From positions 1-52,631 of the forward strand of contig JACPDF010000025.1 of NCBI GenBank assembly GCA_016184145.1: 52,631 bases of DNA. Reading direction: 5' to 3'. Both the position numbers and the translations under genes were made by a program. This document shows, piece by piece, positions 1 through 52,631 of this stretch (positions are counted from its first letter, which is position 1; each line of letters opens with the position of its first letter). This DNA comes from Candidatus Woesearchaeota archaeon. GTDB lineage: Archaea > Nanobdellota > Nanobdellia > Woesearchaeales > GW2011-AR4. The notes under the pieces are model-generated. The model made no database searches and had not been told where the DNA came from. It was given only the letters and a program-made list of their open reading frames with translations.

Positions 1-29
1 GGTGGATAAATAGTGGTGGAATTCGCTGA

Positions 30-99
30 GTCAAGAACCACCTTGATACTCATACTATACCAAATTCATGCCACCCGTCTTTGACGGGTGGTTCTTGAC
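30..99. repeat. Nested inverted repeats at the 3' end of the DUF262 gene
   Basis: A 13-bp inverted repeat (30-42 against 87-99, GTCAAGAACCACC and its complement) encloses a second perfect hairpin with 9-bp arms (71-79 and 83-91) and a TTT loop. The two structures share bases, so they are alternatives. The reading frame of the DUF262 gene runs through this DNA and picks up an arginine-rich tail before its stop. It may be a terminator or a cassette boundary. No matching copy was seen at the other end of the cassette near 4770. Confidence 0.6.
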
Positions 100-3044
100 G
101 AGTTTTGTGTCCATTTTTTAGACAGAAGCACTTTATTCATCCTCTCTAATGACCCAAGCCCCAAATTCCTAATCTCACTTTCAGGTTCGTTAGAATGAAA
201 ATAACTATTTCTGAGATTTAGTATATTCCTAAAATGGAAAGTAAAGTCTTCAGGTGTTCCCTTAAATGATTCTCCGAATACAGCCCTCCATTGACTCGTT
301 ATTATTTGCCTCAAATGTTCCAAATCTGTTTTTCGTAATAGTTTTTGTTCATCTTTATACTGATTTATATCAAATGTAGGGTTACTTTTAATCTCCTTTT
401 CTGTTCTTTCTTGCACTACTGCCTTTACATTATCTGGTATTACCTTCCACCAATTAGAACCGTATTTATTTTTCATATTATAATTAACAAAATCACGTAA
501 CTTTACCTCAAATTTATTGATAACATCCATTTCTGATTTATCAAATTGAACTTCAATGTCGCTCTTTGCACCAATAAGTTCTCCTATCTTTGACAATACC
601 AAATTTTCTCTTTCTTTGACAAAATTGACTAACTCATTATTGATTAAGAAACCATACGCCTTTTTATTAATAAAATGAGTTTCTAATATATCCAAAAATT
701 CATTTTCATTTTCCTTATATACTTCTTCAATAAAATCTTTAATATACTCTTTTGGCTCTTTATTACTCTTTCTAATATTGGTTTTCTTAGATAACCAAGC
801 CATATTCAGAACTGAATCTATATACTTGGAACTATCAGCATCATATTTCCTGCTTTTTGGAAAAATATGGTCTTTATCGTTTTCTCTTGCATTACCAAGC
901 ATTTTGCCTGTCTCAAAATCTTTTGAACCTTCCAAAGCCAACAAAGACATCACTCCCTTATACATTGCATTAGACTGAGTATTCAGATTTCTTAATCTTA
1001 AAACTTGCAAGTTAATTTTTGCTTGTTGCACTGATTTAGGTACTTTGGAATCATCGTCAAACCAATCTTTTAACTCTTTGAAGTCTGCTGTTAATCTACT
1101 ATCTACAGATGATGAATACGCATTAGTAAATACACTTGACCAATACCACATCTCAAGTTTTTTATTACATTCAAACTTATTGTGCCTTGAGTCTATCTCT
1201 CTAAGTAAAGAGGCAATTATAGGTATGACTGGGAGAAATGGCATTTCTTTCTCATCTTTAACACCAAATCCATCTTTTAAATTTTCTAATTTTTGAATGG
1301 CTAAATCTACATAATTTGAAAATTCTTCCCAATGTTCTTTAAATAATAAATCGGGATGTTTTTGATAAATATTCTCGTAGATATCTAATATATCCCTTCT
1401 TTTACAAGAACTTGCTGGGTGATAACATAACGATATTGCCTGAAAGATGTAAAGGCGTACTTTTTCAGATTTTTTAGCATACCTATCTATTGTTTTATAC
1501 TTTTCAACTGTGTAATCACCCCATAACTCTCTTAAGTTTATTTTATATTTGTATAATCTTGCTATTAATAAGTCAAATGTATCAAGTCGTTCTCCTCGTG
1601 TATTGATATTTTCAAATATGTCTGCAACTTGCTCAATGCTAAAGGATTTTGGTAATTGTATTATAGGAATTTCAAAACCATTTAATATGTGATTAAGTTT
1701 ATCATCTATTAGGTGTCTAATCTCTATAATTTTATTAGTATCATTAGATTTTGTTAATAAGAATTTTTCAAAGTCATTTAGCCATTTTCTATAATTTTCT
1801 AAATGATAAAAAGGAAATAATAATTGTTTATAAGTATCCTCAAAGGTATATCTTGTGTCTTTACATATAACTATATCTTTTAGTGGGTCGTTTTCAAAAA
1901 AAGCCCTAAGGTCTATGTAAAAATATTGATGACGTTCTCTAAATTTAGTATCATCCCATTCATCTTTATCTCTCCAGATTTCAAGATTTGGTGCTTTAAT
2001 AGAATAGTATAATGATGTAATTCTCTGTTGTCCATCTAAAATAATGGAGTCGGGTCTTTCAATTTTGTCATCAAATCCTTTGATACTTATTACATCCACA
2101 GGCGGTTCTTTCTCTAAATCCCATAGTAAGAAAGAACCTACAAAATAATCATTAAATATAGATTCAAGAAACTCTCTTATATCCTCCTTATCCCAATCAA
2201 AATATCTCTGAAAGTGAGGTAAAGTCCAGTCTTTTTCAACTGATGTAATTATATCCCTAATCTTAATTCTTTCAGGGCTTTTTAATAAATGTGGTTGGTG
2301 TTTAATTGTCTCAGTATTGATAGAACTTATAAAGGAAGAAAAGTCAAGTTCTTCTATAATTTCTTGAACTTCTTCCTCTTCGTAAAGTTCTTTCTTTATT
2401 CTATCCTTTCCTTCAATTTTGTTCCAGATATGCCAAAGCAAACAATCAACTGTTATGAAATCTGGATTTTTAAATCCATTTTCTTTTAATTCTTCTTTAA
2501 ATAACGCTAAAACTTCTATACACTCAACATATTCAGAACCAGTCTTAAGCTGGTATTTATAATATTTTTTTGGCAACAAATCAATTTCTAAATAAGGTAA
2601 TGCAGTTTTAGGTTTATCGTTCCATAAGCAATATTTATCAGGAAATACAAAATGTAATATTTCGGAAATTGATGAAGTTCCAAAACCACTTACTTTCTCT
2701 CTAAAATTATCTAATCTGTTGACTATATTGTCTTTGCCATATAACAGATTATACAATTCCTCTTTTAGTACTGATAACCCATTTGGTCTTAAAAGCCTAT
2801 TATCAAAAAACCAGTCCTTATTTCCCCATAAATTACTTGCCCACAAATTTTTGTAGATTTCTCTAAAATCTTCTTCTGTAAGGGTTCTTATATTGTCTCT
2901 TGCTAATTTCTTACTAAAAAATAGATGATGTTCTTGATGAACTTTATAGTTCTCTTTACCTTCTTCAGTTTCCATCCATCGTTTATAGGATTCAATAAAA
3001 TCTCTTATTTTTGCTTTTTGCTCTTGTGTTAGTTTCATTTCCAT
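66..3044 (-). CDS. DUF262/DUF1524 (GmrSD-like) protein with HEPN-like C-terminus
   Basis: A 992-aa protein with three recognisable parts. Residues 1-230 resemble the N-terminal region of some McrB-like restriction proteins (FGTSSISEILHFVFPDKY near 121-138). Residues about 255-490 are a DUF262 ParB/Srx-fold domain: DGQQR at 337-341, the usual NTP-binding motif, and NTRGERL near 481. Residues about 690-770 carry the DUF1524 HNH-like motif DHIFPKS at 725. The last 150 residues are helical with RNSYFH at 945-950, matching the R-N-x3-H pattern of HEPN RNases. GmrSD-type enzymes cut modified phage DNA, so defence is inferred. The start overlaps the stop of the ASCH-like gene, indicating coupled translation. 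It is more AT-rich than neighbours; the arginine-rich tail comes from a hairpin at the gene end. The HEPN call rests mainly on one motif. Confidence 0.82.
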   Translation of the reverse strand: MEMKLTQEQKAKIRDFIESYKRWMETEEGKENYKVHQEHHLFFSKKLARDNIRTLTEEDFREIYKNLWASNLWGNKDWFFDNRLLRPNGLSVLKEELYNLLYGKDNIVNRLDNFREKVSGFGTSSISEILHFVFPDKYCLWNDKPKTALPYLEIDLLPKKYYKYQLKTGSEYVECIEVLALFKEELKENGFKNPDFITVDCLLWHIWNKIEGKDRIKKELYEEEEVQEIIEELDFSSFISSINTETIKHQPHLLKSPERIKIRDIITSVEKDWTLPHFQRYFDWDKEDIREFLESIFNDYFVGSFLLWDLEKEPPVDVISIKGFDDKIERPDSIILDGQQRITSLYYSIKAPNLEIWRDKDEWDDTKFRERHQYFYIDLRAFFENDPLKDIVICKDTRYTFEDTYKQLLFPFYHLENYRKWLNDFEKFLLTKSNDTNKIIEIRHLIDDKLNHILNGFEIPIIQLPKSFSIEQVADIFENINTRGERLDTFDLLIARLYKYKINLRELWGDYTVEKYKTIDRYAKKSEKVRLYIFQAISLCYHPASSCKRRDILDIYENIYQKHPDLLFKEHWEEFSNYVDLAIQKLENLKDGFGVKDEKEMPFLPVIPIIASLLREIDSRHNKFECNKKLEMWYWSSVFTNAYSSSVDSRLTADFKELKDWFDDDSKVPKSVQQAKINLQVLRLRNLNTQSNAMYKGVMSLLALEGSKDFETGKMLGNARENDKDHIFPKSRKYDADSSKYIDSVLNMAWLSKKTNIRKSNKEPKEYIKDFIEEVYKENENEFLDILETHFINKKAYGFLINNELVNFVKERENLVLSKIGELIGAKSDIEVQFDKSEMDVINKFEVKLRDFVNYNMKNKYGSNWWKVIPDNVKAVVQERTEKEIKSNPTFDINQYKDEQKLLRKTDLEHLRQIITSQWRAVFGESFKGTPEDFTFHFRNILNLRNSYFHSNEPESEIRNLGLGSLERMNKVLLSKKWTQNSSRTTRQRRVA

Positions 3045-3490
3045 CCTTCTAAAATGGATGTTATCTGTCCTTTATTAACATACCTAAAGTCTTGTGGTGG
3101 ATTTAAATTATCACTTCTAAGGATTTCTAAAGGTATCTTTTGCTCAAATTCAAAAACTTTTCTTATTTCAAATGCAATTCCTTTATTTTTTCCCTTATAA
3201 TAACTTGATATAAATGTCCTTGTAACTTTAGCCTTTTTTGAATATTGCCTTAATCCGTTTATTGATTTTATAATAACTCTTTTAATTTCAAAAACTCCAA
3301 CTATCTTTTTTGTTGGAGATGACTCATAAACAAGAACATATTTACTCAAATATTTTGGTAATCTCTTACGCAGTTCTATAGTTTTTTCCATACTAAATAT
3401 TTTTTTAGAATATTCTGGCTTTATTGATAACATTATTAAAAATTCATTAATGGACATATCCCTCAAAATTTTAATAAATCTATTTACCAT
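3035..3490 (-). CDS. ASCH/PUA-like domain protein
   Basis: A 151-aa protein. From residue 20 the pattern MLSIKPEYSKKIF...TIELRKRLP, then YVLVYESSPTKKIVGVFEI, fits the ASCH fold, a PUA-like beta barrel that binds RNA or modified nucleic acid. The first 19 residues may be a real extension, because the ATG at 3490 overlaps the last codons and stop of the upstream GNAT gene; the alternative start is Met20 at 3433. Its own stop overlaps the start of the DUF262 gene, so it is the middle gene of a coupled three-gene unit. The family is recognised by pattern. A role as nucleic-acid sensor for the nuclease next door is inferred. Confidence 0.7.
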   Translation of the reverse strand: MVNRFIKILRDMSINEFLIMLSIKPEYSKKIFSMEKTIELRKRLPKYLSKYVLVYESSPTKKIVGVFEIKRVIIKSINGLRQYSKKAKVTRTFISSYYKGKNKGIAFEIRKVFEFEQKIPLEILRSDNLNPPQDFRYVNKGQITSILEGWK

Positions 3491-4769
3491 CTTTTACACC
3501 TCCAAGAACTCTTATTTTGTCTAAATCTTCTTGCAGTAAATACATAGTGCTTTGAGGATTATAATTTTGAATTAATTTATCAGTTATAATTTTATAAGGA
3601 ATTTTTTTCTTATACCTTCTAAATTTACCTATCAACAAAGTTAATACATTATTATCTTTATCAGCAAAACTTTTAACTTCCTTAAGATTTAGCAATCCTT
3701 TAGTGTCATATTTTTCAAAAACAATTTCTGGGTCATCTATAATAACTTCTTTAATTTTACCTTCTCCTATGATGGCTTGTGTAGGTTCTGTTTCATAAAA
3801 AACAAAAATATTCCCTCTTTTTACATCTTTTACATTGGGAAACTTATAAAATACTTTATCAACTCTCAGGGATTTTTTATCTGCAATTAAAAGAGTCTGT
3901 GTTCCATCATATAGAAGTCTATCACTATATTTCTTATCTACTGATGATAAAATTCCTGCAACTTTTTGTCTTTTTAAAGTCAAAGGATAAAACATTGTTT
4001 CTATGTCAAAACCATCAATAATTTTTATATTAGGTTTTTTATTTTTAAGTTCAAAATCATAATAAGAAACTATTATAATGCTTGAGCAATCATTACTTCT
4101 TGCATTTTCTTCTATATTAGAAATGATAATATCTGGCTTAGGTTCTAAGTCTGTAATAATTTTAACATATATCTTATAGGATTCCTTGATTGCTATTAAT
4201 TTTTGTATTATTAAGTATTTATGTCCTCTATCTATTATCTTATATCCTCTTAATTTGAATAAATAATTTGCAACAAAGTCTTCAAAATCTTTTTCGGTAA
4301 GTTCTTTATAAACTTGTAACTTGCTCATATAATATTCAGATGTATTGTCCCTATAATTTAATGGAAATACTCCATCAAGAGCAAATCCATATTCGGTAAA
4401 ATAACCCAATAATTCATTTACTTCCTCTTCTGCAAATGTTACAAAAATTTTCTTAAAACCTTTTTCTATCCATTTATCTATAACAAAATTTAATAAATAA
4501 GAACCAATACCAGAACCTCTCATTTCTTCAGCGAGATAAAAAGTTCTTAATTTAATCGTGGAATAATTACCCTTTTCTATTCCAGATATAGCAACACCGC
4601 CTATTTGATTGTTAAAAACAACTACAATACAATCATCTTCATTATTTTCAATTCTTGGTAGTTCTTTATCTAACCAATTTTGAATATCTGGATAATATTT
4701 TTTTAGATTTGAGACTAATTTAATTATCTCATTTTTGTCTTCATTTTTATATTTTCTAAATTCTAACAT
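3480..4769 (-). CDS. GNAT acetyltransferase fused to a PUA/ASCH-like domain
   Basis: A 429-aa protein. Residues 1-150 are a GNAT N-acetyltransferase with the acetyl-CoA loop RGSGIGSYLL at 84-93. Residues 155-250 (FEDFVANYLFKLRGYKI and PDIIISNIEE) loosely resemble a restriction-endonuclease-like or Mrr-type fold, but no complete catalytic set is visible. Residues about 280-429 (TLLIADKKSLRVDKVFY, RGNIFVFYE, IGEGKIKEVI) look like a PUA/ASCH/EVE-type domain. The substrate is unknown; tRNA or protein acetylation is possible. It is first in the overlapping cassette with the ASCH-like and DUF262 genes. No clear promoter was found in the 49-bp gap behind the antiporter gene. Confidence 0.7.
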   Translation of the reverse strand: MLEFRKYKNEDKNEIIKLVSNLKKYYPDIQNWLDKELPRIENNEDDCIVVVFNNQIGGVAISGIEKGNYSTIKLRTFYLAEEMRGSGIGSYLLNFVIDKWIEKGFKKIFVTFAEEEVNELLGYFTEYGFALDGVFPLNYRDNTSEYYMSKLQVYKELTEKDFEDFVANYLFKLRGYKIIDRGHKYLIIQKLIAIKESYKIYVKIITDLEPKPDIIISNIEENARSNDCSSIIIVSYYDFELKNKKPNIKIIDGFDIETMFYPLTLKRQKVAGILSSVDKKYSDRLLYDGTQTLLIADKKSLRVDKVFYKFPNVKDVKRGNIFVFYETEPTQAIIGEGKIKEVIIDDPEIVFEKYDTKGLLNLKEVKSFADKDNNVLTLLIGKFRRYKKKIPYKIITDKLIQNYNPQSTMYLLQEDLDKIRVLGGVKDGK

Positions 4770-4818
4770 TTTTTAAATTTTTTTAGTTATTCCATATCTA
4801 GCAGACTTAACAGCTTAT

Positions 4819-6525
4819 TTAATAATAATGAATCGGATGCTCATGGCCCAAACTATGCCTTTCCCTGAGTTCCTTGATGTGCCTTATTTTGTGCTCTATG
4901 ATCCTGTTTATGTTGCTGGTAAAATCCTCTATCAACAGCGAAAGATGCTCTCCCCCTAAGAAATGCGGCAGAACAACATAATCTGCGCCTGCATCATACA
5001 ATTCCAGGGCTTCGTTTATCTGGGATGCGGTAACAAACACAATTATTTTTTTATTTTCCTTTTTTGCAGTCATTATCAAAAGCTTGTTATCAATCTTGGT
5101 GGGTATTGTTGATATCACCATTCTTGCCCTTTTGAAGCCCAGCCTTTCAAGAATTTCTATGTCTCCAATGTCGCCGTACAAAGCAGGCACTTTTTCTTTT
5201 ATGAGGCTCTTGATGGTTTCCGGGTTAAAGTCAACAACAAGCAGCTTTTTTTTCATTTTTCTGAGGGTTTTTACAATCCCATAGCCTATCCTGTTGTAGC
5301 CGCATAAAATTATCTCTGCTCTTTTGTCTCTTGGCATATATTCAAGCCCTTCCCTGTTTTCCGAGAACCTGTCAAAAATATCAAGGTATTTGGAAATGCT
5401 CTTGTAGATGCTGTCATCAAACTTCACAAAATATGTCGTAAAGATGAGGGTTATTATCGCCAGCATCACCGTAAGGGAAAATATTTCCTGGCTTACATGG
5501 CCAAGCAAAAGGCCCTGTGCAGCAATTATCAATGAAAATTCAGAGACCTGTGCAAGTGATATTGAGGTCAGGAAAGCAGTCCTTTTTTTATAGCCAAAAA
5601 AAGCTGTGGTGAAAATTATTATCAGAGGCTTGATAATTATAACAAGCAGGAGCAATATTGCAAAGGGCTTTATTATTGCGTCAAAGCTGCCCAAAAGCAG
5701 GGCCATTCCCAAAGAAACAAAAAACATCACAGAAAAAAAATCCCTCAAAGATTTTATCTTGCCTATAACCTCCAAGCTGTAAGGCAGGTTTGCCAAAGAA
5801 ACACCTGCTATAAATGCCCCTATAGCAATCGAAAACCCGAGGTAATTGAATGCTATGGCATAAAGGAAACTCAGCGCAACTGCAGAAATAAACAGCAGCT
5901 CCTGGGACTTAGCTGCGAATCCAAATACCGACGGAAAAATGTATTTGCTTATGGCTATAGCGACAATTAGGGCTGCTATCCCTTTTATCAATGAGAAGAG
6001 CAGGATGATAAATGAAAATTTTCCCAAGCCGACGAGGATAGACAATGCTATTATTGCTGCAATATCCTGAATTAATAATATTCCTATTATTATTTTTCCA
6101 TGCAAGGTATCGACTTCTTTCTTGTCTGACAGCAGCTTAACAACAACCATGGTGGAGCTTAGCGCTATTATAAGGCCGATGTAAACCGACTCAAGAACAA
6201 AAAAGCCTAACAGCAGGGAAATTATGAATGCTATGGCAAAAGTGGAGACTATCTGTATAATGCCGCCAAAGGATGCGACAAAGCCGACGTGCCTAAGCTT
6301 TCTTACATCTATCTCAAGGCCAACAATGAACAGCAGGAAAGCAATCCCTATCTCTGAAAGGGTGGTTATTATCTCTGTGTTTGTTATCAGTCCAAGAACA
6401 GGACCTATGATAACGCCAGCAAGAATATAAGCAGGTATTAACGGCTGTTTTAGCAAGCGCGCAAAATAAGCAAACACAGTTGCTATTATTATCACAAATC
6501 CTATATCAAAAAGTATATTGGCCAT
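4819..6525 (-). CDS. CPA2-family cation/H+ antiporter with RCK (TrkA-N) domain
   Basis: A 568-aa membrane protein. Residues 1-375 hold about 12 hydrophobic helices typical of Na+/H+ exchanger PF00999 (KefB/KefC-like), including the early segments GLEIDVRKL and ALSSTMVVVKLL. Residues 400-540 are a cytoplasmic RCK/TrkA-N domain with the dinucleotide loop GYNRIG at 409-414 and the acidic residue of VVD at 432, so the exchanger is probably gated by a nucleotide. The tail is histidine-rich (HSLGHEHPIHYY). It moves K+ or Na+ against protons across the membrane. It is the third gene of a tight unit with a 49-aa protein and an AbrB-like regulator, starting 1 bp after the upstream stop. Confidence 0.9.
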   Translation of the reverse strand: MANILFDIGFVIIIATVFAYFARLLKQPLIPAYILAGVIIGPVLGLITNTEIITTLSEIGIAFLLFIVGLEIDVRKLRHVGFVASFGGIIQIVSTFAIAFIISLLLGFFVLESVYIGLIIALSSTMVVVKLLSDKKEVDTLHGKIIIGILLIQDIAAIIALSILVGLGKFSFIILLFSLIKGIAALIVAIAISKYIFPSVFGFAAKSQELLFISAVALSFLYAIAFNYLGFSIAIGAFIAGVSLANLPYSLEVIGKIKSLRDFFSVMFFVSLGMALLLGSFDAIIKPFAILLLLVIIIKPLIIIFTTAFFGYKKRTAFLTSISLAQVSEFSLIIAAQGLLLGHVSQEIFSLTVMLAIITLIFTTYFVKFDDSIYKSISKYLDIFDRFSENREGLEYMPRDKRAEIILCGYNRIGYGIVKTLRKMKKKLLVVDFNPETIKSLIKEKVPALYGDIGDIEILERLGFKRARMVISTIPTKIDNKLLIMTAKKENKKIIVFVTASQINEALELYDAGADYVVLPHFLGGEHLSLLIEDFTSNINRIIEHKIRHIKELRERHSLGHEHPIHYY

Positions 6526-6526
6526 T

Positions 6527-6676
6527 TTATTCCATTATTTCTATCTTTCCGCTGTCTTTCGCGTCATTACTTTTTCTTTCCGTAAGCTTAAGCTCTATTA
6601 CATCGTTTTGCTCTAAAATGCCCTTTACTTCCTCTATAGATTTTCCCATTATTGCAGCTAGCTCTTCCAGTTTCAT
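6527..6676 (-). CDS. Small 49-aa hydrophilic protein
   Basis: It begins MKLEELAAIMGKSIEEVKGI and ends with a charged tail. The N-terminal 30 residues suggest a short helical, winged-helix-like segment; no family is recognised. The start overlaps the stop of the AbrB-like gene (ATGA) and the stop lies just before the antiporter start, so its place in the operon is the best evidence that it is real. It may be a partner of the regulator or a small regulator of the antiporter. Function unknown. Confidence 0.6.
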   Translation of the reverse strand: MKLEELAAIMGKSIEEVKGILEQNDVIELKLTERKSNDAKDSGKIEIME

Positions 6677-6828
6677 TTCCCACCCTCTTTTCTTATTTTA
6701 AGGATAAATCCGTCTTTGTGCTTCTTGAACTCCAATTCCATGCCTTTTTTCAGGCCTTCATATTCTGCAAGAACTTTAGGAATAGTTATTACAAGCTGTC
6801 CCGAGGGCAATTTTTGCACTTTTACCAT
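6673..6828 (-). CDS. AbrB/SpoVT-type swapped-hairpin DNA-binding protein
   Basis: A 51-aa protein. MVKVQKLPSGQLVITIPKVL followed by AEYEGLKKGMELEF is the classic AbrB/MazE-like pattern (LPSGQLVITIPK, then GLKKGMELEF), a dimeric swapped-hairpin beta barrel that binds DNA. It spans the full length of such a domain. It is first gene of the operon with the 49-aa protein and the antiporter. Three copies of a 10-bp sequence lie directly upstream and are the obvious candidate operators for autoregulation. An antitoxin role is possible, but no toxin is adjacent. Confidence 0.85.
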   Translation of the reverse strand: MVKVQKLPSGQLVITIPKVLAEYEGLKKGMELEFKKHKDGFILKIRKEGGK

Positions 6829-6830
6829 AA

Positions 6831-6919
6831 TAATAGTATTGCTAATAGTATTTTAAATATTTATTAATAAAGTTTATAAATTATTCTTATTAATAGTATT
6901 TAAAAGTTTCTATAGTATT
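6831..6919 (-). promoter_or_regulatory. Triplicated TAATAGTATT upstream of the AbrB-like operon
   Basis: Perfect copies of TAATAGTATT (plus-strand reading) lie at 6831-6840, 6843-6852 and 6891-6900, with a degenerate one at 6910-6919. Spacings are 12 and 48 bp. The copies flank AT-rich TATA-like sequence reading toward the AbrB-like gene (TTTATAAAC and TTTAAAATA on the minus strand). An iterated site beside a small DNA-binding gene fits an autoregulatory operator. This is inference from position. Confidence 0.5.
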
Positions 6920-6932
6920 GAAGGCATTTAGC

Positions 6933-7802
6933 CTATTTTTTTAGAACTCTCTTTATCTCATCCACCATGTCAGAAGCAAGATAAGTAAACCCTTTTTTCT
7001 TTTTTAATAATATGTCTCCTATCTGCTTGTTGCTGTAAGACGCGTTTATTGCGCTTTGCAATAAATTTTTGCTTTGCGCAAGAAAACCAGCTGTTAAGCC
7101 GGCTAAAACATCGCCGGTTCCTGCTTTTGCCATGCCGGGATTTCCGCCTTTGGTAAACAGTATTTTGTCTTTTGAGATGATTGCATCAACTGGGCCTTTC
7201 AATAAAATAATGTTATTTTTTTCCAGGAAATTTTTTAATGTTTTTTTTATTAACAATGCTTTTTTCTCAATATTTTTTTCATTGATTATTTTTTTAACTA
7301 TATTTCTTTCAATTTTAGAATTCAATAAAAACAATTCTAATTCTTTAATATGCGGGGTTATTATTGAGTTTTTCAGGTCATTGGTGGATAATGCCTTTAT
7401 TCCATCAGCGTCAACAACCAGATTATTTTTTATTTCTTTTATGACTTTTTTAATAAATTGCTTTGTTTCTTTTTTTAACCCCATACCATTGCCAACCAAA
7501 ACAACATCATATTTTTTTGATAATCCAATAATTTCATTGGAATGCTTTGGTGAAAGATATTCTCCTTTGAATTTTTTTGTTACCAAATCATGGCTTAAAC
7601 AATTAACTGCCCAAGCAACTTTTTCCGGAGCAGCCACTGTTACCCAGTCAGCACCCGAGCGTAAAGCTGCCAGGCCTGCAAGAGCAACTGCACCGATATA
7701 ATCTTTAGAGCCGCCAATCACCAAAACTTTGCCATTATCCCCTTTTTTGCTGTCTTTCTTCCTTTTCGGCAGCTTAATATCTTTTTTTGAGATGTACTGC
7801 AT
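6933..7802 (-). CDS. nnrD: ADP/ATP-dependent NAD(P)H-hydrate dehydratase
   Basis: It repairs hydrated NADH/NADPH (S-NADHX) by ATP- or ADP-driven dehydration. The protein is a ribokinase-fold YjeF_C domain: GDNGKVLVIGGSKDYIGAVA at the start, VVDADGIKAL, an ITPHIKEL segment and the catalytic signature AGTGDVLAGLTAG near residue 226. I place the start at 7802 (MQYISKKDIK), 1 bp after the stop of the epimerase gene; a longer reading to 7838 would overlap that gene by 35 bp and adds residues without family similarity. In many genomes this domain is fused to the epimerase; here they are separate adjacent genes in one operon. Confidence 0.9.
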   Translation of the reverse strand: MQYISKKDIKLPKRKKDSKKGDNGKVLVIGGSKDYIGAVALAGLAALRSGADWVTVAAPEKVAWAVNCLSHDLVTKKFKGEYLSPKHSNEIIGLSKKYDVVLVGNGMGLKKETKQFIKKVIKEIKNNLVVDADGIKALSTNDLKNSIITPHIKELELFLLNSKIERNIVKKIINEKNIEKKALLIKKTLKNFLEKNNIILLKGPVDAIISKDKILFTKGGNPGMAKAGTGDVLAGLTAGFLAQSKNLLQSAINASYSNKQIGDILLKKKKGFTYLASDMVDEIKRVLKK

Positions 7803-7803
7803 T

Positions 7804-8403
7804 TTATTCTTGTTTTCTGATTCCAATATCAACAACAACCGTTTTGCCTTTATAGCTTTCCAAGCCTTTTTTCATATCATGCAGCGCTATAATCAAGTCT
7901 GGATCAAAATAGGCATTAGCCCTTTCCCCTGTGTCCGGGTTTATTCCAGAAGGGATGTCCATCGAAACTTTATAGGCTTTTGATTTGTTAAGGTTTTTTA
8001 TCAAAGCAGCCAATGAGTCTTCTATGCTGCCATGGATTCCAGTGCCGAAGATGGAATCAACAATAATGTCATAATCAGAGAAATCAACCGCTTCCAAAGC
8101 GAGCATTTGTATTCTCTCATTGTTCCCTATTTTTTTGAAATTTATTAGGGCTCCTTCCTTTAATTTCGCTTCATCTCCGACAAATGACACATCAACTTCA
8201 GCATCATCGCATAAATATCTCGCGGCAGCAAAGCCGTCTCCTCCGTTGTTGCCGTGGTATGCCACTACAAGGATTTTCTTGTTTTTTACATCTATTCTTT
8301 CCTTTAAAGCATCTGCAAATGCCTTTCCAGCATTTTCCATCAGTTTAATTACAGGAATTCCAGCCTTGTTTTCCAGTTCCAGCATTTCAGCAGCGGTTAT
8401 CAT
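7804..8403 (-). CDS. nnrE: NAD(P)H-hydrate epimerase
   Basis: A 199-aa YjeF_N domain that interconverts R and S forms of NAD(P)HX so that the dehydratase can repair both. Visible signatures: MLELENKAGIPVIKLMENAG at the N-terminus, VVAYHGNNGGDGFAAARYL (the GNNGGDG loop), DIIVDSIFGTGI and DIPSGINPDTG. Length matches the single-domain family. It is followed almost without gap by the dehydratase, giving an E-D gene order equal to the domain order of the fused enzyme. Confidence 0.9.
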   Translation of the reverse strand: MITAAEMLELENKAGIPVIKLMENAGKAFADALKERIDVKNKKILVVAYHGNNGGDGFAAARYLCDDAEVDVSFVGDEAKLKEGALINFKKIGNNERIQMLALEAVDFSDYDIIVDSIFGTGIHGSIEDSLAALIKNLNKSKAYKVSMDIPSGINPDTGERANAYFDPDLIIALHDMKKGLESYKGKTVVVDIGIRKQE

Positions 8404-8435
8404 CTTTCAATAATCAAAAATCAGGGTTTATTAAA

Positions 8436-9236
8436 TTATTGCTCTAAAAACTGATTAATAATGTTTATTGCGTCTTGGTTATCATCAAAACTTTTTATTA
8501 ATTCTTCTTTGCTTTCTATATAGCCGATATCCTCAAGAAAATCAGTAAAATCAACCTTTTCAGAGTTTTCAAACCTTTTTAGGAACAGCTCGTAAGGATA
8601 GTTTATAGCAGGTCTCAGCATTTTTTTCCTCATCAGGTCAATTATTGTCCTGTTGATCCATTCAGTTATGCAATCAAACTGCACTGCATTTTCAAAAGAA
8701 CCATCGGGAAAGGCTTTTGAAAGGAACTTTACCATGTCATCGTATTTTTCAGGCATCAATGGCATTAACGGGTCCATTGCCCCGCAAGTCCCGAACATAT
8801 TGTGCTTTGTCGGCTCTTGGCTTGTTTTCAGGAAAGGGCCCCTGTTAAAGGGGAACAATCTGCACACATAAGCCCTTTTGGTGTGGTAGATAGAGCATTT
8901 TTTCTCTCTCAGGAAAGGGCATGCATCAGAGTCCATATAATAAGTAACAATTATGGCTTTATTGGAATTTAAATCGAGAATACCCCTGGATGGATTTATT
9001 TTTGCATCGACATTTACTTCTTTTTGCCACTTCATAAACCTTTTTGCTTCCCAGTCCCAAAGAGGGAAAGACATTTTTTCTATCGGTGTTAACTGCACTA
9101 AAGGCAATTTGCCATAGGCCATCTTTTCAATAAACTCCCTGTCCTCGCGCGGCATCATGCCCCTTAGATGGCTGCAGCACGAGCCGCACTGGTTGCACTG
9201 GAAAGTTTTTTCCGGTTGTATGACGTTTAGTTTCAT
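8436..9236 (-). CDS. YkgJ-family cysteine cluster protein
   Basis: A 266-aa protein with the CxxCGxCC motif (CNQCGSCC at 15-22), then CPFLREKKCSIYHTKRAYVC and RLFPFNRG. This spacing defines the YkgJ/Fli-B type Zn- or Fe-S-chelating family (CxxC...C...C...CRxFPF). Biochemical role is unknown; several members are thought to bind Fe-S clusters. The C-terminal 120 residues are helical and without a recognised domain. The gene sits alone, upstream of the NAD(P)HX pair on the same strand with a 32-bp gap, so cotranscription is possible. Confidence 0.8.
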   Translation of the reverse strand: MKLNVIQPEKTFQCNQCGSCCSHLRGMMPREDREFIEKMAYGKLPLVQLTPIEKMSFPLWDWEAKRFMKWQKEVNVDAKINPSRGILDLNSNKAIIVTYYMDSDACPFLREKKCSIYHTKRAYVCRLFPFNRGPFLKTSQEPTKHNMFGTCGAMDPLMPLMPEKYDDMVKFLSKAFPDGSFENAVQFDCITEWINRTIIDLMRKKMLRPAINYPYELFLKRFENSEKVDFTDFLEDIGYIESKEELIKSFDDNQDAINIINQFLEQ

Positions 9237-9289
9237 TATATTCAGTTTAACCTATTTTATCAATAAACATCAAAAATAAAATATGCTGT

Positions 9290-10078
9290 CTATTGCAGCT
9301 TGAAATTTCCCGCGGGCAATGCCCTTATTATCTCATCCAAATCAAGATTTCCGCCAAGCTTATGGCTTATTTTCTTTGCCATCGAGCTTGCTTTTTCATC
9401 TCCTTGCTTTAAAATAACATATTTTTCACAATGCTTTTTTACCGCTTCCAAAGGGCCTGACATTACTGCATTATCTTTTGCCAAGCCAATGGCTAAATTT
9501 GCCTTGTTTTCCATGTAATTTGTCTTGCCATATATCATAAATGCGCCTTTTGTCAGGTATTCCCCTGATTTGGCTTTCCTGCTTACCTGTTCCGGAGCAA
9601 CATAGAAAACATCAGTTGTCTGCAGTCCAAGCTTCCACGCTCTGGAGAAAGTGCATGTTGCATCAGCAGCTTCTTTTATAGTTGTTTTAGGTATTTCCTT
9701 ATTATCTGCTTTAACCACAAAAAAAGGGCTTCCTGCCATGTCCGTATGCAAAACCAGGTCATTTTTTTCAGCGTGCTTTTTAATTATTATTTCGTTTGAT
9801 GCAGCATCCCTGCCGCCTATTACTAAAAAATCATCAGAGCTTATGAACCAACGGAATTTCTCATACCATTCCTTTTTCCTTTCCTTTGCCTTGCTTAGCT
9901 TTTCCTCCTTTTCCTCAGATTTTTCCCTTTTTTCCTCCAGCTCCATTAATTTTTTGATGCTCTTCTGCAAAGCTTCCTCTGCCCCGCTTATCTTCCTTTT
10001 TATCTTCTTGGCCTTCTCATAGTAATCAGAAGCATTCTCTTCTATTGATTTTTTCAAGTCAAGAACTAACCTAGCCAT
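9290..10078 (-). CDS. NFACT-R domain protein (Rqc2/Tae2-like C-terminal half)
   Basis: A 262-aa protein. A coiled coil (about 10-75, rich in K and E) leads into the NFACT-R/DUF814 domain (KFRWFISSDDFLVIGGRDAA, HTDMAGSPFFVVK, SRAWKLGLQTTDVFYVAPEQ). Full archaeal NFACT proteins of ribosome quality control are about 600-700 aa with an NFACT-N domain before this; here only the C-terminal half exists. The ATG at 10078 is 26 bp from the centre of a TATA box (10101-10108), so the short form is a genuine leaderless gene and not a broken end. A separately encoded NFACT-N may exist outside the window. Confidence 0.85.
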   Translation of the reverse strand: MARLVLDLKKSIEENASDYYEKAKKIKRKISGAEEALQKSIKKLMELEEKREKSEEKEEKLSKAKERKKEWYEKFRWFISSDDFLVIGGRDAASNEIIIKKHAEKNDLVLHTDMAGSPFFVVKADNKEIPKTTIKEAADATCTFSRAWKLGLQTTDVFYVAPEQVSRKAKSGEYLTKGAFMIYGKTNYMENKANLAIGLAKDNAVMSGPLEAVKKHCEKYVILKQGDEKASSMAKKISHKLGGNLDLDEIIRALPAGNFKLQ

Positions 10079-10098
10079 AAGCATAGGCTTATGAAATT

Positions 10099-10110
10099 TT
10101 TTTATAAACT
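10099..10110 (-). promoter_or_regulatory. TATA box of the NFACT-R gene
   Basis: TTTATAAA read on the minus strand, centred 26 bp before the ATG at 10078. This spacing implies a leaderless message and decides the start against the ATG at 10084. Confidence 0.6.
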
Positions 10111-10153
10111 TTTCTTTATTAGCCCATCCATGAACATTATAAATGCAAAAACA

Positions 10154-10166
10154 AAAATATATAAAC
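10154..10166 (+). promoter_or_regulatory. TATA box of the Hint-tailed surface protein gene
   Basis: AAAATATATAAAC, centred about 27 bp before the ATG at 10189. It supports that ATG over the TTG three bases upstream. Confidence 0.6.
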
Positions 10167-10188
10167 AGAATAGAGAAGAAGTGCCTTG

Positions 10189-12708
10189 ATGGGAAAGAGA
10201 GGGCAGGGAGGAGAAGCCGTAAAATATATTGTGATTGCAGCTGTGATTATATTTGTGACTCTCTTCGGCTTTGGCGTTGTGCAGAAAGTAAGGGATAAGA
10301 CATGCAATGCAGAGATTGCACAATTCGAGATTAGCTTAAAGAATCTCGACAAGGCAGCCAAATACGGTTCTGTAAAGGAATTTACCGAGCAGGTTCCTTG
10401 CGGTGCAGATGAGATTTATTTTTTTGACTTAAGCAAGGACATAAACCTTGATTTTCTTAACTATCTGCCTTTGCTCAAAGACAGTGTGGAGAGCAAAGCG
10501 GAAAAAAATGTCTTTCTGGTCAAAGATAATGAACTAATGGGCTCTTTTTATGCCGGGAACCTTGACATCGGCTTCCCAAACTATATCTGCTTTTTGCCAA
10601 AATCCGGCAAGATAAACTTCTTTTTAGAGGGAAAAGGCACTGAGGCAGCGGTTTTCCCCGGATGTTTGCAGCCTGAATGCACTTATATTCCTGAAAGCGC
10701 ATCAAATGAGGAAGCAGTTACGGTCCTGCAGGAAGCCAAGGACTATGGGGAAAGTAATAATTGCCCCAATTGCCCTGCTTATTACGAGACTGTGAGCCAG
10801 CATTTCTCCAATTTTGTCCAGACAAGGGAAAATACAGAGGTATTCAGGAAATATGAATATTGCAGGGAAACGGGAAAAACGAATGTGGAAATCACGATAA
10901 GGCCGAAAGGAGATGCAAAATTTAGGAATTTCCGCTATTACGAGTCGATACCAAAGAGCTGCATTGACGACTTGCAAAAATACCTTTCAGAAGTTGAAGG
11001 GGAGGTGTCGATAAAAAATGATCCTTTGATGGTATGGATGCTTGACGACATAAAAACAGAAGGAAAAATCTCTTATGAGCTGAATAAACTGTTGTCAGAT
11101 GAATGCAAAAAAATAATCATGGGTTTGGGAGTTGCAGAAGTCATTGAGGATGGCAGGACAGTGGCTGTTCCTGAGGTACCTATTGTGCAAAGAGAATCTG
11201 TAGAGCAAAATATAGGCCCGGTTATAGAAAATATCCCAGATAAGGCTGTTGGGTTTAATGAGCAGGAGCAGATTGTTATTGCAGATTTGTGGCAGTATGC
11301 GAATGATAAGGAAACAGGAAGCCATGAGCTTGGCTATAGCATAACAAGGCAGACAAATCCAAGCATGGTTGAGTGCTCCATAAAAAAGAATGAAGAATTG
11401 TGGTGCACGACAAAGCAGAATACCGATGGAGTTTCCGATGTTACAATAGAGGTTTTTGACGGTGAATTAACCGATGAGGATACTTTTAGGGTTGCAATTG
11501 ATCCCAGTGTCGTCTGCGGCAATGGCATTATACAGGGAACAGAGCTATGCGATGACAATAATCTGGCTAATAATGACGGCTGCAGCTCATCTTGCAATAT
11601 AGAGGCAGGATGGACATGCACTAATGAGCCAAGCATATGCACAACCGTTCAGTCTGCTGCAGTTTGCGGTGATGGGGTATGCAATACTGTTGGTGGTGAA
11701 AGCTGCTCAACCTGTGCAATAGACTGCGGAACATGCCCAATACTATCTAAATTTGCTACATTGACATGCAGGCAATCAGATGAAGATTGTGATTGGCCTT
11801 TTACAAACCCATGCGAAGGCTACCAAAATAGACAGAAAATAGGAAAATGTATATTCAATATTTTCATTGATGATTACCTATGCTACAATGAATGGAATTC
11901 AAACGGCTGTGCTGAAAACCCTGTATGCCCTGAAGGCTACCAGATTTATTCCAGCCAGAGCTGCTGCACACCGCAAGCATCAACAATCTGCTTTGAAGAT
12001 GATGCTTACTGGCAGGATTCTTGCGGAGAGATGGAAGACAAAAAGGAAGAATGCGGGGCAACTACTGTAACCAGCGACTTAAGGTGCAACAGCGACATAT
12101 TGGAAAGAAAGAAAATAAACCGCGGCTGCAGCGCAGGACAATGCTTCCAGAGCCAGGAATGGATAATGGAGCAGAACTGCGGAGCTTCTGGACAGATATG
12201 CGATGATGCCAGCAAAAGCTGCGTGCAACCCGAGCCTGAACAAGAAGAAGACTCTGGCGGAGATGGCGGTGGAGGAGGTGGAGACGGATTTTGTTTACTT
12301 GAAAATAGCTTAATTTTAATGGGAGACAACCGTCTAAAAAAAATTCAAGACATTAAAGTTAGTGATGTCGTGAAATCATTGGATATTTATAATAACAAAC
12401 TTATAAACACAAAAGTGACAGAAATAATATCTAACCACACAAGAGATCACTATTATTCCATTAATAATGAGTTATTTATTACGAATGATCACCCAGTTTT
12501 AATATTAAAAGATGGTACATTATCTTGGGTTAAAGTAGAAAACTTAAAGATTGGAGATAAAATAAAATCTTCAACTGGTTTTACAATTATAACTGAAATT
12601 GAAAAAATAAAATCACCAGCCACTACCGTTTATTTAGGAACCAAGTCTAAAAATTTTATTGTGGTCGTGGATAAAAATTCCTACATTGTGAATGGAGGAT
12701 ATAAATGA
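10189..12708 (+). CDS. Secreted cysteine-rich protein with class III signal peptide and C-terminal Hint domain
   Basis: An 839-aa protein. It starts MGKRGQGGEAVKY followed by a hydrophobic stretch: a class III (archaellin/pilin-type) signal with processing expected at G5/Q6, so the mature protein is anchored or assembled at the cell surface. Residues about 345-440 look like a cadherin/Ig-type beta domain; about 443-485 form a DUF4215 cysteine-rich repeat (CGNGIIQGTELCDDNN...DGCSSSC); more cysteine-rich segments follow to about 680. After a Gly/Asp linker, Cys702 starts a 138-residue Hint domain: CLLENSLILMGD, block B TNDHPVLI, and the end YIVNGGYK. Hint domains catalyse N-S acyl shift and self-cleavage. 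No extein or toxin follows. The Hint part is clearly more AT-rich than the rest. The A24 peptidase at 15558 is the likely processing enzyme. Confidence 0.85.
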   Translation: MGKRGQGGEAVKYIVIAAVIIFVTLFGFGVVQKVRDKTCNAEIAQFEISLKNLDKAAKYGSVKEFTEQVPCGADEIYFFDLSKDINLDFLNYLPLLKDSVESKAEKNVFLVKDNELMGSFYAGNLDIGFPNYICFLPKSGKINFFLEGKGTEAAVFPGCLQPECTYIPESASNEEAVTVLQEAKDYGESNNCPNCPAYYETVSQHFSNFVQTRENTEVFRKYEYCRETGKTNVEITIRPKGDAKFRNFRYYESIPKSCIDDLQKYLSEVEGEVSIKNDPLMVWMLDDIKTEGKISYELNKLLSDECKKIIMGLGVAEVIEDGRTVAVPEVPIVQRESVEQNIGPVIENIPDKAVGFNEQEQIVIADLWQYANDKETGSHELGYSITRQTNPSMVECSIKKNEELWCTTKQNTDGVSDVTIEVFDGELTDEDTFRVAIDPSVVCGNGIIQGTELCDDNNLANNDGCSSSCNIEAGWTCTNEPSICTTVQSAAVCGDGVCNTVGGESCSTCAIDCGTCPILSKFATLTCRQSDEDCDWPFTNPCEGYQNRQKIGKCIFNIFIDDYLCYNEWNSNGCAENPVCPEGYQIYSSQSCCTPQASTICFEDDAYWQDSCGEMEDKKEECGATTVTSDLRCNSDILERKKINRGCSAGQCFQSQEWIMEQNCGASGQICDDASKSCVQPEPEQEEDSGGDGGGGGGDGFCLLENSLILMGDNRLKKIQDIKVSDVVKSLDIYNNKLINTKVTEIISNHTRDHYYSINNELFITNDHPVLILKDGTLSWVKVENLKIGDKIKSSTGFTIITEIEKIKSPATTVYLGTKSKNFIVVVDKNSYIVNGGYK
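12068..12220 (+). repeat. 153-bp direct repeat, left copy
   Basis: Inside the surface-protein gene, encoding the cysteine-rich segment just before the Gly-rich linker. It matches 13985-14137 with one substitution (12139 A against G). The repeats flank the linker, Hint domain, exported-protein gene and toxin-antitoxin-like pair. Confidence 0.95.
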
Positions 12709-12711
12709 ATA

Positions 12712-13239
12712 TTATTTGCTTATTCTCTCTATATTCAATTTACCAATCCCGCGAGACCAATAAGTTTCAGTTTTGATATAAGTTCCTCCTTTGTTTATTT
12801 TTCCTTCTAATCTAGACCAACCATCTGGGTAGACATCATACTGCCCAAGAATTAAATTACCATCAAGCGTGGCTCGAATAATCTCACTACCCGGAGATTT
12901 GTATTGCGTTCCATCTATTGTCGTTATTTTAACTTTGTTCCCCTCTTGTTCAATTCTAAATCTTGTTTCGCTGTGATATCCTCTATCAGCCCTCCATACA
13001 CCCTTTAAATCATAAGCGACAACTTCTTGGCTAGTTTTAGGTTCTTTATATACAAGAGTGTTTGCCCATTCTTTTTGAGGATAAAAATCTGGTTTTGGAG
13101 TATCACCAGCAGCCACAACAGCAACCAACCCGGCAGCAACAACTGCAACCAACCCAGCAGCCATGGTATTTGCAATGCCTGCTTTATGGTCTGCAACGTA
13201 ATTTTTTACAGCCGAATACATTTCTCCTGGTTTGTACAT
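12712..13239 (-). CDS. Small exported or membrane-anchored beta-rich protein
   Basis: A 175-aa protein of no recognised family. Residues 22-45 are hydrophobic and contain an internal duplication (GLVAVVAA twice, also a near repeat in the DNA), which acts as a signal or anchor segment. Residues 70-175 alternate beta-type segments (FRIEQEGNKVKITTIDG, GNLILGQYDVYPDGWSRLEG), suggesting a small beta barrel. A strong ribosome binding site GGAGGGG lies 7 nt before the ATG and a TATA-like TTTAAATA about 45 bp upstream. It is convergent with the Hint gene, 3 bp from its stop. Location between the 153-bp repeats suggests it arrived with the Hint cassette. Confidence 0.65.
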   Translation of the reverse strand: MYKPGEMYSAVKNYVADHKAGIANTMAAGLVAVVAAGLVAVVAAGDTPKPDFYPQKEWANTLVYKEPKTSQEVVAYDLKGVWRADRGYHSETRFRIEQEGNKVKITTIDGTQYKSPGSEIIRATLDGNLILGQYDVYPDGWSRLEGKINKGGTYIKTETYWSRGIGKLNIERISK

Positions 13240-13340
13240 AGTATTCCCCTCCGATTATTCTTGCAGTATTTACTTTTAGCTACTATTTAAATCTTTTGGT
13301 TTTTTCACTATGGTAGAGTGGTGTAAAACGTAAGGAAAGA

Positions 13341-13354
13341 AAGCTTTATATACA
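13341..13354 (+). promoter_or_regulatory. TATA box of the toxin-antitoxin-like pair
   Basis: CTTTATATACAAAA, centred about 26 bp before the ATG at 13375, so the first gene of the pair is probably leaderless. Confidence 0.55.
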
Positions 13355-13374
13355 AAATTGCTCTTTATTATAAA

Positions 13375-13686
13375 ATGAGCGATGTTTATTTTGAAGTTAA
13401 AAGTTGCTTAGGCAAAAATATTAGAGTTACAAAATCATATTGGCGCAAAATTATTGAAACAAAACATAGAATAATAAAAGGAAAGGAAGATATCGTTAAA
13501 GAAACATTAAAAAGTCCAATTGAGTTGAGAAAAAGCAGAAAGGACCCTAAAGTGGTTTTGCATTACAAGAAGCTGAATGGGAAATATTGTTGTGTGGTAA
13601 CGAAAAGTTTAAATGGAGAAGGGTTTATTATTACTGCATATATCACAGACAGAGTCAAGATAGGCGAAAAATATGAAACCGATTAA
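13375..13686 (+). CDS. Putative RelE/barnase-like (PBECR/DUF4258-type) toxin
   Basis: A 103-aa protein. The pattern SYWRKIIETKHRIIKG...VKETLKSPIELRKSRKDPKVVLHYKK...KYCCVVTKSLNGEGFIITAYITDRVKIGE resembles the small nuclease-like family often found beside DUF2283 proteins: a helix with H/K, then three strands ending in an ITAY motif. It may be an mRNA-cleaving toxin. It overlaps the next gene by 14 bp, as toxin-antitoxin pairs commonly do. The family is from memory of patterns and is not certain. Confidence 0.6.
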   Translation: MSDVYFEVKSCLGKNIRVTKSYWRKIIETKHRIIKGKEDIVKETLKSPIELRKSRKDPKVVLHYKKLNGKYCCVVTKSLNGEGFIITAYITDRVKIGEKYETD

Positions 13687-13894
13687 AATCTTTTTTGATA
13701 AAGCTGGAAACACACTGAATGTATGGTTTGACGACCCTGCAAAAGAATCAATATCAGAAGAAACATCTGAGGAAATAGTTTTAGTTAAAGATAAGGCTGG
13801 AAAAGTTATTGGTTTTGAAGTTCTTAACTATTTATCATCACATGATTTAAAGGAATTGAAGAAATTGCCCGTTGAGACTGAGATTTTAGCTTGA
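13673..13894 (+). CDS. DUF2283-family protein, putative antitoxin
   Basis: A 73-aa protein with the DUF2283 layout: KIFFDKAGNTLNVWFDDP, ETSEEIVLVKDKAGKVIGFEV, then a short helix. Such proteins are recurrent neighbours of small nuclease-like genes. The ATG lies inside the end of the upstream gene, with an overlap of 14 bp, so the two are translated from one message. Antitoxin function is inferred from gene order only. Confidence 0.65.
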   Translation: MKPIKIFFDKAGNTLNVWFDDPAKESISEETSEEIVLVKDKAGKVIGFEVLNYLSSHDLKELKKLPVETEILA

Positions 13895-13914
13895 AAATAT
13901 CTTTTCTTTCTACT

Positions 13915-14137
13915 TACGACAATGACGTCTACTGGTTTGACGGCTGCGGAAAAGAGAAAATAGACGAATGCAATTAGGCTACAATAACCAGCGACTTAAG
14001 GTGCAACAGCGACATATTGGAAAGAAAGAAAATAAACCGCGGCTGCAGCGCAGGGCAATGCTTCCAGAGCCAGGAATGGATAATGGAGCAGAACTGCGGA
14101 GCTTCTGGACAGATATGCGATGATGCCAGCAAAAGCT
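13915..14137 (+). pseudogene. Truncated duplicate of the surface-protein cysteine-rich region
   Basis: The frame reads YDNDVYWFDGCGKEKIDECN, a TAG stop, then ATITSDLRCNSDILERKK and onward, matching DAYWQDSCGEMEDKKEECG and the following sequence of the intact gene. The first part (13915-13984) is diverged while 13985-14137 is 152/153 identical to 12068-12220. So this is the remnant of a paralogous gene end or of an older 3' end of the same gene, partly homogenised or recently duplicated. It has no start codon and ends abruptly at AAAAGCT before the HIT promoter. Confidence 0.8.
13985..14137 (+). repeat. 153-bp direct repeat, right copy
   Basis: Second copy of 12068-12220, one mismatch, offset 1917 bp. 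It lies outside any intact gene. Confidence 0.95.
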
Positions 14138-14165
14138 TATTTCTATCCATCCTTAAAATAACTAA

Positions 14166-14176
14166 ATATTTATAAA
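14166..14176 (+). promoter_or_regulatory. TATA box of the first HIT gene
   Basis: ATTTATAAAAC centred about 27 bp before the ATG at 14199; leaderless transcription expected. Confidence 0.55.
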
Positions 14177-14198
14177 ACCAAGAGTAAAAAAGAGAATC

Positions 14199-14965
14199 AT
14201 GGCAGAACAAGCACAGATGTCAGAAGAGCAGCTCAAGGCTCTGCAGGAAAAGCTGAAAAACATGTCTCCTGAGGAGCTTAAGGAGTTCCAGAAGAAGCAA
14301 TGCATTTTCTGCCAGATAATATCAGGCAATGTGCAGTCAAGAAAAATCTATGAGGATGGGCATGTATTGGCTGTCTTGGATATAAATCCTGCAAATCCGG
14401 GCCATATTCTTGTCATGCCCCGAGAGCATTATATATTCTTGTCATGCCCCGAGAGCATTATTCAATAATGCCGCAGATTCCTCAAGAAGAAGTTGAGCAT
14501 GTTTTTCTTGTTGCAAAGATGCTTTCAAATGCTTCCTTAAGGGCTTTGGAAGTGCAGGGCTCCAATATTATTGCGGCTAACGGCATTGCAGCAGGGCAAA
14601 GAGCGCAGCATTTCATGGTTCATTTGATACCCAGGAAAGAGAATGACAACCTTAACTTTGAAGTGCCTCAAAAAAATATTCCGGAGAAAGAGCTTGAAAA
14701 AATACAGAAAATGCTTTCAGAAAGCCTGGGAAAGAAAATAGAGGAAAGGGAAAGGCCAATGCCGATCTCATTGATTCCAAAGAGAAAGGAAATAATCGAG
14801 GCCGAGTTTGAAGAAAAGCCATGGAGAGAAACAAAGCCAATAAGGAAAAAACAAACAAAAGAGCCTATTAAAAAAGCCAAAAAAGAAGGGGCAAAAAAAC
14901 AACTCAAAAAAGATGAGGGCAATATTGATTTGGATGATATTGCTAAAATGCTGGGTGCAAAATGA
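14199..14965 (+). pseudogene. HIT-family protein gene split by a 29-bp tandem duplication
   Basis: Frame one (14199-14468) gives the N-terminal half with CIFCQIISGNVQSRKIYED and INPANPGHILVMPREHY; frame two (14444-14965) continues MPREHYSIMPQIPQEEVEHV to a basic C-terminal tail. Removing one copy of the duplicated 29 bp restores one frame of about 245 aa that aligns throughout with the next HIT gene. The domain is a nucleotide hydrolase/transferase of the histidine triad superfamily. The triad reads HFMVH, so the middle, normally nucleophilic histidine is Met. Either a recent inactivation, a reversible slippage switch or an assembly error. A restart at the ATG of 14444 could still make the C-terminal part. 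Confidence 0.85.
14404..14461 (+). repeat. Perfect 29-bp tandem duplication
   Basis: Unit one 14404-14432, unit two 14433-14461, identical. Because 29 is not a multiple of three it shifts the HIT reading frame. Confidence 0.95.
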
Positions 14966-15504
14966 TAGCTAAAGAAAGCTGCTTGTTGTGCCAGATTGCA
15001 GCCAATAAGATACCTTCCTACAAGGTTTATGAGGACGAGCTGACTTTGGCTGTTTTGGATGTCAATGGCGCAAATCCGGGGCATTGCTTTGTAATACCAA
15101 AAAACCATTATCCTATAATAGAGCAGGTTCCTGATGAGGAGCTTGGAAACCATTTCATTGTCGCAAATAAAATATCAAGCGCTATTTTTGAAACCTTAAG
15201 GGTGCAGGGAACCAATATCTTTGTCAGGAATGGCGTACCTGCCGGGCAACAGGTGGCCCATTTCATGATTAATGTCATACCAAGGAAAGAAAATGACAAT
15301 GTTAATCTGCAATGGAAGCCTAGGCAGCTTTCCGAGGAGGAAATGTCCACTGTGGAATTGAAGCTCAAGGAGCAGGTAAAAGGCAGGGGAATACAAAAAA
15401 CACAGAAGGCAAAATCAGCAAAATCACAGGAGACGCCAAAGCCAAAGCCGGTAACAGATGATGAAGATGATTATTTCATGAGACAGCTGAGGAGAATACC
15501 TTAG
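14962..15504 (+). CDS. HIT-family protein, second paralogue
   Basis: A 180-aa protein. The zinc-type start CLLCQIAANKIPSYKVYED, then NPGHCFVIPKNHY, IFVRNGVPAGQQVAHF and HFMINVIPRKEND follow the histidine-triad fold, but the triad H-x-H-x-H is H-F-M-I-N: only the first histidine remains, so ordinary nucleotidyl-histidine catalysis is doubtful. The last 50 residues are a basic, proline- and lysine-rich tail ending in an aromatic/arginine stretch. The ATG overlaps the upstream stop by 4 bp (ATGA), so the two HIT genes are one operon. They probably arose by tandem duplication. Confidence 0.85.
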   Translation: MIAKESCLLCQIAANKIPSYKVYEDELTLAVLDVNGANPGHCFVIPKNHYPIIEQVPDEELGNHFIVANKISSAIFETLRVQGTNIFVRNGVPAGQQVAHFMINVIPRKENDNVNLQWKPRQLSEEEMSTVELKLKEQVKGRGIQKTQKAKSAKSQETPKPKPVTDDEDDYFMRQLRRIP

Positions 15505-15557
15505 AAACCAATTAAAAATTCCAATCCCAAATAACAATAAGCCAAAAAAACAAATAA

Positions 15558-16469
15558 TTAATAAAATTTAATATTAAACAATAAAAAAATCAAATTACCT
15601 AAAACCAAAGTCATAACATAAGCGATAAAAAAGCTCGGCACAAAAGGAATGCCTTCTTTGATTAGGATTTTCCTGACTTTCTTTTTTTTGTATAATGCGA
15701 CTAATTTCCGGATTTGCTTTTTTTCTATCCCAAGGTCTTTCGGGCCTGTTATATATTTTCCATCTGCTTTTATCTCCTTTGCAATCCAGTCGCCTTCTGT
15801 AAGCTGCTGCGGCTTTACAAGCTTAAGCATGCATGAATCCTCAACAGCCTTTACCGCAAGCCATAGGTAAAATGTAAGCGCTGTTATCAAGGCAAGATAA
15901 AGAGATACTAATCTTACAAATATCTGTGGGACAAAGAGGGCAATAAGTACAAAAACAAAGAATAAGACCAAAACAATCCTTTTCGCCAATAGTGTTTTTT
16001 TGTTATTGCTTAATTTCCTGAAGCTTTTAACGAATTTTTTCCTGTTTTTTGCTATTAAAATAGAGCTCCATAGAATGCCGTATAATGCCCCTATAATCAA
16101 AGCGTTAATCAGAAAATCCGCCAAAAACGGGATCTCTTTTGAAAAAATATCAATTCCCATTATGGCGCCTAAACCCATAAGCATCTTACTGTCACCGCCG
16201 CCCCATTGCCCAAATCTGAACATAAGGTATGCTATGGCAAAGAAAACAGCAAAGCCAATAACGCTATTAACAATAAAACTAAATCTCCAGTATATAACTG
16301 AAAATAACAGGTTGATCCCGAAGCCTGCTGCTATCAGCCCAAAATTGGCCCAGTCAGGGACTTCTCTTGTCTTGAAATCAGTATAAGAGCCTGCAAGCAA
16401 AGCAATAAATGCGATTGTGTAAGGCACAGCGAGTGTCAAAGGCATCTGGATGAAGTCAAAAAACGCCAT
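15558..16469 (-). CDS. A24-family prepilin peptidase (class III signal peptidase)
   Basis: A 303-aa membrane protein with about 8 hydrophobic segments. The two catalytic aspartates are visible: YTDFKTREVPDW near residue 31 and the GxHyD motif in GQWGGGDSKMLMGLG near residue 87-101. A soluble insert lies at about 210-265. It removes class III signal peptides from pilin- and archaellin-like precursors at the inner face of the membrane. The gene for the surface protein at 10189, with its KRG/QGG cleavage site, is a likely substrate. It diverges from the prenyltransferase gene across a shared AT-rich promoter region. Confidence 0.88.
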   Translation of the reverse strand: MAFFDFIQMPLTLAVPYTIAFIALLAGSYTDFKTREVPDWANFGLIAAGFGINLLFSVIYWRFSFIVNSVIGFAVFFAIAYLMFRFGQWGGGDSKMLMGLGAIMGIDIFSKEIPFLADFLINALIIGALYGILWSSILIAKNRKKFVKSFRKLSNNKKTLLAKRIVLVLFFVFVLIALFVPQIFVRLVSLYLALITALTFYLWLAVKAVEDSCMLKLVKPQQLTEGDWIAKEIKADGKYITGPKDLGIEKKQIRKLVALYKKKKVRKILIKEGIPFVPSFFIAYVMTLVLGNLIFLLFNIKFY

Positions 16470-16488
16470 TTTAAGGATAAAAACAACA

Positions 16489-16507
16489 ATATTTATAAAT
16501 ATTTATG
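16489..16507. promoter_or_regulatory. Shared divergent TATA region
   Basis: AATATTTATAAATATTTAT contains TATA-like cores on both strands, about 25-30 bp from the start of the prepilin peptidase gene and about 35 bp from the prenyltransferase gene. Confidence 0.5.
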
Positions 16508-16532
16508 ATACATATGCTGCGGGTGGTTTAGG

Positions 16533-17270
16533 TTGGTGCTTGATAAGCTGAAGAATGTTGTGAGGAAGGACAAGGATGTTCTCAGAATAAAACTGCCAAG
16601 GCACATAGCAATAAGCCTGGATGGCATAGAAAACTGGGCCCTGAAAAACGGCATTTCTTATGGGGAAGCTTATAAAAAGGCCTTTTTGGCTTTAAAGAGC
16701 ACAATAAGGAGCCAGGTCAAGCTTAATATCCCTGTCCTGAGCTTTTATGTCCTTACAGAAAATTATGATAAAGAGAATGAGGCTTATCCTTATTTTTTGG
16801 ATTCTGTTGCGGAAATGCTTAACGACCTTTCCAGTAGCGAGTTTGTTAAAGAAAACAAGATAAAGATATCAATTCTTGGAAAATGGTACAATCTGCCAGG
16901 GAGGATTGTAGATGCGATAAAGAAAGTCATAGAAGCGACAAAGGACTATGACAGCTTTTTTGTGAACTTATGCATGAATTATGACGGCCAGGAGGAGATA
17001 GTAGATGCTGTCAGGCTAATTGCGATGCAAGTCAAGGCAGGAAAGATGGATCCTGAGCTGATAACCAAGGAGCTGGTTAAAGAAAATCTATACAGCTCAT
17101 ATTTTCTTCCTCCTGATTTAATGATAAAGAACGGCAGCAGGAAGGAAACATCAGGATTTTTCCTCTGGGATTCCATAAATGCAAAGATCTACTTTACAAA
17201 CAAGCTTTGGCCTGATTTTGACAGGACAGAGTTCATGGATGCCATAAAGGATTACCAGAAGGGGGATTAG
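16533..17270 (+). CDS. Divergent cis-prenyltransferase (UppS-like)
   Basis: A 245-aa protein. It aligns with undecaprenyl/polyprenyl diphosphate synthases: LPRHIAISLDGIENWALKNG for the usual PRHVAIIMDGNRRWA, LCMNYDGQEEIVDAVR for INYGGRDEI, and the last motif FFLWDSINAKIYFTNKLWPDF. It would make the polyprenyl lipid carrier (dolichol-type) for glycosylation. The substrate-binding N-R-R after the catalytic Asp is I-E-N here, so it is a divergent member or the non-catalytic subunit of a heteromer. The start is TTG (16533) or GTG (16536), with GGGTGG 6-9 nt upstream. Confidence 0.8.
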   Translation: MVLDKLKNVVRKDKDVLRIKLPRHIAISLDGIENWALKNGISYGEAYKKAFLALKSTIRSQVKLNIPVLSFYVLTENYDKENEAYPYFLDSVAEMLNDLSSSEFVKENKIKISILGKWYNLPGRIVDAIKKVIEATKDYDSFFVNLCMNYDGQEEIVDAVRLIAMQVKAGKMDPELITKELVKENLYSSYFLPPDLMIKNGSRKETSGFFLWDSINAKIYFTNKLWPDFDRTEFMDAIKDYQKGD

Positions 17271-17315
17271 CAGCCTAAGAAACATATGGATCCCTGTTAA
17301 ATACCTTTTGAGTTA

Positions 17316-17394
17316 AGCAGTTCTCAAAAGTTGTGTTCCGAAAAGTTCGAGAACCTGCTGTAAATTCAATTGTTGCCGTAGTTTTCTCTTACGG
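17316..17394. terminator. Two hairpins between convergent genes
   Basis: 17316-17325 pairs with 17349-17359 (10 bp, one bulged C) and 17376-17380 pairs with 17390-17394 in an 8-base larger loop. They lie between the prenyltransferase stop and the membrane-protein stop, where a bidirectional terminator would be expected. An RNA role cannot be excluded. Confidence 0.4.
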
Positions 17395-17440
17395 TATAAA
17401 ATTTTAAATGATAAAAAGTAATTGTTAGTTTATTTTTGAG

Positions 17441-17941
17441 TTAATATTTTTTGCTTTTGTCTACAGAACAGCGTTCACATTTAGTGACTTGAGTTGCAAC
17501 TAAATATATTGAAGCCAATAATAACAAGACGCTGAATAATGCAAGAACTGTCCCATATTTTAAAATTGCTAAAGAGCCTGTAAATCCTATCAACGACAGC
17601 AATAATGGCTTGCAAAATGGGCACGTTGTTGTAAAAAAGCTTATGAATGCTCCAAAAAATCCAACATTGGCGGATTTCAAAGTATTTTGCCTTTTTTTTA
17701 TTGCAAATATCTGCAAAGCAATCAAAAGACCGCCAAGAATTGAAAACAATGTGAAAAATGTCGCGCTTACTTTAGTAAAAGCTATGGTTATGTAGTTCAA
17801 TCCGGACCTAACGTCGATAAGATTGGTCATTGCAGCATACAAAAGACCATATAATAAGCCTGCTACTAAAAAGATAGCTAAGTAACTTTTTCTACTTAAT
17901 ATCTGCTTTATTGCAAATAGCTGGTTCTTCATATCATCCAT
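17441..17941 (-). CDS. Four-helix membrane protein with cysteine motifs
   Basis: A 166-aa protein with four hydrophobic helices. TTTCPFCKPLLLSLIG places a CxxC pair near the start of helix three, and the C-terminal tail ends CERCSVDKSKKY, a second CxxC. The pattern recalls small membrane proteins linked to thiol or heavy-metal handling, but no family is certain. It starts directly after the stop of the 44-aa cysteine-rich gene, and the upstream genes of the operon also encode cysteine-rich proteins; the HxlR-type regulator is divergent. Metal or redox-related transport is an inference from this context. Confidence 0.65.
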   Translation of the reverse strand: MDDMKNQLFAIKQILSRKSYLAIFLVAGLLYGLLYAAMTNLIDVRSGLNYITIAFTKVSATFFTLFSILGGLLIALQIFAIKKRQNTLKSANVGFFGAFISFFTTTCPFCKPLLLSLIGFTGSLAILKYGTVLALFSVLLLLASIYLVATQVTKCERCSVDKSKKY

Positions 17942-18076
17942 TTAAGACAAAGCCTTTATTAACAGCTTTCTTGCTTCCGGGGTTAATGTTTTTCTCAAGT
18001 CCTCTATGCAGATGCATATGCAGCAGTCGCATGACGGACAAATGCCTCCCTTGCAGCACGGTTCTTTCTTAGCCAT
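17942..18076 (-). CDS. 44-aa cysteine-rich peptide
   Basis: MAKKEPCCKGGICPSCDCCI continues with CIC: nine cysteines within residues 7-23, then a short helix (LTPEARKLLIKALS). Such density indicates metal binding (Zn, Cu, Cd, Hg or Fe-S). It resembles no named family that I can state. The stop abuts the ATG of the membrane protein, and a GAGGT ribosome binding site lies 7 nt before the ATG. Confidence 0.75.
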   Translation of the reverse strand: MAKKEPCCKGGICPSCDCCICICIEDLRKTLTPEARKLLIKALS

Positions 18077-18097
18077 TGTATTTACCTCTTAAATTTT

Positions 18098-18262
18098 TTA
18101 AAATTTAACAGCATATTTTGTAATTTCAACATTGCAGCTATGATGCTTTCTGCACCAGTTTTCGCATTTTGCTGCAATTTTCTTATCTTTGTATGTAAAA
18201 TTACACTCCGCACAAACATAATATGTTTTCTTGTTTTTAGTTATTTTTTTAACCATCTTCAT
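18098..18262 (-). CDS. 54-aa zinc-finger-like protein
   Basis: The core YYVCAECNFTYKDKKIAAKC, then ENWCRKHHSCNVEITKYA, has a CxxC...C...C..HH..C arrangement known from small archaeal zinc-ribbon-like proteins found near metal and thiol genes. The start is ATG 18262 or the ATG at 18256. First gene of the cysteine-rich operon, next to the palindrome shared with the HxlR gene. Confidence 0.7.
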   Translation of the reverse strand: MKMVKKITKNKKTYYVCAECNFTYKDKKIAAKCENWCRKHHSCNVEITKYAVKF

Positions 18263-18287
18263 GCAAAAGTTTATATTTTATATCTAA

Positions 18288-18304
18288 TTACTTTTGTAAA
18301 GTAA
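18288..18304. promoter_or_regulatory. 17-bp palindrome, candidate HxlR operator
   Basis: TTACTTT-TGT-AAAGTAA, a perfect inverted repeat with 7-bp arms, lies between TATA-like sequences of the two divergent units (TTTATATT at 18270 reading left, TTTATATAA at 18311 reading right). Position and symmetry fit a dimeric winged-helix regulator. Confidence 0.6.
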
Positions 18305-18333
18305 AGCTTATTTATATAATAGCAAGTTCCAAA

Positions 18334-18693
18334 ATGGTAACTAAAAATAGTATACACTTGGAAAGTAATGGGTGTCGTATGAAAGGCTCTGGCTATTGCC
18401 CACAGCCATTAGAAGTTGCAAACTCTTTCCTTAGCAAAAAGTGGACAATCAGCATTATAATAACCATAGGCAATTTTAACATATTAAGATTTAATGATAT
18501 CCTAAACAGAGTTCAAGGAATCACAGCAAAAACTCTCGCAGAACGTTTAAATGAGCTTAAAAATTTAGGACTAATAAAAAGAATCATTTACAAAGAAATC
18601 CCACCGAGAGTGGAGTATGAACTTACGCATGAAGGAAAAAAACTTATGAAAGCAATAACTCCTCTTATTGAATGGTCATTAAATAAAAAGTAA
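18334..18693 (+). CDS. HxlR-family winged-helix regulator
   Basis: A 119-aa protein. CPQPLEVANSFLSKKWTISI, RFNDILNRVQGITAKTLAERL and ELKNLGLIKRIIYKEIPPRVEYELT are the standard HxlR sequence blocks (winged helix dimer). Cys14 and Cys22 at the N-terminus (NGCRMKGSGYCPQ) could sense thiol-reactive compounds or metal, as in some relatives. It is divergent from the cysteine-rich operon, with a 17-bp palindrome between them, so it probably controls both units. Confidence 0.85.
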   Translation: MVTKNSIHLESNGCRMKGSGYCPQPLEVANSFLSKKWTISIIITIGNFNILRFNDILNRVQGITAKTLAERLNELKNLGLIKRIIYKEIPPRVEYELTHEGKKLMKAITPLIEWSLNKK

Positions 18694-18843
18694 TACCCAG
18701 AAAGCAAGAAAAAATTTTGTTAAACGCTTGTTATAAAAAGTGCAAAGCATTTTTTATTTTCGTTTTCTTATGAAGTTTAACGAAAGCGACAACAAAAAAG
18801 ATTTATGGTTTCGTATTAACGATAGAGGCGGTTTCGAATTGCA

Positions 18844-19767
18844 TTAAACAGCCCTTAGCTTTGCCTTTTCCAGCCTCTCAGCAAAGATGCATGCATTGCA
18901 CTTGTCTTTTGCTGCCGGCTCTCCGCATGATTTGCAATAATCTGCTTGTTCTCCTTTAAATCTTTTTTTTAGATCAGGAAGAATCTGCAAAAATGAATTA
19001 ATAATCGCATATTTTGTTCCTGGATTCTCATTCTCAAAATTATTCAGCATATCCCTTACCTGCGCCCTGTAGCTCTTTGCCACATTCGGGCATTCATTGA
19101 AATTATCCAGCAAACCATTGACAAAAGCATAAACTGTCACCTCTTTTTCCGTGCATAAATACAATGGCTTAATTCTCTGGACAAATTTTTTATTTGAGTT
19201 AATGCCTGCTTTTGGGCCTAATCTCGCACTGGCCTGTACGTTATTCTTAAACTCATTCATCACAATGCTTTGGGCTTCATCATCAAGGTTGTGGCCGGTA
19301 GCCAGTTTTGTAAAGCCTAATTCCCTTGATTTTTTATTTAATAAATATCTCCTGAAAATGCCGCATATGGTGCAAGGCTTTACATCCAAAGCTTTTAGCA
19401 TATTATCCAAAGGCATGCCAAATTCTTCCTCATAAGAATAAATATGCAATGGAACGCTATTTTTTTTGCAAAATTTTTCTGCAGCAGCCAGTGTTTTATC
19501 CCTGTAGCCATGAATGCCTTCATTTATTGCTATTGCAGTCAATTTTATCTTTGGATTTTGCTTTGACAGCTTGCTTAACAGATGCAGCAGTGTCAGGGAA
19601 TCTTTTCCGCCTGATAATGCAACTCCCAAATGCTCTTCCTTTCCTATTAAATCAAACTGCCGTATGGTTTTGAATACCTTGCTCTCAAAATATTCAATAA
19701 AATGGGCTTTGCATAATTTCTCTCCCGCTATGAGTCCTATAACCGGCTTATTGCTGCAGCAGTTCAT
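18844..19767 (-). CDS. TtuA/Ncs6-like tRNA 2-thiolation enzyme
   Basis: A 307-aa PP-loop ATPase. ALSGGKDSLTLLHLL at about 50 is the ATP pyrophosphatase loop; CTICGIFRR near residue 130 supplies two of the catalytic/Fe-S cysteines with a third at NECPN near 220; the C-terminal zinc ribbon is CKSCGEP...CNACIF. These enzymes insert sulfur at U34 (Ncs6) or U54 (TtuA) of tRNA using a ubiquitin-like sulfur donor. The preceding gene encodes such a donor and its stop abuts this start. Which uridine is modified cannot be told from sequence alone. Confidence 0.88.
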   Translation of the reverse strand: MNCCSNKPVIGLIAGEKLCKAHFIEYFESKVFKTIRQFDLIGKEEHLGVALSGGKDSLTLLHLLSKLSKQNPKIKLTAIAINEGIHGYRDKTLAAAEKFCKKNSVPLHIYSYEEEFGMPLDNMLKALDVKPCTICGIFRRYLLNKKSRELGFTKLATGHNLDDEAQSIVMNEFKNNVQASARLGPKAGINSNKKFVQRIKPLYLCTEKEVTVYAFVNGLLDNFNECPNVAKSYRAQVRDMLNNFENENPGTKYAIINSFLQILPDLKKRFKGEQADYCKSCGEPAAKDKCNACIFAERLEKAKLRAV

Positions 19768-19974
19768 TTATCCACCTGAAATAACCGATATTATCTTAAT
19801 ATCATCCTTATCTTTCAGTTTTTGATCCTCCAAAATAACATCATCGTTTTTGCTGACTATTACCGTGACAGGATTTATTCCCATTTTTTTTAATAAGTCT
19901 TTTATTGTTGCATTATTGCCTAATTCTACTGTTTTTTCCCTGTTTTCCCTGTCGTAAAATACTTTAAGCTTCAT
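19768..19974 (-). CDS. MoaD/ThiS/TtuB-like ubiquitin-fold sulfur carrier
   Basis: A 68-aa beta-grasp protein ending in GG (ISVISGG), the hallmark for C-terminal thiocarboxylation. ATIKDLLKKMGINPVTVIVS and DDVILEDQKLKDKDDIKI match the family. It is the natural sulfur donor for the TtuA-like enzyme next to it. A TATA box centred about 26 bp upstream gives the pair its own leaderless promoter, separate from the suf genes. Confidence 0.88.
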   Translation of the reverse strand: MKLKVFYDRENREKTVELGNNATIKDLLKKMGINPVTVIVSKNDDVILEDQKLKDKDDIKIISVISGG

Positions 19975-19993
19975 TATATTGAGAAATTAACCT

Positions 19994-20005
19994 TGATTTA
20001 TAAAT
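19994..20005 (-). promoter_or_regulatory. TATA box of the sulfur carrier/TtuA-like pair
   Basis: ATTTATAAATC on the minus strand (ATATTTATAAATC), about 26 bp before the ATG at 19974. Confidence 0.6.
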
Positions 20006-20034
20006 ATTAAGAATAAAAATAAAAATTATAAAAA

Positions 20035-20778
20035 TTATTGTGAAACAGCCTTATGCTCTTCATACCCCCTTTCCTCAACTTCAAAAGCCAATTCTTTTCC
20101 TCCGGATTTTACAATTTTTCCATCTACAACGATATGCACTTTGTCCGGGGTTATGTAATTAAGTATTCTTTGATAATGAGTTATCAATAAAATTCCCATG
20201 TGAGGACCTTTTAATTTATTGATTCCATTAGCGACTATCTTTAGTGAGTCTATATCTAATCCCGAATCAGTCTCATCCAAAATTCCTATTATTGGCTGCA
20301 GAACTGCCATCTGCAGTATTTCCGCTTTCTTCTTTTCTCCCCCGGAAAAACCCTCATTAAGGTACCTTAAGGCAAAGCTCTTGTCAAACCTCAATAAACT
20401 CATCTTTTCCTGCAATAATCTGTGGAAATCAGGGACTGAAACCTTGTCATTCCTTTTGGAATTTAAAGCTGTTCTCAGGAAATTTGATACTGTAACGCCA
20501 GAAATTTCCTGCGGGTACTGGAAGCTTAGGAATAGGCCTTTCTTTGCCCTCTCGTCCGCTTCCATTTCTGTTGCATCTTCGCCATCAAGGAAAATCCTGC
20601 CTTTGGTTATTTCATATCTTGGATGGCCCATTAATGCATAAGCCAAAGTGCTTTTTCCAGAGCCATTGGGGCCCATTATCGCAACTACCTCTCCTTTATC
20701 AACTGCAAGGCTTATACCTCTCAGTATTTCCTTGTCTTCAATCTTTACATGCAAGTCCTTTACCTCTAAAAATGCCAT
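20035..20778 (-). CDS. sufC: SufC, Fe-S assembly ATPase
   Basis: A 247-aa ABC-type ATPase of the SUF system. Walker A GPNGSGKSTLA near residue 36, signature LNEGFSGGEKKKAEILQM near 140, Walker B with GILDETDSGLDID. It drives the SufB-SufD scaffold that builds Fe-S clusters in the cytosol. It follows the ferredoxin gene by 11 bp and is last of the suf unit here (B-D-S-U-fdx-C). Confidence 0.95.
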   Translation of the reverse strand: MAFLEVKDLHVKIEDKEILRGISLAVDKGEVVAIMGPNGSGKSTLAYALMGHPRYEITKGRIFLDGEDATEMEADERAKKGLFLSFQYPQEISGVTVSNFLRTALNSKRNDKVSVPDFHRLLQEKMSLLRFDKSFALRYLNEGFSGGEKKKAEILQMAVLQPIIGILDETDSGLDIDSLKIVANGINKLKGPHMGILLITHYQRILNYITPDKVHIVVDGKIVKSGGKELAFEVEERGYEEHKAVSQ

Positions 20779-20789
20779 TTTAACAGCTT

Positions 20790-21071
20790 TTATGAGCCAC
20801 GGATTCTCTCATTTACCTTATTTCCCTCATCATCCTCTATTTTTGTTATTATAATAGCTTCAACAGGACAAACCTCAGCAGATTCTTTGTTTATCTGCAA
20901 GTCCTTGTCCTCTATTACGAGTTCCCATCTCTTTGTTTGCTCATTGTAATCTGCTCCAGTCAGATCCACTTTGCCATCCTCAGAGCGAGGCCAGATTTCA
21001 GGAGCAACTGCATTGCAGGCCAAGGCTCCTATGCAAAGTTCTCTGTCAAATTCAACCTTGTATTTTGCCAT
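20790..21071 (-). CDS. Ferredoxin with three-cysteine cluster motif
   Basis: A 93-aa single-cluster ferredoxin. The first motif is CIGALAC, where the usual second cysteine (CxxCxxC) is Ala, followed by CPVEAI near the C-terminus. Three ligands suggest a [3Fe-4S] cluster, or a [4Fe-4S] cluster with one open site. It lies inside the suf unit between sufU and sufC, so it may supply electrons for cluster assembly. Length fits archaeal/Thermotoga-type monocluster ferredoxins. Confidence 0.85.
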   Translation of the reverse strand: MAKYKVEFDRELCIGALACNAVAPEIWPRSEDGKVDLTGADYNEQTKRWELVIEDKDLQINKESAEVCPVEAIIITKIEDDEGNKVNERIRGS

Positions 21072-21119
21072 TGATTTTTTATTGATTTAGTTTAAAATAA
21101 TTATTCCTTTGTTATTTAG

Positions 21120-21169
21120 GCCGCCACAATACTTGGCGGCATCTATAATGGCGCGCCGCATTGCGCGCC
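21120..21169 (-). other. Two GC-rich hairpins between sufU and ferredoxin genes
   Basis: GCCGCC (21120-21125) pairs with GGCGGC (21135-21140), and GGCGCG (21150-21155) pairs with CGCGCC (21164-21169). In an otherwise AT-rich spacer of 103 bp these would fold in the mRNA and may protect or attenuate the message between the upstream suf genes and fdx-sufC. Confidence 0.6.
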
Positions 21170-21174
21170 CGGCT

Positions 21175-21579
21175 TTATCTACTCTCATAATTTTTTATCC
21201 CTTCTTTTATTGCTACTAAGCCCAAAACTGCACATTTGGTCCTTACAGGGCCTACTTCTATGCCAAGCATGTTTACAACATCTTCCCTTTTGTAGTTTTT
21301 CGCCTCTTCCAGAGTTTTTCCTTTTACCTCGTCTGTCAGCATTGAAGCTGCTGCCTGGGAAATTGCGCATCCTTTACCGATGAATTTTATGCCGTCAATT
21401 TTATGATCCATAAGCTTTATTGTAACTGTTATTACATCGCCGCAAAAAGGGTTGTTTTCTGTGAATTTAATGTCAGCATTTTCTATAGTTCCGTGATTAT
21501 GGGGATGCTTATAGTGGTCAATGATATTTTCCCTGTACATTCCTACTCCTGCATAATCTGGATTCATATTCTCGCTCAT
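21175..21579 (-). CDS. sufU: SufU/NifU-like Fe-S scaffold or sulfur-transfer protein
   Basis: A 134-aa protein. The three conserved cysteines are in NPFCGD, GKGCAISQAAASML and RTKCAVL; the HYKHPHNHG and NPxCGD region matches SufU/IscU. It accepts persulfide from SufS or acts as scaffold. The ATG overlaps the sufS stop by 4 bp, so the two are coupled. Confidence 0.93.
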   Translation of the reverse strand: MSENMNPDYAGVGMYRENIIDHYKHPHNHGTIENADIKFTENNPFCGDVITVTIKLMDHKIDGIKFIGKGCAISQAAASMLTDEVKGKTLEEAKNYKREDVVNMLGIEVGPVRTKCAVLGLVAIKEGIKNYESR

Positions 21580-22796
21580 TTGAACACCTTTATCACTTTG
21601 CGGATTCCCTGTATCAGCTTGTCAGCTTCTTCTTTTGTATTATAGAGGTAAAATGAAGCTCTTGCGCTTGCTGTTATTCCTAAAACTGAGTGCAGGGGCA
21701 TTGCGCAATGATGGCCTGCTCTTACAGCAATTCCCTCGCTGTCCAAGATGGCAGATGTGTCATGGGCATGCACGCCTTTGACATTGAAAGATACAACCCC
21801 TACTCTTTTTCCTGCGCTAGGGCCGTAAATCTCAACTTCCTTTATTTCTGAAAGCTTTTCCATGGCATATTCTGCAAGCTCGTTCTCATGCTGCGCTATT
21901 TTTTCCATGCCTGCCATTTTTAAATAATCAATTGCAGCTCCTAAGCCAATCGCCTGCGCTATGCTGGCTGTTCCAGCCTCAAATTTCCATGGAATATCAT
22001 TCCATTTTGAATCGTTGAAAGTGACTTCCTTAATCATATGGCCCCCGTAAAGGAAAGGCTGCATTCTTTCCAGCAGATCTTTTTTGCCATATAGCACGCC
22101 AATTCCAGTGGGTGCAAGCATCTTGTGGCCTGAGAAAGCCAGGAAATCGCAGTTCATTTTTTTGACGTCAACCTTCATATGCGGGGCTGACTGGGCAGCA
22201 TCCACAATAAAGCAAGCATCGCTTTTTTCCCTTGCAATTTTCCCTATTTTTCCGACATCATTTATTGTTCCTAATACATTGGAAGCATGGACCACAGAGA
22301 CAATCTTTGTCCTTTTATTTATCAGCTCATTGAACTGATCTGTCTTTAATTCGCCTTTGCTGTCTATCTCTGCAAACCTTACTTTTGCCTTTTTCTTTTT
22401 TGCAATCTGCTGCCAAGGCACCAGGTTAGAATGATGCTCCATCTGCGTCAGGACAATCTCATCATTTTCCTTTAATTCATTGCTTAAAGAGTAAGCAACT
22501 AGGTTTAACGATTCTGTTGTTCCTTTTGTAAACACTATTTCCCCAGAATCCGCATTAATGAAATCAGCAGCTTTTTCGCGGGCATTTTCATAGGCTGCGG
22601 TAGCCTGCTCTCCAAGCTTATGTATGCTGCGGTGGATGTTCGCATTGTAATTTTCATAGAAATCCGTTACAGAATCAATGACTTGTTTTGGCTTCTGGGA
22701 AGTTGCAGCGTTATCGAGGTAAACCAATGGCTTGCCATTTACTTTGACCTTTAAAATCGGAAAATCCTTCCTTATCTTTTCAACATCCAATGCCAT
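21576..22796 (-). CDS. sufS: SufS cysteine desulfurase
   Basis: A PLP-dependent class V aminotransferase-fold enzyme (406 aa from this start) that takes sulfur from cysteine. Visible: VYLDNAATSQKP near the N-terminus, TKGTTESLN, TQMEHHSNLVPW, the PLP lysine in FLAFSGHKMLAPTGIGVLYG, and the active cysteine in RAGHHCAMPLH. I prefer the ATG at 22796 (MALDVEKIRKDFP) because homologues start there; an ATG at 22811 adds five residues. It lies between sufD and sufU. Confidence 0.94.
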   Translation of the reverse strand: MALDVEKIRKDFPILKVKVNGKPLVYLDNAATSQKPKQVIDSVTDFYENYNANIHRSIHKLGEQATAAYENAREKAADFINADSGEIVFTKGTTESLNLVAYSLSNELKENDEIVLTQMEHHSNLVPWQQIAKKKKAKVRFAEIDSKGELKTDQFNELINKRTKIVSVVHASNVLGTINDVGKIGKIAREKSDACFIVDAAQSAPHMKVDVKKMNCDFLAFSGHKMLAPTGIGVLYGKKDLLERMQPFLYGGHMIKEVTFNDSKWNDIPWKFEAGTASIAQAIGLGAAIDYLKMAGMEKIAQHENELAEYAMEKLSEIKEVEIYGPSAGKRVGVVSFNVKGVHAHDTSAILDSEGIAVRAGHHCAMPLHSVLGITASARASFYLYNTKEEADKLIQGIRKVIKVFK

Positions 22797-22842
22797 TTTT
22801 GTTTTCAGCATTTTTCATCGTTTTTAATTATTGGCTTGTTTT

Positions 22843-24030
22843 TTATTTCATTCTCCCATCTATCAAATCATGCATATTGTCCCTTAGTTTTTCAATCTGC
22901 ATTTTTTGTATCAATTCCTCAAAAAACCCCTTTACATAAACCTGGGTTGCTTCTTTTTCATTCAAGCCGCGGCTTTGAAGGTAGAACAGCTTTTCCCTAT
23001 CCACTCTTCCTATGCTTGCGCCATGGGTGCACCTCACGTCGCTGTTTTCAATCTCCAAATTCGGTATGGAGTCAGCAGCAGCATCCTGGCTCAGCAACAG
23101 GGTATCTTCCTTTTGGTAGCCGTTTGATCCAAAAGCATTTTTTTCTATTTTTACAAGCCCGCGGTAAATGCATTTCCCTTTGTCTGTCAAAGCGCCTTTT
23201 GTAAAGATATCCGATACTGTATTAGGGGAGTTATGCATTGAATTGGCAACCAAGTCAAACTGCTGGATTTCATTGCCAAAAAATATCCCATGATTGTTTG
23301 TTGTGGCACCTTCTCCATTTAGATTGGTTGTAACCTCTGATAATGTGATGTTGCTGCCAAAATTGCAGTCAAGCCAGTTTACCAGGGAATTTTTTCCTGT
23401 TGCTGCTATTTTCCTTGTGAAATGAAAAGTTTTTTTATTGAGCATCTGCAGATTCCCATAATCTACTTTTGAGTTATTGCCTGCAAAAATCTCAACAATT
23501 TTGCTTACATAAGCCTCTTCATTATTTGCTGATTTTGTGTCTTCCACTAAAGTTATTCTGCTGTTGTCCTCAGCAACAATAATCAAATGGTCAAATAAAA
23601 CCTTCGAGCTTATTTTTGATATTAGCTCTATTGGCTCTCTGACTTCAACATTTTTTGGGACATGCACTAAAACCAAATTATTTGCAAAAGCCTGATGGAA
23701 AAGGGTGAATTTATCGGTTGCTTTAACGCAAGCCATGAACTTTTCTTTCAATAACGATTCATTATTTTTCAAAGCCTCATTAAATTCAAAAATTTTTATA
23801 TCATGGTTTTTATTAATGATTTTTCTTATTGGCTTTCCTAAATTGGCTGTGTCAATATTATCTAAATTCAAATCTATGTTTAAATTAATATTAAGGCCAT
23901 AAATAAAATCAGGCATGGGTTTTTGCTTAAACAAGCTGAATGCGGCTATTCTTTTATCTACCAGCCACTTAGGCTCATTGCTTTCATTTTTTATTTTCTT
24001 GGCAGTTTTTGATTCCATTGCCTCAAGCAT
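22843..24030 (-). CDS. sufD: SufD/SufB-family scaffold subunit
   Basis: A 395-aa beta-helix protein of the SufB/SufD family. Typical blocks are SNEPKWLVDKRIAAFSLFKQ, VPKNVEVREPIELI, EIQQFDLVANSMHNSPNT, KGKCIYRGLVKI and CTHGASIGRVDREKLFYLQS. It is the shorter, more divergent of the two adjacent paralogues and therefore the SufD partner. SufB, SufD and SufC form the cytosolic SufBC2D scaffold. Confidence 0.9.
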   Translation of the reverse strand: MLEAMESKTAKKIKNESNEPKWLVDKRIAAFSLFKQKPMPDFIYGLNINLNIDLNLDNIDTANLGKPIRKIINKNHDIKIFEFNEALKNNESLLKEKFMACVKATDKFTLFHQAFANNLVLVHVPKNVEVREPIELISKISSKVLFDHLIIVAEDNSRITLVEDTKSANNEEAYVSKIVEIFAGNNSKVDYGNLQMLNKKTFHFTRKIAATGKNSLVNWLDCNFGSNITLSEVTTNLNGEGATTNNHGIFFGNEIQQFDLVANSMHNSPNTVSDIFTKGALTDKGKCIYRGLVKIEKNAFGSNGYQKEDTLLLSQDAAADSIPNLEIENSDVRCTHGASIGRVDREKLFYLQSRGLNEKEATQVYVKGFFEELIQKMQIEKLRDNMHDLIDGRMK

Positions 24031-24057
24031 AAAAATACACCCATAAAATTGCCAATT

Positions 24058-25461
24058 TTATCCTAGAGAACCTTCCATTTCAAGCTCTATTAACCTATTA
24101 AGTTCAACAGCGTACTCCAATGGCAAGGCTTTAACTATTGGTTCAATGAATCCTGAGACTATCATTTGCGAAGCCTGTTCCTGGCTTAAGCCGCGGGACA
24201 TAAGGTAAAATACCTGCTCATCGCTTATTCTTCCAACAGTAGCCTCATGGCCAAGATCAACATCATTCTCCTTTACATCCATATAGGGGAAAGTATTGCT
24301 TTTCGAGATATTGTCTATCATTAAAGCATCGCATTCGACATGGGACTTGCAGTTCTTGGCTTTATTCCTTATGTGTATCAATCCCCTATAACTTGTAATT
24401 CCTCCATTTTTGCTTATGCTTTTTGACCTGACTGTGGATTTGGTGTTTTTTGCAAGATGGTAGACTTTAGTTCCAGTATCCTGGTTCTGGCCTTTTCCTG
24501 CAAATGCCACCCCTAAAAAGTCAGATTTTGCATTTTCCCCGATTAAAACTGATGTAGGGTAAAGCATGGTCACTTTGCTTCCCATATTGCCGTTTATCCA
24601 TTCTATAACTCCATCTTTCTGCACAACAGCCCGTTTAGTGTTCAGGTTGTAGGTATTTTTGCTCCAGTTTTCTATGCTTGAATATCTTGCCCTGGCATTT
24701 TCTGCTACATGAATTTCAACACAGCCTGCGTGCAATGAGTTTACATTATATTGCGGAGCTGAGCAGCCTTCTATGTAATGGCATTCAGCATTTTTATCGA
24801 CTATGATTAACGTATGCTCAAACTGGCCGCCGCGCTTTGCATTCATCCTAAAGTAGGCCTGCAATGGAGTCGTTAACTTGACATTCGGAGGAACATAAAT
24901 AAAAGTGCCTCCTGACCATACAGCAGCATGCAAAGCCGCAAATTTGTGCAAACTCGGAGAAACACAGGAAGTCATGAAGTATTTCTTGAACAACTCGGGG
25001 TGTTTTTTCAATGCATCGTCGCAATCCAGGAAAACAACTCCTTTGTCTTCCCATTCTTTTTTTAGCTTATGGTAGACAACTTCCGACTCATATTGCGCGC
25101 CTGCTCCTGCAAGAGCGTTCCTTTCCGCTTCCGGGATTCCAAGCTTTTCAAAAGTCTTCTTGATGTCTTCAGGAACCTCTTCCCATGAAGCTGCATTGGA
25201 TTTTGCGTCAGGCCTGTTGAAGAAAATTATATCCTTAAGGTCCAGGTCTTTTAAGCTTGGGCCCCAGCTTGGCATTGGCAGCTTATGGAACAATTCAAAA
25301 GCCTGCAACCTTTTCTTCAGCATCCACTCCGGCTCGTTTTTCTGCTTTGATATTTCTATTACTACCTCTCTTGTAAGGCCTGGCTTCGACTTATAAATGG
25401 ATTTATCCGGGTTGTAGTGGTCGTATGTTTCCCTGCTTATTTCAATTGCTTCTGTTGTCAT
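24058..25461 (-). CDS. sufB: SufB scaffold subunit
   Basis: A 467-aa SufB. Recognisable parts are GLTREVVIEISKQKNEPEWM, KLPMPSWGPSL, the FVPPNVKLTTPLQAYFRMN-like block (IYVPPNVKLTTP), ARYSSIENWSKNTYNLNTKR and LGHEATVGRISDEQVFYLMS. It is the Fe-S cluster-carrying subunit. First gene of the suf unit; a TATA-like AAAATTTATAAT lies about 20-30 bp upstream. The gap to the regulator gene is filled by a hairpin-chain repeat. Confidence 0.95.
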   Translation of the reverse strand: MTTEAIEISRETYDHYNPDKSIYKSKPGLTREVVIEISKQKNEPEWMLKKRLQAFELFHKLPMPSWGPSLKDLDLKDIIFFNRPDAKSNAASWEEVPEDIKKTFEKLGIPEAERNALAGAGAQYESEVVYHKLKKEWEDKGVVFLDCDDALKKHPELFKKYFMTSCVSPSLHKFAALHAAVWSGGTFIYVPPNVKLTTPLQAYFRMNAKRGGQFEHTLIIVDKNAECHYIEGCSAPQYNVNSLHAGCVEIHVAENARARYSSIENWSKNTYNLNTKRAVVQKDGVIEWINGNMGSKVTMLYPTSVLIGENAKSDFLGVAFAGKGQNQDTGTKVYHLAKNTKSTVRSKSISKNGGITSYRGLIHIRNKAKNCKSHVECDALMIDNISKSNTFPYMDVKENDVDLGHEATVGRISDEQVFYLMSRGLSQEQASQMIVSGFIEPIVKALPLEYAVELNRLIELEMEGSLG

Positions 25462-25495
25462 TTGATTTTTATTATTATAAATTTTTTAATTTCAT

Positions 25496-25632
25496 TCGGT
25501 TCGCTTCGCTCACAACATGCTTGGAAATCAAAGATTTCCCGCACCCACTTCGTGGGTTTACTGCTCGGCGTCGCTCTCTAACAGTGAGATGCGAGTGAAC
25601 TCGCTCACAATTCACTGCTCCGCCTCGCCTAT
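25496..25632. repeat. Chain of short hairpins (intergenic element, copy 1)
   Basis: Three perfect hairpins in a row: GGAAATC-AAA-GATTTCC (25532-25548), ACCCAC-TTC-GTGGGT and GCGAGTGAACTCGC, set in CG-rich direct-repeat-like text (GCTTCGCTCAC, CTCGCTCAC). The segment beginning CAGTGAGATGCGAGTGAACT is shared word for word with 42465, and CTCACAATTC recurs there too. It lies between the HTH regulator and sufB. A non-coding dispersed palindromic element. Confidence 0.75.
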
Positions 25633-25659
25633 TTTTTTAAAATTTATTATCCTAAACGC

Positions 25660-26046
25660 CTATTTTATCTGTATTACGCCTTCTTCAAAGCATACTCCGC
25701 AGTTGCTTGGCATGTTGGAGTCGTGCTTCTTGTGCAAGTCGCACATGATATGCTTTACGCCAGTCAAATTTGTCAGTCTCATCATCTCCTGCATAAGCAG
25801 CTTTTCATTTTTTTCAATTGTTTTTGCTGATTTCTTTACCTCTTCCAGAACAGCTTTTGTGAAAACAACTTCCTTTGCCCTTTTAGAATGCAGATACTGG
25901 CTGACAGCAGCTTCAGTTAAGCCCATTATCTTAGCTACATGCTTTTGGGCAAGCTTAAGGTCCTTAATCATGCTTTTAGCAAGCTCTCTGCGTAAAGACG
26001 GTATTATATACCATACCTCTATTTCCTGGGGCATTTGTCCATGCAT
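25660..26046 (-). CDS. HTH regulator with cysteine cluster, upstream of suf
   Basis: 128 aa from this start. The HTH reads LAQKHVAKIMGLTEAAVSQY near residue 35-55, as in the archaeal COG2522-type XRE-like regulators. The C-terminal half has cysteines in KHIMCDLHKKH and NCGVCFEEG (C...C-x2-C), enough for a metal or Fe-S cluster. ATG 26046 is favoured because AGGTGG lies 5 nt before it; a GTG at 26055 adds three codons. Position immediately before sufB on the same strand makes it the likely regulator of Fe-S assembly. Confidence 0.8.
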   Translation of the reverse strand: MHGQMPQEIEVWYIIPSLRRELAKSMIKDLKLAQKHVAKIMGLTEAAVSQYLHSKRAKEVVFTKAVLEEVKKSAKTIEKNEKLLMQEMMRLTNLTGVKHIMCDLHKKHDSNMPSNCGVCFEEGVIQIK

Positions 26047-26058
26047 AAAAACCACCTT

Positions 26059-26075
26059 TAGTTAACAATAGTTAA
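26059..26075 (-). promoter_or_regulatory. Direct repeat TAGTTAA, possible operator
   Basis: TAGTTAA at 26059-26065 and 26069-26075 (plus-strand reading), one helical turn apart, sits between a TATA box (ATATATAAAT, 26080-26089) and the regulator's start. Possible autoregulatory site. Confidence 0.4.
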
Positions 26076-26170
26076 GAATAATATATAAATGTTGCGGTGG
26101 ATAAATAATTAGGTGAGCTAAAAGAAAGTCAAATCAAAGATTCGAGGAATTATCTTGGATGGCTGGCATC

Positions 26171-26608
26171 TTAAAGTTTTAATCTGAAAACTTCATATAC
26201 AATTGCTTGCGGTTCTTCCCTAAATATGTAATTCAAGGCTCTTAAAAAACCATTAGACTTTTTCCAAGGATGTTCAAGATGCCCCCTGTGAATATGGTAT
26301 AATTCGTGTCTTACCGCACTTCTTCTTGCACCAAATCCACCGATATTGATTTCATAATTTCCACCATCCAATTTTATTGAAGATTCTATCCAAAAATCAT
26401 GGAATTTTGGTGTTATTGATTTCGTCATACTTAACTTATTTGCTTCCTCATCCACAATCCTATCCAAGTCTTCTTGCGAATTTATTCGTTCAGAAAATAA
26501 TCTTGGAACCCCGTTCAATATGGTTAGTGATGCGATATATGTTCCGCCACCTATAGACAACCATTTCATTCCTTCAGTTACATAATCAGATATTTCATTT
26601 GGACTCAT
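26171..26608 (-). CDS. Small putative zinc metalloprotease-like protein (HExxH)
   Basis: A 145-aa protein. RHELYHIHRGHLEH near residue 100 carries the HExxH zinc motif, and REEPQAIVYEVF at the C-terminus could give the third, glutamate ligand. Hydrophobic residues 14-35 (MKWLSIGGGTYIASLTILNG) may be a membrane or surface segment. It is much smaller than classical metalloproteases. Peptidase activity is inferred from the motif; no neighbours clarify the role. Confidence 0.65.
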   Translation of the reverse strand: MSPNEISDYVTEGMKWLSIGGGTYIASLTILNGVPRLFSERINSQEDLDRIVDEEANKLSMTKSITPKFHDFWIESSIKLDGGNYEINIGGFGARRSAVRHELYHIHRGHLEHPWKKSNGFLRALNYIFREEPQAIVYEVFRLKL

Positions 26609-26639
26609 GGTATTGATTACACCAATTAATTTATAAAAT

Positions 26640-26780
26640 TTGCTCTTTGTTTACTCTTAAATTAAGATTATACAACGGCACCCGCCCTAAAGACGCTCGC
26701 CCACTTACTTTGGGTTTTTCTGCTTCGCTGAACATTGCACTAAAATTCAACTTTCGCTAACGCTTACGGAAACTAACAGA
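26640..26780. repeat. Degraded hairpin element
   Basis: CGCCCACTTACTTTGGGTTTTTCTGC resembles the hairpin segment CACCCACTTCGTGGGTTTACTGC of the 25.5-kb element, and TTCGCTAACGCTTACGG continues in the same style. Probably a decayed relative between the metalloprotease-like and lactate dehydrogenase genes. No coding potential seen. Confidence 0.45.
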
Positions 26781-26815
26781 AATTCTTATGGTAACTACAT
26801 AATCATTTTGCATTC

Positions 26816-27757
26816 CTAATGGCATTGCCTGATTATGCCCTTGATTATAGAAGCGGACTTTTTCAACTGTTTTTTTTCGAGACTGTTTAATGGTAGCACA
26901 AGATGCTCTTTTATGCCATTGCGGTTTATAACTATAGGCACGCTTAAGCAGACATCTTTTACCCCCTGGTAATTTTTAAGATAGCTGGACAAGGCCAAAA
27001 CCCCATTCTGGTTGGATAAGATAGTATTTACAATCTTTGACACTCCGAGCCCTATGGCATAGTATGTCGCACCTTTCTTTGCTATTATCTCATAAGCGGC
27101 ATTCCTTGTCTCATGGAATATTTTGTCCATTGCTTTTTTATTGTATTTTTTTAGGTGCTTAAGGTTAATTCCGGCTATGTTGGCTGTGCTCCATACAGGG
27201 AAAGAGCTGTCTCCATGCTCTCCGAGTATATATGCATGAACGCTGTTCGGGCTTACCTGGAAATATTCCCCGAGCTTGTATCTGAGCCTTGCTGTGTCCA
27301 ATATGGTCCCTGAGCCAAAGACCCTGCTTTTAGGGAACTTTGAATATTTTAGTGTTAAATAAGTCAGAATATCAACGGGATTTGAGACAACCAATAATAT
27401 GCAGTTTTTGTTGTGCCTTGCAATTCTGAGTATCATGCCCTTAAATATTGCAGAATTCCTCTTTACAAGGTCAATTCTTGTCTCTCCAGGCTTCTGGTGT
27501 GCTCCTGCGCATATAACGACAATGTCAGCATCCTTGCACAGCTCATAGCTGCTGCCAAAGTTTATTTTTACGTTTTGCCTGAACTGCATGCCATGCTGTA
27601 GGTCCATTGCCTCCCCCTCCGCTTTTTCCCTGTTTACATCTATCAATGCAATCTCAGAAGCAGCTCCATCAATTAAGAGGGAATAAGCCGCAGTGCTGCC
27701 AACAAATCCAGCGCCTACAATAGCGACTTTTGAAGTTACTTTTTTTACGTTCTTCAT
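26816..27757 (-). CDS. ldh: L-lactate dehydrogenase (LDH/MDH family)
   Basis: 313 aa from this start. Rossmann motif VAIVGAGFVGSTAAY, EGEAMDLQHG, the specificity loop GAHQKPGETRIDLV with Gln where malate dehydrogenases have Arg, VSNPVDILTY, and the active-site His in LGEHGDSSFPVWS. These favour lactate/pyruvate with NADH, the end step of fermentation. The ATG at 27757 (MKNVKKVTSK) is preferred: it lies about 35 bp from a TATA-like TTATTTATAC. A longer reading to 27856 adds 33 unrelated residues. Confidence 0.9.
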   Translation of the reverse strand: MKNVKKVTSKVAIVGAGFVGSTAAYSLLIDGAASEIALIDVNREKAEGEAMDLQHGMQFRQNVKINFGSSYELCKDADIVVICAGAHQKPGETRIDLVKRNSAIFKGMILRIARHNKNCILLVVSNPVDILTYLTLKYSKFPKSRVFGSGTILDTARLRYKLGEYFQVSPNSVHAYILGEHGDSSFPVWSTANIAGINLKHLKKYNKKAMDKIFHETRNAAYEIIAKKGATYYAIGLGVSKIVNTILSNQNGVLALSSYLKNYQGVKDVCLSVPIVINRNGIKEHLVLPLNSLEKKQLKKSASIIKGIIRQCH

Positions 27758-27897
27758 TTTTGGCAATATAAGAATTTCAATCTGTTTTGTATAAATAACT
27801 TTCTGTTGAGCTTTAACGAGACTATTTATTTTTTTACCATTATTAAATAGAAACACTTAAATATTCCAATATACTATTTGAGCTTAGGGTGGTTTGA

Positions 27898-28170
27898 ATG
27901 AGGATGAAGATCAGATATGCCAATGCTGGCGGCTTTACAAGGATAGAGAATTTTGTGGATTTAAAGGAAGTCATGATAAACGAGGATTTTCTGCATCCGG
28001 AAAACGAGTCAATCGCTTTGGGCTTCAGAAACAAGGACTCTTCCGGGATAATAGAACTTACATCAAAGGAATTTGAGTTTTTAGCAGACAAAGTAAGAAA
28101 GAAAACCCATCTGCTCAAGGGGGTCAGGATTTTTGATACCGGTAGCATGGCTGATATAAAGAAAAAATAA
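27898..28170 (+). CDS. Hypothetical 90-aa protein
   Basis: A small soluble protein (RYANAGGFTRIENFVDLKEV, ESIALGFRNKDSSGIIELTS) with alternating beta and helix pattern. No family recognised. GGGTGG is 6 nt before the ATG, and the stop is 1 bp before the start of the next small membrane-protein gene, so the two are one operon. Diverges from the lactate dehydrogenase gene. Confidence 0.7.
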   Translation: MRMKIRYANAGGFTRIENFVDLKEVMINEDFLHPENESIALGFRNKDSSGIIELTSKEFEFLADKVRKKTHLLKGVRIFDTGSMADIKKK

Positions 28171-28171
28171 A

Positions 28172-28417
28172 ATGCACACTTACAGGAAGCGCACTATAAA
28201 TGTTTTGCATTCGCTTTTGCTGGTATTTTTTATAATTTTAGTTTTTGCTTATGTGCAGTTTAAGAGACAGATACCAATACTCAATATAGGCTTGTCTTAC
28301 CAAGTTGAAGATGTTCTTATACTATTGCTGTCTTTTTTATCTATGGCCAAGGTTGTTTATGAACTCTACAAAGTAGAGCACCATCATGAGTATGAAAGAA
28401 GGATGAAGAAAAAGTAA
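28172..28417 (+). CDS. Small two-helix membrane protein
   Basis: 81 aa. Two hydrophobic stretches (VLHSLLLVFFIILVFAYVQF, then VEDVLILLLSFLSMAKVVYE) and a charged, histidine-rich C-terminal tail (HHHEYERRMKKK). No family recognised. Second gene of the pair with the 90-aa protein. Confidence 0.7.
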   Translation: MHTYRKRTINVLHSLLLVFFIILVFAYVQFKRQIPILNIGLSYQVEDVLILLLSFLSMAKVVYELYKVEHHHEYERRMKKK

Positions 28418-28418
28418 C

Positions 28419-28781
28419 TTATTTTCTTTTCTTATTAAAATCAATATCCTCGTCTTGGACATATTTTAAGTTATGCTTTATTGCCAATTCAGCTTTCTTC
28501 AGCTCTTTGCCCAGATAAGCAGCATGCTCATATAAAGAAATCAGGCCAAGCCTTGCTATGGTATGGTATATTTCCTGGCTTCTTTTTCCTATTATTTCGT
28601 ACCTTAAGACACAGTCATTAGTGCAAAAGCCTACATGTATTGTCTTGTCTTTGTAATTTGGCTTTATAAGGAAAAAGCCTTTTGGATCCTGATTCCAGGG
28701 GCTTTCTTTTGCCTCTATTACTTTCACTTTCTCAGCCCTTTTTATCGGCTTAAAGCCTTTAACCTTTGTCCAATCTGTCAT
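28419..28781 (-). CDS. DUF4346-like protein
   Basis: A 120-aa protein. WNQDPKGFFLIKPNYKDKTI followed by HVGFCTND is typical of DUF4346, a small domain of archaea also found attached to dihydropteroate-synthase-related proteins. Function unknown. Its ATG overlaps the stop of the dCMP deaminase gene by 4 bp, so it is the last gene of the nucleotide operon. Confidence 0.7.
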   Translation of the reverse strand: MTDWTKVKGFKPIKRAEKVKVIEAKESPWNQDPKGFFLIKPNYKDKTIHVGFCTNDCVLRYEIIGKRSQEIYHTIARLGLISLYEHAAYLGKELKKAELAIKHNLKYVQDEDIDFNKKRK

Positions 28782-29215
28782 AGCCTACTCTGGTCAACTT
28801 TTATATGCGTTAATTCTATGCCCAGCTTTTTTGCGACATCAAAGATCCTTTCATCCCTGTAGAATTCCCCATAATATATTTTTTTTATTCCTGCGTTAGC
28901 GAGCATCTTGAAGCATGGCCAGCATGGAGATGCGGTAATGTATAATTCCCCCTTGTCTATCATCACACCGTTTTTTGCCGCCTGCAGTATGGCATTGGTT
29001 TCTGCGTGTATTGTAGCAACGCAATGGCCATTTTCCATCATGTGGCCGACTTCATCGCAATGCGGCATTCCCCTTATGCTTCCATTATACCCAGTTGACA
29101 GTATGGTCCTGTCCCTGACAATAACAGCGCCTACATGCTTCCTGTCACAAGTGCTTCTAGAGGCTACCTGCTTTGCAATATTCATGAAATATTCTTCCCA
29201 GCTTACTCTTGCCAT
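28778..29215 (-). CDS. dCMP deaminase (ComEB-type)
   Basis: A 145-aa zinc-dependent cytidine/deoxycytidylate deaminase. The zinc site is visible: IHAETNAIL (HAE) and ASPCWPCFKML (PCxxC). The additional Cys/His around CDRKHVGAVIV and MPHCDEVGH fits dCMP deaminases with an extra zinc. It converts dCMP to dUMP for dTTP synthesis. It lies downstream of nrdR, an NMP-kinase-like gene and a membrane protein, all on the same strand. Confidence 0.9.
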   Translation of the reverse strand: MARVSWEEYFMNIAKQVASRSTCDRKHVGAVIVRDRTILSTGYNGSIRGMPHCDEVGHMMENGHCVATIHAETNAILQAAKNGVMIDKGELYITASPCWPCFKMLANAGIKKIYYGEFYRDERIFDVAKKLGIELTHIKVDQSRL

Positions 29216-29244
29216 CTTGATATAGTAGTTTTTTGATGTAATTA

Positions 29245-29700
29245 TTATATTTTGCTATTTATTTTTATAGAGTTAATATGGTAGTTTGTAATCAGCAAAG
29301 CTGCTATTGCCGGCAGCAATACTGCTTGGAAAGGGTTTTCAGTTCCAAGCATGGAATGCCATGTATAAAACATGAGCTGGACAAGCGCCCACAGGATATT
29401 CCCATATAATTTTAGATATTTTTTATTGCTCAAAAAATTTATGATTCTGGCATAAACTATGTTGATAAAAAATGCCAAGTAGGTGTTGTTGAGAAAGCCC
29501 TGCGCAAAAACATATAAGATTTTTGAGAGGTTTGCCTGCAGCTCAGGAAATACATTGCCAAGCCCGGCCAATATGCCAAAAGCGGTTGTATACAGTACTG
29601 CCCAGTACAAATCTTTTATGCTGTAATATTTATTGAAAAGGAATTTCCCAGATGGAGTTTTGCCGATTTTCTTTTCCAGCTCATCAAGGTATTTGTGCAT
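29245..29700 (-). CDS. Four-helix membrane protein
   Basis: A 151-aa protein with about four hydrophobic segments (WAVLYTTAFGILAGLGNVF, YLAFFINIVYARIINFL, LWALVQLMFYTWHSML, AVLLPAIAALLITNYHI). No recognised family. It starts 3 bp after the stop of the kinase gene and precedes the deaminase gene by 29 bp, so it belongs to the operon, but nothing links it to nucleotide metabolism. Confidence 0.7.
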   Translation of the reverse strand: MHKYLDELEKKIGKTPSGKFLFNKYYSIKDLYWAVLYTTAFGILAGLGNVFPELQANLSKILYVFAQGFLNNTYLAFFINIVYARIINFLSNKKYLKLYGNILWALVQLMFYTWHSMLGTENPFQAVLLPAIAALLITNYHINSIKINSKI

Positions 29701-29703
29701 CTT

Positions 29704-30273
29704 TCAGAATTTTACTTTGCTTAGCTCTTCCAGCAACTCATCAATTTTTTTGTGCAGGTTTTCCAAAGAGCCATTATTTATAACTGTCTTTCCAGCAAGC
29801 TTAAATGTTTCATTCAATTGCTGGCTTGTTTCATTTTTTGTATTTTCCATATTTTCCTGCTTTTTGAGCTCTTCAATAGTCTTTGCATCCCCAACCCTGT
29901 TTCTCTCAACCAATCTCTGAAATCTTAATCCAATCGGAGCATCAATTCCAATCAATAAAAAATCCCTATTCTTAAGCAGCTCTTTAGCTTCAAAAGGGTT
30001 TCTTACACTATCTACAACAAAATTTTTTCCATTATCTTTTTTTTTATTCCTGATTTTTTCATTGATTTTTTTTGCCAAGCACTCAGGGCCATTCTGCTCT
30101 CTTAATTCATTTCCCAGACTGATCAAATTTTCCCTGGAATGCTCTATATTTCTTTTTGCCGCTTCTTCCCTTAGTTCATCAGACAAAGAATAATAAATGA
30201 AACCTTTAGTTTTAAGGTAGGCAGCAACTTCTCCTTTGCCAGATGCATTTTTTCCTGTTAGGCCGATTATCAT
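29704..30273 (-). CDS. P-loop nucleotide kinase (dephospho-CoA/NMP kinase-like)
   Basis: A 189-aa protein. IIGLTGKNASGKGEVAAYL is a P-loop with the GxNxSGKG form seen in dephospho-CoA kinase-like and deoxynucleotide kinase proteins; LSDELREEAAKR and FVVDSVRNPFEAKEL (acidic Walker-B-like DSVRN) follow. LVERNR forms the lid region. Substrate is undecided; next to dCMP deaminase and NrdR a (d)NMP substrate is likely. The ATG is 9 bp after the nrdR stop. Confidence 0.7.
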   Translation of the reverse strand: MIIGLTGKNASGKGEVAAYLKTKGFIYYSLSDELREEAAKRNIEHSRENLISLGNELREQNGPECLAKKINEKIRNKKKDNGKNFVVDSVRNPFEAKELLKNRDFLLIGIDAPIGLRFQRLVERNRVGDAKTIEELKKQENMENTKNETSQQLNETFKLAGKTVINNGSLENLHKKIDELLEELSKVKF

Positions 30274-30282
30274 TATATTATT

Positions 30283-30735
30283 TTACTTCTTCTGCAGCTT
30301 ATCGAGCTCTTCCTCGAACCTGTTTAGGTCTTCAAATTCAAGGTAAACGGAGGCAAATCGTATGTAAGCGACTTTGTCCAAAGACTTTAATTTTTTCATT
30401 ACCAGCTTTCCAATGATTTTGCTGTCAACTTCAACTGTGTCGCGTTTCCTTAAATCAGATTCCACAGAATCAACCAAGGCTTCTATCTTGTCCATGCTTA
30501 TTGGCCTTTTCTCGCATGCCTTTAAAATGCCGTTAATCAGCTTCTGCCTGTTAAATCTTTCCCTGCTGCCCTCTTTCTTAACAACAATGATATCAGCTTC
30601 TTCAGTCCTTTCATAAGTTGTAAAGCGCTTGCTGCACTTTAGGCATTCTCTCCTTCTCCTGGTAGCTTCCAAATTTTCAGTCTCCCTAGTGTCTATAACC
30701 TGGGTTTCCTCATGGTTACAATAGGGGCATTTCAT
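30283..30735 (-). CDS. nrdR: NrdR transcriptional repressor
   Basis: 150 aa from MKCPYCNHEETQVIDTRE. The zinc ribbon is CPYC...CLKC and is followed by the ATP-cone (IIVVKKEGSRERFNRQKLIN). NrdR senses ATP/dATP and represses ribonucleotide reductase genes. The upstream 16 codons of a longer reading (to 30783) have no family similarity, so the ATG at 30735 is chosen. No reductase gene is in this window; it heads an operon with an NMP-kinase-like protein and dCMP deaminase. Confidence 0.92.
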   Translation of the reverse strand: MKCPYCNHEETQVIDTRETENLEATRRRRECLKCSKRFTTYERTEEADIIVVKKEGSRERFNRQKLINGILKACEKRPISMDKIEALVDSVESDLRKRDTVEVDSKIIGKLVMKKLKSLDKVAYIRFASVYLEFEDLNRFEEELDKLQKK

Positions 30736-30942
30736 AAAGCAAAAGAATAATGCGGCTATTATTAAGTTTTTGTTTTTAGCCAATAATAAGGTTTAACGGG
30801 CAATAAGGCAAAAAGACAATTAAAAACAACCGAATAAAATGATATTAAACTATGGCAATACAATAAAAAATCATAACAATCAAAATCAATCTTAAAAAAT
30901 TAATCTAAGCCACATTCGCAAATAAAATGAGCCAAACATAAA

Positions 30943-30954
30943 TAATATAAATAG
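30943..30954 (+). promoter_or_regulatory. TATA box of the DUF1385 gene
   Basis: AATATAAATAGC, centred about 26 bp before the ATG at 30974; leaderless. Confidence 0.5.
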
Positions 30955-30973
30955 CTCATAATTCTGCATTAAA

Positions 30974-31897
30974 ATGGAGAAAAAGCTGGCTATTGGCGGG
31001 CAGGCAGTGATAGAAGGCGTTATGATAAGGAGCAAAAGCTACAATGTCATTTCTGTGAGGAAAGGAAAGAAAATAATAACAAAGAAGGAAAAGATAAGGC
31101 AGAGGAAAGGCAAATTCTACAAGCTTCCAGTTGTAAGGGGCTTTTATAATCTGGTTGATATGATGGTTATAGGAATGAGATCCTTGATGTGGTCAGCAGA
31201 GCAGCAGACAGGGACAAAAAAGGAAGAGAAAATAGGCAAGTCAGAAATGACGTTAACGGTTATTTTCGCTTTAGGATTTGCAATATTGCTGTTTGTCGCA
31301 TTGCCGTATTTTGCAACATTATTTATTGGCTTGAAAGAAGAGGCCCAGCCTTTCCTTTTCAATTTAATTGATGGGATTATCAGGATTGCGGTCTTTTTAT
31401 TGTATATTTTTGCTATCTCTTTGTTGAAAGACGTCAAAATACTGTTTCAGTACCATGGAGCAGAGCATAAGGCGATACATTGCTACGAAAAAGGGAAAGA
31501 ACTTAGCATAGACAATATAAAAAAATTCAGCACTTTGCATCCAAGATGCGGAACAGCATTCATAATGATTGTTTTGGTCGTTGCAATACTCACCTTTTCA
31601 ATTATAACGCCGATAATACTGTTTTTATTTCCGTCATTAGCAGGCATGCACATTTTACCGAGAAAAACAATTTTTTTTTTGATTAGAATATCTTTGATAC
31701 CATTAATTGCGGGCTTGTCTTATGAATTTTTGAAATTCAGCGCGAAATACGAGGAGCATAAAGCAATGAAGATTTTTATATGGCCCGGGCTGCTGATGCA
31801 GAAAATAACAACCAAGGAGCCAAATGCAAGGCAGATGGAGGTTGCAATGGCTGCTGTAAAAAATGTTTTAAAGCTCGAGAAACAAAAAAGTATTTAA
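30974..31897 (+). CDS. DUF1385 (YqhQ-like) membrane protein
   Basis: A 307-aa protein. IGGQAVIEGVMIRSKSYNVI at the N-terminus and YHGAEHKAIHCYEKG followed by LHPRCGTAFIMIVL in the middle are the two signature blocks. About five hydrophobic helices. Molecular function is not known. It stands as a single gene with its own leaderless promoter and is followed by the leader-motif copy A. Confidence 0.88.
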   Translation: MEKKLAIGGQAVIEGVMIRSKSYNVISVRKGKKIITKKEKIRQRKGKFYKLPVVRGFYNLVDMMVIGMRSLMWSAEQQTGTKKEEKIGKSEMTLTVIFALGFAILLFVALPYFATLFIGLKEEAQPFLFNLIDGIIRIAVFLLYIFAISLLKDVKILFQYHGAEHKAIHCYEKGKELSIDNIKKFSTLHPRCGTAFIMIVLVVAILTFSIITPIILFLFPSLAGMHILPRKTIFFLIRISLIPLIAGLSYEFLKFSAKYEEHKAMKIFIWPGLLMQKITTKEPNARQMEVAMAAVKNVLKLEKQKSI

Positions 31898-31925
31898 GTA
31901 AGCTAATAAGATAATAACAAACAAT

Positions 31926-32015
31926 CTATACTCACAGACAAAAATAATTATACAATAGTTGTCTGTTCGTAATAAGTAAAAGACATATTTATGCCTAAAA
32001 ACTTGTGTCTTTTAC
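31926..32015 (+). ncRNA. Leader RNA motif, copy A (upstream of cupredoxin-like lipoprotein)
   Basis: Order of elements: CTATACTCAC (31926), stem P1 CAGACAA/TTGTCTG (31935-31941 with 31959-31965), CAATAG just before its right arm, TTCGTAATAAG (31966-31976), then P2 GTAAAAGACA/TGTCTTTTAC (31976-31985 with 32006-32015, 10 bp) around a 20-nt loop with TTTATGCCTAAAAAC. CTATA ends it. A TATA-like TATTTAA at 31891 fits a start near 31920. The gene starts at 32035 behind GGGGTG. Confidence 0.7.
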
Positions 32016-32034
32016 TATAATGGGGTGCTAAACA

Positions 32035-32496
32035 ATGAAACTGTTTTATGCAATAATGCTTGTGTTGTTGGTTTTGGTAAGCGCATGCGCACAGCAAACA
32101 GCGCAGACTGTGCAGCCTATACAGCCGACAGGGCAGCCAACTGCTGAGCCGCAAGAAGACGGAGCAGCAATGGAAGATGAATCAGGAGAATCCATGGTAG
32201 ACAAGACAGGAGACATCATGGAAGATACAACACAGGCTGCATCAGGAGATGTAAGCATAGTAGGCAAGGAAGGCTTTGACCCTCTGGAAATGGCAATAAG
32301 CGCAGGAGATGCGGTAACGTGGATTAATGGAGATGAAAAAGATTTAGTCATAACATTCTTTAAAGATGGGAGCTTTTACCTTAATTCTGCTGTAATAAAG
32401 CCAGGAGAAAGCTTTGAGCATGAGTTTAAAGACAAAGGAAGCTATGAATATTGGACTCTGGCTTACGGCGTTAAGGGAAAAATAACCGTGCAATAA
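32035..32496 (+). CDS. Cupredoxin-like lipoprotein lacking copper ligands
   Basis: A 153-aa exported protein. LVLLVLVSACAQQ is a lipobox (cleavage before C18), followed by a low-complexity Q/P/T and acidic linker (19-75) and a cupredoxin fold (FDPLEMAISAGDAVTWINGD, KPGESFEHEFKDKGSYEYW). In plastocyanin-like relatives the end reads Y-x-Y-x-C-x-x-H-x-x-M-x-G; here it is YEYWTLAYGVKG, with Cys, His and Met all absent, and the first His after W-x-N-x-D is absent too. So the fold is kept without a type 1 copper site. It is preceded by leader motif A. Confidence 0.85.
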   Translation: MKLFYAIMLVLLVLVSACAQQTAQTVQPIQPTGQPTAEPQEDGAAMEDESGESMVDKTGDIMEDTTQAASGDVSIVGKEGFDPLEMAISAGDAVTWINGDEKDLVITFFKDGSFYLNSAVIKPGESFEHEFKDKGSYEYWTLAYGVKGKITVQ

Positions 32497-32521
32497 ACTA
32501 TTTCCTTTTTTATTTTGTTTT

Positions 32522-33790
32522 TTAGAAATCCGACAGGCTTTTTTGCCCTGATTTAGCGCTATGCCATGATTTTGCCACATTGCTATTATCAGCTTTTTCA
32601 TCAAAAATTAACTGCCCGTAAACACCGTCATATCCCGGCTTTATCTTCACCTTTCCTTCCCTTACGGCAATTATGGCATCAGCAATCTTTTCATCCGTGA
32701 CTTTAATCAAATCCTCTTTCTTTGCATCCATTAAAACATTAAATTCTGAATTAAAACTGTTCAGCAGCTTATAATATTCCTGCCATATCTGTTTTGATGC
32801 CACGGCTGTATTGAGCAAAAAAGACAATATTTCGGATAAAGGAATAAGAGACTTGAATGGGACTGCGCTTTTCGGCTTAAAGCCTGCTTCCCTGTCTGCA
32901 AGCTCTTCAACCCGGTGCAAAACCCCTATTGTAAGGCCTCTTTTGCATTTTGGGCATATATCCTTATTTTTCAAAGCTTCCCGCGGCTCCATGCATACAT
33001 TGCATGCCCTGTGCCCATCTAAGTGATATTTTCCATAATTCGGATCAACCTCTATTGTATAGAGAAAACCTTTCCTTTTTCTTATCGCTTCTATTAAATT
33101 GTCGTAATCTAGGTCTATGTCAAAAACATTTGCCTCCCTGCCAAGGCGCCACGGCCAGTAAGAATGCGCGTCTGAATTAGAAACTAGAGTGTATTTGTCC
33201 AACTGCGAAAGGCGCCAATTCATTGCAGGATCTGAGCTTAAGCCTGTTTCTATAGCGTAAATATGCTTGGTCTGGTCTTTAAAGCACTCTTCCACAGAAT
33301 CAAAGCCTGACATTGAGCCAAACAAAGAGAACCATGGGGTCCATGCATGCGCCGGGATTATTTCTATTTTTTCATCAATTTGCTTCATCATCTCAACAAG
33401 CTCAGGGCATGAAAATCCAAAAATAGGCCTGCCATCATAATCAATCCTGCCTTTTTTCTTCAAGGCTTCCTGTATCTGCTCTGCAATTTCAAAATTCCTG
33501 CATAGAATCAGGTTGTGGACTCTTCTGCCTTTTCCATTTTGGGAATAAATGTTTGAGACTTCTCCCTGCAATACAAAATTAAATCCGGAGCTTGATTTCA
33601 GGATTCCGGAGCCATCTTCTTTCAGCTCTTTCTTTAATTCCCTGAGCCATAAAGGGTGGGTTATGTCACCGGTGCCAAGAAGATTCAGGCCTTTTAATCT
33701 GGCATATTTTTCCAAGTTATCCAAATTAATTGTATTGCTTGTTGCCCTTGAATAGCTGGAATGTATCTGCAAATCTGCAATTATTTTCAT
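32522..33790 (-). CDS. PHP-domain phosphoesterase with zinc ribbon (COG1379/YqxK-like)
   Basis: A 422-aa protein. PHP motifs: ADLQIHSSYSRATS at the start, LGTGDITHP, IIPAHAWTPWFSLFGSMSGF and VSNSDAHSYWPWRLG. A zinc ribbon CNVCMEP...CPKCKRG near 270-295 precedes a helix-hairpin segment. Members are predicted phosphoesterases linked to DNA repair in some bacteria (adjacent or fused to UvrD-like helicases). Here no helicase is nearby. It converges on the cupredoxin-like gene and lies 30 bp downstream of trxB on the same strand. Confidence 0.88.
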   Translation of the reverse strand: MKIIADLQIHSSYSRATSNTINLDNLEKYARLKGLNLLGTGDITHPLWLRELKKELKEDGSGILKSSSGFNFVLQGEVSNIYSQNGKGRRVHNLILCRNFEIAEQIQEALKKKGRIDYDGRPIFGFSCPELVEMMKQIDEKIEIIPAHAWTPWFSLFGSMSGFDSVEECFKDQTKHIYAIETGLSSDPAMNWRLSQLDKYTLVSNSDAHSYWPWRLGREANVFDIDLDYDNLIEAIRKRKGFLYTIEVDPNYGKYHLDGHRACNVCMEPREALKNKDICPKCKRGLTIGVLHRVEELADREAGFKPKSAVPFKSLIPLSEILSFLLNTAVASKQIWQEYYKLLNSFNSEFNVLMDAKKEDLIKVTDEKIADAIIAVREGKVKIKPGYDGVYGQLIFDEKADNSNVAKSWHSAKSGQKSLSDF

Positions 33791-33820
33791 TATCTATATG
33801 GTTATAGAATGAGGTTTTTA

Positions 33821-34801
33821 TTATTTATCTTTTTCATAGCTTGGGTCGTCAAAAACGCATACAAACTCGTTTTCCTTTACATACTGGTAAGCGGAATGGG
33901 CAGCTACCACTCCCTCCCCAACGCCTGTAATTGCCTGCTTAAAGCCGCTGTCCACAACGTCGCCAGCTGCAAAAATGCCTGGAATATTGGTCTTGGAATC
34001 CCTGTCAATCATGATCTCATTTTTTTTGTTTACTTTTACCCCAATTTTTACAGCTAAGTCTGAAAGGGGAATATGCCCAATGGCTCCAAAAACACCATTC
34101 AGCTCCAATTCTTTTTTACCGTTATACTCTTTATCCAAAACAACCTTATTTACAAATTTATCCCCTTTAATCTCGATGACATTTGTGCTTGTTACCACTT
34201 CTATTTTTTTGTTTTTCTCGACTAATTTTCCATTCACAGGCTCCGGCCTTATTTTTTCTCCCCGGTATATGATATAAACTTTTTTTGCATAGTTTGCGAG
34301 CAATAATGCTTCTTTTACCGCTGAGTCAGAGCCTCCAACAACTGCAACTGCTTTGTCCTTAAACAATGCCCCATCGCATAAAGCGCAGTAATGAACTCCT
34401 TTGCTCTTGAACTTATCCGCGCCTTTCATTGGCAATTCTTTCCATTTTGCACCCGTGGCAAAAATTATTGTCTTTGTATTGTAAGAGGATTTTTCCGTCT
34501 TTACAACAAAACAATTGGCTTTTTTGTCTTTTGTTATGCCTGTTGCTTTCTCTTCCTTGATTTCAATATCATAGTCGCGGGCATGCTCTTCTATTTTCTG
34601 GGCTAATTCTTGGCCTGTAAGGTGTTTAAAGCCCGGATAATTCTCAACTGTATCTGTCAGCGTTATCACGCCTCCAATCGGAAGCTCGTTGCCTGAAGTT
34701 GCTCCCAAAACAACCGTTTTAAGATTCAGCCTGCCGGCATACATTCCTGCAGCCAAGCCAACAACTCCAGCACCAATAATCATGGTATCGTACATTTCCA
34801 T
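33821..34801 (-). CDS. trxB: Thioredoxin reductase
   Basis: 326 aa. FAD motif MIIGAGVVGLAAGMYAGRL, the redox pair CALC in HYCALCDGALFKDK, NAD(P)H motif VAVVGGSDSAVKEALLL, and the second FAD motif GIFAAGDVVDSGFKQAITGV. It keeps thioredoxin-like proteins reduced. ATG 34801 is chosen; an upstream TTG at 34810 would add three residues. The last about 25 residues extend past the usual end. The thioredoxin-like membrane protein at 48376 could be one partner, but this is speculative. Confidence 0.93.
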   Translation of the reverse strand: MEMYDTMIIGAGVVGLAAGMYAGRLNLKTVVLGATSGNELPIGGVITLTDTVENYPGFKHLTGQELAQKIEEHARDYDIEIKEEKATGITKDKKANCFVVKTEKSSYNTKTIIFATGAKWKELPMKGADKFKSKGVHYCALCDGALFKDKAVAVVGGSDSAVKEALLLANYAKKVYIIYRGEKIRPEPVNGKLVEKNKKIEVVTSTNVIEIKGDKFVNKVVLDKEYNGKKELELNGVFGAIGHIPLSDLAVKIGVKVNKKNEIMIDRDSKTNIPGIFAAGDVVDSGFKQAITGVGEGVVAAHSAYQYVKENEFVCVFDDPSYEKDK

Positions 34802-34867
34802 TTTTACCAAAAATTATAGCCTGATTATTAATAAATTTTTCCTTTAATGTCAAAAAATTACCGACAT

Positions 34868-34878
34868 CTTTAAAAACA
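34868..34878 (+). promoter_or_regulatory. TATA box of the 219-aa gene
   Basis: TCTTTAAAAAC centred about 26 bp before the ATG at 34899; leaderless. Confidence 0.5.
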
Positions 34879-34898
34879 CCGAGCCCATAATCAATATT

Positions 34899-35558
34899 AT
34901 GGCAAACGGGCTTTTGGCAGGGATAGACAAAAAATCGGTAAATGAATTCAGAGAAGACCTGCTGGGAATGCTGAGGGTAAGTGAAGAGATGGAACGGTAT
35001 TATGCGGAATCAAACCAGGATTTTGACTCTTACCTTAAGAAATTCAATTCTTTGATTGACAGCTTCAACAAAAAGTACAAAGGATTAAAGCTAAAGCTTC
35101 TAAAAAAGGCAGAAGCTTTGGAGCTTAGCATCCTCCTTGATGAGAAAAGTGTGAAAGATGCTTTTGCGAATTCAGGCTCAAAGCTAATAGGGGTGCAATC
35201 GATAGGCGCAAATGGGTTTGGAACAGCAAGTGTTTCAGACCCTGAAGGCTTTAGCGCGGAGCTTGAGCGAGCCAAGTATAAGCTGTACATTTCATATTAC
35301 CATCCTCAGGCAGGGACAAGCAACGTCTTTATGCAGTATGATAAAAAAGCAAAAAAAGTGCGGCTTATTTATGATGCTGATATTGAAAATGAGCCAAGCG
35401 CAGAGTTCCAGATGGCTGCTTACTACGCATTAAGCCAAGGATACAGCAAAAAAATAAAGATAAACGAGGAAGCAGCTACTTTAGGCTTTTCATCATGGCC
35501 AGACCATAGCGCCAAGGCAGATTATCACAGGAAATTTGACACATATCTTACTGAATAG
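34899..35558 (+). CDS. Hypothetical 219-aa protein
   Basis: Residues 15-90 are helical and charged (coiled-coil-like, KKFNSLIDSFNKKYKGLKLK), residues 100-219 mixed alpha/beta with repeated tyrosines (KLYISYYHPQAGTSNVFMQY). No family, no signal peptide. It is a single gene with its own leaderless promoter, divergent from trxB and convergent with the 127-aa gene. A hairpin with ATTTCGG/CCGAAAT arms (35587-35619) follows its stop. Confidence 0.7.
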   Translation: MANGLLAGIDKKSVNEFREDLLGMLRVSEEMERYYAESNQDFDSYLKKFNSLIDSFNKKYKGLKLKLLKKAEALELSILLDEKSVKDAFANSGSKLIGVQSIGANGFGTASVSDPEGFSAELERAKYKLYISYYHPQAGTSNVFMQYDKKAKKVRLIYDADIENEPSAEFQMAAYYALSQGYSKKIKINEEAATLGFSSWPDHSAKADYHRKFDTYLTE

Positions 35559-35619
35559 CCCCAAATTTTTTCTTAATCATGCAAGGATTTCGGATTTTTG
35601 CTGAGTAGGAACCCCGAAA

Positions 35620-36003
35620 TTAGGATTTCAAATTTTCTCCCCCTATCACCAGCTTCTTATTTATCCCATCTACCCACTCTGGAAGCTGGTAAATTTGACC
35701 AAGCTTTATCTCCATATTTCCTTCTGTATATTGGGGCTGTACTTGACCATTTCGTTTTGGGGTTTGCCTATATTCAAAATCAATAATCAAATCCCTACTT
35801 TTTATTCCTAGAATGTTTGGCATTTCCAAAATTGTAAAAAACCGAGTATACTCTTTCCTGGAAGGAGGTAGGTAAGAATTGTCTATACTAAGTATAGAGC
35901 CAGGTTCTTTACTCAAAGATGCAGAGATAACACTCTTTAGTTTTATATCTCTCCTTTCTCCCATCTTACTTTCAAGTCCTCTAGGTTTATATTGTATAGC
36001 CAT
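35620..36003 (-). CDS. Hypothetical 127-aa protein
   Basis: No recognised domain. The sequence is basic and soluble (MAIQYKPRGLESKMGERRD, LPPSRKEYTRFFTILEMPN). AGGTGAT lies 9 nt before the ATG, and TATA-like AAATTATAAAAATT precedes it, so expression signals are good. Codon use is more AT-rich than in neighbours, suggesting a recent arrival. Single gene. Confidence 0.65.
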   Translation of the reverse strand: MAIQYKPRGLESKMGERRDIKLKSVISASLSKEPGSILSIDNSYLPPSRKEYTRFFTILEMPNILGIKSRDLIIDFEYRQTPKRNGQVQPQYTEGNMEIKLGQIYQLPEWVDGINKKLVIGGENLKS

Positions 36004-36178
36004 GTTGCATCACCTTTAATTTTTATAATTTTAAGATTAAAGCAATTAAAGGCGGATTTACTCCACCAGAACAAGCACTAGCAAAACCACAGAAATTGCC
36101 GAAATTAATTTATTGCTGATTTGTGCCATTTTTAGACAGTAATTAAACAGTATACTTAAATGTTTTGGTTTTTGATCG

Positions 36179-37042
36179 TCAAAACTCCTTCAAAAACTTT
36201 ACAAGCTCATTGGCTTTCTCAAAGTCCATAAACTCTTTCTTGGTCATCGAGGGTATGCCTTTTGGCTTTTTCTTCTTGAAGATGACCAGGTTGTCAGCAT
36301 CAAGAATCTTTGATAATGAAGGGAAGTCGGGCCTTGCCTTGTCTCCTATTTCCGTGAGTATAAGCTCGTCATCTTTCCTTGCTATTATATCAAAAGGAGT
36401 CTTTTTCGTGTCCCTTGCCTCAAAGCCCAGGTCGATGTATTTCTTTGAGAAATCTGACTTGTCTTTGCTTTCCATCATTTTATTGCCGGAGAAAATGTCT
36501 ATCTCATTAAAGACTTCCCCGCCAAAAATACTGTATATTTTCATGGCCTTGTTTATTGTTATCTCTGAATCTTCATTCTCATACCTTATTATCATCCTTT
36601 TTGTTACCCCTATCTTTTTTGATAATGAGTTTAGCGAATACCCAAGCTCCTCCCTTTTCTTTTTCAGCTTATTTCCGTCGATGTAAGCTGTCAGCCCTGC
36701 CTGCGTTCTTTTTATGAAAGGGAACCTGTTTTTGATTGAGCCGGCTAAAGTAAAAAAGTTTAGCGTGTACATGCCAAACCTTGTGTAAAGGACATTATCT
36801 TCCAGCTTATTTCCAGCTTTTTCCGCAATTATTAGCGGAGTTGCGCCTAAATATGCAGCCACGCTGTCCATTTCATCCACATACTGCCTGCTTACAGAAT
36901 TAGCGTCCTCAAGGACCTTTACGATAAGTATGGTTTCCTGCTTTCTCGCCAATAAGTCAAAACAGCTTCCCGTCAGGCTTTTTACCGTAAACCCTTCCTT
37001 AAGCAGATACACAGCTATCCTGTCTATTAATTCCTTTTTCAT
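36179..37042 (-). CDS. Archaeal HTH regulator of COG1395 type
   Basis: A 287-aa protein. A central XRE-type HTH (LKKKREELGYSLNSLSKKIG then VTKRMIIRYEN, about 125-160) lies between two alpha/beta regions (VYLLKEGFTVKSLTGSCFDL and FEARDTKKTPFDIIARKDDE) that resemble each other and restriction-endonuclease-like folds. This domain order is typical of a conserved archaeal regulator family of unknown target. It diverges from the CMP kinase gene. TATA-like TTTTTAAAAAAA lies about 20-27 bp upstream of the ATG. Confidence 0.82.
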   Translation of the reverse strand: MKKELIDRIAVYLLKEGFTVKSLTGSCFDLLARKQETILIVKVLEDANSVSRQYVDEMDSVAAYLGATPLIIAEKAGNKLEDNVLYTRFGMYTLNFFTLAGSIKNRFPFIKRTQAGLTAYIDGNKLKKKREELGYSLNSLSKKIGVTKRMIIRYENEDSEITINKAMKIYSIFGGEVFNEIDIFSGNKMMESKDKSDFSKKYIDLGFEARDTKKTPFDIIARKDDELILTEIGDKARPDFPSLSKILDADNLVIFKKKKPKGIPSMTKKEFMDFEKANELVKFLKEF

Positions 37043-37101
37043 GATTGAAGCAAGTTTAAGTTTTTTTAAAAATGTTTCTGAAATTAATAATTATACAATA
37101 A

Positions 37102-37111
37102 AACTTATAAA
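37102..37111 (+). promoter_or_regulatory. TATA box of the CMP kinase gene
   Basis: ACTTATAAAC, centred about 27 bp before the ATG at 37135; leaderless. Confidence 0.55.
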
Positions 37112-37134
37112 CCACGTTATTTAATTTAAGCAAA

Positions 37135-37674
37135 ATGATAATAACAATCTCCGGAAAAGCAGGCTCTGGAAAAAGCACTGTCGCAAAAGAGCTTGCAAAG
37201 CAGCTTAAGCTCAAGCATTATTCTGTGGGTGATTTAATGAGGCAGATGGCCAAGGAAAGGAATGTCTCTTTGCTTGAACTGGGAAAGGCTGCAGAAAAGG
37301 ACAGCTCAATAGACAAGGAGCTTGATGAAAGGCAAATAAGGCTGGGAAAAGAAGAGAACAATTTTGTAATTGACGGAAGGCTGACTGCGCATTTTATACC
37401 CAATGCCGATGTAAAGGTCTTTCTTGAATGCGAAGACAGGGTGAGGGCAGGAAGAATACTTAAGGATGAAAGGAAAGATGAAAAGGGCAAGGATATAAAT
37501 GAGGTCATATCCAACATTAAGGAAAGGGAGTTAAGCGAGAGGAAAAGGTACAAGCAATATTACGGAATTGATTATTATGACGAGGAAATGTATAATCTGG
37601 TTATAGACACGACTAAGCTGAAAGTTAAAGAGGTTGTAGGCAGAATAATAGGGAATATAAGCAAGAAAAAATAA
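37135..37674 (+). CDS. cmk: Cytidylate kinase, archaeal type
   Basis: A 179-aa P-loop kinase. ISGKAGSGKSTVAKELAKQL at the start, KHYSVGDLMRQMAKER for the substrate region, FVIDGRLTAHFIPNADVKVF and a short lid. It phosphorylates (d)CMP. The archaeal enzyme family has this compact size. Single gene; the 220-bp spacer after it is A-rich and holds no gene that I can see. Confidence 0.9.
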   Translation: MIITISGKAGSGKSTVAKELAKQLKLKHYSVGDLMRQMAKERNVSLLELGKAAEKDSSIDKELDERQIRLGKEENNFVIDGRLTAHFIPNADVKVFLECEDRVRAGRILKDERKDEKGKDINEVISNIKERELSERKRYKQYYGIDYYDEEMYNLVIDTTKLKVKEVVGRIIGNISKKK

Positions 37675-37894
37675 AGCCAATAATGAAAGCAATAAAAAAT
37701 ATCCAAGAAGCAATGAACATTAGCAACTTCAATAAAACAAGCTAATAATCAAAATAAGTCAATAAAATAAAGAATAATAATAAATTAAAATATTAAACTA
37801 TAAACAAATATCCTAGCACTAAATTTAGAATATAAAACAAAAAACCTTATAAAGTGGCTATAATTGCAAAAATCTAGTTCTTATTTTAATTAAG

Positions 37895-38560
37895 ATGGAT
37901 ATAATAAAAAAGCATGATTTCGTTGAAATAGAATACACCGGAAAGATTAAGGAAGACGGCACTATATTTGACACTACATACGAGAAAGTTGCAAAGGAAA
38001 ACCATCTGCACGGGCATGACTTTGGACCTGTTGTCATATGCATTGGGGAAGAGCATGTGCTTAAAGGAATTGACAAGAACCTAGAAGGCAAGGAGACGGG
38101 AAAAGAGTATAATATAAACTTAAAGCCTGAAGATGCGTTTGGCAGCAAAAATGCCAAGCTTATACAGCTTATGCCCACTAATAAGTTCAAGCAGCAGAAC
38201 ATACAGCCAATGCCGGGATTGCAGGTGAATATTGATGGCATCGCAGGCACAATAAAAACTGTGAGCGGCGGAAGGACTTTAGTTGATTTCAATCATCCGC
38301 TTGCTGGAAAAGAGCTTTTATACCATGTGAAAGTGAACAAGAAAATAACTGATGACAAGGAGAAGCTGACAGGGTATGTAAAGCTAAGCCTTGGCACAAA
38401 AGATTTTAATGTGGAAGTAAAGGAAAATAATGCCAAGATAACATTAAAAACTGATGTGCCTGAGGAAGCCAAGGATGGGATTAGCAAGAAGCTGGCAGAG
38501 CTTATTCCCTCAATAAAAAAGGTAGAATTTTCCGCAGAAAGGAAAGCAAAAAACAAATAG
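37895..38560 (+). CDS. FKBP-type peptidyl-prolyl isomerase (SlyD-like)
   Basis: A 221-aa protein. KHDFVEIEYTGKIKEDGTIF and the ending part of the FKBP core (GIDKNLEGKETGKEYNINLK then PEDAFGSKN) with an insert-in-flap domain and NHPLAGKELLYHVKV are typical for archaeal long FKBPs. A C-terminal 70-residue alpha/beta region (VEVKENNAKITLKTDVPEEA) is an extra domain seen in archaeal forms. It helps fold proteins at proline bonds and acts as chaperone in the cytosol. Confidence 0.9.
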   Translation: MDIIKKHDFVEIEYTGKIKEDGTIFDTTYEKVAKENHLHGHDFGPVVICIGEEHVLKGIDKNLEGKETGKEYNINLKPEDAFGSKNAKLIQLMPTNKFKQQNIQPMPGLQVNIDGIAGTIKTVSGGRTLVDFNHPLAGKELLYHVKVNKKITDDKEKLTGYVKLSLGTKDFNVEVKENNAKITLKTDVPEEAKDGISKKLAELIPSIKKVEFSAERKAKNK

Positions 38561-38605
38561 TTTAAATATTAGTTAAAAATAATTATTATTGCAAAGGAGA
38601 TACGC

Positions 38606-39709
38606 ATGGTGCAACCGGAAATAACAACAGCTGATTCAGTTTCTCAGCCTTCTTACTCTAATGAGAATATAGATGCAGAGCTTGAGCAGCTTCTTGCCTC
38701 GCAAAGGGCAACAATAAAGGTGGTAGGCTGCGGTGGAGGCGGCAATAACACCATCCAAAGAATATCGGAAGTAGGTATTATAGGAGCAGAGACTATAGCT
38801 ATAAATACCGATGCGCAGGACCTGCTTTTTACCAATTCAAACAAGAAAATCCTTATTGGGAGAGAATTAACAAGAGGGCATGGAGCCGGCTCTGATCCCA
38901 GATTAGGGGAGGAAGCAGCTCGCGAGCAGGAAGCTGACATCAAGAAGGCATTGCATGGCTCAGACATGGTTTTCATAACCTGTGGTTTAGGTGGAGGAAC
39001 AGGGACTGGCTCAGCGCCTGTAGTTGCTGAAGTCGCTAAGAAGGTAGGCTCTCTGACTGTGGGCATTGTAACACTGCCCTTTAATATGGAAGGCCACAGG
39101 AGATATGATAATGCTGTCATGGGGCTTGAAAAACTCGAGCAGATTGTCGATACTTTAATAGTCATACCGAATGAAAAGCTTTTGGAACTAGCGCCGGATT
39201 TGCCTTTGCATACTGCTTTCAAAGTTGCAGATGAGATTTTAACCAATGCAGTAAAAGGCATAGCAGAGCTTGTCACTAAGGCTGGCCTGGTAAACCTGGA
39301 TTTTGCAGACATAAGGGCTGTGATGAAAGGCGGCGGAGTAGCCTTAATTGGAGTTGGGGAAAGCGATACAGAAAACAGGGCAGTTGAAGCTGTTGAGAAA
39401 GCAATAAACAACCCATTGCTTGATGTTGATATTTCAGGAGCTAATGGAGCCTTGATCAATGTTGTTGGGGGAGAGGACATGACTCTGGATGAGGCAAGGA
39501 AAGTTGTCGAGACTATCTCGGAAAAACTGGATGATGATGCAAAAATTATCTGGGGCGCGCAGATAAGCAAGGACATGGAGAAGACAATAAGGACGATGTT
39601 AATTGTAACAGGAGTAAAAAGCTCTCAAATACTCGGCTCTGGCATAAAGACAACGGATAAGAAAAAAAAGGAAATAGAAACAGAGTTGGGCATAGAGTTC
39701 CTTGATTAA
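38606..39709 (+). CDS. ftsZ: FtsZ cell-division GTPase
   Basis: A 367-aa tubulin-family protein. KVVGCGGGGNNTIQRI (nucleotide loop), INTDAQDL, the tubulin signature CGLGGGTGTGSAPVVAEVAK near 126, and the T7 catalytic loop with NLDFADIRAVMKGGG. It forms the division ring. AAAGGAGAT stands 6 nt before the ATG. The secE gene starts 1 bp after the stop, the usual archaeal ftsZ-secE-nusG order. Confidence 0.96.
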   Translation: MVQPEITTADSVSQPSYSNENIDAELEQLLASQRATIKVVGCGGGGNNTIQRISEVGIIGAETIAINTDAQDLLFTNSNKKILIGRELTRGHGAGSDPRLGEEAAREQEADIKKALHGSDMVFITCGLGGGTGTGSAPVVAEVAKKVGSLTVGIVTLPFNMEGHRRYDNAVMGLEKLEQIVDTLIVIPNEKLLELAPDLPLHTAFKVADEILTNAVKGIAELVTKAGLVNLDFADIRAVMKGGGVALIGVGESDTENRAVEAVEKAINNPLLDVDISGANGALINVVGGEDMTLDEARKVVETISEKLDDDAKIIWGAQISKDMEKTIRTMLIVTGVKSSQILGSGIKTTDKKKKEIETELGIEFLD

Positions 39710-39710
39710 A

Positions 39711-39899
39711 ATGAATTTCAGTTCTTTGTGGATAAGATTTAAGAGCTTTACCGGCGAATGCGTAAGAGTATTAAAAGTAACAAGAAAACCTGATACTACT
39801 GAGTTTAAGACAATAGTCAAGGCCTCTGGCCTGGGGATGGTAATAATAGGGCTTATAGGGTTCTTATTCACAATGGCCAGGCAGATATTTTTTCCCTAA
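39711..39899 (+). CDS. secE: SecE/Sec61-gamma translocase subunit
   Basis: 62 aa. An amphipathic helix (RIKSFTGECVRVLKVTRKP in the form RFKSFTGECVRVLKVTRKPD) followed by one membrane helix (ASGLGMVIIGLIGFLFTMA) is the whole SecE architecture. It clamps SecY in the membrane. ATG at 39711 is chosen over a TTG at 39702 that lies within the ftsZ end. Confidence 0.9.
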   Translation: MNFSSLWIRFKSFTGECVRVLKVTRKPDTTEFKTIVKASGLGMVIIGLIGFLFTMARQIFFP

Positions 39900-39950
39900 A
39901 GCTTTTAAATAGCGGCTATTTTCAGTATACAAAGCACCTTACAGATTAAA

Positions 39951-40430
39951 ATGGAAGAAGAGCAAAAATCGCAGATTTACGGGTTGAGGACGACTGCAAA
40001 CAGAGAAGACCAGGTAATGGACTTCATAGTTTCAAATGCCCAGAAAAAGAAGCTGGAGGTTTTTTCAGTCATAAGGCCGCATGGCATGAGAGGCTATATA
40101 TTCGTTGAGGCAGCTACAAAAACAGATGCAGAGCAGGCGGCATTTAATGTTCCTTATGCCCGCGGCATACTGCCAAAAACTGTTGAGTACAAAGAAATAG
40201 AGCATATGCTTGAGCAGGTCAAGGTAGAGATGAACATACAAAAAAATGACATTGTGGAAATAATCTCAGGGCCTTTTAAAAGAGAGCAGGCAAAAGTAAC
40301 AAGAATAGACAAACAAAAAGAGGATGTTGTTGTTGAGCTGCTGGAAGCAGCTGTGCCTATTCCAATAACTGTAAAGATGGATGCGGTAAAGGTAATAAGA
40401 AGGGAAACAGATGAGGGGCAGGCAGAGTAA
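39951..40430 (+). CDS. nusG: Transcription elongation factor Spt5/NusG
   Basis: A 159-aa protein: NGN domain (YGLRTTANREDQVMDFIVSN, RPHGMRGYIFVEA) and a KOW domain (KNDIVEIISGPFKREQAKVT). It clamps RNA polymerase and binds the ribosome. A TATA box TTTTAAATAG lies 40 bp upstream, so it has its own promoter besides readthrough from ftsZ-secE. The gene rplK follows only after an unrelated 277-aa gene. Confidence 0.94.
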   Translation: MEEEQKSQIYGLRTTANREDQVMDFIVSNAQKKKLEVFSVIRPHGMRGYIFVEAATKTDAEQAAFNVPYARGILPKTVEYKEIEHMLEQVKVEMNIQKNDIVEIISGPFKREQAKVTRIDKQKEDVVVELLEAAVPIPITVKMDAVKVIRRETDEGQAE

Positions 40431-40559
40431 GCTTATGGTATTTTTTCTAATAAATTATGGATATGACCAGCGATTGTTCGCAAATATGTAACTATTTCTT
40501 AATAACGAAAAGTAAAAGGTTTAAATACTGCCTTACATTAACTGCTTCTTGATTCAAAA

Positions 40560-41393
40560 ATGCCGCAAACATCAGAGGAACCGCAAGTTTTTGGACGCGG
40601 CGATTATAGGGTCGCAATGCATGATTTAAGGGAAGCTGGCCTTGTCCCTGGCAGTATGGCTTATGTTATGGGGCGAAGAGCAGATCTTAATAATAAGCAT
40701 AGGCTAATTTTTCTACCTGTTTTTGCTACTGGAGATGGCGCTTGCTATGATGGTAAAGGAAATGCGGCAGTTGTTCTTGATGCACAAGATTTGTGGAATT
40801 TAAATCCTGATAGCAAACTTAAAAGCAGTGCTTTGCCGCTGGCTCCTGAAAGATTGGAAGAACTGAGAAGAGGAGACAAGGTGCTGTATATCCTAAAAAA
40901 GGAAGTAAAAATAATAAATAGGAGTGGCTATGTCAAAGAAAAAGGCTCCGGGAGGTATGTGCCGGCAAGTGATTCTGTTGAGAAATTCTGGAATTTCGTT
41001 GCAAGAGGCAAAGTTAATGTTGATGATTATGCGCGCATGGTTGGCGAGGAATCACGCTCTGATAATATTATGGAAATATCCTTTGATACAGATAGTTATA
41101 ATTCACCAATAATGCGGGCTTGGATTGTTGGCGCGGTTGGCGGCAACTGGAGGTCCGATGCCGCTGGCGACCTCAGCCTCGACTACGATGCTCGTTTGGC
41201 CGCGGCAAATTCGGAAAGCGCCGGAGGCGCGCCGCAAATTTCGCATGAAGCAACAGAAACAATAAAGGCTCACACGCCTCAGGATGTTGAAAAAGCAAAA
41301 GAATCAACAGCTAAATTAAGAAAAGCTTCAGACTTAGGAGTTGTGCAGCTTGAAATTGTGCAATCATTGGAGGATCTTCTTAGAAAATTATAA
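40560..41393 (+). CDS. Hypothetical 277-aa protein between nusG and rpl11
   Basis: No family recognised. Soluble, mixed alpha/beta (MHDLREAGLVPGSMAYVMGR, RLIFLPVFATGDGACYDGKG) with a helical C-terminus (KAKESTAKLRKASDLGVVQL). The part from about 41125 to 41250 is clearly richer in G+C than everything around it (GGCGCGGTTGGCGGCAACTG), suggesting a foreign or newly evolved segment. A TATA box TTTAAATAC at about 40520 precedes it. It interrupts the common archaeal nusG-rpl11 pairing. Confidence 0.7.
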   Translation: MPQTSEEPQVFGRGDYRVAMHDLREAGLVPGSMAYVMGRRADLNNKHRLIFLPVFATGDGACYDGKGNAAVVLDAQDLWNLNPDSKLKSSALPLAPERLEELRRGDKVLYILKKEVKIINRSGYVKEKGSGRYVPASDSVEKFWNFVARGKVNVDDYARMVGEESRSDNIMEISFDTDSYNSPIMRAWIVGAVGGNWRSDAAGDLSLDYDARLAAANSESAGGAPQISHEATETIKAHTPQDVEKAKESTAKLRKASDLGVVQLEIVQSLEDLLRKL

Positions 41394-41404
41394 TTTTTTA
41401 GATG

Positions 41405-41538
41405 CCCACTGGACATCTTCGCGTGGGGTTTATAAATTAGTTTTACCTGTTTTTTGATTAATTTTTGTTGAGATTAATTAATGAAAACAAAATAAGAGAA
41501 ATTAGTATAATAAATGCTATCCGTGAATGTCCGGTGGG
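41405..41538. repeat. Long-range inverted repeat before rpl11
   Basis: CCCACTGGACAT (41405-41416) pairs with ATGTCCGGTGGG (41527-41538), one G-T pair, over 110 bases; a second, near copy ATGTCCAGTGCC follows at 41543. The interior is AT-rich and contains weak fold-back sequence (GATTAATTTTTG/AGATTAATTAAT). No gene is present in the 210-bp spacer. Confidence 0.7.
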
Positions 41539-41572
41539 AAAAATGTCCAGTGCCATTTGCCTCATAAGATAA

Positions 41573-41583
41573 ATTTATAAATA
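41573..41583 (+). promoter_or_regulatory. TATA box of rpl11
   Basis: TTTATAAATA at 41574-41583, centred about 26 bp before the ATG at 41604, so the L11 message should be leaderless. Confidence 0.65.
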
Positions 41584-41603
41584 AAACATTATTCCAGAAA
41601 TAC

Positions 41604-42416
41604 ATGGTAACTCAGACAGTAGAGGCACTTATAGCCGGTGGTAAATGCACGGCAGCGCCTCCATTAGGGCCAGCTCTCGGGCCTTTAGGAGTGAACATAG
41701 GGCAGGTTGTTACTGAGATTAATAAAAAAACGTCTGCATTCAATGGGATGCAAGTCCCAGTAAAAGTTATAGTAGATGCTGATACAAAATCTTTTGAGAT
41801 TTCTATCGGGACTCCGCCTGCTGCAGCCTTGATACTCAAGGAAGCAGGAATCCAAAAAGGCTCAGGAAACCCCAAGACAGACAAAGTAGCGGATGTTCTT
41901 ATTGAGCAGATCATCAAGGTAGCAAAGATGAAAGAGGATAGCCTGCTTGGCAAGAATTTAAAGGCCAAGGTCAAGGAAATTATAGGAACATGCAATTCTA
42001 TGGGTATTCTTGTTGAGGGCAAGCCTGCTGTGGAAGCTATAAAAGAAGTGAATGAAGGCAAGTATGATAAGGAAATTAAGGAAGAAAAGACAGAGCTTTC
42101 AGCAGAAGAGCTTAAGAAGCTTGAGGAAGAGAAGAAGCATCTTGCCGAGGAAATGGAAAAGAGAAGGGCAGAGTTTGAAAAGACAGCCAAGGCTATTATT
42201 GCAGAAATGTCTGGCAAGGAGAGAGGAGCAATCAAGGCTAAGCTTTCAGAAGCTGGCATTCCAGATGCAATGATCAAGGAATTGCTGCCTGTAGAGGGAG
42301 AAGCTGCTGCCGGAACTGTTAAAGAAGGAGAAAAAGCAGCAGCAGGAAAACCAGCAGCTGGAAAAGCAGAAACAAAGAAGGAAGAGCCCAAGAAAGAAGC
42401 CAAGGAAAAGAAATAG
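41604..42416 (+). CDS. rpl11: Ribosomal protein L11 with long charged C-terminal tail
   Basis: A 270-aa protein. Residues 1-160 are a standard L11: GGKCTAAPPLGPALGPLGVN at the start, FEISIGTPPAAALILKEAG, then VKEIIGTCNSMGILVEGKPA near 140. It forms the GTPase stalk base with 23S rRNA. Archaeal L11 is usually about 160 aa; here residues 165-270 add a Glu/Lys coiled coil (KKLEEEKKHLAEEMEKRRAE), a small helical part (KAKLSEAGIPDAMIKELLPV) and an Ala/Lys/Glu tail. No L1, L10 or L12 gene follows, unlike the common archaeal operon. Confidence 0.93.
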   Translation: MVTQTVEALIAGGKCTAAPPLGPALGPLGVNIGQVVTEINKKTSAFNGMQVPVKVIVDADTKSFEISIGTPPAAALILKEAGIQKGSGNPKTDKVADVLIEQIIKVAKMKEDSLLGKNLKAKVKEIIGTCNSMGILVEGKPAVEAIKEVNEGKYDKEIKEEKTELSAEELKKLEEEKKHLAEEMEKRRAEFEKTAKAIIAEMSGKERGAIKAKLSEAGIPDAMIKELLPVEGEAAAGTVKEGEKAAAGKPAAGKAETKKEEPKKEAKEKK

Positions 42417-42451
42417 ATAATTCTTTATATATAATATTTAATCAAAGTGTA

Positions 42452-42524
42452 AAATCCCTGAAAATCAGTGAGATGCGAGTGAACTCGTTTCACTCGCTCA
42501 CAATTCGCAGATTTTCGGGATACA
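42452..42524. repeat. Palindromic hairpin element (copy 2)
   Basis: Outer arms ATCCC-T-GAAAATC (42451-42463) and GATTTTC-GGGAT (42509-42520) enclose an inner GCGAGTGA/TCACTCGC hairpin. The stretch beginning CAGTGAGATGCGAGTGAACT (42465) is shared word for word with the element at 25.6 kb, and CTCACAATTC follows in both. It lies between rpl11 and rpe and may also act as terminator. Confidence 0.8.
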
Positions 42525-42549
42525 AAAAATCATAAGGTGATTTTTAAGT

Positions 42550-43203
42550 ATGCCAAAAATCAAAATAGTACCTGCTATTTTATCTCCCAATCCTAAGACT
42601 GTGAACGAGGACCTTAAGGAAATCGGGCCTTATTCTGATTTGCTGCAAGTGGATGTGATGGACAATATTTTTGTGCCTAATAAAACCCCTCAGGCAGAGC
42701 AATTGAAGATTCTGGATACGAAGATTCCCCTTGATATACATTTGATGGTCAAGGAGCCAAGCGATGAGTATTTGATGGGCTTCATTAAAGCCAATCCAAA
42801 ATTGAAAGTCAACAATATCACCGTGCATTATGAAGCCTGTTCCAACATTAAAAAAACATTGGAATTTATCAGGGAAAACAATATTAAAGCCGGAGTTGCA
42901 ATAAACCCAAACACTCCATTAAATTCTATAAGGAATATTCTTGATAAAGTGGATATCGTTTTGGTAATGACGGTAGAACCAGGATTTTCGGGGCAGGGAT
43001 TTATTAAAAGCGCACTGGACAAAGTTACTGAATTGAGAAAACTAAAGCCAAAGATGGATATAGAAGTGGATGGAGGTATCAATGAAGTTACAGCCGCTTT
43101 AGCTGCTAAGTCAGGAGCTAATATGTTTGTTGCGAATTCTTATATTTTCAAGGCTAAAGACAAAGTTAAGGCTATGAAGAAATTGAGGGCTGCGGTTGGT
43201 TAA
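42550..43203 (+). CDS. rpe: Ribulose-phosphate 3-epimerase
   Basis: A 217-aa TIM barrel. PAILSPNPKTVNEDL, LLQVDVMDNIFVPN (metal-binding Asp), DIHLMVKEPSDEY (metal-binding His), MTVEPGFSGQGFI and IEVDGGIN are the family blocks, in order. It links ribulose 5-phosphate with xylulose 5-phosphate for nucleotide precursors. AAGGTGAT lies about 8 nt before the ATG. The transporter gene starts 1 bp after its stop. Confidence 0.92.
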   Translation: MPKIKIVPAILSPNPKTVNEDLKEIGPYSDLLQVDVMDNIFVPNKTPQAEQLKILDTKIPLDIHLMVKEPSDEYLMGFIKANPKLKVNNITVHYEACSNIKKTLEFIRENNIKAGVAINPNTPLNSIRNILDKVDIVLVMTVEPGFSGQGFIKSALDKVTELRKLKPKMDIEVDGGINEVTAALAAKSGANMFVANSYIFKAKDKVKAMKKLRAAVG

Positions 43204-43204
43204 A

Positions 43205-44065
43205 ATGCTGTGGTTTATTTACTCTCTGCTGAGCGGGTTTTTCTTTGCTACATCCGATGCAATAACAAAAAAAGTCAAGCTGGACGATGATTATATCATA
43301 GCCTGGTCAAGGTTGTTTTTTTCCTTGCCTGTCGTCTTGGTTCTTTTGTTTTTTACCACTATGCCTAGGCTAGATTCAACATTTTGGTTGTCTATTTTTT
43401 TCCTTGCTCCATTGGAGATAACAGCAATATTATTGTACATCAAAGCCATAAGGAAGTCTCCCTTATCACTGACTCTGCCTTTTCTCAGCTTGACGCCGCT
43501 ATTCCTGATTCTAACATCTTTTATATTATTAGGAGAATTTCCTACTTTATTGGGCATCATAGGAATTTTGTTGATTGTTTTTGGGGCTTATGTGTTAAAC
43601 TTGAATTTGACAAAGTACAGATTTTTAGATCCTTTTAAGGCGGTATTAAGAGAAAAAGGCTCGATGTTAATGGTTATAGCTGCCTTTATATTCAGCATTA
43701 CCTCAAATCTGGGAAAAATTGCAATTCTGCATTCAAATACTTTGTTTTTCTTCGTTTTGCAAGCTTTTCTTCTGATTGCAGTTCTTACTATTTTATTTTT
43801 TGGGAGGATAAGAAAGAAATTTGCAGCAGTAAAATCCAATATTAAATTACTATCCTTAACAGGAATAACTTATGGCTTGATGTTCTTTTTTCATGTTGTT
43901 GCAATAACACTGGTAATAGTGCCTTACATGATATCTATAAAACGGACAAGTTCCATTTTTGGGGTCTTATACGGGCATTTCTGGTTCAAGGAAAAACACA
44001 TTACACAGAGGCTTTTTGGAGCAGTAATTATGATTCTTGGAGCGGCTATTATACTGCTTTCTTAA
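43205..44065 (+). CDS. EamA/DMT-family membrane transporter
   Basis: 286 aa with ten hydrophobic helices in two EamA repeats (FATSDAITKKVKL, AILLYIKAIRKSPLSLTLPF in the first half; SNLGKIAILHSNTLFFFVLQ, IFGVLYGHFWFKEKHITQRL in the second). A drug/metabolite-type exporter or permease; the substrate is not predictable. The ATG at 43205 follows the rpe stop by 1 bp, so both are probably cotranscribed. Confidence 0.88.
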   Translation: MLWFIYSLLSGFFFATSDAITKKVKLDDDYIIAWSRLFFSLPVVLVLLFFTTMPRLDSTFWLSIFFLAPLEITAILLYIKAIRKSPLSLTLPFLSLTPLFLILTSFILLGEFPTLLGIIGILLIVFGAYVLNLNLTKYRFLDPFKAVLREKGSMLMVIAAFIFSITSNLGKIAILHSNTLFFFVLQAFLLIAVLTILFFGRIRKKFAAVKSNIKLLSLTGITYGLMFFFHVVAITLVIVPYMISIKRTSSIFGVLYGHFWFKEKHITQRLFGAVIMILGAAIILLS

Positions 44066-44111
44066 GGAAATGTTTAAATAAAGCCGCTTTAATTATTATG
44101 GATTAAATAAA

Positions 44112-45203
44112 ATGAAGCAGAAAATAATAGACCCATGGGGTTCCGGCTTGCTGGAAGATTATGGGAAGATTATAAAGGATTTTGGCCTGGAGGTTTTTGA
44201 TGCAAAGCTGTTTCCGAAGCCAAATCGCTTAATGAGGCGCGGGGTAGTTTTTGCAGGCAGGGACTTGAAGATAATAGCTGATGCTATAAAGCAAAAGAAA
44301 AAATTTTACGTGCTTTCCGGGATAATGCCTACTAACGAGAAGATTCATTTTGGCACTAAGATGGTCGTGGAAAACATAAGGTATTTCCAGGAGCATAATG
44401 CCGAAACATATCTCTTAGTAGCGGATTTGGAGGCTGCTGCAGCAAGAGGCGTGCCTTTGGAGGAAGCCAGGAAAAGAGCAATGGAGTTCCATATTCCTGC
44501 GTATGTCGCGCTTGGCTTGGATCCGAAAAAAACCACTTTCTACTTTCAGTCGGAAAATGTTGAGGTCTCACATATAGCATCTGAGGCTTCAAAAAGGGTT
44601 ACTGCAAATGAATTTAAGGCAATATACGGCAGCCTGGAGCCCGGAAGAATATACTCAGCTTTTACTCAGGTAGGTGATATTTTATATCCCCAGCTAAAGG
44701 AAAGGATGCCTGGAATAATACCGGTAGGCATCGACCAGGACCCGCATATAAGGCTTACAAGGGATATTGTCAGGAGAATGAAAGACAAAAAGTTCTTTTT
44801 GCCTTCTTCATTGTATCATAAATACACGCCTTCTCTGGATGGCTCGATAAAGATGTCTAAATCAAAACCTGAGAGTTGCATCGAGCTGCCTGAGGATATT
44901 AATGCAGCAAAGAAGAAAATAAAGAGAGCCTTGACCGGCGGCAGAGACACTCTGGAAGAGCACCGCAAGCTAGGGGCTATTATCGAAAAAGACATGGTTT
45001 TTGAATTGATGAAACAGCATCTTGTCGAGGAGGACAAGGAATTAGATAGTATTTACAAAAAATACAAATCCGGAAAGATGACTTCAGGAGAGCTAAAAGA
45101 GCTTGCGTGCGATAAAATGGAGAAATTCATGAATAACTTTACTGAAGGCATAGAAAAAGCAAGGAATCAGATAAATAAATTGAAATTCGTTAAGTTTAAA
45201 TAA
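44112..45203 (+). CDS. trpS: Tryptophanyl-tRNA synthetase, archaeal/eukaryal type
   Basis: A 363-aa class I synthetase. IDPWGSGLLEDYGKIIKDFG at the start is the archaeal/eukaryal TrpRS hallmark; GIMPTNEKIHFGTKMVVEN holds the HIGH-equivalent (HFGT), GIDQDPHIRLTRDIVRRM the tryptophan pocket region, and IKMSKSKPESCIELP the KMSKS loop. It charges tRNA-Trp. Behind it lies an A-rich spacer without genes, ending in leader-motif copy B. Confidence 0.95.
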   Translation: MKQKIIDPWGSGLLEDYGKIIKDFGLEVFDAKLFPKPNRLMRRGVVFAGRDLKIIADAIKQKKKFYVLSGIMPTNEKIHFGTKMVVENIRYFQEHNAETYLLVADLEAAAARGVPLEEARKRAMEFHIPAYVALGLDPKKTTFYFQSENVEVSHIASEASKRVTANEFKAIYGSLEPGRIYSAFTQVGDILYPQLKERMPGIIPVGIDQDPHIRLTRDIVRRMKDKKFFLPSSLYHKYTPSLDGSIKMSKSKPESCIELPEDINAAKKKIKRALTGGRDTLEEHRKLGAIIEKDMVFELMKQHLVEEDKELDSIYKKYKSGKMTSGELKELACDKMEKFMNNFTEGIEKARNQINKLKFVKFK

Positions 45204-45374
45204 ATCAAAAGAAAATAAGCCAATACCAAAAATCCAATAAAAAACAAAAACCAATAAATATTCACCAAAAACAAATAATTAAAATTCAATAATATTAAAA
45301 CCAATAAAAATACAATAATAAAAAGCAATCAATAACAAAGTCCAATTAAAAAACAATAAAATTATAAAAATATC

Positions 45375-45465
45375 CTATACTCACTCGCATAAAATTATTG
45401 AGCAATAGATGCTCGTTCGTAATAAGCAAAGCACGATTTTATGCTCAAATATTTGTGTGCTTTGC
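45375..45465 (+). ncRNA. Leader RNA motif, copy B (upstream of a 78-aa membrane protein)
   Basis: Same order as copy A: CTATACTCAC (45375-45384), GAGCA/TGCTC hairpin around ATAGA including CAATAG (45403), TTCGTAATAAG (45416-45426), then P2 GCAAAGCAC/GTGCTTTGC (45426-45434 with 45457-45465) around a 22-nt loop TTTTATGCTCAAATATTTG, closed by CTATA. The P2 bases differ from copy A at several pairs yet remain complementary. The gene starts at 45494 after GAGGTG. Confidence 0.7.
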
Positions 45466-45493
45466 TATATCAAAAATAAAAGAGGTGTTGATT

Positions 45494-45730
45494 ATGGTTT
45501 TGAAAAATGTCGCGCCTTTGAAAGGCGGCTATATGATAACGAGCATAGTTGGGTTTATAATTTCCGCAGTATATGTTTTTCCAAGAAGCCAGACATGGGG
45601 ATTTACCTTCACAATTTTCTTCATGCTGATGTTTGTGGCTTCCCTTATATCAATGACTTACGGCCCTGACGAGGCAATGCTGCATGCAGGCCATGAAAGG
45701 GAAAGGAGAAATAAAAAAAGCGAAAAATAA
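45494..45730 (+). CDS. 78-aa two-helix membrane protein
   Basis: The ATG at 45494 has GAGGTG 7 nt upstream; a longer reading to 45398 would run through the leader motif. Two hydrophobic helices (GGYMITSIVGFIISAVYVF and WGFTFTIFFMLMFVASLIS), then TYGPDEAMLHAGHERERRNK. No family recognised, though small proteins of this shape are common in DPANN genomes. It abuts a convergent 100-aa gene. Confidence 0.75.
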   Translation: MVLKNVAPLKGGYMITSIVGFIISAVYVFPRSQTWGFTFTIFFMLMFVASLISMTYGPDEAMLHAGHERERRNKKSEK

Positions 45731-46033
45731 TCACCTATTAAACATCTTGTCAAACTTTTCCTTGGCTTTGCTTTCTTTCCAGTAAACTGAATGCGAAGCC
45801 CTTTTTTCAAACAATGCGATTGCCATGTGGATGATGTCTGTCTGATAATCTTTAAGCCCTTTCTCCTTTATTACTGATTTTGCATCCTCGATGCATTCTT
45901 TCATCAACCTTATGTTTTCATTCCTTGCCTTGTCTTCCTCAAGCTTTTCCTCTGCATCAGTCAAAGTAACCTCTTCCCATTGGGGATATGTGGAAGTCTT
46001 GCTTTGCTTTGGGAATGATTTTGAAAATGGCAT
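45731..46033 (-). CDS. Hypothetical 100-aa helical protein
   Basis: Soluble, charged and helical (LTDAEEKLEEDKARNENIRL, IHMAIALFEKRASHSVYWKE). No family recognised. A TATA sequence GTTTATATATTATG centred about 26 bp before the ATG at 46033 gives a clean leaderless promoter. Single gene, convergent with the 78-aa membrane-protein gene. Confidence 0.7.
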   Translation of the reverse strand: MPFSKSFPKQSKTSTYPQWEEVTLTDAEEKLEEDKARNENIRLMKECIEDAKSVIKEKGLKDYQTDIIHMAIALFEKRASHSVYWKESKAKEKFDKMFNR

Positions 46034-46109
46034 AGCTTATAGTAATAAAACATAATATATAAACTTTCTTATGAGGAATATGCAAACCAAAAACTATTTA
46101 TAGCGGAGA

Positions 46110-46297
46110 ACATAAATATCTATGCAAAATAGTTTATGTCCTCCTGATACACGCGAAAATCGAAGATTTTCGGTGCGTAAAAATGCATAGCATTTTTTGC
46201 ACACAAAATCTGGAAGATTTTGTTGTGTCCTGAAAATGCAAAGCATTTCCATGATAGCAGATGACAATTTATTGTTCAAAAATTTAGGTCGTCTACT
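46110..46297 (+). ncRNA. Leader RNA motif, copy C, split by a hairpin chain (upstream of mgtC-like gene)
   Basis: P1 ACATAAA/TTTATGT (46110-46116 with 46133-46139) with AAAATAG before the right arm; then about 110 bases of four hairpins (CGAAAATC-GAA-GATTTTCG, AAAATGC-ATA-GCATTTT, ACAAAATC-TGGAA-GATTTTGT, GAAATGC-AAA-GCATTTC); then TGATAG and P2 AGCAGATGAC/GTCGTCTACT (46256-46265 with 46288-46297, one C-A mismatch) around a 22-nt loop TTTATTGTTCAAAAATTTAG, closed by CTATA. The loop and closing match copies A and B. Confidence 0.6.
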
Positions 46298-46324
46298 ATA
46301 AATTGGGAAATTAAGGGAAAAAGC

Positions 46325-46729
46325 ATGATAACAGACAATGAGATTCTTTTGAGGCTTGTTATTGCAGCTGTAATTGGTGGCATTATAGGTTTTGAGAGGA
46401 GAGCTGTGCATAAGCCTGCAGGATTGAGGACGCATATGCTTGTCAGCCTTGGATCTGCTTTATTTACTATTTTAAGCTTCGGGGTTTTTGCTAACGATCC
46501 TGCAAGAATAATAGCGGGCATCGTAACAGGAATTGGATTTTTAGGAGCTGGGACTATTTTCAGGGCAAAAGACCATATAAAAGGCCTGACAACAGCTGCT
46601 TCCTTATGGGCTGTTTCTGCTGTCGGCATAGGCATTGGTCTGGGAGAATATTTCCTTGTGGCGGTATCAACAGTACTAATATTATTGGTCCTTCAACTAA
46701 ACAGGGTAGAATTTTTCAGGGAAATCTAA
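46325..46729 (+). CDS. MgtC/SapB-family membrane protein
   Basis: A 134-aa protein, equal to the MgtC membrane domain. LLRLVIAAVIGGIIGFERRA, HKPAGLRTHMLVSLGSALFT, GIVTGIGFLGAGTIFRAKDH and GLTTAASLWAVSAVGIGIGL are the four signature segments. Members are tied to Mg2+ limitation and ATP synthase control in bacteria; the archaeal role is unknown. There is no C-terminal ACT-like domain. Leader motif C precedes it. Its stop overlaps the convergent HerA gene by 4 bp. Confidence 0.9.
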   Translation: MITDNEILLRLVIAAVIGGIIGFERRAVHKPAGLRTHMLVSLGSALFTILSFGVFANDPARIIAGIVTGIGFLGAGTIFRAKDHIKGLTTAASLWAVSAVGIGIGLGEYFLVAVSTVLILLVLQLNRVEFFREI

Positions 46730-48042
46730 ATCTCGAATATCTTCTTTTTCTTTAGTATGACTGAAGGCGTTTCCCCGCCGTGCCATGTGTACCTAGGCCT
46801 TATTCTCATAGGGTAGATTTTCTCATTGACATCATCAAATATCAAAGCTGCGCCTGTAACTCTGGGCAAATAATTAAGCTGCTTGTCCAAGCCTTCCCTC
46901 ATATAGCTCTGCATTAAGCTGCCTAGAGCCTGCGCATCAACATTTGCAGTCACTCTATGCGCAATCACAACATCTGATTGGGTTATGACATCTGTATGGA
47001 TTTTTCCGGGCTGCTGGGAAGCAAGAACCAAGCTAATGCCTGGCTGCCTGCCTTCCCTCAATATTGTTATCAGAGGCTGCGTAGCTACAGTACTGCCTTC
47101 ATTGGGCAAAAATTCATGGGCTTCATCGATTATTAACCAAATTGCGGGTTCTTTTTCCTGCTCTTCATCCTTCTCAATCAAGTGCGTCTCGCGGTATATA
47201 GACTCGTATTCTTCTGCTTTCCTTGTCATCATCCTTTTTGCAAACAATTTTTGAGCTACCAGTCCAATAACCAAAGCCCTCAAGCTTTCTGCTCCAGGTA
47301 TGTATGTATAGCAGCTTACATCCAAGACTGTAATCTGGCCTGGAATTACCAAATCTTCCAGCAGAGTCCCCTGTTTGCTGAATAATCCCCAGTGCTTTGC
47401 AGACAAGAACCTGTTTTCAGCAGCATCCTTGGTTTCCTTTGAGGAGCGGTCGTCTTCCTGTATGGCTTTTATTATATCATCAATGTCATAATCCTCATTA
47501 TTTTCCTTGAAATTCTCTATGACGCGCTCAATCAACGATCCAATAGGGCTGTGAAGTTCTATTCCAAAGGTCTCTGCCCATTCATAAGGGCTTAACTCAG
47601 AAGTCTTTATTGAGAAAGGGAAATCTGTTGGTATGTCCCCTTCCTGGTATTTTTTATAATAGCCAACGGGAGTAAAAATATTCGCATGCAGCGGCTTTGC
47701 CTCCAGCTCCCATTCATCCAACAGCTCCTTATCCTGCTTATTTGGATATTTCATTGTCCAGTATATTCCCATCGTGTCCAGGATTATAATGGAAATGTTA
47801 TTCCTGATTTCTTCAGGAAGGTCGAGTATGGACTCTGCAATGACGCCCATCGAATAACTTTTTCCGCTACCCCTCTTGCCAACAACAAAGACAACGTGGC
47901 TTTTTGCGACATCCATGTATATCCTATTGGATAAAGAAGTGGTCTGGCCCATCTTTACATAATGCTTTCCAATAAAGATTGTGCCTGCTGTGCCAAATTC
48001 CTTTGCATCTTCCTGGTTCCTTCCTATTATTATGTCATACAT
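46726..48042 (-). CDS. herA: HerA-like ATPase/DNA helicase
   Basis: A 438-aa FtsK/HerA-superfamily ATPase. VFVVGKRGSGKSYSMGVIAE is Walker A, WLIIDEAHEFLPNEG is Walker B, and ISLVLASQQPGKIHTDVITQ the sensor region; the N-terminal HAS-like barrel (GTAGTIFIGKHYVKMGQTTS) is short. HerA works with NurA in DNA end resection; nurA, mre11 and rad50 are not adjacent here, so it could also be a general HerA-like pump. Divergent from the gene at 48376 across a 333-bp region. Confidence 0.9.
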   Translation of the reverse strand: MYDIIIGRNQEDAKEFGTAGTIFIGKHYVKMGQTTSLSNRIYMDVAKSHVVFVVGKRGSGKSYSMGVIAESILDLPEEIRNNISIIILDTMGIYWTMKYPNKQDKELLDEWELEAKPLHANIFTPVGYYKKYQEGDIPTDFPFSIKTSELSPYEWAETFGIELHSPIGSLIERVIENFKENNEDYDIDDIIKAIQEDDRSSKETKDAAENRFLSAKHWGLFSKQGTLLEDLVIPGQITVLDVSCYTYIPGAESLRALVIGLVAQKLFAKRMMTRKAEEYESIYRETHLIEKDEEQEKEPAIWLIIDEAHEFLPNEGSTVATQPLITILREGRQPGISLVLASQQPGKIHTDVITQSDVVIAHRVTANVDAQALGSLMQSYMREGLDKQLNYLPRVTGAALIFDDVNEKIYPMRIRPRYTWHGGETPSVILKKKKIFEI

Positions 48043-48215
48043 TTTTCAATTATGCCATTGACATAAAAACAATATTTTTTAACAATAAAATTTATTAACC
48101 AACTCCAAAATTGGTCATAACAAATAACAATCAAATTAATTGCTATAACTATAATCTTGCAATATTCAATATAAAAACTTATGGTATTATTTTGCAGTTA
48201 ATAAAATCCGAAAGA

Positions 48216-48310
48216 TTTATTTATAGTTTATCGTAACAGCCTTTAAAGAAGGGGTGATAGTGAGTAGCAGTGGTGAGGCAAGTTGCATGAATTAAAGGGA
48301 AAACCCCGGA
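48216..48310 (+). promoter_or_regulatory. TATA box and structured leader upstream of the thioredoxin-like gene
   Basis: TTTATTTATAG (48216-48226) predicts a start near 48248 and hence a 5' leader of about 130 nt before the ATG at 48376. The leader begins with GGGGTGATAG (48251); GGGG can pair with CCCC at 48304-48307, enclosing GTGAGTAGCAGTGGTGAGGC-type purine-rich sequence. The rest of the 48043-48375 region is AT-rich and shows no gene. Confidence 0.45.
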
Positions 48311-48375
48311 AAATTCTCAATTGTTGATTGCTTATAATATTGTCCTGACTAAAAACATAAATTAACGGATTGCAT

Positions 48376-49614
48376 ATGTTATCGGAAAGAGAGAAGCTGG
48401 AAGAGGAATTGAGGTTTCTTAAAGAGAGTTATGACATAGGCGTTATAACGGATGAAGAATATAAAAACGGCAGGCAGAGAATAGGGGCAAAGATAAAGGC
48501 TATCGAGGACAAAGAAAATGAAGGGGATGGCCTATTCAAGGAAGAGCCGGAAAAAGCCAGAGAGGCTAGGGAAAAAATAACAACATATGACTTAGGTGAA
48601 AAAGATGATACGGGAAGAAAAATAAATCAAGACCAAGAGCAAGAAGAGACAGAAGAAGAGCCAACTGAGGCGGAAGAAGACATATTTCCGCTGGATTCTG
48701 AAGAGAAAAAGGAAGTGCATAAAGGGAAAAAAATATGGATGGAAGAAAAACAGCATGAAAAAACAGAAGATGAAATTAAATTCAACAAAAAAACACTGGT
48801 TTTTGCTGCTGTCCTTATAGTAGCTGCTTTAGGGATATGGTATTTCTTTTTCACCGGCTCTGATAATGCCAATATGTCAAATGATGCCAATACTATGGCT
48901 AATAATGCAGCAACCTTAATAGCATGCTACTCTGACAAGGACTGCAAAGAGCAGGGAAAGATAGGAAGCTGCGCAAATCCCGGAAAGGAAAATGCGGAAT
49001 GCAGTTATGTAGATGATATTCAGGTAAAGCTAAAAATAATAAACAGCAAAGAATGCTTTAATTGCGATACCGGCAGAATAATTTCGATATTGGAAAGCTT
49101 TTATCCCAATTTAGACATAGAAGAAATAGATTATGATACGGCTGAAGGCAGAGTGCTTGCTGATAGGTTTAATATAAACGCGCTGCCAGCTTATATTCTT
49201 AATTCAAGCCTGTCTGAAACATACAATTATGAGGAATTTTTCACTGCTTTCAATAAAATGAATGACAATTTTGTGATGAAGGACACTGTTGCTAATGCAA
49301 ACTACTACCTTAACAGAAAAGAAATTCCAAATAAGCTTGAGCTATTTGCGCAGGAAGGCCAGGAAGCAAGCGATAAGGCAGAGGCGAACCTTAAGGAATT
49401 TTTAGAGGCATTTGACGGGAAAGTTACATTTAATAAACATGATTCAGATTCGGCATTAGCCAGGGAATTAGGACTAAATTCATTCCCGACTTTTTTAATA
49501 AACACCAAAATCAAATTTGGCGGAGTGCAGGCTGCGAACACGATAAAAGAGAATTTCTGCCGGGTGAATAAGCTGCAAGAATGCAGTTTAGAGCTTTCTA
49601 AGAGTTTGGTTTAA
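48376..49614 (+). CDS. Membrane-anchored thioredoxin-like protein with SHOCT-like N-terminus
   Basis: A 412-aa protein. Residues 1-40 (LEEELRFLKESYDIGVITDE) match a SHOCT-like helical segment; an acidic linker follows; one membrane helix at about 137-157 (TLVFAAVLIVAALGIWYFFF) places the rest outside. The external part holds a cysteine-rich bit (ACYSDKDCKEQG) and two thioredoxin-fold halves: NSKECFNCDTGRI (CxxC) with cis-Pro loop NALPAYILN, and the CxxC-less second with FPTFLINTKIKFGG. The C-terminus has two more cysteines. Predicted extracytoplasmic disulfide handling. Confidence 0.75.
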   Translation: MLSEREKLEEELRFLKESYDIGVITDEEYKNGRQRIGAKIKAIEDKENEGDGLFKEEPEKAREAREKITTYDLGEKDDTGRKINQDQEQEETEEEPTEAEEDIFPLDSEEKKEVHKGKKIWMEEKQHEKTEDEIKFNKKTLVFAAVLIVAALGIWYFFFTGSDNANMSNDANTMANNAATLIACYSDKDCKEQGKIGSCANPGKENAECSYVDDIQVKLKIINSKECFNCDTGRIISILESFYPNLDIEEIDYDTAEGRVLADRFNINALPAYILNSSLSETYNYEEFFTAFNKMNDNFVMKDTVANANYYLNRKEIPNKLELFAQEGQEASDKAEANLKEFLEAFDGKVTFNKHDSDSALARELGLNSFPTFLINTKIKFGGVQAANTIKENFCRVNKLQECSLELSKSLV

Positions 49615-49637
49615 AAAAAGAGAAGTAAAAAATAAAA

Positions 49638-50888
49638 TCAAAGCTCGCTCACAGTCAGCACATTAACCCTTGTATCATTGGGCCTTATCTTTGAGTCCAT
49701 GCCTACAAGGAATTTTACATTTGCGCTTTCTGCTGCCTTTGCTATATTGCTGTCTACAGAGCCGTCAAACACTATTGCATAGGCGGTGTTGTTGAGGCTT
49801 TTTATTGCTGACTCCAGTTCAGTCACAGGAACTTTTCCAAGAGTGTGCAGCTGCTGGTCAAGAACCTGCGCGCCTCTTGTGCCTATAAGATTCTCGAGCA
49901 TATCCCTAAAAACCTTCTTGTTTTCTGGCGATATTACTGCATGCCTTCTGCTGAACATGGGCTGTCTTGGAGGAAGCGGCCTGAACTGCTGCTGAGGCCT
50001 TCTGTCCATTATTTTTTGCGGCCTGTTATTGGCATTATTGTATCTCTCTGCTTCCTTGGAGAATTCAAGCTTTGCCTGCTCTCCTGAAATCCTGGCCCTC
50101 AATGCCTTGTGTATTTCCTTTTGTGTTATCTCCTCAACTTCCTTGCCATCCGGAGCGCGGGCGACAAAATCAACATCTGCCAATGAAGTCAATTCCTTGA
50201 CAATTAAATTGCCTCCTCTGTCTCCATCAACAAATATTGTAACAACTTTTTTAGCGCATAATTCGACTGCTGTTTCAGGAACGGATGTGCCATTAAGGGC
50301 AATTGCATTCTTGAAGCCATGCTTAAGCAAATTTAAAACATCTGCTCTTCCTTCTACTATAATTATCTCATCACTTTCGTTTATTGCAGGGCCTGCTGGC
50401 AGCCTGTCCTTGCCATATTCCTGTATTTCCATGACTCTTACAGAGTAGGCAACCTCATCCGCTAATTCCTGAGAGTCAGGCATTGTGTTGGACATGAGGC
50501 TCTTTAATAGCTCTTTAGCCCTCTCAACAACAAAGGACCTCTTGCTAACCCTTACATCTTCTATGCTTTGTGCCTGCAGCTTGGCGTTGCATGGGCCTAT
50601 TCTCTGTATAATCTCCAAAGCGGCTGCTATGATTGCAGTCTCTGCCTTGTCCATAGAAGAAGGTATATCTATTGTCCCGCTGGTCTTTCCTGACCTTATT
50701 TCAGTATTAACTTCTATCCTTCCAATCCTTCCGGATTTTTGCAGCTCTCTCAGCTCTAAATCAGAGCCTAAAAGCCCTTCTGTCTGGCCGAAAATTGCTC
50801 CAATGACATCGGGTCTGTCTACCACGCCCTCAATATCAATTGACGCATGAATAATGTATTTAGCTGCAACCGGGCTAATTTTTCCCAC
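49638..50888 (-). CDS. dnaG: Archaeal DnaG primase-like protein
   Basis: 416 aa. KYIIHASIDIEGVVDRPDVI, GAIFGQTEGLLGSDLELREL, a TOPRIM domain with IIVEGRADVLNLLKHG and VTIFVDGDRGGNLIVKELTS, then a linker (QQQFRPLPPRQP) and a C-terminal domain. In archaea DnaG is a primase and an exosome subunit that binds poly(A)-rich RNA. The GTG at 50888 is chosen as start: GGAGG lies 9 nt upstream; a TTG at 50897 would sit directly on that ribosome binding site. Confidence 0.93.
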   Translation of the reverse strand: MGKISPVAAKYIIHASIDIEGVVDRPDVIGAIFGQTEGLLGSDLELRELQKSGRIGRIEVNTEIRSGKTSGTIDIPSSMDKAETAIIAAALEIIQRIGPCNAKLQAQSIEDVRVSKRSFVVERAKELLKSLMSNTMPDSQELADEVAYSVRVMEIQEYGKDRLPAGPAINESDEIIIVEGRADVLNLLKHGFKNAIALNGTSVPETAVELCAKKVVTIFVDGDRGGNLIVKELTSLADVDFVARAPDGKEVEEITQKEIHKALRARISGEQAKLEFSKEAERYNNANNRPQKIMDRRPQQQFRPLPPRQPMFSRRHAVISPENKKVFRDMLENLIGTRGAQVLDQQLHTLGKVPVTELESAIKSLNNTAYAIVFDGSVDSNIAKAAESANVKFLVGMDSKIRPNDTRVNVLTVSEL

Positions 50889-51064
50889 TTTAACCAACCT
50901 CCACGATAAATTTTGATTTTAGAACAAGCTTTTTTAAGTCTGATTAGCCTTAATTGAGCCTATTTCAGCCTTCTACTTCATCAATAAGCAAAATCAAGTG
51001 ATAATAATGATTTTTACGTTAAAAGCTTGCTCTGAATTTGTTTTTAAGCTTATTAAAAGATTTG

Positions 51065-51138
51065 TAGCCCGTGACACTAACTCCCAGGTTCATCGCTTGC
51101 ATTTAGCGACCGCTCCCATGGGTACTCTCGTGACGGGC
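51065..51138. ncRNA. Structured 74-nt element between dnaG and rio1
   Basis: Closing stem GCCCGT/ACGGGC, then CAC/GTG past a 2-base bulge, an asymmetric internal loop, CCCA/TGGG, and an inner hairpin CGCT/AGCG inside GGT...ACC. GC content is far above the flanks, as for functional RNAs in AT-rich archaea. Read on the minus strand the closing stem is followed by TACA, and the single hairpin with an internal pocket resembles an archaeal H/ACA guide. Strand undecided. The rest of 50889-51432 has no gene. Confidence 0.55.
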
Positions 51139-51212
51139 CTTAACTTTGATTTTAAATGAACTAAATAAGCTTAACTTTTCTTATTTTACTGCTATTAAAA
51201 TAAGTGTCATTA

Positions 51213-51315
51213 GTATATAATTTTTGTGTTTTGATGTTAAAACAAAATAGAATTTGCGAGCATAAACCCCGGCAAGATCCCGAAAGACCCTGCCAGGGAA
51301 AAAGAGGTGATAGTC
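51213..51315 (+). ncRNA. Possible small RNA upstream of rio1
   Basis: TATA core TATATAAT (51214-51221) predicts a start near 51244. The transcript would fold CCC-GGCA (51267-51274) with TGCC-GGG (51291-51298) around AGATCCCGAAAGACCC, then carry GAGGTGATAG (51303), which equals the core ribosome binding site, with no open frame behind it. rio1 has its own leaderless promoter further down, so this would be a separate RNA. Confidence 0.4.
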
Positions 51316-51401
51316 TTATTACTACTAGATAGTAGAACTCATATAAATACTTTTCGATTGTGTTAGCATTGTAAAGTAGTTATATCCTATTTTGCCATAT
51401 G

Positions 51402-51410
51402 TTTATAAAT
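51402..51410 (+). promoter_or_regulatory. TATA box of rio1
   Basis: TTTATAAAT, centred about 27 bp before the ATG at 51433; leaderless. Confidence 0.6.
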
Positions 51411-51432
51411 CTAAAATGATTCTGCTGTATTC

Positions 51433-52218
51433 ATGCCAAAAGCGCGCAAAGAGAAATTCAGGGAAGGCAGGGAAAAATTCAAGACCATGCATAATGTTTT
51501 TGATGAATTTGCCAACAGGACTATATTCAAGCTTATTACAGAAGGGCATTTTCGTGGCTTGGAAAGCCCGATAAGCATAGGCAAGGAAAGCAACGTTTTT
51601 TCCGCTTTGACAAAGGACAATAGGAGGGTAATAGTAAAAATATACAGACTAGAGACTTGCGATTTTAACAAGATGTATGATTACATTAAGAACGACCCCA
51701 GGTATGCAAACCTTAAGAGGAAAAAAAGAAAGGTGATACTTGCATGGGTGCAGAGGGAATACAGAAATTTAATGGAAGCAAGGGAAGCGCAGGTTAACGT
51801 GCCGATACCCATAACTTTCTCCAACAATGTGCTTGTGCTGGAATTTGTGGGCAGAGGGGATGAGATTGCGCCAAAGTTAAAAGACAATATTCCAGAAAAT
51901 AAAAAGCAGTTTTTTGACAAAATCATAGAAAATATGGGAAAATTGTATGAACATGGCCTGGTTCATGCTGATTTGTCCGCATTCAACATCCTGAATTTTG
52001 AGGAAAGCCCGGTTTTCATCGACATGTCCCAGGCAACAACCTTAAACGATCCGAGGGCAGAGGAGTTTTTGGAGAGGGACGTAAGGAATATATGCAATTT
52101 TTTCAGCAAGCATGGATTAAAAGTTAAGGAAGAGATCATAATTAAGAAGATTAAAACTCATGCCAAGGAAGAGATCATAATTAAGAAGATTAAAACTCAT
52201 GCCAACAATAAGGAATGA
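51433..52218 (+). CDS. rio1: RIO1-type serine/threonine protein kinase
   Basis: A 261-aa RIO kinase: PISIGKESNVFSALTKDNRR (glycine loop), VIVKIYRLETCDFNKM (ATP lysine), the RIO insert with RYANLKRKKRKVILAWVQRE, LVLEFVGRGDEIAPKL (hinge), GLVHADLSAFNIL (catalytic loop) and FIDMSQATTLNDP (metal loop, DxSQ). It acts in late 40S/30S subunit maturation. The 3' end has an in-frame 39-bp tandem duplication, giving KEEIIIKKIKTHA twice. The following KH gene is the usual archaeal neighbour. Confidence 0.94.
   Translation: MPKARKEKFREGREKFKTMHNVFDEFANRTIFKLITEGHFRGLESPISIGKESNVFSALTKDNRRVIVKIYRLETCDFNKMYDYIKNDPRYANLKRKKRKVILAWVQREYRNLMEAREAQVNVPIPITFSNNVLVLEFVGRGDEIAPKLKDNIPENKKQFFDKIIENMGKLYEHGLVHADLSAFNILNFEESPVFIDMSQATTLNDPRAEEFLERDVRNICNFFSKHGLKVKEEIIIKKIKTHAKEEIIIKKIKTHANNKE
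52126..52203 (+). repeat. Perfect 39-bp tandem duplication in rio1
   Basis: Units 52126-52164 and 52165-52203 are identical. In frame, so the protein only gains 13 residues at the C-terminus. Confidence 0.95.
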
Positions 52219-52350
52219 ACAATAATAAACATAAAAAATAATTATTAATTTCAATAAAAAACAAAAAATGCCAATATGGTTAACAAATAAGTTCACAATA
52301 ATTTGATTATGGTTAAGAAAATATATAATTTATAATTAAAATTAATAAAA

Positions 52351-52430
52351 ATAAATCATAGCCGGCGTTTTGCAAAACCAATGTGTGATAGCAAAACGCA
52401 GGGAATGAATTATTGTTTTTCAATGCCGAA
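52351..52430 (+). ncRNA. Structured element between rio1 and the KH gene
   Basis: A perfect 9-bp stem GCGTTTTGC/GCAAAACGC (52365-52373 with 52391-52399) has a 17-nt loop with AATGTGTGATA. A second hairpin ATTG-TTTTT-CAAT lies at 52412-52424, followed by GCCGAATGAGG. TATA-like ATATATAATTTATAA at 52320 could start it near 52351. The KH gene has its own TATA box downstream, so this looks like a separate small RNA; the rest of 52219-52536 holds no gene. Confidence 0.5.
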
Positions 52431-52505
52431 TGAGGTAAAGTTTGCATAAAATAACAAGATAACAAATGATTGTTCAAAATACATTAGGTTAAACTAATGA
52501 AAACA

Positions 52506-52514
52506 TTTTAAAAA
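52506..52514 (+). promoter_or_regulatory. TATA box of the KH gene
   Basis: TTTTAAAAA, centred about 27 bp before the ATG at 52537; leaderless. Confidence 0.5.
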
Positions 52515-52536
52515 CAAACCAAATTTTTTATGAAAA

Positions 52537-52631
52537 ATGGCAGAAGAATATTCTTACGAACTGAAGATTCCAAGGGAAAGAGTAGCGGTTTTGATAGGAA
52601 GAGAAGGAGAAGTGAAGAAAAACATAGAGGC
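52537..52631 (+). CDS. KH-domain RNA-binding protein (Dim2/Pno1-like), partial
   Basis: Only 31 full codons are in the window: AEEYSYELKIPRERVAVLIG then REGEVKKNIE. The VAVLIGREGEVKKNIE part is the KH GxxG loop. Position directly after rio1 is that of the archaeal Krr1/Dim2 (Pno1) homologue, which works with RIO1 in small-subunit rRNA 3' maturation. The rest lies beyond the window end. An ATG at 52530 is out of frame. Confidence 0.85.
   Translation, partial: MAEEYSYELKIPRERVAVLIGREGEVKKNIE

Follow-up and report, generated by a model that had tools for sequence, protein, structure and literature searches.

The three genes at the start of the 52,631-bp stretch of DNA analysed here (the window, which is the whole contig C21 of a 1.0-Mb, 97% complete archaeal genome) are best read as a defence cassette of two known modules, each present as a variant, that were joined once, and not a conserved new system. 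One module is a GNAT/ASCH gene pair (g1 and g2), and the other is a large GmrSD-type protein (g3) with extra domains at both ends. The host of the block is a symbiont-type archaeon, probably one of the Woesearchaeota-type DPANN archaea to judge by its kinship in the searches. We favour, with a probability of roughly 0.5, an antiviral cassette of two modules that a Woesearchaeota-type archaeon acquired horizontally. An initial reading of the sequence without database searches (hereafter the sequence-only reading) had proposed an uncharacterised defence or abortive-infection system. A role in defence is still the best reading, but the parts have been published (PMC7641849, PMC3710099) and the triple is not conserved.

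All three genes, and the features described within them, lie on the minus strand. The first, g1 (3480..4769, 429 aa), encodes a divergent PIN-less GNAT-EVE protein of the PDC-M11A/GevT type, g2 (3035..3490, 151 aa) an ASCH protein of the PDC-M11B/GevA type, and g3 (66..3044, 992 aa) an OGG-like N-terminal domain, a GmrSD core (DUF262-DUF1524) and a HEPN. The overlaps, put at about 10 bp by the sequence-only reading, are 11 bp for g1/g2 and 10 bp for g2/g3, and the latter would become a 4-bp ATGA if g3 started at its second ATG (3038). For g2, a perfect Shine-Dalgarno sequence within g1, GGAGGTG (3497..3503, read from 3503 to 3497), favours the upstream start. That the three proteins are made together had been concluded from the overlaps. 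However, 7 of the 31 other same-strand neighbour pairs in the window also overlap, and such junctions, being ordinary in this genome, therefore suggest co-translation of g1-g3 and no more; as proof of a special coupling they were rejected. The block is AT-rich compared with its neighbours, as had been noted, with a GC content of 28.1% (0.281) versus 38.4% (0.384) in the rest of the window, where no other 4.7-kb stretch falls below 0.353.

The protein encoded by g1 opens with a GNAT domain (aa 1-140, 4350-4769; Pfam 2.7e-8, above cut-off), continues with an inserted alpha-beta domain of ~130 aa (aa 141-275, 3945-4349) and ends in an ASCH/PUA-like domain (aa 276-429) with weak ASCH/DUF365-type matches. 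It matches the PADLOC model PDC-M11A (9e-20), and a profile-profile comparison of g1 and its relative with the (PIN)-GNAT-EVE family aligns along the length (96.4%, E 1.2e-9), with a gap at the extra ~130 aa. The AlphaFold model of g1 matched many GNAT structures and also ZmASCH (5guq/5y6b, target-normalised TM 0.77-0.81), in agreement with the sequence match at the C-terminus. Since g1 begins directly with GNAT and has no N-terminal PIN, the PIN-less GNAT-EVE subclass is the only possible one. The acetyl-CoA motif of the GNAT, RGSGIG in g1, is WGCSFG in the relative from genome G432, so acetylation by g1 may be non-essential. The inserted domain had no match in a Pfam search, and no catalytic nuclease motif was seen in it by eye; its predicted a-b-b-b-a-b order suggests, at low confidence, a degenerate Mrr/PD-(D/E)XK-like fold.

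The partner protein, g2, matches Pfam ASCH (2e-5, above cut-off), PADLOC PDC-M11B (1.7e-30) and the profile of ZmASCH (1.7e-28), and is 34% identical to the annotated GevA antitoxin of coliphage PhiR47_2. ZmASCH, from Zymomonas, cuts single-stranded RNA via Tyr47, Lys53 and Ser128 (PMC5615036); in alignments with it, g2 keeps the Tyr (Y55) and the Lys (K61), and Asp replaces the Ser. The PDC-M11 models match the PIN-GNAT-EVE proteins found in our analysis over nearly their full length, and thus correspond to (PIN)-GNAT-EVE proteins with overlapping ASCH genes, as reported by Bell 2020 (PMC7641849). Pairs of PIN-GNAT-EVE and ASCH genes are present in the window's own family and order (L046-L050), and GNAT/ASCH pairs whose ASCH gene overlaps its partner occur in G432, on Pseudomonas and Rahnella plasmids and in coliphage PhiR47_2, whose genes overlap like g1/g2 and were called GevT toxin and GevA antitoxin by the depositors. 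Like these (PIN)-GNAT-EVE/ASCH pairs (PDC-M11, GevTA), g1-g2 joins a GNAT and a PUA-superfamily domain in one chain to an overlapping ASCH gene; unlike them, g1 lacks the PIN, carries the ~130-aa insert and has a C-terminal domain that scores as ASCH/DUF365 and not as EVE. We assign g1 and g2 to the known GNAT-EVE + ASCH pair as a divergent, PIN-less member, and they are probably a toxin-antitoxin couple, with a putative polarity taken from the PhiR47_2 annotation.

ASCH genes were also seen in other settings. On the archaeal provirus psiM100 of Methanothermobacter (L101 1539-3384), ORFD and ORF5, to which the record assigns no function, resemble a GNAT-EVE-type gene and an ASCH gene that overlap; the comparison covered ORF5. 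At another locus (L053 3206-6268), a 1020-aa protein with carboxypeptidase-regulatory-like domains adjoins an ASCH gene.

The central part of g3 is of GmrSD type. Its DUF262 (GmrSD_N; aa 263-497, 1554..2258) is matched by Pfam at 5e-29 and contains DGQQR (residues 337-341, 2022-2036). The DUF1524/HNH domain (aa 718-773, 726..893) scores below cut-off in Pfam (GmrSD_C 0.014, HNH_4 0.023; 15.7 bits for DUF1524 versus a cut-off of 23), and its DHIFP motif (residues 725-729, 858-872) is kept in relatives and two-domain GmrSD proteins align over the full length of the core. BrxU (7p9k, E 1.1e-10) and DndI (9jfl) were the only significant fold matches of the g3 model, and SspE was matched weakly. 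The C-terminal Swt1-like HEPN (aa 845-952, 189..512) is supported by Pfam HEPN_Swt1 (9.3e-8; 32.8 bits versus a curated cut-off of 27.5), by the presence of the Rx4-6H motif, here RNSYFH (195-212), and by PADLOC PDC-M34B (1.4e-9). RNSYFH corresponds to RNALAH and RNQLAH in Halobacterium and Persicobacter homologues, which themselves match HEPN_Swt1 weakly, and the tail alone as a query matched a plasmid protein annotated as Swt1-family HEPN. AlphaFold renders the region all-helical with pLDDT below 50, so the fold assignment rests on sequence, and a search of the PDB with the HEPN alignment returned nothing credible. By its sequence, we regard the predicted HEPN as real. That the motif is a chance find was rejected on the Pfam match and the conservation; shuffled tails give R[NDH]xxxH in 3.7%.

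These results bear out the domains that the sequence-only reading had named, namely DUF262 (DGQQR), DUF1524 (DHIFPKS), a HEPN-like C-terminal motif, and PUA/ASCH-like folds in the first two proteins. They also add the inserted middle domain of g1 and the OGG-like N-terminal domain of g3, both of which it had missed.

The DUF262-HNH-HEPN fusion is not new, since Table 1 of Anantharaman 2013 (PMC3710099) lists it with VNG7073 of Halobacterium as an example. Proteins of the VNG7073 type share with g3 a ParB-like DUF262, an HNH and an active Swt1-like HEPN in one chain, whereas an OGG-like domain is not mentioned in PMC3710099. A Halobacterium NRC-1 plasmid protein of 465 aa, likely the VNG7073 gene product, aligns to aa 569-973 of g3 but covers only the C-terminal half and has no GNAT/ASCH neighbours. 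The DUF262-DUF1524 enzymes BrxU and SspE are known from experiment to sense modifications, hydrolyse NTPs, and cut or nick DNA (PMC10952713). As in GmrSD, BrxU, SspE and DndI, g3 has the DUF262 DGQQR and the DUF1524 DHxxP in one chain; it differs in adding a reader-like N-terminal and a HEPN C-terminal domain. The anti-phage system PD-T4-2 combines DUF262 with HEPN (reviewed in PMC10952713) but lacks DUF1524, whereas g3 is a single chain with the HNH and the OGG-like domain.

The N-terminal domain of g3 (aa 1-220, 2385..3044) is the part for which the GmrSD literature that we searched held no report. Residues 1-220 recur at 24-49% identity on other proteins: a DPANN protein of 390 aa with a type II restriction-enzyme match (L061), similar proteins on plasmids of Monoglobus, Methanothermobacter and Halomarina, and a Salinibacter DUF3578 (McrB-like) protein, which begins with this region and is followed by a nuclease gene. 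Pfam OGG is matched by four of six members of this family (best 3.1e-6), and the family profile finds the OGG2-type 8-oxoguanine glycosylase 9o00-9o02 with modest E-values (0.0013-0.021), in an alignment that covers the helix-hairpin-helix region. As the g3 sequence has no direct Pfam match, its OGG assignment is indirect, through relatives and profile. Two positions distinguish the three deposited OGG2-type sequences, of which the first form carries both Lys and Asp, another Ser in place of the Lys and the third Asn in place of the Asp. Those Lys and Asp are the catalytic residues of the OGG family. In all six members of the N-domain family, Asn stands in for the Asp and Ser, Ala or Gly for the Lys (in g3, Ser replaces the Lys and Asn the Asp), and the family profile scores both deposited variants better than the Lys/Asp form. 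Compared with the OGG2-type glycosylases, to which the profile aligns it over the helix-hairpin-helix region, the family lacks the catalytic Lys and Asp and is fused to restriction or McrB-like domains. Given the probable relatedness to OGG and the lack of both residues in every member, the domain is probably a glycosylase fold turned modified-base reader, a role that would suit a modification-dependent enzyme. GmrSD proteins with extra domains, such as DUF4268, DUF4357 and DNA_binding_1, are known. Our literature search found no description of the present assembly, with a dead DNA-repair enzyme as its probable sensor.

The opposite end of g3 also varies. The nearest relatives of its core are about 41-52% identical, come from records titled Woesearchaeota, Pacearchaeota, Micrarchaeota, Thaumarchaeota, Buchananbacteria and Atribacteria, and keep the GmrSD motifs but differ from g3 at their C-termini. 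Most of these relatives (archaeal and candidate-phylum DUF262 proteins, L037-L043) have in common a C-terminal SSIHDRFI segment, which we read as phospholipase-D-like, and an N-terminal domain without a Pfam match. The Micrarchaeota relative (L039 7659-10280) instead strings together, in this order, Mrr_N, the GmrSD core and Schlafen AlbA_2 in one chain. The GmrSD core therefore appears as a chassis on which the predicted C-terminal effector (HEPN, PLD-like or AlbA) is swapped among relatives. We tentatively extend this to a wider reading, in which the dead OGG-type fold would be an undescribed class of modified-base reader common to restriction endonucleases, McrB-like proteins and g3, archaeal GmrSD would be a general chassis for interchangeable N-terminal readers and C-terminal effectors, and the chassis would here be coupled to a GevTA-like pair; taken as a whole, this is more a conjecture than a conclusion.

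How did the two modules come to lie together? In the window, g1 is preceded by an antiporter gene; in the relatives G413, G432 and G203, the gene after that antiporter encodes ~470 aa, and g1-g3 are all missing from the space between the two. The source genome has its ~470-aa gene from C15:215 onwards, and C15:1-65 matches window positions 1-65 exactly as their reverse complement, so contigs C21 and C15 meet in a short repeat. The three genes thus sit together in one site that is empty in relatives, and were probably gained horizontally as a block. We searched 371 genomes of the phylum and 353 of the order (overlapping sets). Full-length g1 was found in only one other genome, G432, where it is 48% identical and keeps its overlapping ASCH partner, and no g3 was detected anywhere in that genome (83% complete). 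Relatives of g3 also occur without GNAT/ASCH neighbours, and the ASCH family of g2, matched by the same search in 16 of the 371 phylum genomes, is absent from eleven genomes with g3 relatives or the g3 N-domain. No relative of g1 was found by tblastn in plasmids, none of g1 (as single sequence or alignment) or g3 in IMG/VR, and none of g1 in 287 genomes of another phylum, a search that had no positive control. The three-gene unit is a single sighting, and the co-occurrence of all three genes in other genomes, proposed as a check by the sequence-only reading, fails: the triple is not conserved.

Are the modules, then, merely side by side? They could be functionally unconnected, g3 working alone as a type IV enzyme and g1-g2 being a toxin-antitoxin pair in its own right. 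The g1-g2 pair without g3 in G432, the occurrence of g3 relatives without the ASCH and without GNAT/ASCH neighbours, and the prevalence of gene overlaps in the source genome are all consistent with this. We nevertheless think it unlikely, though the most arguable of the alternatives, as the genes share a strand, tight overlaps, a low GC content and joint absence from the site in relatives, and islands with both kinds of module exist in the same family. One such island, in G339 (C71, L097 7597-18326), contains a DUF262 protein, a type I R-M set (assigned as type I by reading the sequences), a RadC-like gene, PIN-GNAT-EVE and ASCH, and indicates that the two kinds of module keep company.

A closer functional dependence can also be imagined, in which g1-g2 is a base-modification module, with the GNAT installing an acetyl mark that the ASCH reads or removes, and g3 is the effector that depends on the mark, in the way of SspE and DndI in phosphorothioate systems. 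Acetylation of a DNA base has been suggested as the activity of GNAT-EVE proteins (Iyer et al., cited in PMC7641849), and the fold matches of g3 to BrxU, DndI and, weakly, SspE are to sensors of DNA modifications. However, phylogenetically each module can do without the other, the annotation of the related coliphage pair is toxin and antitoxin, and no base mark is known, which makes this alternative improbable.

The repeat in which the contigs meet occupies window positions 1..101 (no strand assigned), with 13-bp inverted repeats at 30-42 and 87-99 and a copy at C1:2941-3088. The element is about 70-150 bp long, with the 13-bp inverted ends GTCAAGAACCACC and an internal GCCACCCGTC/GACGGGTGGC hairpin. 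It resembles a non-autonomous mobile element, and the assembly breaks at it between C21 and C15. The last approximately 13 codons and the stop of g3 come from it, and it replaced the original g3 C-terminus beyond the HEPN. That the locus is decaying, its cassette rendered non-functional by this insertion at the g3 end, is very improbable: the final codons of g3 do come from the element, and no catalytic nuclease motif is visible in the insert of g1, but the three reading frames run unbroken over 4.7 kb, g3 has every key motif and the HEPN stops before the element, as in homologues.

For the two-module antiviral cassette that we favour, the sequence supplies the predicted domains and motifs, the loss of the OGG catalytic residues, the joint presence at a site that is empty in relatives, the operon-like packing and the effector swapping. 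We infer putative substrates, an order of events, which of g1 and g2 is toxin and which antitoxin, and any contact, physical or functional, that the modules may make. In this scheme, g1 would be the toxin, contacting nucleic acid through its ASCH domain and acetylating a target (possibly tRNA or a base) through its GNAT, and the co-translated ASCH protein g2 would restrain it. The large protein g3 would act as a single-chain, modification-sensing restriction enzyme of the GmrSD/BrxU/SspE type: the dead OGG-like domain and DUF262 would read a modified base in incoming DNA, and NTP hydrolysis by DUF262 would license the HNH (DUF1524) to cut that DNA. Should DNA cleavage fail, the HEPN may cut RNA as a growth-arrest back-up. 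The GevTA-type pair may add a second line of defence or stabilise the cassette.

The dead OGG-type domain offers a concrete candidate for a modified-base reader of a new kind, and its natural Ser and Asn are the very residues of the two deposited OGG variants. In this one locus, archaeal defence appears built from interchangeable parts, with a core whose sensor and kill domains are swapped and a linked toxin-antitoxin pair.
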